Of a stretch of DNA of 24,982 nucleotides, positions 1 through 24,982 are shown in pieces; position 1 is the first letter of the stretch; each line of letters opens with the position of its first letter. A model generated the notes under the pieces. That model was not told where the DNA came from. It worked only from the letters and a program-made list of their open reading frames with translations, and searched no databases. The position numbers and the translations under genes are program-made. The stretch is from a virus. The stretch is from the IMG/VR virus record IMGVR_UViG_3300023199_000261, positions 1 to 24,982 of that record, one strand, 5' to 3'.

Positions 1-849
1 CTACTGCCCGACTCGTTTCAGGTTCCCGTCCGGCATCTGCTGCCACTTGAATCCACCCGCTTCGATCAATGGTGCCGTGGCGGCCTGCGGTGCCGGTCGT
101 GCGGCGGGAGCGGGTCTGGCCTGAACCTGGTTAAACGGCCCCTGCTGCGTCCCGGTGTAGGGCTGGGGTGGACTGCCTCCGGGCTGACGGCCTTGAATCT
201 CGGCCAATTTCGCTTGAAATGCGGGGCTGCTTTCCACTGCTTCCTGGAACTGTGGACTGAGACGGATACTGTCGACGGCTCCCTGATCAACTTCACCGGT
301 CATCGGATCGGTTGTAATGGTCGGGAACATCTTAGTGACCGCCTCACTGACAAAGTTTTGCTGGTTTTGTGCTGCTTCCTGAGCCGGGTCAAATGGCACA
401 TCATATTTTTCCGTGGTTCCGTCCGGGTGTGTTTTGGTTATGGTTTTGGTCGGTCCGCCCTTCTCATAGTCTTGAAACAGCTTCTGACCCACGTTTTCCA
501 CTACCCACATTTTCTGCTGGGCGGCATGGATGGCTCCAGGGTCTCCGCTGCGCTGGGCCAGTTCCAGTGCCTGCTGGGCTTTACTGGTTTCTTCTGCGTG
601 GCGACTGTAAAGCTGGGTATAGCGGTCGTATGGATCGCTGGGGTTCCGGCCCTGAGCTGTCGACTCGATGGCCATACGGGCCTTTTTCAGCCTCGCCTGT
701 TTCAGGGCGATGTTGATGTCCATATCGGTCAGGCGTTTTTTGTCAAATTGCGCTTGCCGTTTTTCCTCTTTTCGGCGAGAAATATTTCCCTGGATCATTC
801 CTCCCAATGAGGCTCCGGTTCTGACGCCGCTTAAAAAATCTTGTGCCAT
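1..849 (-). CDS. Putative ejection / internal virion protein
   Basis: 282 residues with AAGGAGG 6-7 bases before the ATG; complete, its TAG being the first three bases of the window. The N-terminus (FLSGVRTGASLGGMIQGNI) is followed by a basic helical region (SRRKEEKRQAQFDKKRLTDMDINIALKQARLKKARMAIES). A Gln-rich helical part comes next (TSKAQQALELAQRSGDPGAIHAAQQKM). The tail is Pro/Ala/Gln-rich (VQARPAPAARPAPQAATAP). Composition and position point to an internal or ejection protein. It probably continues into further late genes outside the window. Confidence 0.55.
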   Translation of the reverse strand: MAQDFLSGVRTGASLGGMIQGNISRRKEEKRQAQFDKKRLTDMDINIALKQARLKKARMAIESTAQGRNPSDPYDRYTQLYSRHAEETSKAQQALELAQRSGDPGAIHAAQQKMWVVENVGQKLFQDYEKGGPTKTITKTHPDGTTEKYDVPFDPAQEAAQNQQNFVSEAVTKMFPTITTDPMTGEVDQGAVDSIRLSPQFQEAVESSPAFQAKLAEIQGRQPGGSPPQPYTGTQQGPFNQVQARPAPAARPAPQAATAPLIEAGGFKWQQMPDGNLKRVGQ

Positions 850-864
850 TGTAATCCTCCTTTT

Positions 865-1734
865 TTAGATAAATGATGTAGCCAGTCCCACTCCCATACC
901 GGCAACCTGCATCCACGGATTGCCCTGTGAAGACTGGTAGCTAAGGCCTGCATTATATCCACTCATTTGGGTCCCGTAGATGCTGCTATTATACCCCATC
1001 TGTGTCTTGTAAATATCTGAGGCAAAGGCAGCGCCCTGGGCGGATGCGTTTGGATTCGGTCCAGTGCCTCGCACGGGATTAGCCGGGGCCCATGGGGCTG
1101 CCCCTGCCTGGGCGCCGGAAATACTTCCAAACTGGGCAGTGGGTGTCGTTCCTGAGAGGAAGGCGCCTACGTTACCCAGTCGTTGCTGCCTCAATCTCTG
1201 GCGGGCCTCGCCCTTATATGCAGCCTCACTGGTAACCGGAGCGGACCCCATATAGTTTCCGCGCGCTACCTGCGCTCCCCGGATATCCTGTTCAAGCTCT
1301 CGCTCGAATTCGGGGTTCAGGCTGTATCCAGCTTCCAGATCCCCAATGACCGCCTCATAAAGTTTCTCCCGGGCATCAAAGCCCTCCGGATCGGATTCCT
1401 TTAACTGCTGACGGGCCTTTTCGACAAATTCGGAGCCATAGGCTTCCTGAAGCTCCAGAAGCATATCGGCCTGGGCAAAGGCGGTTTCTTTATTAATTTC
1501 CTGCTGCTTTTTGGTCAGGTCCGCATCGCTTCGACCGGCGAAGTCATAATCGACAGTTTTTTTGCCAACCTGCACGGAACCGGCATCGCCAAACATGGCG
1601 GCCGCTTCAATCTCCCTCCGCGCGGGCAGAGTTTCAATATCTGCGTAGATGCTTTCTCGGGCGGCGGCACCGTAATTTGGCGCGGGCTGCGGCTTTGGTG
1701 CAGGTGGCGGTGGGGGGGCTTTTGGGCTGCTCAT
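865..1734 (-). CDS. Putative ejection / internal virion protein
   Basis: 289 residues. It begins with a proline-rich stretch (PKAPPPPPAPKPQPAP). Then come a helical, charged middle (KKQQEINKETAFAQADMLLELQEAYGSEFVEKARQQL) and an Ala/Gly/Ser/Asn-rich C-terminus ending in a short hydrophobic segment (MQVAGMGVGLATSFI). Low complexity, Ala/Gly content and location after the nozzle gene fit podovirus ejection proteins that enter the host with the DNA. The exact family is not recognised. Confidence 0.55.
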   Translation of the reverse strand: MSSPKAPPPPPAPKPQPAPNYGAAARESIYADIETLPARREIEAAAMFGDAGSVQVGKKTVDYDFAGRSDADLTKKQQEINKETAFAQADMLLELQEAYGSEFVEKARQQLKESDPEGFDAREKLYEAVIGDLEAGYSLNPEFERELEQDIRGAQVARGNYMGSAPVTSEAAYKGEARQRLRQQRLGNVGAFLSGTTPTAQFGSISGAQAGAAPWAPANPVRGTGPNPNASAQGAAFASDIYKTQMGYNSSIYGTQMSGYNAGLSYQSSQGNPWMQVAGMGVGLATSFI

Positions 1735-1745
1735 TAGTTTTTCTC

Positions 1746-2147
1746 CTATAAATTTGCCAGGCGGCTTTTCATTTTATCGAAATCGAAAACCCATAACTTA
1801 GTCTGTCCTCGATGATACCGCTGGTGGGCTATCTTTTTCTTAGGTCCGTAGTTGGAGATAAATTTTTCAATCGCCAGGTGGTAGGTTTTGGGGTGCTTTC
1901 GGATACTGAGTTCCACCAAGAGAATATTTCCTTCAGGCTCAAATGCATAATGGTCTTCCACCTGGCTCAGGTCTGAGATAATCCGGGCCACTGCCAACCC
2001 GACTATTTGTTTTCGTAGCCGGATGACGGCAATCATTTTTCTCTGCCAGTGCCAATCCAGCCACTGGATTAGGGTCTTGCGGTCCCATTCCCGAGCAGGG
2101 GGATAATGCTTTAAAATGAAATTACCGATCTGGGCGATATCACTCAT
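1746..2147 (-). CDS. Hypothetical GNAT-like protein in the virion region
   Basis: 133 residues with GGAGAG 6 bases before the ATG. The pattern REWDRKTLIQWLDWHWQRKMIAVIRLRKQIVGLAVARI, then EGNILLVELSIRKHPKTYHLAIEKFISNYGP, resembles the beta-strand/helix order of acetyltransferase-fold proteins reported beside ejection genes in related phages. The acetyl-CoA loop is not clear. Function is unknown; an internal virion or accessory role is inferred from position. Confidence 0.55.
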   Translation of the reverse strand: MSDIAQIGNFILKHYPPAREWDRKTLIQWLDWHWQRKMIAVIRLRKQIVGLAVARIISDLSQVEDHYAFEPEGNILLVELSIRKHPKTYHLAIEKFISNYGPKKKIAHQRYHRGQTKLWVFDFDKMKSRLANL

Positions 2148-2149
2148 TA

Positions 2150-3691
2150 CTATCTCTCCGTGTCCACGGTGGTGAAATACGCGCTGGCTGTGTAGTTCCG
2201 GATTTGCAGCTTTCCTGCCGTGCTGGTGAACTTGACTTGCATTTCATAGAAGCGGCTTCCAGGGATGCTGGCGGCTCGCTTGACCGGTTTGGTATCCGGC
2301 ATGGTGAAGGGGAATCTAATCGGGAAGGTCCATCCGGGGTTGGCGGTGTCCACCAGTCCTTTAAAAATAGTCAGAGGTCCACCTCCATCCAGAATGGCTT
2401 CAACGGTGACTTGTGCCTTGGACTTTTCAAACTCTACTTGCAGGTGTCGGGGTGTCTTTTCTGCCGCCAGGTCCCCAAAGCTCATACCCCTGCTGAGGTG
2501 GATGGTTTCAATGTCCGCACCATCGTCCTGAAAGTCCGCGTCCACTTCATTGGCAATGAGGGTGTAATCCCTCCACTGTTTGACGGTGCCATCGTGCTGG
2601 CAGATCACCATGCGGTGCTGGTCGTTGAACATCGTCCGGACAAATTGGCGTGGAGTCCACCCGGTCCAGTAACCGGACCAGTTCCGGATCAGGGAATTGT
2701 AGACCAGCACAATGTTTGGCTCTGTGGAATTATCCACCGGGACGGCCAGAATGTAGCGGTTATTCCAGACCATGGCACAGCTTTTACTGGCATGGTCCCA
2801 GTTAATGCGGTCGATCCAGTCTTGAATGGGGCTACTGATCGGGTCGGTCACCTCAAAATTCTGCCCTTCGGTCAGGCGGCGGATGGTATGCACTCCGGAT
2901 CGGGAGAGGAACCAGACATCCCTGCCAAACATGACCATAGACCGATGGGCTACACATCCAACGTTGGCTTCAATGGGCGTGACCACCCATTCACTGGCAT
3001 TGCTGGCCTGCGGGTCGGCATTCACCACGTGGATACTGTGTTCCTTGCCCACCACCAGGTTGTAACCTTCCCAGGGGCAGAGTCCGGTGATGGCATCGTT
3101 ATCTCCACGGCCAACGGATATGGACCAGTTCACCTTGTCCCATGTCTGGCCGTCGAGCAAGTCAGACCGGAGTAGTTCATCCGCATTCTGTGTCCCGGCT
3201 GCGAAGATTGCCCCGGCATGACTGACCATGAACTGACAAAGGGGCGGGTCGGTCGCTCCGTTCCCCTCGTCTGTAATGCTTGTGCCTTCATAGCTGTGGA
3301 CATTATTCACCCCGTCGGTGAAATAGATTCGGTTGACCAGTTGCGCCATGTCCACTTGCGCGCTGCTGGCGGGGGTGTAGCCACTCAGAGAGGTTAGGGT
3401 TGACCCGTCCCACTTGGAGACTCCGCCGTTCCCGGCTAGTAGAAGTTCTTCCAGGCTGGGCGTTTTAAAGTAGCGCGCACCCTGAACCGTGATAGTCAGA
3501 TCGGTTACCGCCTCAGTTCCCCGACGGGTGATGAAGTTCCCGTTCCGGTCCGGGTCCGAGTTTTTTCCGAGCGAAAACTGGTTTTGGTCCAGCAGATTTG
3601 AACGGAGGCGACTGTGCTGGCCACCATTAAAGGCCAGACACTGGTCGAAGGCCAGCGGATCATCCAGGCCGTTATTGCTATGGTATGGCAT
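2150..3691 (-). CDS. Putative tail nozzle / stabilisation protein (beta-propeller)
   Basis: 513 residues with repeated beta-blade-like segments: GARYFKTPSLEELLLAGNGGVSKWDGSTL, AQLVNRIYFTDGVNNVHSYEG, GAIFAAGTQNADELLRSD, GLCPWEGYNLVVGKEHSIHVVN, DVWFLSRSGVHTIRRL and RYILAVPVDNS. Size, position after the adaptor and repeated blades fit nozzle proteins at the tail tip of podoviruses. The C-terminal ~120 residues look like a beta sandwich. It begins in a TAATG overlap. Confidence 0.65.
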   Translation of the reverse strand: MPYHSNNGLDDPLAFDQCLAFNGGQHSRLRSNLLDQNQFSLGKNSDPDRNGNFITRRGTEAVTDLTITVQGARYFKTPSLEELLLAGNGGVSKWDGSTLTSLSGYTPASSAQVDMAQLVNRIYFTDGVNNVHSYEGTSITDEGNGATDPPLCQFMVSHAGAIFAAGTQNADELLRSDLLDGQTWDKVNWSISVGRGDNDAITGLCPWEGYNLVVGKEHSIHVVNADPQASNASEWVVTPIEANVGCVAHRSMVMFGRDVWFLSRSGVHTIRRLTEGQNFEVTDPISSPIQDWIDRINWDHASKSCAMVWNNRYILAVPVDNSTEPNIVLVYNSLIRNWSGYWTGWTPRQFVRTMFNDQHRMVICQHDGTVKQWRDYTLIANEVDADFQDDGADIETIHLSRGMSFGDLAAEKTPRHLQVEFEKSKAQVTVEAILDGGGPLTIFKGLVDTANPGWTFPIRFPFTMPDTKPVKRAASIPGSRFYEMQVKFTSTAGKLQIRNYTASAYFTTVDTER

Positions 3692-4347
3692 TAGCGGTAT
3701 CCGATATCTGACATATGTCCGTGAATTCCCTGCTCAACCGGGATGATTTGTTGGATTCGGGCCTCCTGGTAGCTTTCGATGTGCTGCATCTTGGTCAGTA
3801 GTGCTGACGCTTCCTGCTGCTTAACCTGGGCCTTACCAAACTGGCGGTCGTATTGGAGAAGGTCATGCTCCACAAAGGCAATTAGAGTATTGGTCACGCC
3901 ATGCAACCGGGGACTGTCCCCATCTTCATTCATCGGAGTAATTTTTTCCTTACCCAGAATGAGCAAGGTCCCGTCCTTATCCGGTTTTTCCAAGAGCTGG
4001 ATCCGAGCCTGACCGCTCACTTCAGAGAGGCGGATAAACCGCATGGGCGTTCCGGTCCGTTCGAATACTTCCGGATCCAGTTTGAAAACCGTTTCATGGT
4101 CGATCGGCAACACCTCATGCTTTTCCCACCTGACCGCAACGGGAAAATCCATAGTATTGTCTAAAAGGACTGTCGATGTCCCTTCGGTGACAGACTGGCT
4201 TTCTGTCATTAGACTGTCCCGCCAGACACATTCATCCCAGATCATTTCATACCGCCGGGTTACGAAGTCCTTGGCCAGCGCCAAGGTGTCAGTGTCCGTT
4301 CTCTGGAGCTTTCGAGTTACGAGGTCTGCTATTTCTGCGCGTGTCAT
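3691..4347 (-). CDS. Putative tail adaptor / tubular protein
   Basis: 218 residues. The N-terminus is helical (EIADLVTRKLQRTDTDTLALAKDFVTRRYEMIWDECVW). A beta-rich middle follows (STVLLDNTMDFPVAVRWEKHEVLPIDHETVFKLDPEVFERTG, then MRFIRLSE, ARIQLLEKPDKDGTLLILGKE). A helical C-terminus ends it. This helix-beta-helix layout upstream of a nozzle-like gene matches adaptors that join portal and tail in short-tailed phages. It ends in TAATG coupling to the next gene. Confidence 0.6.
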   Translation of the reverse strand: MTRAEIADLVTRKLQRTDTDTLALAKDFVTRRYEMIWDECVWRDSLMTESQSVTEGTSTVLLDNTMDFPVAVRWEKHEVLPIDHETVFKLDPEVFERTGTPMRFIRLSEVSGQARIQLLEKPDKDGTLLILGKEKITPMNEDGDSPRLHGVTNTLIAFVEHDLLQYDRQFGKAQVKQQEASALLTKMQHIESYQEARIQQIIPVEQGIHGHMSDIGYR

Positions 4348-4631
4348 TGCTGCTTTTCCAAGCGATTTAATCTATCGTTGTGGGTTCCCAAAATAATTCG
4401 ATTTGAGCGGATAGATTCCAAAGCCGTAGCCATGTCTCTTGCCGCTTCAATGGGCGTATAGCTAGCCTGTCCCCCCTGCCATGTCTCGATTTTCGCCATG
4501 CGCTCCCCTAGGTCAACAAGCTTATATAACGCCCACCCATTTATCGGTATCAACACAGATAGGCACAGCGCTGATACCACTGTTGCCAACAACCGAGTTA
4601 TGTTTGCCCAGTCTCCTTTAAGCTCATTCAT
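4344..4631 (-). CDS. Small membrane protein with one transmembrane segment and coiled-coil tail
   Basis: 95 residues from ATG 4631, chosen because it forms an ATGA overlap with the small upstream gene and has AGGA 9 bases upstream; an extended GTG start at 4706 would use the other gene's sequence. A strong transmembrane segment (LLATVVSALCLSVLIPINGWALY) is followed by a charged helical tail (VDLGERMAKIETWQ ... HNDRLNRLEKQQ). The layout resembles small phage inner-membrane or spanin-like proteins, but no family is certain. It overlaps the adaptor gene by 4 bases. Confidence 0.6.
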   Translation of the reverse strand: MNELKGDWANITRLLATVVSALCLSVLIPINGWALYKLVDLGERMAKIETWQGGQASYTPIEAARDMATALESIRSNRIILGTHNDRLNRLEKQQ

Positions 4632-4729
4632 TGAGGCAAATCCTGCCAGCCCTGCGTGAACATAAATCCTGCCAATACCAATGCCGTAAGTCCGTGCATT
4701 TTCCACATTGTTATGTCTTTCGGGTTCAT
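4628..4729 (-). CDS. Very small putative membrane protein, 33 residues
   Basis: ATG 4729 lies 2 bases after the upstream stop; an in-frame ATG at 4708 is an alternative start. The peptide starts MNPKDITMWKMHG, has a hydrophobic stretch (LTALVLAGFMF) and ends TQGWQDLPQ. Its TGA overlaps the ATG at 4631 of the next gene (ATGA), the same coupling used throughout this operon. It fills an otherwise unexplained 100-base gap. It may be a membrane or signal-type peptide; function unknown. The ribosome site is weak. Confidence 0.5.
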   Translation of the reverse strand: MNPKDITMWKMHGLTALVLAGFMFTQGWQDLPQ

Positions 4730-4731
4730 AA

Positions 4732-5076
4732 TTACAATTCTTTATATGTCACTTTAAGCTGGTTCAGTTCTTCTTCCGTGATTTCTTCCACTGAAGAGAG
4801 CCGATCGTCGGTTGCCAGCGCATTAACTAAATCCTTCGACCAGAGCGCACAGTAGGCCAGCCTGCCATCGGTCAGTGACGTCGGGCTTGCGTTGTATCCC
4901 AGCGTCATTGCCTGCCACCCGCTGCCGTCGTGCTTAACGCAGATCGTTTTGACGGGCTTGATCGGACGCTTGGGCACGTAGTAGGCTGTCGCCCCGTAGT
5001 CGCGCTCAAGGTCGGCAATGATCCCGGCCAACTCTGCCGGGAATGCAAATATCCGCTCTGTCTGGTCAAAGTGCAT
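4732..5076 (-). CDS. Hypothetical protein
   Basis: 114 residues, soluble, no recognised domain. It contains a basic/aromatic strand region (YGATAYYVPKRPIKPVKTICVKHDGSGWQ) and an acidic C-terminus (RLSSVEEITEEELNQLK). It starts inside the end of the lectin-like gene and ends 2 bases before a very small membrane-protein gene. Confidence 0.6.
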   Translation of the reverse strand: MHFDQTERIFAFPAELAGIIADLERDYGATAYYVPKRPIKPVKTICVKHDGSGWQAMTLGYNASPTSLTDGRLAYCALWSKDLVNALATDDRLSSVEEITEEELNQLKVTYKEL

Positions 5077-5824
5077 CGATTAAGTCGCTTAGGTTTACAA
5101 TGTTGCCTGTGTCCAATAGAACGCCCTCAAAAATTAAAACAGCCGATACCAATCCCTTAAATTGATCAGCCGGGTTTGTGGTCTTATTGACCTGACCAAC
5201 GCGCCATTGCCTCCCCTCCAGCGTCATGCCATCTACCGTTACGCAGAAAACGTGCTCGCCCGCTGAGTAGCTACCTGCATACGGCACCCCGTCCACATAC
5301 AATACTTTAGTGCCTGTCGAAAGAGCCGACATCCTGATGTCGGACAAGTCCGTGAAGTTTTTCAAGCTGAGCCAGAGCCCCCCGGAGTTAAAGGCTTCTG
5401 CCGCCGACAACACTACGGAATTTTGATTAGCTGTTGCTCCCCACAATGAGTTCGCCCGAGTGAACACGGTGACATCCGGGCTGGCAGGAATGTGTGCGGT
5501 GTTGCCATACTGGGTGGTTCCGGCAAAATTGATTCCCCCAGCCCCCCACGACGGGGCATTAACCAGCGTCATGTTGTTAGCCGTCAACCCGCCCAGCCCG
5601 TAAACCGTCGCGCCGCTCCCGGCGTTCTGGGTGGATTTCATGGGGTAGGCTCGAAAATTATCCCAAAGCTCTTCGGCTTTAACATACCGGGTTAGAGCAT
5701 CAAGCGCAGCCAGATCCGTAGCCCCGGAGGCCGCCGCAAACGCCAGCACATCCGCATCCAGAGACTTGCGGTTCAGGTTTTGGTTCAGTGGCCGGGTGAG
5801 CGGGTTTGTCTGGAGTCCGGTCAT
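5066..5824 (-). CDS. Tail protein with lectin-like (concanavalin-type) domain
   Basis: 252 residues. The N-terminal ~45 residues are helical and may attach to the tail (LDADVLAFAAASGATDLAALDALTRYVKAEELW). The rest looks like a beta jelly-roll: GINFAGTTQYGNT, SPDVTVFTRAN, GLWLSLKNFTDLSDIRMSA, EHVFCVTVDGMTLEGRQWRVG, LVSAVLIFEGVLLD. This order is typical of phage LamG/concanavalin-like proteins that contact surface glycans. It overlaps the next gene by 11 bases. Confidence 0.6.
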   Translation of the reverse strand: MTGLQTNPLTRPLNQNLNRKSLDADVLAFAAASGATDLAALDALTRYVKAEELWDNFRAYPMKSTQNAGSGATVYGLGGLTANNMTLVNAPSWGAGGINFAGTTQYGNTAHIPASPDVTVFTRANSLWGATANQNSVVLSAAEAFNSGGLWLSLKNFTDLSDIRMSALSTGTKVLYVDGVPYAGSYSAGEHVFCVTVDGMTLEGRQWRVGQVNKTTNPADQFKGLVSAVLIFEGVLLDTGNIVNLSDLIDAL

Positions 5825-5828
5825 TACT

Positions 5829-6092
5829 CTAAAAAGCTACCGCGGTAATATCCAGGCTTCCACCGCCGCCGGTGGTGGTGACGCGGAGTTGGCATTTCGG
5901 AAGGCGGAATTCTCCTCCTCCCCCTGCTATTAGAGTGGTATACGTGCCCACTTCATCCCAAGTGGTGCCGTCGGTGGTGAATTCTAGCTTGGCGGTGGCA
6001 CCGTCAAAGGCGCCTTGGGCGGTGAAGGCTCCGGGGCCACCACTCCACGGGCCGAGTTCGTGGTTGTCGTTGGTGGTGATTTTTATTTGCAT
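5829..6092 (-). CDS. Small beta-rich virion-type protein
   Basis: 87 residues, Gly/Thr-rich, alternating hydrophobic and polar residues (MQIKITTNDNHELGPW, AKLEFTTDGTTWDEVGTYT, CQLRVTTTGGGGSLDITAVAF). It reads like a compact beta sandwich found as a small protein beside phage fibre genes. No catalytic motif is present. Function unknown. Confidence 0.6.
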   Translation of the reverse strand: MQIKITTNDNHELGPWSGGPGAFTAQGAFDGATAKLEFTTDGTTWDEVGTYTTLIAGGGGEFRLPKCQLRVTTTGGGGSLDITAVAF

Positions 6093-6107
6093 TATCTTTT
6101 TCCGGGC

Positions 6108-6518
6108 CTACTCGGCCAGGACCTCCTTCAGTTCATAGGGTTTGGGTTCAAAATGGGTTTCTCCTGCCAGTGCCTTGGTCTGCTGGGCGGTCATCCAGGT
6201 CTCCACGGAATCCAGCTTAGGTTTGGCTCCAGGCGTAGGATTGGTTAGGCGCTTATGAAGCAGGGACACTTTGGCATCGGCATCATAGCCTTCTTTAATT
6301 AAGAATTCCCGCAATTGGTCGATTGCTGGTGGCTGTCCTACTTCTAACGCTTTATACTCTGAAACGTAGGTATCAAATTCTTCGGGGTCTGGTTCGGGTA
6401 GTGTGGGGTGTTCCCATGCGGTAATAGATCCATCATCGAGATTCACAGACAATCGGGTTGCATCTGGGAATTTCCACCTCAGAACATCTGATAGCTTTCC
6501 TCCGTATGGGTTGCTCAT
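6108..6518 (-). CDS. Small protein after the fibre, possible chaperone/assembly protein
   Basis: 136 residues with GGAGG 7 bases before the ATG and a 4-base overlap with the fibre gene. It has an N-terminal segment on numerical/beta elements (VNLDDGSITAWEHPTLPEPDPEE) similar in style to XkdW-like or fibre-assembly proteins. A helical middle follows (PPAIDQLREFLIKEGYDADAKVSLL). Family not certain. Its place immediately after a fibre gene is typical for fibre assembly factors. Confidence 0.5.
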   Translation of the reverse strand: MSNPYGGKLSDVLRWKFPDATRLSVNLDDGSITAWEHPTLPEPDPEEFDTYVSEYKALEVGQPPAIDQLREFLIKEGYDADAKVSLLHKRLTNPTPGAKPKLDSVETWMTAQQTKALAGETHFEPKPYELKEVLAE

Positions 6519-7621
6519 GGTAGGACCTCCATAATTGTTAAACTGGCTTTACTGGTGCCCCCGAAAAATCTATTGGAATTGTTCCCGTTCAAATAAAGCG
6601 TATCGCTCTCCGGTCCAATTCTGACTTTGTAAGTTCTTGAAGATGTTGTTCCCGCTGCAATAACTGAGCGAAAACTAATCGCTCCATCAACTCCCTTGTG
6701 GTAACGAGTTCCGCTAGCCATAGATGCCGCTAAAGCATCGGCTTGACTGTCAACAAAAAGAGCTACGGTTATATGTTTGCCCCAGTCAAGCCACAAGCAC
6801 GGTATGTCAACGTGTATCAACAGGACGGACGCTGCGTTTGACGGAGTAATGCTGGCAGCTAAGATTTGCTCTCCCTCCGTGTTCTGCGGAATGGTGTCAT
6901 CAGGGGGGATTTGTGTTGTATGGCTGGAATACGTGGCATTTTCATCCGTGACTACTTGCACTACCTTTCCTCTAACAGGTGAATGCGTGATTATGAAGGA
7001 AACTATATCGCCTGGGCTGTAGCGTTTAATATCGGTCGAAGTTCCTTCTGTGATTGAAGTTCCTTCCACTTGCGGCACTGCTGCGTTGTAGGCCGTAACG
7101 ACGGCCGCATCAGTCATACCAATATTCAATCCTCCGACCGCTTGAAAAAAAAGTCCATCGTAAACGCATGTAATGACCGCACCTGATCTAATATCTGAAC
7201 TGCTTAAGTCTTCATTTCCTGCTTTCTTGATGCTTTTAGCTCCCAAACCGTTGACATTGAGAGTGCTGGCTCCGGTGTTGGCGTTGGCTGCTTTGAAGCG
7301 AACTAATAATCCTGCTTCGTAGGCACTTGGCACTGCGGTCAAGGTCACGCTGTAGGCATTTGCACTGCCAGTATCCGGTTTGTAATTTCTGATCGTATCC
7401 GATAGCGCGATTGCCTTCAACATAGTCAGCCAGGTAACTTTCCTGAGATTGCCACCAGCCTCGATAAGCAGATCGTCACCGGTTGCCAATGACGATGTGG
7501 CGGTCTGAGCATCGATCGCATCTTTATTGATTGTGGCACCCTCCAGAAAGGCATGCAGATCAGCGGCGTAATACTCGCCGTTGTCGTCGAAGCTGGATGG
7601 TCGGGTCAGGTGTCCTGACAT
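6515..7621 (-). CDS. Tail fibre-like protein
   Basis: 368 residues. Residues ~75-165 form a repeat-like beta domain common in phage fibres (NYKPDTGSANAYSVTLTAVPSAYEAGLLVRFKA, then GASTLNVNGLGAKSIKK and GAVITCVYDGLFFQAVG). The C-terminal part (EGEQILAASITPSNAASVLLIHVD to TLYLNGNNSNRFFGGTSKASLTIMEV) is Ser/Thr/Gly-rich and beta-strand-like, as in receptor-binding tips. It probably binds the host surface. Its TGA overlaps the ATG of the next gene. Confidence 0.7.
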   Translation of the reverse strand: MSGHLTRPSSFDDNGEYYAADLHAFLEGATINKDAIDAQTATSSLATGDDLLIEAGGNLRKVTWLTMLKAIALSDTIRNYKPDTGSANAYSVTLTAVPSAYEAGLLVRFKAANANTGASTLNVNGLGAKSIKKAGNEDLSSSDIRSGAVITCVYDGLFFQAVGGLNIGMTDAAVVTAYNAAVPQVEGTSITEGTSTDIKRYSPGDIVSFIITHSPVRGKVVQVVTDENATYSSHTTQIPPDDTIPQNTEGEQILAASITPSNAASVLLIHVDIPCLWLDWGKHITVALFVDSQADALAASMASGTRYHKGVDGAISFRSVIAAGTTSSRTYKVRIGPESDTLYLNGNNSNRFFGGTSKASLTIMEVLP

Positions 7622-8259
7622 CAGGCTTGGCCTCCTGTGGCTTCAAAGTAGGCGCAGTGCGGGGTCTCGAATCGTCCGCCCCAGAGCCATCCATTACTCT
7701 CGAAAGCCCGAACTACATCAGGGTGAATCATTCCCTTCTCCGGATCATACGGCTCTCCGTAGAGGTTCCGGGCCGGGTCGATGGTGATAGCGGCTCCATA
7801 GGCATGCATGGACAGTTCCGCGCTGCCTTCCCGGGCCCGGAATGCGTAGGTCTCTCCGATAAAGTCGGCCCCGGCATCCCGGATTCCTTCCGGTCCCATT
7901 TTTTCCAGTATCTCATGGAATATTTTGACCAGACTGGATTCCACTTCGGTGTGAATCGTGCAGTGGTTCAGGACCACTTCCGGCATCACTGCCAGTCGCA
8001 TGGCATACGGTAACGGCATCCGGGACAGGTAAACCCCTTCCCACGAACGAGAAGGTTTACCTGTATTCCGGTCGATCTCGATCTGTCCAAAAAATAGATC
8101 AAAGGCTTTACTGAACCGCTTCGGGAACGGACTGGTTCCTCGGGGCTTGGGAGGTAGCTTGACGGGATTAACCTCTGTTTCATTTGTGCCGGGGCCCTGA
8201 TTAAAGGAGCTGTTGACGCCCTTTGGGTCAGTCGTTTGTTCTGTAGTTGCTTTATTCAT
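7621..8259 (-). CDS. M15 peptidase-like protein with degraded zinc site
   Basis: 212 residues from ATG 8259 (AAGGA 7 bases upstream). A Pro/Asn-rich N-terminus of ~45 residues precedes a domain resembling the phage M15 group: RAREGSAELSMHAYGAAITIDPARN..GEPYDPEKGMIHPDVVRAFESNGWLWGGRFETPHCAYFEA. The SxHxxGxAxD motif keeps Ser150, His152, Gly155 and Ala157, but the Asp ligand is Thr159. The final [M]HF motif reads AYF (Tyr204), with a displaced His201. It is likely non-catalytic, perhaps a virion peptidoglycan-binding or structural protein. It lies between capsid and fibre genes and ends in TGATG coupling to the fibre. Confidence 0.65.
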   Translation of the reverse strand: MNKATTEQTTDPKGVNSSFNQGPGTNETEVNPVKLPPKPRGTSPFPKRFSKAFDLFFGQIEIDRNTGKPSRSWEGVYLSRMPLPYAMRLAVMPEVVLNHCTIHTEVESSLVKIFHEILEKMGPEGIRDAGADFIGETYAFRAREGSAELSMHAYGAAITIDPARNLYGEPYDPEKGMIHPDVVRAFESNGWLWGGRFETPHCAYFEATGGQA

Positions 8260-8261
8260 AG

Positions 8262-8528
8262 TTATTCCTTCCACGCGGTCAGCGCGTCTTTTTTTTCCTG
8301 TTCGGTGAATCCGGACAGTCCATCTTTGATTTCCTGTTCCCGGTAATACCGGGCCATTTCGTATTCTGAACTTTCGTCGTTTACCGCTGCTCCGGATACG
8401 GCCAGGGACTTCGGCACGGTGATGCGCTTCCATCGTCCCGGAAGCGGACACTGATCTCGCATGTCGACCGGCCGCATGGCGCAGTCACGTTTTCCAGTGT
8501 CCAGATTTTCGTATTCGTAGAACGGCAT
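8262..8528 (-). CDS. FmdB-like small protein lacking zinc-ribbon cysteines
   Basis: 88 residues. The start MPFYEYENLDTGKRDCAMRP with the later DQCPLPGRWKRI is reminiscent of FmdB-type zinc ribbons (MPxYEYxC..C..), including phage versions, but the CxxC pairs are missing; only two single cysteines remain. The C-terminal half is charged and helical (SSEYEMARYYREQEIKDGLSG). The family link is weak and function unknown. It ends 3 bases before the M15-like gene. Confidence 0.45.
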   Translation of the reverse strand: MPFYEYENLDTGKRDCAMRPVDMRDQCPLPGRWKRITVPKSLAVSGAAVNDESSEYEMARYYREQEIKDGLSGFTEQEKKDALTAWKE

Positions 8529-8533
8529 CGGGT

Positions 8534-8830
8534 TTACTCGTCTTCGTTGTCTTCCATGCCGTCAGCCTTCCGGGCCGCGTCCATGATTTCTTCTTTTTCT
8601 TTGCTCTTGGTTTCCTCGGCGGACTCACTTTTGATCGTCCGGTAGGAATCGACCATGCGGACTTCAACCGTGGCGTTGTCACCGTCGACTGACGTGATAA
8701 TTCCCTTGGCGTGGAATTCCACCGGATCACCGGCTTCGGGCTCGATCATCTTGGGCTTGTCGTCCGGGCCTTCGGTCTGCCAGTCACGGGTCGCCAGGGC
8801 TTTTTTTTCAATCTTAAAAGTGTTCTCCAT
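8534..8830 (-). CDS. Small acidic hypothetical virion-region protein
   Basis: 98 residues, the first gene after the capsid hairpin, with AAGGA just upstream of the ATG. The middle looks like a small beta-barrel (AGDPVEFHAKGIITSVDGDNATVEVRM). The C-terminus is highly charged (KSKEKEEIMDAARKADGMEDNEDE). Position and beta content would suit a head decoration or accessory protein, but I recognise no family. Confidence 0.6.
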   Translation of the reverse strand: MENTFKIEKKALATRDWQTEGPDDKPKMIEPEAGDPVEFHAKGIITSVDGDNATVEVRMVDSYRTIKSESAEETKSKEKEEIMDAARKADGMEDNEDE

Positions 8831-8853
8831 TTTTCCTTTCTTTTCCGGCCTGT

Positions 8854-8884
8854 GACCGGGGGAGCTTTCTAAACTCCCCCGGTC
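8854..8884 (-). terminator. Strong hairpin after the major capsid gene
   Basis: GACCGGGGGAG (8854-8864) and CTCCCCCGGTC (8874-8884) are perfect 11-bp inverted arms with a 9-base loop. The minus-strand sequence after it (ACAGGCCGGAAAAG) is not T-rich, so it is not a textbook intrinsic terminator. In phages such hairpins after the capsid gene often limit downstream transcription or protect the capsid mRNA 3' end. Confidence 0.6.
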
Positions 8885-8906
8885 GGTTGCCGGGCCTATC
8901 TCCCGT

Positions 8907-9887
8907 TTAGGAGAAGGTGGTGCGGTGACGCATGGTCACTGCAAATTTCTGGTTAAGCAGCTTTGCGGCCCAGTAGAGCTTGTATCCAAGCTGTGTCTTC
9001 TGGTTGAGCGGGTCGGATTTATCCGGCTGCATGTTCACGATCACCTGCGGCTTCCAGGGGCTGCTGGTTCCGGCCAGCTTCGGCACACCAAAGGCGCACT
9101 TACCAAGGAAGATGGTGGTGAAGATGTTACCGGAGGCCACGTAGGTTCCCTCGGCGGCGGCAGAGCTTTCGATGTAGGGGTTAGTCGCTTCCACAAACCG
9201 GACCGATTTCCAGCGGCCAAGCTCGCCTTTGAAGATCTGATCCGGCACGGTATACTTACCGACGTCTTTCCAGTCAGTGTCTTCCATGAAGTCGTAGCTT
9301 CCCTGCGGCGGAATGATCGCCACATAGTCGCCACCAAATCGCGGTGCGCGGTTGATCTTCAGTTGAGTGGCGGCCTTGGCCACGTCCTTGCCGATCAGGG
9401 CTCCGGCGGAGTTGGTCGCTCCGGCCAGGGAGGCAAAGTCAGCCAAACCTTGAGCATAACGCTTCTGGCCGGCGGCGCTGACATTACCAACGATTTCGTC
9501 ACGGGCCACAGAATCCGCTTTAAGGGCGGCTTCCTCTCCCATGGTGCCGATCGTATCCTGGATCAGGTTGTAGAGGGCCACCATTCCGGCCACATCGCTC
9601 TGCTCATAAACGTCGCCGTATTGAGCCAGCGCTACACTGACATACTCATAACCCATCTCGTGGATGGTCAGAGCACTTGGATCGCCCTCGGTTAAGTTTT
9701 GAACGTTTTCCTGATTCGCCTCGCGTTTGCGGGCGAACTGGATTTCCTTGGTGCCTGCATTTTTGGGCAGGTCTTTTTGCATTGCATACTCATTGAGTCG
9801 CAATTCCTGGACCGCATGTTCCAGCAGGTCTTTTTCGAAGTGTTTTCGAAGCTGGTTCGTGAGGTCCGAAGTGGTTAATTGTGCCAT
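8907..9887 (-). CDS. Major capsid protein, N4-gp56 family
   Basis: 326 residues with AAGGAG 5 bases before the ATG, the strongest ribosome site seen here, as expected for the most abundant virion protein. Characteristic family segments are KNAGTKEIQFARKREANQEN, then NLTEGDPSALTIHEMGYEYVSVALAQYGDVYEQSD, GGDYVAIIPPQGSYDFMEDTDWK and GRWKSVRFVEATN. The family has the HK97 fold and builds the icosahedral shell. A strong hairpin follows the stop. Confidence 0.88.
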   Translation of the reverse strand: MAQLTTSDLTNQLRKHFEKDLLEHAVQELRLNEYAMQKDLPKNAGTKEIQFARKREANQENVQNLTEGDPSALTIHEMGYEYVSVALAQYGDVYEQSDVAGMVALYNLIQDTIGTMGEEAALKADSVARDEIVGNVSAAGQKRYAQGLADFASLAGATNSAGALIGKDVAKAATQLKINRAPRFGGDYVAIIPPQGSYDFMEDTDWKDVGKYTVPDQIFKGELGRWKSVRFVEATNPYIESSAAAEGTYVASGNIFTTIFLGKCAFGVPKLAGTSSPWKPQVIVNMQPDKSDPLNQKTQLGYKLYWAAKLLNQKFAVTMRHRTTFS

Positions 9888-9914
9888 TATTTCTCCTTTT
9901 TACGAAGAACGGTT

Positions 9915-10955
9915 TCAGGAGGTTCCTACCCTCTGCTGGTCATACTCCGCAAGTTGGTTCAGTATGGCTGAACCTTCCTCTTTATGCGTCGGGGCCGACG
10001 GCGGCGGACTGCCTCCGTCTTCCGGGCTTGGAGTTTCCGGCAGAGCCAGTTGATTCCGTAACCGTTCAATTTCTTTATCCTTTTCCGCAATCTGTCCCTC
10101 CAGCTCCGGGACGCGCTCGGCCATGGTAAAGGCCTTACCCACCCATGCCGCTTTCCGGATACCGTCTGGTATCTGGCGCAACATCGGTTCTTCTTTGAGG
10201 ACTTTCTGGACGTTCTGTCCCAATGGGGACTGAGGATCGTTCATGTCGGCGTATTCAGGGCTGGCCAGCACGGCTTGCAGGTTTTTATCCCACTCTGCCT
10301 GGAACTGCTGTTGCTGCTGCTGATCTTCCTGTTGCTCGGCTTGCCGGGCTTCGTCGGCCAGTTGTCGGGCCGCATTGGCCTTCTCATACTCGCCCTCTGC
10401 CTCGTAGACCTTGGCGGCTTCCAGATATTCTTTGGATCCCAGCTTTTCAGACCGGCGGGTGGGTGCGCGCTGATCGCGCTCACCTTCCTGCCGGGGGCCT
10501 TCCTGCTGGAGTTTCTTGATCTGTTCTTCGCGCTCGGCCAGTTGGCGTTCCCGTTCCTCAAGTTCTGCTTTACGCTGATTGACGCTTTTCCACGTCTTAT
10601 CCAGCCGTTCGGCATCCTTTTTGGCCCGGGTGTAAGGACTGGCATCCGGATCATCCTCATCCTCACCTTGCTCCTTAACTTCACCTTCGGGCTTTTTACC
10701 TGCTTCATCAGCCGGTTTTTCCGGGCTCGTCTCGGAACTGGAGGTTTTTTCTTGCGGGGTTTTACCGTCAGCTTCATCAGCCTTCGGCCCTTCGTTTTCT
10801 GGCGACTTAGAAGGCTCTGCGGGCTGCTTTGCGGCAGGCGCGGATTCTTCGGGCAGCGTGATTTCTTCTCCCGCATCATAACGTTCTAACGCGTTGTAAA
10901 CGTCCTGATCGGTTAAGGGTCCACTCTGTTTTTCGGTCGCTGTTGGGGTTTCCAT
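9915..10955 (-). CDS. Scaffold-like capsid assembly protein
   Basis: 346 residues, very rich in Glu, Lys, Gln, Pro and Ala. The first ~120 residues are low-complexity and acidic/lysine-rich. A long coiled-coil region follows (ELEERERQLAEREEQIKKLQQE and a later QQEDQQQQQQFQAEWDKNLQ segment). Near the C-terminus is another helix (LEGQIAEKDKEIERLRNQL). This composition, directly upstream of the major capsid gene, is typical of scaffolds of short-tailed phages, which template the procapsid and then leave. AGGAG lies 8 bases before the ATG. Confidence 0.75.
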   Translation of the reverse strand: METPTATEKQSGPLTDQDVYNALERYDAGEEITLPEESAPAAKQPAEPSKSPENEGPKADEADGKTPQEKTSSSETSPEKPADEAGKKPEGEVKEQGEDEDDPDASPYTRAKKDAERLDKTWKSVNQRKAELEERERQLAEREEQIKKLQQEGPRQEGERDQRAPTRRSEKLGSKEYLEAAKVYEAEGEYEKANAARQLADEARQAEQQEDQQQQQQFQAEWDKNLQAVLASPEYADMNDPQSPLGQNVQKVLKEEPMLRQIPDGIRKAAWVGKAFTMAERVPELEGQIAEKDKEIERLRNQLALPETPSPEDGGSPPPSAPTHKEEGSAILNQLAEYDQQRVGTS

Positions 10956-10966
10956 GTTTGGATCTC

Positions 10967-11362
10967 CTATGGCTGATATCTGGATTCAAGGTCGTCTAAC
11001 TCAGCCGGGTCAGTTACCTTGGTCGTTTCACTGTCAGTCGGGACAGCTCCGGTTAATTCGCCGCTGATCGCCGCGGCGCGCGAAATTTCTAAAAGGTCAC
11101 ACCCCATCGCCTTGTATCCCATGGCGAAGCCGGCTGCATGCTCGGTGTTACCGTGCTGCTGCACCGCCCACGCGTTGGTGTCGGCTACGCGCTGCTCTAT
11201 TGTCAGAATCAAAAGTTTTCCGGCCCGCTTACGGAAGAATGTTCGCAGTTCACCTTCGTCTTCCTCCGTCCAATGCACCTTCTGAAAGACCGGACTCCAT
11301 CCGGTCAGTCGCCAGAGCCAGCGAAGAAAACGGATCGTATGCTGTAACTTTGACCAACTCAT
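10967..11362 (-). CDS. Hypothetical protein between portal and scaffold
   Basis: 131 residues with a strong AGGAGG 6 bases before the ATG and a 4-base overlap with the portal stop. The N-terminus is Trp/Arg-rich (RFLRWLWRLTGW). The middle is helical (WAVQQHGNTEHAAGFAMGYKAMGCDLLEISR) and the C-terminus acidic. I do not recognise it. The position suggests a virion or assembly role. Confidence 0.6.
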   Translation of the reverse strand: MSWSKLQHTIRFLRWLWRLTGWSPVFQKVHWTEEDEGELRTFFRKRAGKLLILTIEQRVADTNAWAVQQHGNTEHAAGFAMGYKAMGCDLLEISRAAAISGELTGAVPTDSETTKVTDPAELDDLESRYQP

Positions 11363-13227
11363 ACGGCCTCCTGTGGTTGCTGTTGATGCTGGCCTTGAGC
11401 TTGTGCCTGTAACGCTTCGTTGACCTGCGCGGATAGTTCCTTAATGCCTGGACCGATCTGGGCTTCAATTTCGTCGTGATCGTCCTTGTTCTCTTCCTTG
11501 AGTGCCGTCATGTGCCCTTGCAAATGGGTCAGGATTCTCACCATGGATTCCAATCCGGGCTGGGATTGCTGAGCCATGGCTTTTTCAATCCACCCCCAGA
11601 GCACTTCGATGTGTGCACGGTGCATGTCGCTGGGTTCCACTTGAACCGGATACCCCATCAGAAGCGGTCCCAGCTCCATTGCCTGGTGTTCAGATTCACT
11701 GGCGGCGCGGGAATCGGCCCGCCGAAACAACCGCTTGGCCTGTTGTGGTGCGATCGCTTCCTGGAAGAACTGTGTCAACTCTGCCTGGTCGGTGTAGGCA
11801 TTGCCTTTCAGCGTTTCAAACAAAATGCCGGCCACTGCGGCTTTGAATTCCTGATTAGCCATTTCAAAACTGCCATTCGGAACGATCAGGTATTCCGCGT
11901 GGAACGCTTCCTTATCCATTTCCTTGATCTCTTTGTGGTAAAAGTACGGACCTGCTTTATCGAATTCGCAGAGAAGCTTGTAGGCTTGCTCGTAGAGTTC
12001 TTTGAGCGCGATTGAAAGGGTTTTGCCCCGCAGTGAGGAGACTCCATCGCCCTGAGAAATGACCTGCTGCAATTCGAACTTCGTCCGGCGGTCGGAGGTG
12101 TTAATTGGCTGGCCAGACAGATAGTCGGGGCTTCCGATCATGGACTCGGCCACCAGTCGGGTCTGGTTCATCTCGACGTCATAGCTGATCGGCGGCTGGC
12201 CGTGCTCGACTCGCCGCAATCCACCGTCCACGATCTGACCTGGCAGTGCCCGGAATTTTCCCGTGGATCCAGAGGGTCGGTCAGTCGTATACATCGGGCG
12301 ATTATAATACGTCATGGCGTCTATTTTTTCGTTCCATGACTTGGTAATTGCAGACTGAAATGGAGCCAGGCGGAATACCATTCCACGCGGCGAGTAAAAA
12401 TCTTCCTCGATAATTTCAAGCGGGAATTCAACGATGGGTAACAGGCCATGTTTGTATGGGTGTCCCTGCCGGTGGAGAACGTCCTTGGGCTTGGCTGGAC
12501 AGACATACTCGATCGTCCACTTGTCTCCTGTCCGCTTCCAGCATTCCCAGACGATTACCCGGCCTTTATTCGAGTGAGTAATTCCAGCCCGGCGGTAAAG
12601 CTCATCCTCTTTATGTTTGCCGGGATTCCCGTCTTCATCTAGGTGGCCGGTGTATTGAGCGATCGTTTCCTCGCTTACCTTGCCCATCCATCGTGGGTCA
12701 TTGAGAAAGTCATCCTTCTGGAAGTGCTGGACATGGACACACCAGGGAGCCCTGGAAATTTCCTTGGTCCCTTGTGGAACAATCAGGTAGACCGGATCGA
12801 TAGTATCAAATGCCAGTTGCTTCTGGTCTTTGTCCCATCGAACCTTGAGGTAGCTTTTTCCCAACTCGCACATCTGATCGATTAAGATCAGGGCTCGTTT
12901 ACGGAGATTGCTGCAATAACGTAGTTTGTAGTCGAACCACTCGGCGGCGGTGGCCGCTTTTTCTTCGCGGTCCTTCCGCCATGATGTGAAGCTGGCCAGC
13001 TTGTTTGGCGCGAAAATCTGGTCGTATAGATACGGCTTTTGCTTCTCTATTACCGTGTCCGCAAGAGGATAGTGCATATCGGCTGCATTCGGAAATGGCT
13101 TATTAGCTCGGGGCAAACCCGTCCGGCGCATCTTAGCCAGAGTAGCCTGCCTGACCTCCCAGCTTTTACGAAGACGCAGTGCCTCCATCGCGCTGTCGTA
13201 AACCTGACTTTTGGTTTGCCCGTCCAT
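11359..13227 (-). CDS. Portal protein (head-tail connector)
   Basis: 622 residues. Position in the operon (after terminase, before scaffold and capsid), size and content all fit a podovirus portal. The N-terminal part reads RANKPFPNAADMHYPLADTVIEKQKPYLYDQIF, then KSYLKVRWD, FDTIDPVYLIVP, YSPRGMVFRLAPFQSAITKSWNEKIDAM and SPDYLSGQPINTSDRRTKFELQQV, as in the collar/portal families of N4-gp56-capsid phages. The C-terminus is Gln-rich and helical. It forms the ring through which DNA enters and leaves. It starts 2 bases after the o-spanin stop and ends in an ATGA overlap with the next gene. Confidence 0.8.
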   Translation of the reverse strand: MDGQTKSQVYDSAMEALRLRKSWEVRQATLAKMRRTGLPRANKPFPNAADMHYPLADTVIEKQKPYLYDQIFAPNKLASFTSWRKDREEKAATAAEWFDYKLRYCSNLRKRALILIDQMCELGKSYLKVRWDKDQKQLAFDTIDPVYLIVPQGTKEISRAPWCVHVQHFQKDDFLNDPRWMGKVSEETIAQYTGHLDEDGNPGKHKEDELYRRAGITHSNKGRVIVWECWKRTGDKWTIEYVCPAKPKDVLHRQGHPYKHGLLPIVEFPLEIIEEDFYSPRGMVFRLAPFQSAITKSWNEKIDAMTYYNRPMYTTDRPSGSTGKFRALPGQIVDGGLRRVEHGQPPISYDVEMNQTRLVAESMIGSPDYLSGQPINTSDRRTKFELQQVISQGDGVSSLRGKTLSIALKELYEQAYKLLCEFDKAGPYFYHKEIKEMDKEAFHAEYLIVPNGSFEMANQEFKAAVAGILFETLKGNAYTDQAELTQFFQEAIAPQQAKRLFRRADSRAASESEHQAMELGPLLMGYPVQVEPSDMHRAHIEVLWGWIEKAMAQQSQPGLESMVRILTHLQGHMTALKEENKDDHDEIEAQIGPGIKELSAQVNEALQAQAQGQHQQQPQEAV

Positions 13228-13228
13228 T

Positions 13229-13537
13229 TTAATTACCCAGTCGGCTCCTGTCCTGTTCGTTTCTCAGTGCCTGAATCAGATCCAGATACTGGGCTTCCAG
13301 CTTCCGGTATTCCCTTTCCGAGAACCATATTTCGGCGGTAGACGGCGTATAAATCCCTTTGGTCGTCTGCACCGGCGTCTGAGGGGTCAAGTGCAATAAG
13401 GGCGGCTGAGTAAGCGGAGCGGAGTTTGGCGCGATTCCCGAGTCGGTCACGCACCCGATGAGAACGCTGCAGCCTGTCAGCGTCGCCAGACATGCGAGCT
13501 TCGAGATAGGCCGTTTCCAGTTCGTCTTCCAGTTCAT
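13229..13537 (-). CDS. Putative o-spanin lipoprotein (Rz1-like), nested in the i-spanin gene
   Basis: 102 residues from ATG 13537, read in a different frame inside the i-spanin gene and ending 4 bases after it. It has a lipoprotein signal: basic KRPISK, a hydrophobic stretch and a lipobox LTGC (Cys23), with a second possible LIGC (Cys29). A proline-rich segment follows (PLTQPPLLHLTPQTPVQ), typical of Rz1. The C-terminus is helical (AEIWFSEREYRKLEAQYLDLI). The long open frame preserved with a lipobox in the overlap strongly supports a genuine nested gene. The ribosome site (GGAT, 6 bases upstream) is weak. Confidence 0.75.
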   Translation of the reverse strand: MNWKTNWKRPISKLACLATLTGCSVLIGCVTDSGIAPNSAPLTQPPLLHLTPQTPVQTTKGIYTPSTAEIWFSEREYRKLEAQYLDLIQALRNEQDRSRLGN

Positions 13538-13652
13538 AGATAATCCGTTCGTTTTGTTCCTCAGCTTCAATCACCAACCGCCGCAACTTGATTTCAAGCG
13601 TAAGTCGCCACACCTGTATCAAGCCCGCGACGGCTGTGAAGATTGATCCCAT
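13233..13652 (-). CDS. Putative i-spanin (Rz-like)
   Basis: 139 residues. The N-terminus (MGSIFTAVAGLIQVWRLTLE) can serve as a short membrane anchor. It is followed by a long charged helical region (residues ~20-85, KLRRLVIEAEEQNERIIYELEDELETAY...) typical of the periplasmic coiled coil of Rz-type proteins. The C-terminus is less typical because it is constrained by the overlapping o-spanin gene in another frame. The ATG follows the holin stop with no gap. Role: with the lipoprotein partner it fuses inner and outer membranes in the last step of lysis. Confidence 0.65.
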   Translation of the reverse strand: MGSIFTAVAGLIQVWRLTLEIKLRRLVIEAEEQNERIIYELEDELETAYLEARMSGDADRLQRSHRVRDRLGNRAKLRSAYSAALIALDPSDAGADDQRDLYAVYRRNMVLGKGIPEAGSPVSGSDSGTEKRTGQEPTG

Positions 13653-13826
13653 TTAGTTGCTTTTCTTTTCGGGCGCGAAAACGCTCCAGAGCGTTCCGAT
13701 GATCATAGAAAGCGCACCGGTCAGTTCTAGCATGGCCCCTTCATCAATCCATCCCTTAGCCACGGCAAAGCCCCCGGCAAAGGTGAGAATGTGGCGGGCT
13801 ACACCGCTAATTTTTGCTGCTGTCAT
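13653..13826 (-). CDS. Putative holin, 57 residues
   Basis: A short gene with AGGAG 7 bases before ATG 13826. The protein begins MTAAKISGVARHILTFAGG and has two hydrophobic stretches (HILTFAGGFAVAKGW and ALSMIIGTLWSVFA) joined by an acidic turn, ending in a basic EKKSN tail. This layout matches small class II-type phage holins that carry a GG.AVAKG..DE....LTGA pattern. It would permeabilise the inner membrane and release the distant M15 endolysin. The TAA is followed directly by the i-spanin ATG, which completes a lysis cassette. Confidence 0.75.
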   Translation of the reverse strand: MTAAKISGVARHILTFAGGFAVAKGWIDEGAMLELTGALSMIIGTLWSVFAPEKKSN

Positions 13827-13855
13827 AATATCTCCTGTTTTATTTCCTGTTCCTT

Positions 13856-13930
13856 TTGCGGGGACGGGATTCGAACCCGTGACCTCCTGGTAATGAGCCA
13901 GGCGCGCTAACCAGCCTGCGCCACCCCACG
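13856..13930 (-). tRNA. tRNA with anticodon CAU, initiator-like (C1-A72)
   Basis: A full cloverleaf can be drawn. Acceptor: positions 2-7 pair with 66-71 (one T-G pair), while position 1 is C facing A at 72. D stem is GCGC/GCGC with a GG-containing loop. Anticodon stem is CCTGG/CCAGG with loop CTCATTA, giving CAU. The variable loop is AGGTC. T stem is ACGGG/CCCGT with loop TTCGAAT. CCA is not encoded. The unpaired C1-A72 is the hallmark of bacterial initiator tRNA. However, only two of the three anticodon-stem G-C pairs are present, and pair 11-24 is C-G, the elongator type. So it is initiator-like but mixed. It lies in the late operon just upstream of the holin. Confidence 0.9.
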
Positions 13931-13944
13931 GTTATAATTACCGT

Positions 13945-15372
13945 TCAGCCGGTAAAGCATCCCGGTAAAGCTTCCTGCGATTGCGCCACTTCCATGGCCT
14001 CTCTTAAATCGGTGACGACGCTGCTTTTCACTCCCGCGTGGCCTACGACAAGCTGTCGCTTGCAGGCGATGGCTCCCACCACTGCATCTCCACGGTCCGG
14101 AGATTTACCCTTCATTTCCTTTTTGGGCTCAAGTTGAAGACGTCCATCCTCCCGCTCTTTTTTGCGTCGCTCGCATAGCTGCTTTTTCAAAAGGGAGTCC
14201 TCGGGCAAAATGATTGTGCATTCCTCAATGCGTCTCCGAGCCTTCCACCACATTTCGGCTCCCCGGTTAAAGTAATGAGGATCGTCCGGCTTATCGTTGT
14301 TTTCGACAGGAATGATATTCCAGCCCAGCTGACGAAGTGCGTAGATGTAGCCGTAACCCATACCGCTGGCGTCTCCGTAGATCATGCCCTCACGGGCCAG
14401 TCCATTGGCTTTGTAGAGTCGAACAAACCGAGCCGTCACCGCATCCTTGTTGCCGTCGAGTTGGCGCCATGCGTCCGGTATTTTGACCCGGTTGCCTTCG
14501 CGGATTGCCAGCACGTTTTCGTCTGAGGATTCGGCAAAGTCGCAGAAGGCAACCACTTCCCCCGGTTGCCAGGTCGGGGCCATCCGATAGCAGTTCTCGA
14601 TCAGCCCGTAGGGAATGACCGTGCCGTCATCGATATCCAGCCCAAACTTTCCGAGGATCATCGACCGAAAAATGTCGCTGTCCTCGCCATACTTCCGCCG
14701 CATCTTTTCCACGCGTTCCGGCGTGATATGGGGACAGTCTTCCAGCGTCACTTCATAGACTTTGTAGGAGCCATCCTTTGAGCGGATAGCCTCCGCAAAC
14801 TGTCCGATCCGTCCGCCCGGAGAAGAGACCAGCAACAGCATGGTCGGATTGCATCGGTCGATGGCTTCAAAAATATCGTCGCGGATCGATTTAGCCTCAT
14901 CGACGATGATCAGGAGCGGCTTTCCGGGATAGGCGTGATATCCCTCAAACCGTCCGCCCTGGTCCGTCGCACGTCCGATGATCGTGCTGCCCTCGGGACT
15001 GCGGATGTCCTTGTCGTTAAACACCCATCCCGGATACCGCGATTGATGTTCGTGCAGGGCAGGCATCACCTGATCTTTGAGCTGCGGTGTCGTTGCCGAC
15101 GTAATGACCACTGTGGAGCCGGGGAATTTTTCGGCGCACCAGAGCGCCAGTGTGGCAATCAGGATGGAAGTCTTTCCCGATTCGTTCGGAGTAACACAGG
15201 CCACTGGCGGCACATCCTGGGTAATCTGTGCCTCCACATCCCACATCACTCCCGCTTGCCAGTTGTAGATCGATTCTTCGCGTGTCCTACCATTGAAGCC
15301 CAAACGGACAGTGGCATATTCCACGGGGTCCATCCGGGTTACGTCGAATTCGTGATTAATTCCGTAACCCAT
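13945..15372 (-). CDS. terL: Terminase large subunit
   Basis: 475 residues with GGAGG 6 bases before the ATG. The ATPase domain has Walker A TPNESGKTS (61-69) and Walker B LLIIVDEA (153-160), with a coupling motif near LLLVSSPGG. The nuclease domain has acidic residues in FCDFAESSDE (Asp278), IYGDASG (Asp334) and SPDRGDA (Asp426/429), consistent with an RNase H-like fold. It packages and cuts phage DNA at the portal. It follows the small subunit directly and precedes the tRNA by 14 bases. Confidence 0.93.
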   Translation of the reverse strand: MGYGINHEFDVTRMDPVEYATVRLGFNGRTREESIYNWQAGVMWDVEAQITQDVPPVACVTPNESGKTSILIATLALWCAEKFPGSTVVITSATTPQLKDQVMPALHEHQSRYPGWVFNDKDIRSPEGSTIIGRATDQGGRFEGYHAYPGKPLLIIVDEAKSIRDDIFEAIDRCNPTMLLLVSSPGGRIGQFAEAIRSKDGSYKVYEVTLEDCPHITPERVEKMRRKYGEDSDIFRSMILGKFGLDIDDGTVIPYGLIENCYRMAPTWQPGEVVAFCDFAESSDENVLAIREGNRVKIPDAWRQLDGNKDAVTARFVRLYKANGLAREGMIYGDASGMGYGYIYALRQLGWNIIPVENNDKPDDPHYFNRGAEMWWKARRRIEECTIILPEDSLLKKQLCERRKKEREDGRLQLEPKKEMKGKSPDRGDAVVGAIACKRQLVVGHAGVKSSVVTDLREAMEVAQSQEALPGCFTG

Positions 15373-15907
15373 TACCGGCCTCCGCGTTCATTTTGAGGTA
15401 TCCCTGGCGCAGAGAATGTAGCTTGTCGTAATCCTCGGGCTTGACCTCAACCTTGTGATTCACATCGATGTTGCCGGTCAGGTTGAGATTCAACTTGCCG
15501 TGGATGCTGGCCAGTAGCGTCATGTAGTCCTTCGCCAGCTTAGCCGCCTTCCGTCCGGCATCGGTATTTCCGGAAGCCATGGCCAGAGCGTGCCACTTCA
15601 CCGTTGCCTCTTCGATCCGGGCAAGGTTACGCTCCGGTGTCGCACCGGCGCGCTGCATTGCCTGGGCAATCACTGCTGCAATGCTCGGATTTTTACGCAG
15701 TTCAGAGCCACGCGCATTCGGGCTTTTGTAGCCTGCACTGGCGGCGGCATAGGTTTGGTTGCCCGTTTGTATGTAGACAAGGACAAAGGTCTGTTGCTGG
15801 GCGGAAAGAGATTGGAAACCGGCGGGCGCTTTGAAGTGATCGAAGCCCGGTAAAAACCCGCCGGTTTCCGGGGAAGGTGGCGATGATGTAGACTCGTCTG
15901 TCAGCAC
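15356..15907 (-). CDS. terS: Terminase small subunit (Terminase_2-like)
   Basis: 183 residues from GTG 15907; no clear ribosome site is visible and no better start exists nearby. Residues ~34-80 (LSAQQQTFVLVYIQTGNQTYAAASAGYKSPNARGSELRKNPSIAAVI) follow the phage small-terminase helix-turn-helix pattern. The remainder is helical, then a polar Asn-rich segment. It would recognise the packaging site and recruit the large subunit. It overlaps the large-subunit gene by 17 bases. The G-tract array just upstream could be its DNA target, which is inference. Confidence 0.85.
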   Translation of the reverse strand: MLTDESTSSPPSPETGGFLPGFDHFKAPAGFQSLSAQQQTFVLVYIQTGNQTYAAASAGYKSPNARGSELRKNPSIAAVIAQAMQRAGATPERNLARIEEATVKWHALAMASGNTDAGRKAAKLAKDYMTLLASIHGKLNLNLTGNIDVNHKVEVKPEDYDKLHSLRQGYLKMNAEAGNGLRN

Positions 15908-15957
15908 GCCCGCATCTTACACCCGCTTTTTTAAGTTTTTTTCAAACGTCCACTTTT

Positions 15958-15996
15958 GGGGGAGTTACGGGGGAGAAGCGGGGGAGTTACGGGGGA
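15958..15996. repeat. Four G5 tracts at exact 11-bp spacing
   Basis: GGGGGA begins at 15958, 15969, 15980 and 15991, with 5-base tails GTTAC, GAAGC, GTTAC and CTTAA. A 17-bp unit GGGGGAGTTACGGGGGA is repeated exactly at 15958-15974 and 15980-15996. The plus strand can in principle fold into a four-tract G-quadruplex with 6-base loops. The array lies 50 bases upstream of the small terminase start. In the minus-strand transcript it reads as C-runs. Confidence 0.8.
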
Positions 15997-16027
15997 CTTA
16001 ATTTATTGACGGTCATTTTGAGGTTCC

Positions 16028-16166
16028 GTTTACATGAAATGAGCGTGAGATTTTTGTGTAGACAATGCTGTAAACTTTTAGATATCCACTTCTATAACAA
16101 ATGCTTGCTTATCCTGTTTACAGTAGTTTACATCAAAACAAAAAAACTTTTTTGTAGGCGTTTACA
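16028..16166. repeat. GTTTACA iteron-like motifs (five copies)
   Basis: GTTTACA occurs at 16028-16034, 16116-16122, 16126-16132 and 16160-16166. Its complement TGTAAAC occurs at 16069-16075. Five exact 7-mers in 139 bases of non-coding DNA next to a primase-helicase gene suggest binding sites for a replication initiator or a regulator. Spacings are uneven (10 bases between the third and fourth motif by position, larger elsewhere), so these are not regular plasmid-type iterons. Confidence 0.5.
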
Positions 16167-16206
16167 GAATGAGACAGAATAAAGCAGAACCATTCTGTGT
16201 CATTCT
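16166..16206. repeat. 15-bp inverted repeat AGAATGAsACAGAAT
   Basis: AGAATGAGACAGAAT (16166-16180) and ATTCTGTGTCATTCT (16192-16206) are inverted copies with one mismatch in 15 and an 11-base spacer. An overlapping pair AAGCAGAA (16182-16189)/TTCTGCTT (16203-16210) is also inverted. The site lies about 20-60 bases downstream of the predicted promoter start. It could bind a dimeric or tetrameric regulator or an origin-binding protein. Confidence 0.65.
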
Positions 16207-16234
16207 GCTTCATTAATATACCATATAAAAGGTA

Positions 16235-16264
16235 TATATAGGTTTCGCCGTTATCAACCGTCAA
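16235..16264 (-). promoter_or_regulatory. Sigma70-like promoter reading toward the terminase genes
   Basis: On the minus strand TTGACG (16264-16259) is followed after 18 bases by TATATA (16240-16235). Transcription would begin near 16228 and run into the terminase-lysis-capsid operon. A 7-bp inverted repeat, ATATACC/GGTATAT (16216-16222 and 16231-16237), overlaps the -10 box and start, and would suit an operator or a hairpin at the RNA 5' end. Confidence 0.45.
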
Positions 16265-16492
16265 CAAATTGTCTATTAGCCTAATAGCCAGCACTTTACG
16301 CTGTCTACAGTTAGCTTTTCTGCCCTGTGTAAATAACAGGCACAAAAAAAACCTCCGTGTTTCAGCCTCCTTTTGAAAGAATCTGCCAACCGTTCGCCGC
16401 CATGTTATGGCTTTTTCAAGCAAGCAAGGAAGATTCGCGGGGCATTCGGTCGGACAGATCAATTACCTTACTTACTGTCTCAGTCGTTTCCC

Positions 16493-16525
16493 GCGGCTTC
16501 CCGCCGCCTGGTGGCATCACGCCAC
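16493..16525 (-). terminator. Tandem hairpins after the primase gene (possible terminator or 3' stabiliser)
   Basis: GTGGC (16511-16515)/GCCAC (16521-16525) starts one base after the TAA, and GCGGC (16493-16497)/GCCGC (16503-16507) follows directly. Both have 5-bp stems and 5-base loops. There is no T-run next to them; an 8-T stretch on the minus strand lies about 140 bases further down (around 16345-16352). Their position supports a transcript end or RNA protection role, but the class is uncertain. Confidence 0.4.
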
Positions 16526-16526
16526 G

Positions 16527-18845
16527 TTAAAAATATTCCCGGGCTTCCCGGCATTGCGGCTCTACCGCATCATAATAAACATCCCGCCAGGCCTGCCGCT
16601 CACGCACCCCATAGATCACCCGTATTGTTGAGTCACCCTGCCGCCGGTGTTTCTTACGTTCCTTCCAGTCCGGCTTGTATTTGAAGACCCCGCGCATGAG
16701 GTGGGCGTTGTCTTTGAAATACTGGTGAACGCTTTCAAAGTCGCACCAATCGGCGTAGGCGCTGAAGATATCGTCCGCCTTAACCCATTCATCGGCTTCC
16801 CCGTCTTCCATCACAGCTTCAAGGAAAGTAGGTAGCGAGTTGACGTGCAGGGCCATATTTGCGTCCAATTTCTGCCCTGCTTGCGTCCGTGAAAAATGCC
16901 CCCGCTCAGCCAGCCGCCGGAATCCCTCCATTGCCCAGGCAAATATCCCCTCCCGTTCTCCTAGGAAATCCAAATGCTTGGACGTTTTCACCGCGCCAGC
17001 CGGAACGGTGACTTCAAACGGAACCTGGATAAACCGCCTCCAGAATCCCCGCGAGCCGTCTGGAGTTTTAAGAAAAACGTTGCTGGTGCCGACGATCTTG
17101 CCTTGAGGACGGTAGGCAAAGACCTGCCGGTTCTTTGGGTTGATCTGAATTTCCTCGCCCGCCGCAATTGATTTGATCAGGTCCAGGTGGTCGAAAGAAT
17201 TAGAAGCCAGCTCCCCTGCGTCGTAGAGGAGCCTCCCCACCAAACATTCACGGGCATGGCCGTCCTTGAGGTCATGCAGCGGCAGGGCTGTGCAGTTCTC
17301 CGGGCCTAGAAGCATCCGGGCCACTTCCACAAAGGTGGATTTACCCGTCCCTCCTTCGCCAAAAAACACAAAAAAGGCGTGAAAGGGGTTCCCGGGCACG
17401 CATAAATAGCCCAAAATTTCCTGTAATTGCTTGCGTATCTCCTCATCTGGCTGACGTTCCTCCAGCCAGGCCAGCCACTGAGGGCATCCGGCATCCGGAT
17501 GATACTCCACCGGAAGCTGGTTATTGGAAAAATAGTCCATCCGGTGGCCGGTGACCCTGCCCGTCCGGGTGTTGAGCATTCCGTTGCGGACATTGATCAC
17601 CTCGGAATCGTGATCGTTCCAGACCACCGAAGCCATTCCCCGGGCGGATTCGACCGCCATGACCTTTACGACAGATGCGTAGAATCGATCGCTGACCGCC
17701 TCCCGGAGAAGACCGACCTGCTTCGCGGCATCCGCCACGTATTCTCGGGCGGCTTCCATGTCGACGCCGTGCCAGACTCCGTTGACGTAACGCCAGAAAC
17801 GCTGCTGTGCATACCGGAGTTGCTTTTCCCGGACCAGAATTTCAGCCAGAGAGAGCTGATCCACCTTCACACCTCCAGACTTGCCCAGGCGCACACAGGA
17901 GCCATACAGTGCCCAGCCGGGCAGGCTGGCCTCCTCCGCCCAGTCCAAAATCGTCTGCTTCCAGTCCTCGGAGTGATCTCCCGCCTTTGCCTGCTCTTGA
18001 ATCCAGTCAGAAATGTCCGCCTTGGGAGGACATTCCGGCCACTTGGTTTTTAGGTCGACCATCCCCAGGCTCCGCACCCGGCCATATAATTTACGTGCCA
18101 GTATCCCGACCCGCTTGACTCCCGCTGCATCATTATCAAAAAGGATGATCACATCACGGTTGGCCAGCACTTCGGTAAATTTCGATTCCCACTTGCTTGC
18201 CCCGCCTGCGTTCGTTGTCGCCAGAATGCCAATCTCTTCCAGACTTTCGACGTCCTTTTCGCCCTCGACAAGGAAAACCGGCTGATCCAAATCCGCCCGG
18301 CGTAGTTCCGGCTGTCGATACAACACCTGATCTGTTCCCTCCAGGGACCATATCCACCAGCGGCCGTCACTGTCTCTGCGCGCCTTTACCGGCTTTCCTG
18401 TCGCGCCTTTAATCTCCTCGCCCTCCCGGGCCGGTCGGCGTTGGCGGAAGTCCTTAGGCTCCATCCGCACCGTCTGGTGACGTAGCACCCCGTCGTCGTC
18501 CAAATAGTCATAAGTTCGGACAATCTTGCTGCGCGGTGCGCTTTCTGGCCGCGCCTCATTTTTGACACCGGCCAATTCCTTGTAATGCCGGATTGCATCT
18601 TTCTGATCACGACCATCGATCTGCTCGATAAACGTGATCTCATCGCCACCGAGCCCGCTGCTGAAACACTTGAACTTCCAGAATTCCCCTTTCCGGAAAA
18701 CGTGGAAGCTCGCCGTTTTTTCCTTCTGGAAGGGACAAACGATAAAAAAATCCTCGGAATTTCGAGGAGTGGAAAACCCGTATTTTTCTAACAGGTCCGG
18801 CAGCGGCAGCCTCCGCTTGCATTCTCTGATCTGATCACGTGACAT
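16527..18845 (-). CDS. Primase-helicase: CHC2-like zinc finger (degenerate), Toprim, D5/SF3-type ATPase
   Basis: 772 residues from ATG 18845, which overlaps the recombinase stop; the frame is open upstream but that region codes for the recombinase. Residues ~10-75 are a CHC2-type primase finger, yet only Cys37 (VCPFQKEKTASF) and Cys60 (FKCFSSG) remain: the usual His after CPF is Gln40 and the last Cys is Ser. Toprim motifs follow: FLVEGEKD (Glu194) and ILFDNDAAG (Asp237/239). The C-terminal half has a D5_N-like region and Walker A GEGGTGKST (496-504) with a GTSNVF segment downstream, as in phage/plasmid D5-type helicases. It would prime and unwind DNA at the phage fork. Two hairpins follow the stop. 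Confidence 0.85.
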   Translation of the reverse strand: MSRDQIRECKRRLPLPDLLEKYGFSTPRNSEDFFIVCPFQKEKTASFHVFRKGEFWKFKCFSSGLGGDEITFIEQIDGRDQKDAIRHYKELAGVKNEARPESAPRSKIVRTYDYLDDDGVLRHQTVRMEPKDFRQRRPAREGEEIKGATGKPVKARRDSDGRWWIWSLEGTDQVLYRQPELRRADLDQPVFLVEGEKDVESLEEIGILATTNAGGASKWESKFTEVLANRDVIILFDNDAAGVKRVGILARKLYGRVRSLGMVDLKTKWPECPPKADISDWIQEQAKAGDHSEDWKQTILDWAEEASLPGWALYGSCVRLGKSGGVKVDQLSLAEILVREKQLRYAQQRFWRYVNGVWHGVDMEAAREYVADAAKQVGLLREAVSDRFYASVVKVMAVESARGMASVVWNDHDSEVINVRNGMLNTRTGRVTGHRMDYFSNNQLPVEYHPDAGCPQWLAWLEERQPDEEIRKQLQEILGYLCVPGNPFHAFFVFFGEGGTGKSTFVEVARMLLGPENCTALPLHDLKDGHARECLVGRLLYDAGELASNSFDHLDLIKSIAAGEEIQINPKNRQVFAYRPQGKIVGTSNVFLKTPDGSRGFWRRFIQVPFEVTVPAGAVKTSKHLDFLGEREGIFAWAMEGFRRLAERGHFSRTQAGQKLDANMALHVNSLPTFLEAVMEDGEADEWVKADDIFSAYADWCDFESVHQYFKDNAHLMRGVFKYKPDWKERKKHRRQGDSTIRVIYGVRERQAWRDVYYDAVEPQCREAREYF

Positions 18846-19483
18846 TAATAGGCTACCTCCAGATACTGCCGGGCTTGTGCCTCCGGCACCTTTTTGTTGA
18901 AAAGCGGAACCACGTTTCCAGGTTTGGGCAGTCGATCCGCCGGGCTGACCACCTTTCCAGCCAGATCCGGAACACAATGCAGATAGATAGCAGTAGTGCG
19001 GTCTTTCCCGCCCTTGCCATGTCGAACCACTAGCATCTTGCGCTCGAAGTCGAGGTCTTTAACCCGGAGATGCACTACCTCTTTAAGTCGCAGTCCGGAG
19101 CCATAGGCGAGTTCTGCCATGATCCGGGTAGGCCCTGCCATCGCATCCAGAAGTCGGGCCGCCTCATGCTGATTGAGCCATTCAGGGATCCGCTTTCTGG
19201 TCTTGGCATACTGCCACTTTTTCAGATCGCCGAGCGGTTCCCCCAGAACCTCCTTGAACATGAATACAAGGGCACACAGAGCCCCCCGTTGAAGAGAAGC
19301 GGATTGATTTGCCTTCCTGGAGAGAAAAGTTGTCACCTTGTCTTCCCGTGAGAGGTCCGGATGCTTCAAAGAAAAGTCATAAAACTGTCCTGCGATCGGG
19401 GCATATTTGGTCCATGTGCGCTTGGAATAGTTCAAATCCCGGCACCGCTGAATCACCCGTTTCTGTAGCTGCTGTTTAGTCAC
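18845..19483 (-). CDS. Truncated tyrosine recombinase, integron-integrase/XerC-like
   Basis: 212 residues from GTG 19483. Residues ~15-95 form the N-terminal SAM-like core-binding domain. The catalytic domain begins normally: AYGSGLRLKEVVHLRVKDLDFE contains the box I arginine (Arg132) and RHGKGGKDR the beta-hairpin lysine. It then stops. The HxxR box and the tyrosine nucleophile region are absent, although relatives are about 310-340 residues. The wording around YGSGLRLxE..xLRVKDxDFE and a final VPEAQARQY resembles integron integrases (which read LPdALArKYP at that point). It is probably inactive as a recombinase. The TAA overlaps the primase ATG (TAATG), so the remnant is kept in frame within the operon. 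Confidence 0.75.
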   Translation of the reverse strand: MTKQQLQKRVIQRCRDLNYSKRTWTKYAPIAGQFYDFSLKHPDLSREDKVTTFLSRKANQSASLQRGALCALVFMFKEVLGEPLGDLKKWQYAKTRKRIPEWLNQHEAARLLDAMAGPTRIMAELAYGSGLRLKEVVHLRVKDLDFERKMLVVRHGKGGKDRTTAIYLHCVPDLAGKVVSPADRLPKPGNVVPLFNKKVPEAQARQYLEVAY

Positions 19484-19525
19484 TTTCCGCTTTTCCCTAT
19501 ATATACGGAAACTCAGTCCGTAGAT

Positions 19526-19768
19526 TCATTGTTCCGGGCGACTTCGTCGCCCGGAATGCGGCCCGGTGAGCGCCGCATTAGAAATATACTGGACTAAAGA
19601 CTTTGCTATGAGTCTTCTGTCATCAGCGGACACCGCCTCATGGATTTGCGACATAGCAACGGCGTGTAAAACTACGCGCCCGTTTATTCGCATCTGCCAC
19701 GCTTCCATAGGGGCTGATCCATCTTCTGGGATTAGCCTTTCCCTCTGCCATGCTACTTCTAGTTTCAT
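19526..19768 (-). CDS. Hypothetical protein ending in tandem hairpins
   Basis: 80 residues with a weak ribosome site (GTTAGAAATTT before the ATG). It starts MKLEVAWQRERLIPEDG and has no recognised domain. The last ~17 codons (from NAALTG to RPEQ) are encoded by two adjacent perfect hairpins at 19532-19579. It lies 42 bases upstream of the recombinase start, the usual position of a cassette next to an integron integrase, though in the opposite orientation to most cassette genes. Confidence 0.5.
   Translation of the reverse strand: MKLEVAWQRERLIPEDGSAPMEAWQMRINGRVVLHAVAMSQIHEAVSADDRRLIAKSLVQYISNAALTGPHSGRRSRPEQ
19532..19579. repeat. Two tandem perfect hairpins beside the recombinase gene
   Basis: Hairpin 1: TTCCGGGCGAC (19532-19542) pairs with GTCGCCCGGAA (19546-19556) around TTC, 11 bp. 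Hairpin 2: AATGCGGC (19555-19562) pairs with GCCGCATT (19572-19579), 8 bp with a 9-base loop. The two share AA. Neither is followed by a T-run on the minus strand. The right flank reads CATTAGAAA, near the GTTRRRY box of integron sites but not a match. Both lie inside the 3' end of a coding sequence. Confidence 0.7.
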
Positions 19769-19780
19769 AAATATAAATTT

Positions 19781-19836
19781 CTAACAAGACCGTTCATCCA
19801 ACGCGCTTTCAGCGCGTGGCTGACGGGCAACGTTCG
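19781..19836 (+). repeat. attC-like imperfect palindrome
   Basis: Read on the plus strand it starts CTAACAAGACCGTTCATCC, close in form to the R''-L'' side of known integron attC sites (CTAACAA..CGTTCAA). It folds as follows. CTAAC pairs with CGTTCG-side GTTCG (4 of 5 bp). A short unpaired spacer follows. CCGT/CA pairs with TG/ACGG with one extra T on the left. CC pairs with GG. One extra A is bulged on the left. Finally a perfect 7-bp stem ACGCGCT/AGCGCGT encloses a TTC loop. Two bulged bases on one arm and an unpaired spacer inside the outer box are attC hallmarks. The right box GTTCGCT deviates from GTTRRRY. The assignment is inference. Confidence 0.45.
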
Positions 19837-20089
19837 CTTCAAATAATGTGAACTCACACTTTCCGTCAGACATCGCCTTGCGGATCGCTTCAACCGATTC
19901 AAATTGAATTACTAATGCCATATTTACCGCGCAGACAGTTTCCATATCTTCAGGATCATTAATTGTGTGTATATCCCCCGCCTCGACGACATTACCACGC
20001 GCCAGCGATTCAGTCGCTACATCCAACGGCTTACCTGCCTCGGTTTTCTCTGACGGGTTGCCCGTCGCTTTCTCATTTGGTTTTCCCAT
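19781..20089 (-). CDS. Hypothetical acidic protein whose 3' end overlaps an attC-like palindrome
   Basis: 102 residues with GGAG 6 bases before the ATG. The first ~35 residues are low-complexity, polar and lysine/glutamate-rich. A more globular part follows (VCAVNMALVIQFESVEAIRKAMSDGKCEF). The last ~18 residues (from ANVARQ to ERSC) are encoded by the attC-like palindrome at 19781-19836, as often happens when a reading frame runs into an integron recombination site. No family recognised. Confidence 0.55.
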   Translation of the reverse strand: MGKPNEKATGNPSEKTEAGKPLDVATESLARGNVVEAGDIHTINDPEDMETVCAVNMALVIQFESVEAIRKAMSDGKCEFTLFEANVARQPRAESALDERSC

Positions 20090-20104
20090 AGTTTTCTCCA
20101 GTTG

Positions 20105-20122
20105 GCTCAGCCGTGGCTGAGC
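20105..20122. repeat. Perfect hairpin at the end of a small gene
   Basis: GCTCAGC (20105-20111) pairs with GCTGAGC (20116-20122) around a 4-base loop. It overlaps the TGA stop of the gene on the minus strand. No T-run follows on the minus strand, so it is not an ordinary intrinsic terminator. The right flank continues as TTGTTCGC, and GTTCGC also flanks the palindrome at 19781-19836. Confidence 0.7.
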
Positions 20123-20322
20123 TTGTTCGCAGGAATATATTCTAATCGAGTCGTGACAAAAGCATGCATGAGCCCTCGGACGGACTCTAGGTCGGCAGCC
20201 AGCCGCTCCGTTTCTTTTCTGGCCTCGACTAAAACATTAGCGCATTCGCTAAGCAGTTGGGCTCCCATCCGGCCTCTGGTGTGCGGTGCCAGTCCGTTCA
20301 GGTATCGGTTTGATCTCTTCAA
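20107..20322 (-). CDS. Small hypothetical helical protein with hairpin at its 3' end
   Basis: Up to 71 residues from a TTG at 20322. An ATG at 20268 with AGAGG 4 bases upstream is an equally good start and would give 53 residues. The middle (LLSECANVLVEARKETERLAADLESVRGLM) is amphipathic and probably helical or coiled-coil. The reading frame is continuous with the preceding gene apart from one TGA (20347-20349). Its last codons and stop lie in a perfect 7-bp hairpin (20105-20122). No family recognised. Confidence 0.45.
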   Translation of the reverse strand: MKRSNRYLNGLAPHTRGRMGAQLLSECANVLVEARKETERLAADLESVRGLMHAFVTTRLEYIPANKLSHG

Positions 20323-20346
20323 AAGATCAGGTTTTCGGTTTTTCGC

Positions 20347-20670
20347 TCATAGCTGTTCCTCACTTTTCACGTTATCTAAATAATTCTCCACCGAGTCAGC
20401 CCAGAGCCTTTCGTAGCAAACCTTGCAGACGACTTCCACGTCTGCCGGGTTTCTATGGTTCATCTGCTCAAAAGTGTATAAGACCATGTGCCCACCACAT
20501 TTGAAGCATGATCGTTGCTGTCGATTTAATTTTGCAGCTTTAATTTTCTTGGCTGCGCGCCTGGCAATTTCCGGCCTGTCCGCCCTGCAAAATATGGGGA
20601 TCAACCTTTTTTGTTTAATTTCGGTGTCTGAGGGTCGTTTCATAAAATTAGATAACCGGTCAGTGGACAT
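20347..20670 (-). CDS. Small zinc-finger-like protein
   Basis: 107 residues from ATG 20670, which has AAGGA 6 bases upstream; the frame is open further up but without a good ribosome site. A basic stretch (RRAAKKIKAAKLNRQQR) precedes a putative zinc ribbon, CFKC then VCKVC about 30 residues later, i.e. two CxxC pairs. A role in DNA or RNA binding is plausible but not shown. It ends in a TGA inside an ATGA; the frame beyond this TGA stays open into the next small gene. Confidence 0.55.
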   Translation of the reverse strand: MSTDRLSNFMKRPSDTEIKQKRLIPIFCRADRPEIARRAAKKIKAAKLNRQQRSCFKCGGHMVLYTFEQMNHRNPADVEVVCKVCYERLWADSVENYLDNVKSEEQL

Positions 20671-21043
20671 GGCTTTCCTTACCAGTAAATAATCTGCCCG
20701 TAGAAAGGTAGCCCGTGAGTTGACTTGAAAAAAAGATGAAATCTTCCAATGACGCAAAGCCATCCGCTTCTGCCAGTTCTTCGACTTCCCACTTAGGAAT
20801 AGGAGCACCATCCAGGTGGCATACCACTCCCCATCTGAATGACGGGCTAATAGAGAAATTATACACCTCTACGCACGGAGTCGGCTCTATCAGGCGGCGA
20901 CACGCTTTTGTCCTCATGCCGGTATACAGGTAGAGCATATCTCCCTTTTTAATCGGCCTCTTCCGTAGCGCGCGGATCGTTTGACGTTTAAGCCGTGCCT
21001 CGACTTTGGGCGCAAACTGCTTCTGAAAATTCAATGCCGGCAT
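20660..21043 (-). CDS. ASCH-like phage protein
   Basis: 127 residues from ATG 21043, chosen because AAGGAG sits 5 bases upstream; an upstream GTG at 21058 lacks this. The N-terminal pattern LNFQKQFAPKVEARLKRQTIR, then KKGDMLYLYTGMRTKACRRL, is that of small phage ASCH-domain proteins (PUA-related fold, presumed RNA or modified-base binding). The gene overlaps the end of the DUF5672-like gene by 13 bases. Its own end overlaps the next start by 11. Confidence 0.6.
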   Translation of the reverse strand: MPALNFQKQFAPKVEARLKRQTIRALRKRPIKKGDMLYLYTGMRTKACRRLIEPTPCVEVYNFSISPSFRWGVVCHLDGAPIPKWEVEELAEADGFASLEDFIFFSSQLTGYLSTGRLFTGKESHVH

Positions 21044-21576
21044 ACGCGCTCCTTCCACCCCGGTAAGGTTTTGTGAAATCCAAATGAATTCTTCCGGGTC
21101 CGCTCATGCTTACACCAGAACACATCCCCACTCATTCCCTCGGGATATTCCAGCGTATTGAGAACCCGAATAAATGCAGCACTTCGCAGACAACACCCGC
21201 CATTTCCCACCCGGATACCATTGCGGCCAGACCATTTAAGCGGCCACGGCGCGCCGATATAGTCCCATTTCAAAAAGTCATGTTCCCAGCATTCCGGGTG
21301 CACCGGAAAGCCGTCCGGCTCGATCGAAAGCTGGTGGGATTGCCCCGGTCCCAAGAGCCACCCCATGTCCACCGCCTGGTAACGCATGGCATCCTCATAG
21401 TCCAGCGGCACACAATGCACCCATCGGACCCCATCTATCCCCGCATCAACCGGGCTGATATGCACCCATTCGGAAAACGTGAACCGTTTTTTAAGCCAGC
21501 GGAGAATATTCCCCGCATGGCTACAGCCCTGACCGTCCAGGAACACAAGCTGAACTGTTGGCAAATGAACCGTCAT
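21031..21576 (-). CDS. DUF5672-like putative glycosyltransferase
   Basis: 181 residues. The core reads IEPDGFPVHPECWEHDFLKW, then DYIGAPWP, then RVGNGGCCLRSAAFI, and later GDVFWCKHER. This order matches the DUF5672 family as I know it, which is found in glycan clusters and thought to be glycosyltransferase-like. The ATG overlaps the upstream stop by 4 bases, making the third coupled gene of the glycan block. No membrane segment is seen. The exact sugar chemistry is unknown. Confidence 0.7.
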   Translation of the reverse strand: MTVHLPTVQLVFLDGQGCSHAGNILRWLKKRFTFSEWVHISPVDAGIDGVRWVHCVPLDYEDAMRYQAVDMGWLLGPGQSHQLSIEPDGFPVHPECWEHDFLKWDYIGAPWPLKWSGRNGIRVGNGGCCLRSAAFIRVLNTLEYPEGMSGDVFWCKHERTRKNSFGFHKTLPGWKERVCRH

Positions 21577-22478
21577 CTTGCTAGTTCCTCCATGTATTCG
21601 TCCCTCAATTCGTTAAGCGGTAGCGGTTTCATTCTGGACCACGCATAACGGCCAAACTTAGCCACAGTATCCCAGCCACGTGACACCCGACCGCTAACAG
21701 ATTCAAGCAGACTGATATCCCGGAAATCATCACCCCCAGCCGCCGCTATTGCCCCGTGGAGCCTTCCACTGACAATCCGCTTAAACTTCATAATAGTCTG
21801 TAAAAGACACCGATAATCTGTGCTGTGCATAGCCACCGTATTACTGTGATGAATAGCCCACATCCGGCGTTCATAGGCATTGTGCAAAACTACCGGACAG
21901 TTGCTTTTTTCTGCCAGGGCGATGGCCTGATTAAAAAGCCTCTCAACATCGCTGGCGATGACCACCTGATCGTGCATCGGCGCACGTTGTGCAATGAGCA
22001 TAGACCGGGCCGCAAAAAGTGCCGGGCAGGGCAGAACCCGGGCATTATTACTCAGAGCATTGCAAAAGCCCATCGCCAGTTCATCCCGGCAGATCACCGC
22101 CTTTGCTGCCTTGATCGTATCCAGAACCAGAGGCGTCTGGTGGTCATTCAGGTGCGCCTCGCTCTCTGCACCAATGCCAATTAAATAAACCGGTGTCCCG
22201 TGAATCTGAGCCTGCTGGTAGACCGGCTCATTGGATCGAAGCCAGTCCGGAGTCCCGGCCACTACCAGAGCATCAAAGTGCCACGGATCACCGGGCACCC
22301 AGGTATTGGCTCGTGCGTTGGCGCCGCCTGAATCAGACCGGCTGATCAAGTGGTTACGATTATAAAACATTAACTGCCTAATCTGCCAACCCGCATGCTC
22401 CAGCAGATAAAGAACCCCCTCCCGGATAAAATCATCGCCGGGGTTCCAGCACGTGGTAGTTGATACCAGAACATTCAC
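21573..22478 (-). CDS. Polysaccharide pyruvyl transferase-like protein (PF04230-like)
   Basis: 301 residues, GTG start overlapping the upstream TGA (GTGA). The N-terminus (VSTTTCWNPGDDFIREGVLYLL) matches the N-GDD-I start of the pyruvyl-transferase family. A glycine-rich VAGTPDW segment follows, and near residue 237 comes the family hallmark SGRLHGAIAAA. Members add pyruvate ketals to sugars in exopolysaccharide or cell-wall glycans, but many are only fold relatives. Its place between a GT9 gene and a DUF5672-like gene supports a role in building or decorating a glycan. The TGA overlaps the next ATG. Confidence 0.75.
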   Translation of the reverse strand: MNVLVSTTTCWNPGDDFIREGVLYLLEHAGWQIRQLMFYNRNHLISRSDSGGANARANTWVPGDPWHFDALVVAGTPDWLRSNEPVYQQAQIHGTPVYLIGIGAESEAHLNDHQTPLVLDTIKAAKAVICRDELAMGFCNALSNNARVLPCPALFAARSMLIAQRAPMHDQVVIASDVERLFNQAIALAEKSNCPVVLHNAYERRMWAIHHSNTVAMHSTDYRCLLQTIMKFKRIVSGRLHGAIAAAGGDDFRDISLLESVSGRVSRGWDTVAKFGRYAWSRMKPLPLNELRDEYMEELAR

Positions 22479-23581
22479 GCTGCTACCTCCGTCGGCGTAT
22501 TTTCTTCCATCAGTTTCCAGACCTTTGCCGTTACCCGCTTGGGATCAATCATGTCCAGAGCCACGCAACGGTGTGCTTCCGCACCGGGACAGTTTTCCGG
22601 CATCATTTGACCCCGCCGGGAGTGATGGAGACAAGGAGCGCAAGGCAGGTTACCGGACAGAGCTACCATCCGCGGCCCCGGCGTCACCCGTAGCTTCCAG
22701 GGAAACGATCCGTAGAGAGCCACGCAAGGCACATCCAATGCCGCCGCCGCATGAGTAATACTCGAGTCAGGAGCTACCACCACGTCACAAGCGCGTAAGA
22801 CCGCGCATGCCTGCCTGAACGTCGGAGCCGGTTTCAGCGTGTGCAAGTTGATAATTTTTCCCGTGCTGCATTTGACAGGTGGTTGCCCCGGGGCGGCGAA
22901 GATAACAACCTCTCCACCCCGAGCATGCACGTCCGCAATGACTTCGATAAGCCGTGCATACGAACGCACAGGAGAAGAGGCATACAACTGAATACCCACC
23001 ACTGGCCGCTTTTTCCCGTTCGGTAGAATTTTCTCAGCCAAGGCCAATTCTGAATCATCCAAATAGATATCCATCTTCCGGCTGCAAATTCCCGGCTTTA
23101 ACCCGAAACAGTCCGCAAAGACATCCACCGCATGGTGCGTTTTAGCCAGTGGCCCCCATTCGATCGCATTTTCCAGCGTCACAATCGCATCAGCCGTGCC
23201 CCACACATGGGAGGGAACCGGATACGTAACCAGTTCATCAATGTGCGGATTGCCGTGCAGAACCGGGGATACCCGGTCAGAACAAGCCACCTGCAGTATG
23301 ATTCCCGGCCAGCGGCTTCTCAGTTCCCTGAAAATCGGTGTGCAGAAAAGCAGATCCCCAAACCCGCCGGGCCGCACGACGAGAACAGTAGAATCATTCC
23401 AGTCATCATCCGGATCAAAGGCGAAGCCCATGGAATTCAGATCGATAGCTTTTAACTGCGCCTCACGGGAAAAGGACGTCAGATATTCTCCCGCATTAAC
23501 CGATTCCATTAAATATTCCTGCTCAGGCTGGAATATTTTTCCATGTAGCGACACCTCTTCTGTAAAAGTGACCGTGTGCAT
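22475..23581 (-). CDS. Glycosyltransferase family 9 (heptosyltransferase-like)
   Basis: 368 residues. After an unusual N-terminal extension of about 60 residues comes a Rossmann start typical of GT9 (VVRPGGFGDLLFCTPIFREL), and near residue 275 the donor-site block APDSSITHAAAALDVPCVAL followed by GSFPWKLRVTPG. GT9 enzymes transfer ADP-heptose or related sugars to LPS core or other glycans. GAGG lies 7 bases before the ATG, and the gene starts 3 bases after the endolysin stop. It ends in a GTGA overlap with the pyruvyl-transferase-like gene, so the two are translationally coupled. A Cys/His-rich stretch (CAPCLHHSRRGQ...C...C) near the C-terminus is also seen in some environmental GT9 proteins. 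Acceptor unknown: host LPS, virion glycan or modified DNA are all possible. Confidence 0.85.
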   Translation of the reverse strand: MHTVTFTEEVSLHGKIFQPEQEYLMESVNAGEYLTSFSREAQLKAIDLNSMGFAFDPDDDWNDSTVLVVRPGGFGDLLFCTPIFRELRSRWPGIILQVACSDRVSPVLHGNPHIDELVTYPVPSHVWGTADAIVTLENAIEWGPLAKTHHAVDVFADCFGLKPGICSRKMDIYLDDSELALAEKILPNGKKRPVVGIQLYASSPVRSYARLIEVIADVHARGGEVVIFAAPGQPPVKCSTGKIINLHTLKPAPTFRQACAVLRACDVVVAPDSSITHAAAALDVPCVALYGSFPWKLRVTPGPRMVALSGNLPCAPCLHHSRRGQMMPENCPGAEAHRCVALDMIDPKRVTAKVWKLMEENTPTEVAA

Positions 23582-23584
23582 AAT

Positions 23585-24223
23585 CTACCTCGTCGCCTGA
23601 AAGTGCATGAAGTCCCGGCCCCATGCGCGGCCGCCGGACTTCCATCCGTGTTTTTCAAATATATCGATGACCCCTTCCGGCATCCGCGCTGCCTTGCGCT
23701 TCGTCCACAGGCCGTTGTGATCCGGGTCCAGGTCTATCGCTATCCCCCAGCTATGCCGACTGTATTTATCCCCACCGCGCATAGGACGGTAGTTGTAGCA
23801 TCCGCCAAAGAGGTCCAGTCCGTAGGCCTGTAACGCTTCATGCGTCCCAAAGTATTCCTGAACTTCCTCTAAAATCTTCCCTAGACTGGGAGCCACCAGC
23901 GCATGAACCCGGGTCGTCGTTACAATCCGGTCTTTCTCCCAGGCGATCCGCATCGGGTAAGGAAAATCGAAAGTGACCAGATGTTCGTCCCCCGGTCGGC
24001 CATAATAACTCACCAGCGCGGAATAATTATCCTTCGGAAAAGGAGACTGAGTATTACCCGCATCGCGGTTACTGTCGTTGTTCGTCAACGAACGCTGATA
24101 ATTAACCAGAGCCGCCTGAGTCATCGGCCCAGGCATGCCGTCAATTGGCCCCGGATCAAACCCCTTATCTGCCAGATACTTCTGGCCGAGCTTAAACACA
24201 CCCTCTTTGAGTTGTTCCTTCAT
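23585..24223 (-). CDS. Endolysin: peptidoglycan-binding domain plus M15 (VanY/D-Ala-D-Ala carboxypeptidase-like) peptidase
   Basis: About 212 residues from ATG 24223. Residues ~8-43 form a peptidoglycan-binding repeat (FDPGPIDGMPGPMTQAALVNYQ type). The C-terminal domain carries the M15 zinc-site signature SRHSWGIAID (His157, Asp164) and a terminal MHFQ (His207), so all three expected zinc ligands are present. The family cleaves peptide cross-links or stems in murein, so this is the likely lytic enzyme. No signal peptide or signal-anchor is evident, so release would depend on a holin. A GTG at 24259 would add 12 residues and overlap the previous gene; I prefer the ATG because it precedes the binding domain directly, although its AAAGG is rather far (about 14 bases). 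Unusually, the gene lies about 10 kb from the holin and spanins. Confidence 0.85.
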   Translation of the reverse strand: MKEQLKEGVFKLGQKYLADKGFDPGPIDGMPGPMTQAALVNYQRSLTNNDSNRDAGNTQSPFPKDNYSALVSYYGRPGDEHLVTFDFPYPMRIAWEKDRIVTTTRVHALVAPSLGKILEEVQEYFGTHEALQAYGLDLFGGCYNYRPMRGGDKYSRHSWGIAIDLDPDHNGLWTKRKAARMPEGVIDIFEKHGWKSGGRAWGRDFMHFQATR

Positions 24224-24234
24224 CGCTTTACCAT

Positions 24235-24453
24235 TTACCTTTCGTTGTTGAATTCCCACTGCCTCATCCAGTCCAGGCTGGAGCGTAGGCGTTGCCGCCG
24301 GTTGCTCTGAGCCTTGCGCCCACCCCTGCGCCCCAGAATCCGGGCCGCTGACTTAAAATCGCGTGCGTAGTGGTTATCCACCAGCCACCATGCCTTTCCC
24401 TGAAAGGACATCTTGCGCCAGGTGGCGGGAACCGGGATATCATCCACCTTCAT
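24235..24453 (-). CDS. Small basic hypothetical protein
   Basis: A 72-residue protein. A purine-rich AAGGGGG lies about 7 bases before the ATG and the start overlaps the upstream stop by 4 bases. The C-terminal half is strongly basic (GRRGGRKAQSNRRQRLR), as in small nucleic-acid-binding phage proteins, but I see no defined fold. It lies directly upstream of the endolysin gene. Confidence 0.6.
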   Translation of the reverse strand: MKVDDIPVPATWRKMSFQGKAWWLVDNHYARDFKSAARILGRRGGRKAQSNRRQRLRSSLDWMRQWEFNNER

Positions 24454-24677
24454 TTCACACCCCCTTGCAGAGCTTCATCCACCCATTCCCGCCGGGTCAG
24501 GCGGTTATTAGCCGGGCTGCGCTTTACCTGGTAACGCTCCATAAAACGCTGTGCCGCCTTCTTACTGGGCAGATCGCGGTAAACCATGACATCCACCACA
24601 TCCCACCACGTCTTATTAACCACCTTGATGTAATCATCCGGGTCCGTGTGTTTGAAAACCGTAGCCGCCGTCGACAT
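24450..24677 (-). CDS. Small hypothetical protein, Trp/basic-rich
   Basis: A 75-residue soluble protein of unknown function. Two start codons are adjacent: GTG at 24680 and ATG at 24677. A GGGAGG motif sits 5 bases before the GTG and 8 before the ATG; I chose the ATG. It has a VVNKTWWDVVDV segment followed by a basic stretch near the C-terminus. The start overlaps the upstream stop, and its own TGA overlaps the next ATG (ATGA), so the three small genes at this end look co-translated. No domain recognised. Confidence 0.6.
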   Translation of the reverse strand: MSTAATVFKHTDPDDYIKVVNKTWWDVVDVMVYRDLPSKKAAQRFMERYQVKRSPANNRLTRREWVDEALQGGVK

Positions 24678-24982
24678 CACGCCGCCCTCCCTGCCAGGTT
24701 TGAGTAATGCCAGTTAATCTCCCGGAGCCGCCGGACATGCCGTGCCACCGATTTCCGCATCGGATACAAGTCAGACCTACCCCGCGTTTCCTGTAAAAGT
24801 GTCAGGCCGATAGCCGTCAGTTCTTCGCTCTGTTCCCGCACTTCGGAAGCCGTAAACCGCCGGGAAATCGATCCCCGTTTGCGCGTGTAAGAATTCACAT
24901 CGATGTGACTCATCAGGTGGCGCACCGCGCCATAGGCGTTCTCATAACGCCGGACCAGAAAAGGCAAATACTCCGCCTGCAT
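24677..24982 (-). CDS. Hypothetical basic phage protein, possibly 5'-truncated
   Basis: I do not recognise this 101-residue protein. It is rich in Arg (two RR pairs and several single Arg) and looks helical, with no membrane segment or cysteine pair. The ATG is formed by the last three bases of the window, so the true start may lie beyond the edge. Its stop overlaps the start of the next gene (GTGATG junction), which indicates translational coupling in an operon. The basic, helical make-up would allow nucleic-acid binding, but that is only a guess. Confidence 0.6.
   Translation of the reverse strand: MQAEYLPFLVRRYENAYGAVRHLMSHIDVNSYTRKRGSISRRFTASEVREQSEELTAIGLTLLQETRGRSDLYPMRKSVARHVRRLREINWHYSNLAGRAA

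Follow-up and report, generated by a model that had tools for sequence, protein, structure and literature searches.

Four G5 tracts in exact 11-bp phase lie just upstream of a small terminase gene (terS) in the viral sequence analysed here, accompanied by T-tracts on one side and a TTGAC box on the other, and the same composite layout recurs beside terminase genes in unrelated viral contigs. Since similar stretches adjoin packaging genes of unrelated viruses, the array is, as far as can be judged from the sequences, probably a landing site for a protein with a role in initiating either packaging or the expression of late genes. The analysed stretch is referred to below as the window; it comprises the 24,982 bases of one IMG/VR virus record and is linear and probably a fragment.

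The array and its surroundings in the window

GGGGGA starts at positions 15958, 15969, 15980 and 15991 of the plus strand (Table 1), and the exact 17-bp duplication reported in the initial annotation, GGGGGAGTTACGGGGGA, is indeed present at 15958-15974 and 15980-15996. On the minus strand, which is the sense strand of terS, the array reads as four CCCCC tracts. Its phasing is not explained by base composition. GGGGGA alone is not over-represented in the window (16 copies versus 23.8 expected). Pairs of the form GGGGGN6GGGGG occur three times versus 0.20 expected, a number reached in none of 100 shuffles, and none of 40 third-order Markov windows contained even three in-phase G5 or C5 tracts at any step from 6 to 30 bp. 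No open reading frame of at least 20 aa overlaps the array. The exact 17-mer was also found in two other viral contigs, as a single copy and in different contexts, and was set aside as a chance match.

Table 1. Positions of the array and of neighbouring features in the window
Feature	Position	Strand	Remarks
Large terminase gene terL	13945..15372	-	PHROG_2
Small terminase gene terS	15356..15907	-	PF03592 (E 2.2e-11), PHROG_51
T6 (15927-15932) and T7 (15936-15942) tracts	15927..15942	+	terS side of the array
Four-G5 array	15958..15996	+	GGGGGAGTTAC, GGGGGAGAAGC, GGGGGAGTTAC, GGGGGA; TRF period 11
AT-rich gap	16000..16349 (~350 bp)		28-40% GC per 50 bp
TTGAC box	16006..16010	+	GTCAA on the terS sense strand; 10 bp past the last G5
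D5-type primase/helicase gene	16527..18977	-	Zn_ribbon_DnaG, D5_N, DUF5906; PDB 7ola E 1.2e-9

All recognised genes of the window are located on the minus strand, in the order endolysin-like gene, sugar genes, D5-type primase/helicase gene, a 619-bp gap, terS, terL, tRNA-Met, a portal-sized ORF and the major head protein gene. The array had been placed directly upstream of terS, which is correct with the addition that terS is encoded on the minus strand, its predicted GTG start being 51 bp from the array. Thus, terS has the G-rich strand as its template. The best PDB match of TerS is the DNA-binding domain of SF6 TerS (2cmp/4zc3/3zqp), a weak one (E 0.28-0.92), and an AlphaFold model computed without an alignment reached a pLDDT of 51, too low for use. 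Inside the 5' end of terS, two 13-bp arms (15814-15826 / 15857-15869) form a perfect inverted repeat around a loop of 30 bp. The tRNA-Met gene (CAT, 13856-13930) directly follows terL on its 3' side, and a tRNA was the sole Rfam match in the window. The primase/helicase, a possible initiator, is encoded on the same strand as terS, and its gene ends 531 bp from the array. The start of its ORF is overlapped by a 212-aa tyrosine-recombinase-like ORF (18845-19483, PF00589 partly covered) that looks truncated. Pyruvyl-transferase-like and heptosyltransferase-like genes are found at 21573-23581, and the ORFs 7621-8451 and 23585-24259 appear by eye to encode related peptidase-type endolysins, the profile test covering the second of them.

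The T6 tract starts 31 bp before the array, and on the terS sense strand T6 and T7 are A-tracts about 10 bp apart. For spans of 63-94 bp, a prediction from wedge parameters places the curvature near 15995 among the highest 0.05-0.12% of the window. DNA folding revealed no structure with a program that presumably does not model quadruplexes. Within the AT-rich gap, five of the window's seven copies of GTTTACA/TGTAAAC are clustered in 139 bp (16028-16166); 0.12 are expected in the gap, and 2000 shuffles never gave more than two. This cluster likely represents sites of a regulator or an initiator. An inverted repeat with ~10-bp ATTCTG-like units (16165-16180/16192-16207, 94% over 16-bp arms) is also present there.

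Recurrence of the layout in other viruses

The nearest named relatives of TerL overall are Akkermansia phages and prophages of Luteolibacter and Akkermansia (32-39% identity), and TerL groups the phage with those phages and prophages that belong to Verrucomicrobiota, with 32-35% identity for the Akkermansia phages and 37-39% for the Luteolibacter prophages. The array was found in none of 16 prophage loci fetched by TerL and in none of three Akkermansia phages, and most of the TerL-related loci carry, by eye, another TerS type. A TerL search of viral contigs gave four loci, all distant; seven loci with primase relatives in viral contigs were likewise too distant, and none of them has such an array. 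There was no match to the window's TerS in phages and viral contigs, a capsid search for close relatives gave nothing, and the gap DNA retrieved short chance matches only. Furthermore, PF03592 terS genes were surveyed in the genomes of 387 Verrucomicrobiota, 299 Bacillota and 299 Pseudomonadota (phyla inferred from named centres), which together with a further search yielded 93 loci. Upstream of these genes, phased arrays are not the rule (mean score 16.86 for 92 regions versus 16.36-16.82 for controls). The survey's strongest upstream phased array belongs to one Verrucomicrobiota locus (L200) and consists of three units of 11 bp each (CCCGTTGTA..), the last of which stops 2 bp before terS starts. 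As in the window, the C-tracts are on the sense strand; BLASTP gave no alignment between its TerS and that of the window.

A complete scan of IMG/VR viral contigs looked for four G5 tracts that follow each other in 11-bp steps and are bounded by bases other than G, the groups being set by eye. Such arrays are present in 43 contigs (about 34 groups) at 11-bp steps versus 12 contigs at 10-bp steps, a 3.6-fold excess (P 3e-5 when contigs are counted, 0.001 for about 33 versus 11 groups). Judged by their neighbours, the arrays form two main classes, terminase-linked and replication-linked, and the remaining groups are without a clear class. The terminase-linked arrays adjoin a GpA-type terL in L018, L129 (terL at 25464-27506, 266 bp from the array), L150 and L151, a T7-type terL in L149, a PHROG_2 terL in L101/L109, and terS and terL in L019, where the array is located 36 bp 5' of the small terminase gene (PHROG_2538). 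The distance to terL was assessed in the 16 groups with a detectable terL, excluding L144 with its weak match below the cut-off. The array is at most 600 bp from terL in seven of these groups versus 1.76 expected (P 2e-4), with 4 versus 0.88 at 300 bp (P 0.007) and 7 versus 2.87 at 1000 bp (P 0.005), all three thresholds having been picked after the data were seen. Three contigs with a looser G pattern (L010, L038 and L048, with L038 just below the Pfam cut-off) also adjoin terminase genes; they lie outside the complete scan and are not counted, and the flank boxes are, by eye, absent from L010. As to conservation in relatives, which the initial annotation had named as a check, the nearest TerL kin do not have the array, whereas the layout itself recurs in other contigs.

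The flanks of the array are shared by part of these contigs. A TTGAC box after the array together with a T6 or longer tract starting 31-33 bp before it is present in 4 of 35 groups only, namely the window, L018, L129 and L150. The T6-8 tract starts 31 bp before the array in the window and 33 bp before it in the other three, and the distance from the last G5 to TTGAC is 10 bp in the window, 9 bp in both L018 and L129, and 20 bp in L150, where the box stands 9 bp past one degenerate unit. Read on the late-gene strand, GTCAA precedes the first C5 by 9-10 bp (20 bp in L150) and A6-8 follows the last C5 after 25-27 bp. When the set is loosened to 81 arrays, some of them duplicates, TTGAC is again seen only in these four. 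The odds of this four-group sharing are 1/C(35,4)=2e-5, for boxes that were defined after seeing the data and with L018 and L129 being related to each other; for both boxes in the window alone the value is ~4e-4 by shuffled flanks, again noticed post hoc.

The window thus resembles L018, L129 and L150 in its T-tract, its TTGAC box, the four or five 11-bp G5 units and the adjoining terL. In contrast to the window, these three have a GpA terminase, their spacers are TTATTT/TAAATT instead of AGTTAC, and their array is preceded by a small HTH-like ORF and followed by the portal genes. The three small ORFs are mutually related (53% and 32%), and no homologue was found in the window; that of L150 has weak excisionase/HTH profile matches (E 0.011-0.044) and no PDB match, and that of L129 has no phage match. 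A search for a relaxed composite in 140 + 135 genomes gave matches in 2 + 4 of them, which are C-rich, versus 1 + 2 in the reversed control, and no new case. The layout and flanks common to the window, L018, L129 and L150 therefore constitute a recurring composite cis-element. It is possible, and we put this forward with due reserve, that GTCAA-9/10 bp-(C5N6)4-5-25-27 bp-A6-8 is an undescribed element common to unrelated tailed phages with SPP1-type and GpA-type terminases, placed at the head of their packaging or head genes and recognised by one common reader or through DNA shape instead of by the TerS of each phage. The presence of the composite in phages with different terminases counts against every phage-specific reading, and is the reason for considering a common reader or a DNA-shape signal.

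A chance or slippage repeat without function would agree with the nearest TerL relatives lacking the array and with the window being a metagenomic singleton. This explanation is disfavoured by the simulations, the recurrence in other contigs and the flanks in common, and is in our view very improbable.

In the replication-linked class, the arrays are located in initiator genes (L020/L043, L073, L141) or just 3' of primase or helicase genes (L121, L056, L023, L130). In L140/L145/L146 the array belongs to an origin-like set of several dispersed iterons and lies ~470 bp from a PF03592 terS whose product aligns with the window's TerS (36% over 106 residues, E 3e-6). These iterons with 11-bp G-tract phasing are likely a phage origin. 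In L146:5990-6350, for example, dispersed direct and inverted GGGGTCGCAA iterons surround AT-rich DNA, and in L121:4980-5480 direct and inverted GGGGGAAAGT(T/C) iterons are found just 3' of the primase gene, likewise origin-like. For the window, origin iterons are plausible because a primase gene and an AT-rich gap are next door. The primase-helicase or another initiator would bind the array and melt the AT-rich DNA between the primase gene and terS, and the replication-linked arrays of the same layout as well as the GTTTACA cluster in the gap are consistent with this. The order of a primase-helicase gene, an AT-rich gap with repeats and then terS also resembles the iteron origins of PICI/SaPI elements. 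However, those have two iteron sets flanking the AT-rich region, whereas in the window the G5 units are present on one side only, at the terS end, and no second G5 set was found in the gap. Dispersed extra iteron copies number 4 versus 2.1 expected in the window (p 0.17); they accompany five of ten replication-linked versus one of seven terminase-linked arrays. Moreover, phased G-run arrays were found near none of 60 DUF5906 primase loci, and the array is 531 bp away from the primase gene, although the gap itself is 3' of that gene. Taken together, we consider an iteron origin at this array rather doubtful.

Candidate functions of the array

Folding of the plus strand into a G-quadruplex, as suggested in the initial annotation, is borne out at the level of prediction: the array is the window's only G3+N1-7 motif, with four G-tracts and loops of 1-7 nt, and has its highest-ranking G4Hunter score (2.12, rank 1). 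A quadruplex, or else a C-rich i-motif or rut RNA, could act within the leader of terS, either blocking polymerases or serving as a loading site for Rho, and six of the seven other terminase-linked arrays are also C-rich on the terminase transcript strand (p 0.125). A pure quadruplex leaves the exact 11-bp spacing, the 3.6-fold excess over 10 bp and the conserved flank boxes unexplained, and we regard it as very unlikely to be the function. The helical phase, the excess of 11- over 10-bp steps and the constrained flanks suggest that the array binds a protein and is more than a bare quadruplex. The presentation of identical helix faces to a protein was the best-fitting part of the earlier description, while binding itself is something we infer.

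Our favoured, still tentative reading is that of a helically phased, bent protein-binding site which heads the packaging module and acts like the pac site of phage SPP1. The array would offer four identical B-DNA faces, one helix turn apart and flanked by the GTCAA box, and the phased A-tracts beside it should bend the DNA. An oligomeric HTH protein, most likely the phage's TerS, would line up along the four tracts, bend the DNA and recruit TerL, thereby starting packaging; the bound protein may also control terS expression. In the accessible parts of the literature, SPP1 pac is described as consisting of direct repeats, spanning the terS promoter and start and being intrinsically bent (PMC4737164, PMC6316719), as physically overlapping the terS promoter (PMC6316719), and as the binding site of the TerS ring, which contacts it through its HTH domains. 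The window is like SPP1/SF6 in the Pfam family of its adjacent terS (PF03592) and in the position of the site at the terS promoter and start with direct repeats 51-89 bp 5' of the gene, and, to judge by the predicted curvature, it may also be so in bendable DNA. Unlike the window, SPP1 has boxes A, B and C with other sequences that reach into gene 1, and the same parts report no G5 tracts or 11-bp array for SPP1/SF6 pac. SF6 TerS is described there as having little sequence preference on pac DNA (PMC4737164), which would speak against a pac site. The GpA type of L018, L129 and L150 also counts against it, since unrelated TerS proteins should not read one sequence. The initial annotation's proposal of a pac site gains from the adjacent PF03592 terS and from a layout found near terminases of unrelated phages above expectation, with the flank boxes shared by three of them, but an activator operator or iterons are about as plausible.

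As the second reading, somewhat less probable than the pac-like site, a late transcription activator of the Ltr/Alt/RinA kind would bind the four repeats and switch on the terS-led operon. According to the parts of PMC13123087 at hand, the usual target of late activators is a set of four imperfect direct repeats that immediately precedes the late promoter. For TP901-1 Alt these are four repeats of ~11 bp each at -76 to -32 (span ~45 bp), and phi13 Ltr has its 18-bp repeats where the ltr gene ends. The array resembles these and the RinA operators in having four tandem direct repeats upstream of a packaging-led operon. The L065 family (L065, L085, L102, L134, L143) fits the Ltr operator pattern: a four-G5 array is placed at the 3' end of a 131-aa activator-like gene (PHROG_248, E 3.6e-5) and is separated by 2.1-3.6 kb from terL on its 3' side. 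Moreover, the small HTH-like ORFs of L018, L129 and L150 are directly 5' of the array. The terS sense strand also has a sigma70-like pair of boxes (TTGAAA 15945, TGTAAG 15916), relative to which the array would be near -87 to -49. However, this pair is weak (9/12, 18-bp spacer) and a separate scan gave no site there, and by eye no -10 follows TTGACR on the G strand. No activator-like gene was recognised beside the array or among the seven small window ORFs scanned, in contrast to the Alt/Ltr/RinA systems, for which the accessible text does not describe a G5 core. The gene directly upstream of the repeats is the primase gene, 531 bp off, rather than an activator gene, and an operator in L018, L129 and L150 would separate terL from the head genes.

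Overall, we rank the SPP1-like pac site first, the late-activator operator second and the iteron origin third. In the open-licence PMC literature, no description was found of terminase genes accompanied by G5 tracts phased at 11 bp, the comparisons being based on parts of PMC11331095, PMC4737164, PMC9611059, PMC6092414, PMC7145576, PMC6316719 and PMC13123087. The initial annotation knew of no described element with this layout in such phages; four direct repeats upstream of late or packaging genes are, however, known in Gram-positive phages according to the consulted sections of PMC13123087.

The array, with its composite flanks, stands at the head of the packaging module of the window and beside terminase genes of unrelated contigs. 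How phage DNA is marked for packaging is understood in a handful of model systems. An element common to unrelated terminases would raise the question of which factor reads it. If the phased element beside terminases can be recognised from sequence, packaging or late-control sites would become predictable in metagenomic phages.

Follow-up and report, generated by a model that had tools for sequence, protein, structure and literature searches.

A probably decaying, internally deleted integron-integrase-like recombinase beside the primase gene of a tailed phage

We analysed a virus record from IMG/VR, 24,982 bases long and referred to throughout as the window, which comes from an uncultivated source as a single contig. 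It encodes a major head protein, the large and small terminase subunits, a primase and an endolysin, and these mark it as a tailed phage. Rfam scans returned a tRNA as the sole match in the window, and nothing in the region described below exceeded a gathering score. The nearest matches of the terminase large subunit gene (terL) are Akkermansia phages, and terL matches occur in 12 of 388 genomes from the phylum of a Verrucomicrobia MAG; as to the host, these matches are suggestive only. The recombinase, with matches in 117 of the same 388 genomes, gives no help in placing the gene. Elsewhere on the minus strand, an adjacent trio of genes (21031-23581) encodes a DUF5672 protein, a polysaccharide pyruvyl transferase and a family 9 glycosyltransferase, the third of which has a relative on the viral contig L103.

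The region of interest reads, in gene order on the minus strand, as three small open reading frames (ORFs), a recombinase gene and the primase/helicase gene (Table 1). Recombinase and primase lie on the same strand and overlap, with a GGAGG inside the recombinase gene. A preliminary description of this locus had seen in it the layout of an integron, with recombination sites pointing away from the integrase; instead, the recombinase is co-directional with the primase, runs into its start and is not divergent from any array. Homologues of the 80- and 102-residue ORFs were sought, and none was found.

Table 1 Features of the recombinase region and its phage setting
Feature	Coordinates	Strand	Remarks
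Portal-like gene	11359-13227		Name rests on position and on tblastn hits next to terL in related contigs
tRNA-Met (CAT) gene	13856-13930	-	Just downstream of the terminase large subunit gene
Primase/helicase gene	16527-18845	-	Start (ATG) overlaps the stop of the recombinase gene (TAATG)
IntI-family tyrosine recombinase gene with in-frame internal deletion	18845-19483	-	212 aa, GTG start
Tyr167 codon	18983-18985	-	Aligns with the catalytic tyrosine of relatives; invariant alignment column
Deletion junction	18997-18998	-	Arg162 codon (KGGKDR) joined to Thr163 (TTAIYLHC); ~131 codons missing relative to intact relatives
Small ORF, 80 aa	19526-19768	-	Weak coding signal, without clear ribosome-binding site
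Perfect 11-bp hairpin, loop of 3	19532-19556		Stem length beyond chance
Second hairpin, 8-bp stem	19555-19579		Adjoins the first
Small ORF, 102 aa	19781-20089	-	Good ribosome-binding site (GGAG)
Imperfect palindrome, not an attC	19781-19836		attC model -1.1 bits on plus strand, -2.0 on minus strand
7-bp hairpin	20105-20122		Within chance expectation
Small ORF, 71 aa	20107-20322	-	No significant family match

Judged by profile and structure matches, the recombinase gene is of integron-integrase (IntI) ancestry. Its best NCBIfam match is the integron integrase model TIGR02249, at 121 bits over model positions 5-165 of 315; with half of the model covered, this falls short of the curated cut-off of 265 bits. 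The XerD and XerC models give 39-49 bits, so that the window copy, although it shares the tyrosine recombinase superfamily with these enzymes, scores far higher with IntI models. An N-terminal SAM-like domain (PF13495) is present, and PF00589 matches at 48.8 bits (gathering score 27.1) over profile positions 2-71 of 172 only. The integron integrase 2a3v comes first both in Foldseek, for the predicted structure, and in a profile search against PDB sequences. Because full-length members beside the window copy pass the cut-off (332-354 bits against 265 for L019, L016, L030 and L043), this branch of recombinases on viral contigs is IntI by the TIGR02249 definition. The likeness to integron integrases that had been proposed for 18845-19483 is therefore borne out, by the best family match, by the full-length relatives of its clade and by the closest known structure.

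The gene lies where it was first described, but the central catalytic segment, whose absence had been overlooked, is missing. The window copy reads KGGKDR followed directly by TTAIYLHCVPDLAGKVVSPADRLPKPGNVVPLF; its relative L019 reads KGDKDRVT, then ~130 residues, then ETTQVYLHCVPRFAESITSPLDVLPLPGNVVSF. The spacing from Lys to Tyr is accordingly 7 residues in the window copy, compared with 138 in five relatives. The loss is in frame and amounts to ~131 codons (393 bp), among them the HxxR box, the second His/Trp box and the IntI-specific insert, which relatives carry between the Lys strand and HxxR (LPDGLERK...REWPWFWLWPA). Arg132 (Arg-I), Lys residues and Tyr167 are kept, leaving the R-K-H-R-H/W-Y set incomplete. 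With the His-Arg-His/Trp part of its active site lost, the 212-residue protein is, we infer, probably unable to cleave DNA, and so catalytically dead. Alignment with full-length enzymes had first suggested a simple 3′ truncation; this was abandoned when the C-terminal tail aligned with the ends of the relatives, the same tail (YLHC...SP.D.LP...NVV) being found in the window copy and in full-length proteins from viral contigs. The missing segment was not found elsewhere in the record.

Only the N-terminal, DNA-binding part of the protein is modelled with high confidence: in an AlphaFold2 model, the core-binding domain (residues 1-90) has block means of pLDDT 93-98, the catalytic remnant lies at about 67-84 and the tail falls below 50. 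The retained part deviates at 3 of 31 broadly conserved positions, and intact relatives deviate at 0-4. With the frame open and the conserved positions mostly kept, decay is unproven, and a maintained short protein is possible. A search of other contigs for the KGGKDR/TTAIYLHC junction found none, and the deletion is thus known from one contig.

The imperfect palindrome at 19781-19836 had been taken for a site with attC architecture. It is present, with the sequence as quoted, inside the 3′ end of the 102-residue ORF, whose stop codon occupies 19781-19783, but it is not an attC site. Visual inspection shows a single fair R''-like box (TTCTAAC, 6 of 7 positions), a left arm with one extra base and a mismatch in one L-box pair. 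Between the outer boxes, TTCTAAC and GTTCGCT, 4 of 7 positions can pair, as read from the sequence, compared with 5-7 of 7 in attC sites collected from control integrons by a scan that itself demanded at least five. Its core stem is unremarkable: perfect stems of 7 bp number 21 in the window, the palindrome's own included, against 7-18 in dinucleotide shuffles. As a whole, though, the 71-nt element has a more stable fold than its shuffles (z -2.6 to -3.2).

A covariance model also speaks against an attC site in this element. Built here from 12 genuine attC sites, with helix covariation counted, the model recovers ~100 sites at 22-62 bits in control integrons, its own building sites among them. 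Run over the window with filters off, it reaches at best 7.3 bits (E 4.6), with nothing above chance, and no attC was found by this check, one of a kind that the preliminary description had itself proposed. The model covers few attC types. In a mixed set of 80 bacterial IntI loci it finds attC at E <=0.01 near 17; many of the 80 are short contigs or possibly cassette-free, which bears on that rate. Because so few types are modelled and 17 of the 80 bacterial loci scored, the negative result is more secure for the palindrome itself than for the absence of attC sites from all close relatives.

The further hairpins reported at 19532-19579 and 20105-20122 both exist, and the one at 19532-19556 is indeed without R boxes or other integron features. 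Perfect stems of 11 bp occur twice in the window and in none of eight shuffles, and these are the longest perfect hairpins present; the other, at 8854-8884, adjoins the major head protein gene. A role of 19532-19556 as a conserved recombination site was considered and rejected, as 19 relatives show nothing equivalent immediately upstream of their recombinase genes.

Relatives of the recombinase were recovered from viral contigs with an alignment as query; this was required, as the integrase, primase and major capsid protein (MCP) used as single-protein queries gave no confirmed match. The profile search yielded 420 viral contigs with a tblastn-confirmed IntI-like recombinase match, and most of the best 80 of these, kept for inspection, have no significant attC match. 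In a maximum-likelihood tree the window copy falls in a group of 23 (SH-aLRT 92) nested in a group of 39 (90). XerC and XerD form a separate outgroup. As the window copy sits on a long branch, its precise position is uncertain. Significant attC matches are absent from all other rows of the group of 23, and weak matches in the group of 39 are confined to L072, L059 and L051; IntI1, IntI3 and several viral-contig loci with clear attC arrays sit in another group (97).

Nearest to the window copy, in the tree and in sequence (about 40-48% identity), are full-length recombinases such as those of L019, L016, L030 and L043, which carry all catalytic boxes, whereas the window copy is internally deleted. 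Several viral-contig relatives adjoin genes for DnaB, SSB, primase-like or terminase-like proteins, and several overlap the next ATG. In L019, primase-like genes lie directly downstream of the recombinase, as in the window. On the related phage contig L102, which has terL, portal and head protein in common with the window, the gene upstream of terL encodes an IntI-family recombinase of full length.

Inspection of these contigs yielded further observations. IntI-family genes without a significant attC match are found on L012-L033, L042-L044, L046, L049, L050, L056, L062, L063, L066, L082 and L085, and several of these share a conserved neighbourhood of DnaB, SSB, a 206-residue protein and a terminase-like protein of 661 residues. 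Genuine-looking attC sites or arrays, on the strand opposite to an IntI-like integrase, accompany the gene on L045, L054, L067, L073, L083 and L088, with weaker ones on L072, L074/L077, L075 and L086; these viral contigs (L073, L045 and others) may be phage-borne integrons or host DNA. A second recombinase-like gene lies near the IntI-like gene at L016:6999-8420, L017:6016-7689, L025:5657-6868 and L044:7752-9035 (all minus strand) and at L036:6688-7881 (plus strand), the only one with a PF00589 match. The idea that a second tyrosine recombinase is the true integrase of these relatives was set aside, as Pfam support is confined to L036 and the others resemble such enzymes by eye. On L032 (5001-5800), the recombinase ORF, an open frame of 267 residues, stops early in comparison with the near-identical L030, the match continuing over 5001-5633 only, in what looks like a frameshift.

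The explanation that we favour, and consider likely, is that the window carries a decayed deletion derivative of a phage-borne IntI recombinase beside a primase gene, and no integron. The region would then be the start of a phage primase operon. The ancestor would have been a working phage recombinase, serving either integration and excision or the resolution of replication products. The present copy would be a decaying deletion derivative with DNA binding at most. The protein retains its DNA-contacting core-binding domain, part of the catalytic domain and the tail that bears the Tyr. Two causes could have kept the frame open: a recent origin of the in-frame deletion, or a benefit of read-through to translation of the overlapping primase gene. 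The hairpins would be ordinary secondary structures or regulatory elements rather than sites of integron recombination.

A first alternative is that the short form is maintained, as a catalytically dead IntI derivative that is translated before the primase and acts as a DNA-binding regulator or competitor of recombination or replication. The open frame, the intact core-binding domain of the AlphaFold2 model, the largely retained conserved positions and the overlap with the primase start would all fit such a protein. However, a recent in-frame deletion accounts for the same facts, and a junction present on no other contig gives no sign of conservation, so that we think this unlikely. A broader proposal, to which we give similarly little credence, is that the attC-free IntI branch found in replication and packaging operons of tailed phages serves the phage, and that here it has been pared down to a dead DNA-binding regulator or competitor coupled to the primase. 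Equally doubtful is that the deletion is an assembly artefact and that the phage has an intact IntI-family recombinase. The record is a single contig of uncultivated origin, its retained ends are collinear with intact relatives, and in those relatives short similar motifs lie near both break points (ACC near KDR and TT); against this, no long repeat links the break points in the relatives and the loss is exactly in frame. The least probable reading is the original one, a remnant integron with IntI, small cassettes and one surviving attC at 19781-19836: the IntI ancestry, the R''-like box with its extra left-arm base and the existence of phage integrons (PMC9892861) speak for it, but the palindrome scores far below the control sites, with outer boxes short of pairing, the window has no second site, the recombinase is gutted of its active site and co-directional with the primase, and its nearest relatives in the tree are without significant attC matches.

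Comparison with known systems is consistent with the reading of a deletion derivative outside an integron. With the TIGR02249 integrases, exemplified by VchIntIA/IntI4 (PDB 2a3v), the window copy has in common the N-terminal core-binding domain and the first part of the catalytic domain, but it differs from them in having neither the ~131 central residues nor attC sites nor an array. Integron parts in phages are already known: in a survey of 10,705 phage genomes, Qi et al. 2023 described 3 complete integrons, one In0 and 17 CALINs, and ran attC x attI recombination assays on some of these elements (PMC9892861). Like those integrons, In0 and CALINs, our locus has an IntI-type gene in a phage genome; the published elements have an intact IntI and/or attC sites, and the locus described here has neither.

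Two cautions follow from this locus: an attC site that convinces by eye can score as noise, and the label of integron integrase may rest on half a protein. Mildly new is the recurrence of IntI recombinases without attC sites on viral contigs, and the IntI-like recombinases encoded on 420 viral contigs bear on the question of whether IntI-family enzymes have a role in phages beyond integrons.
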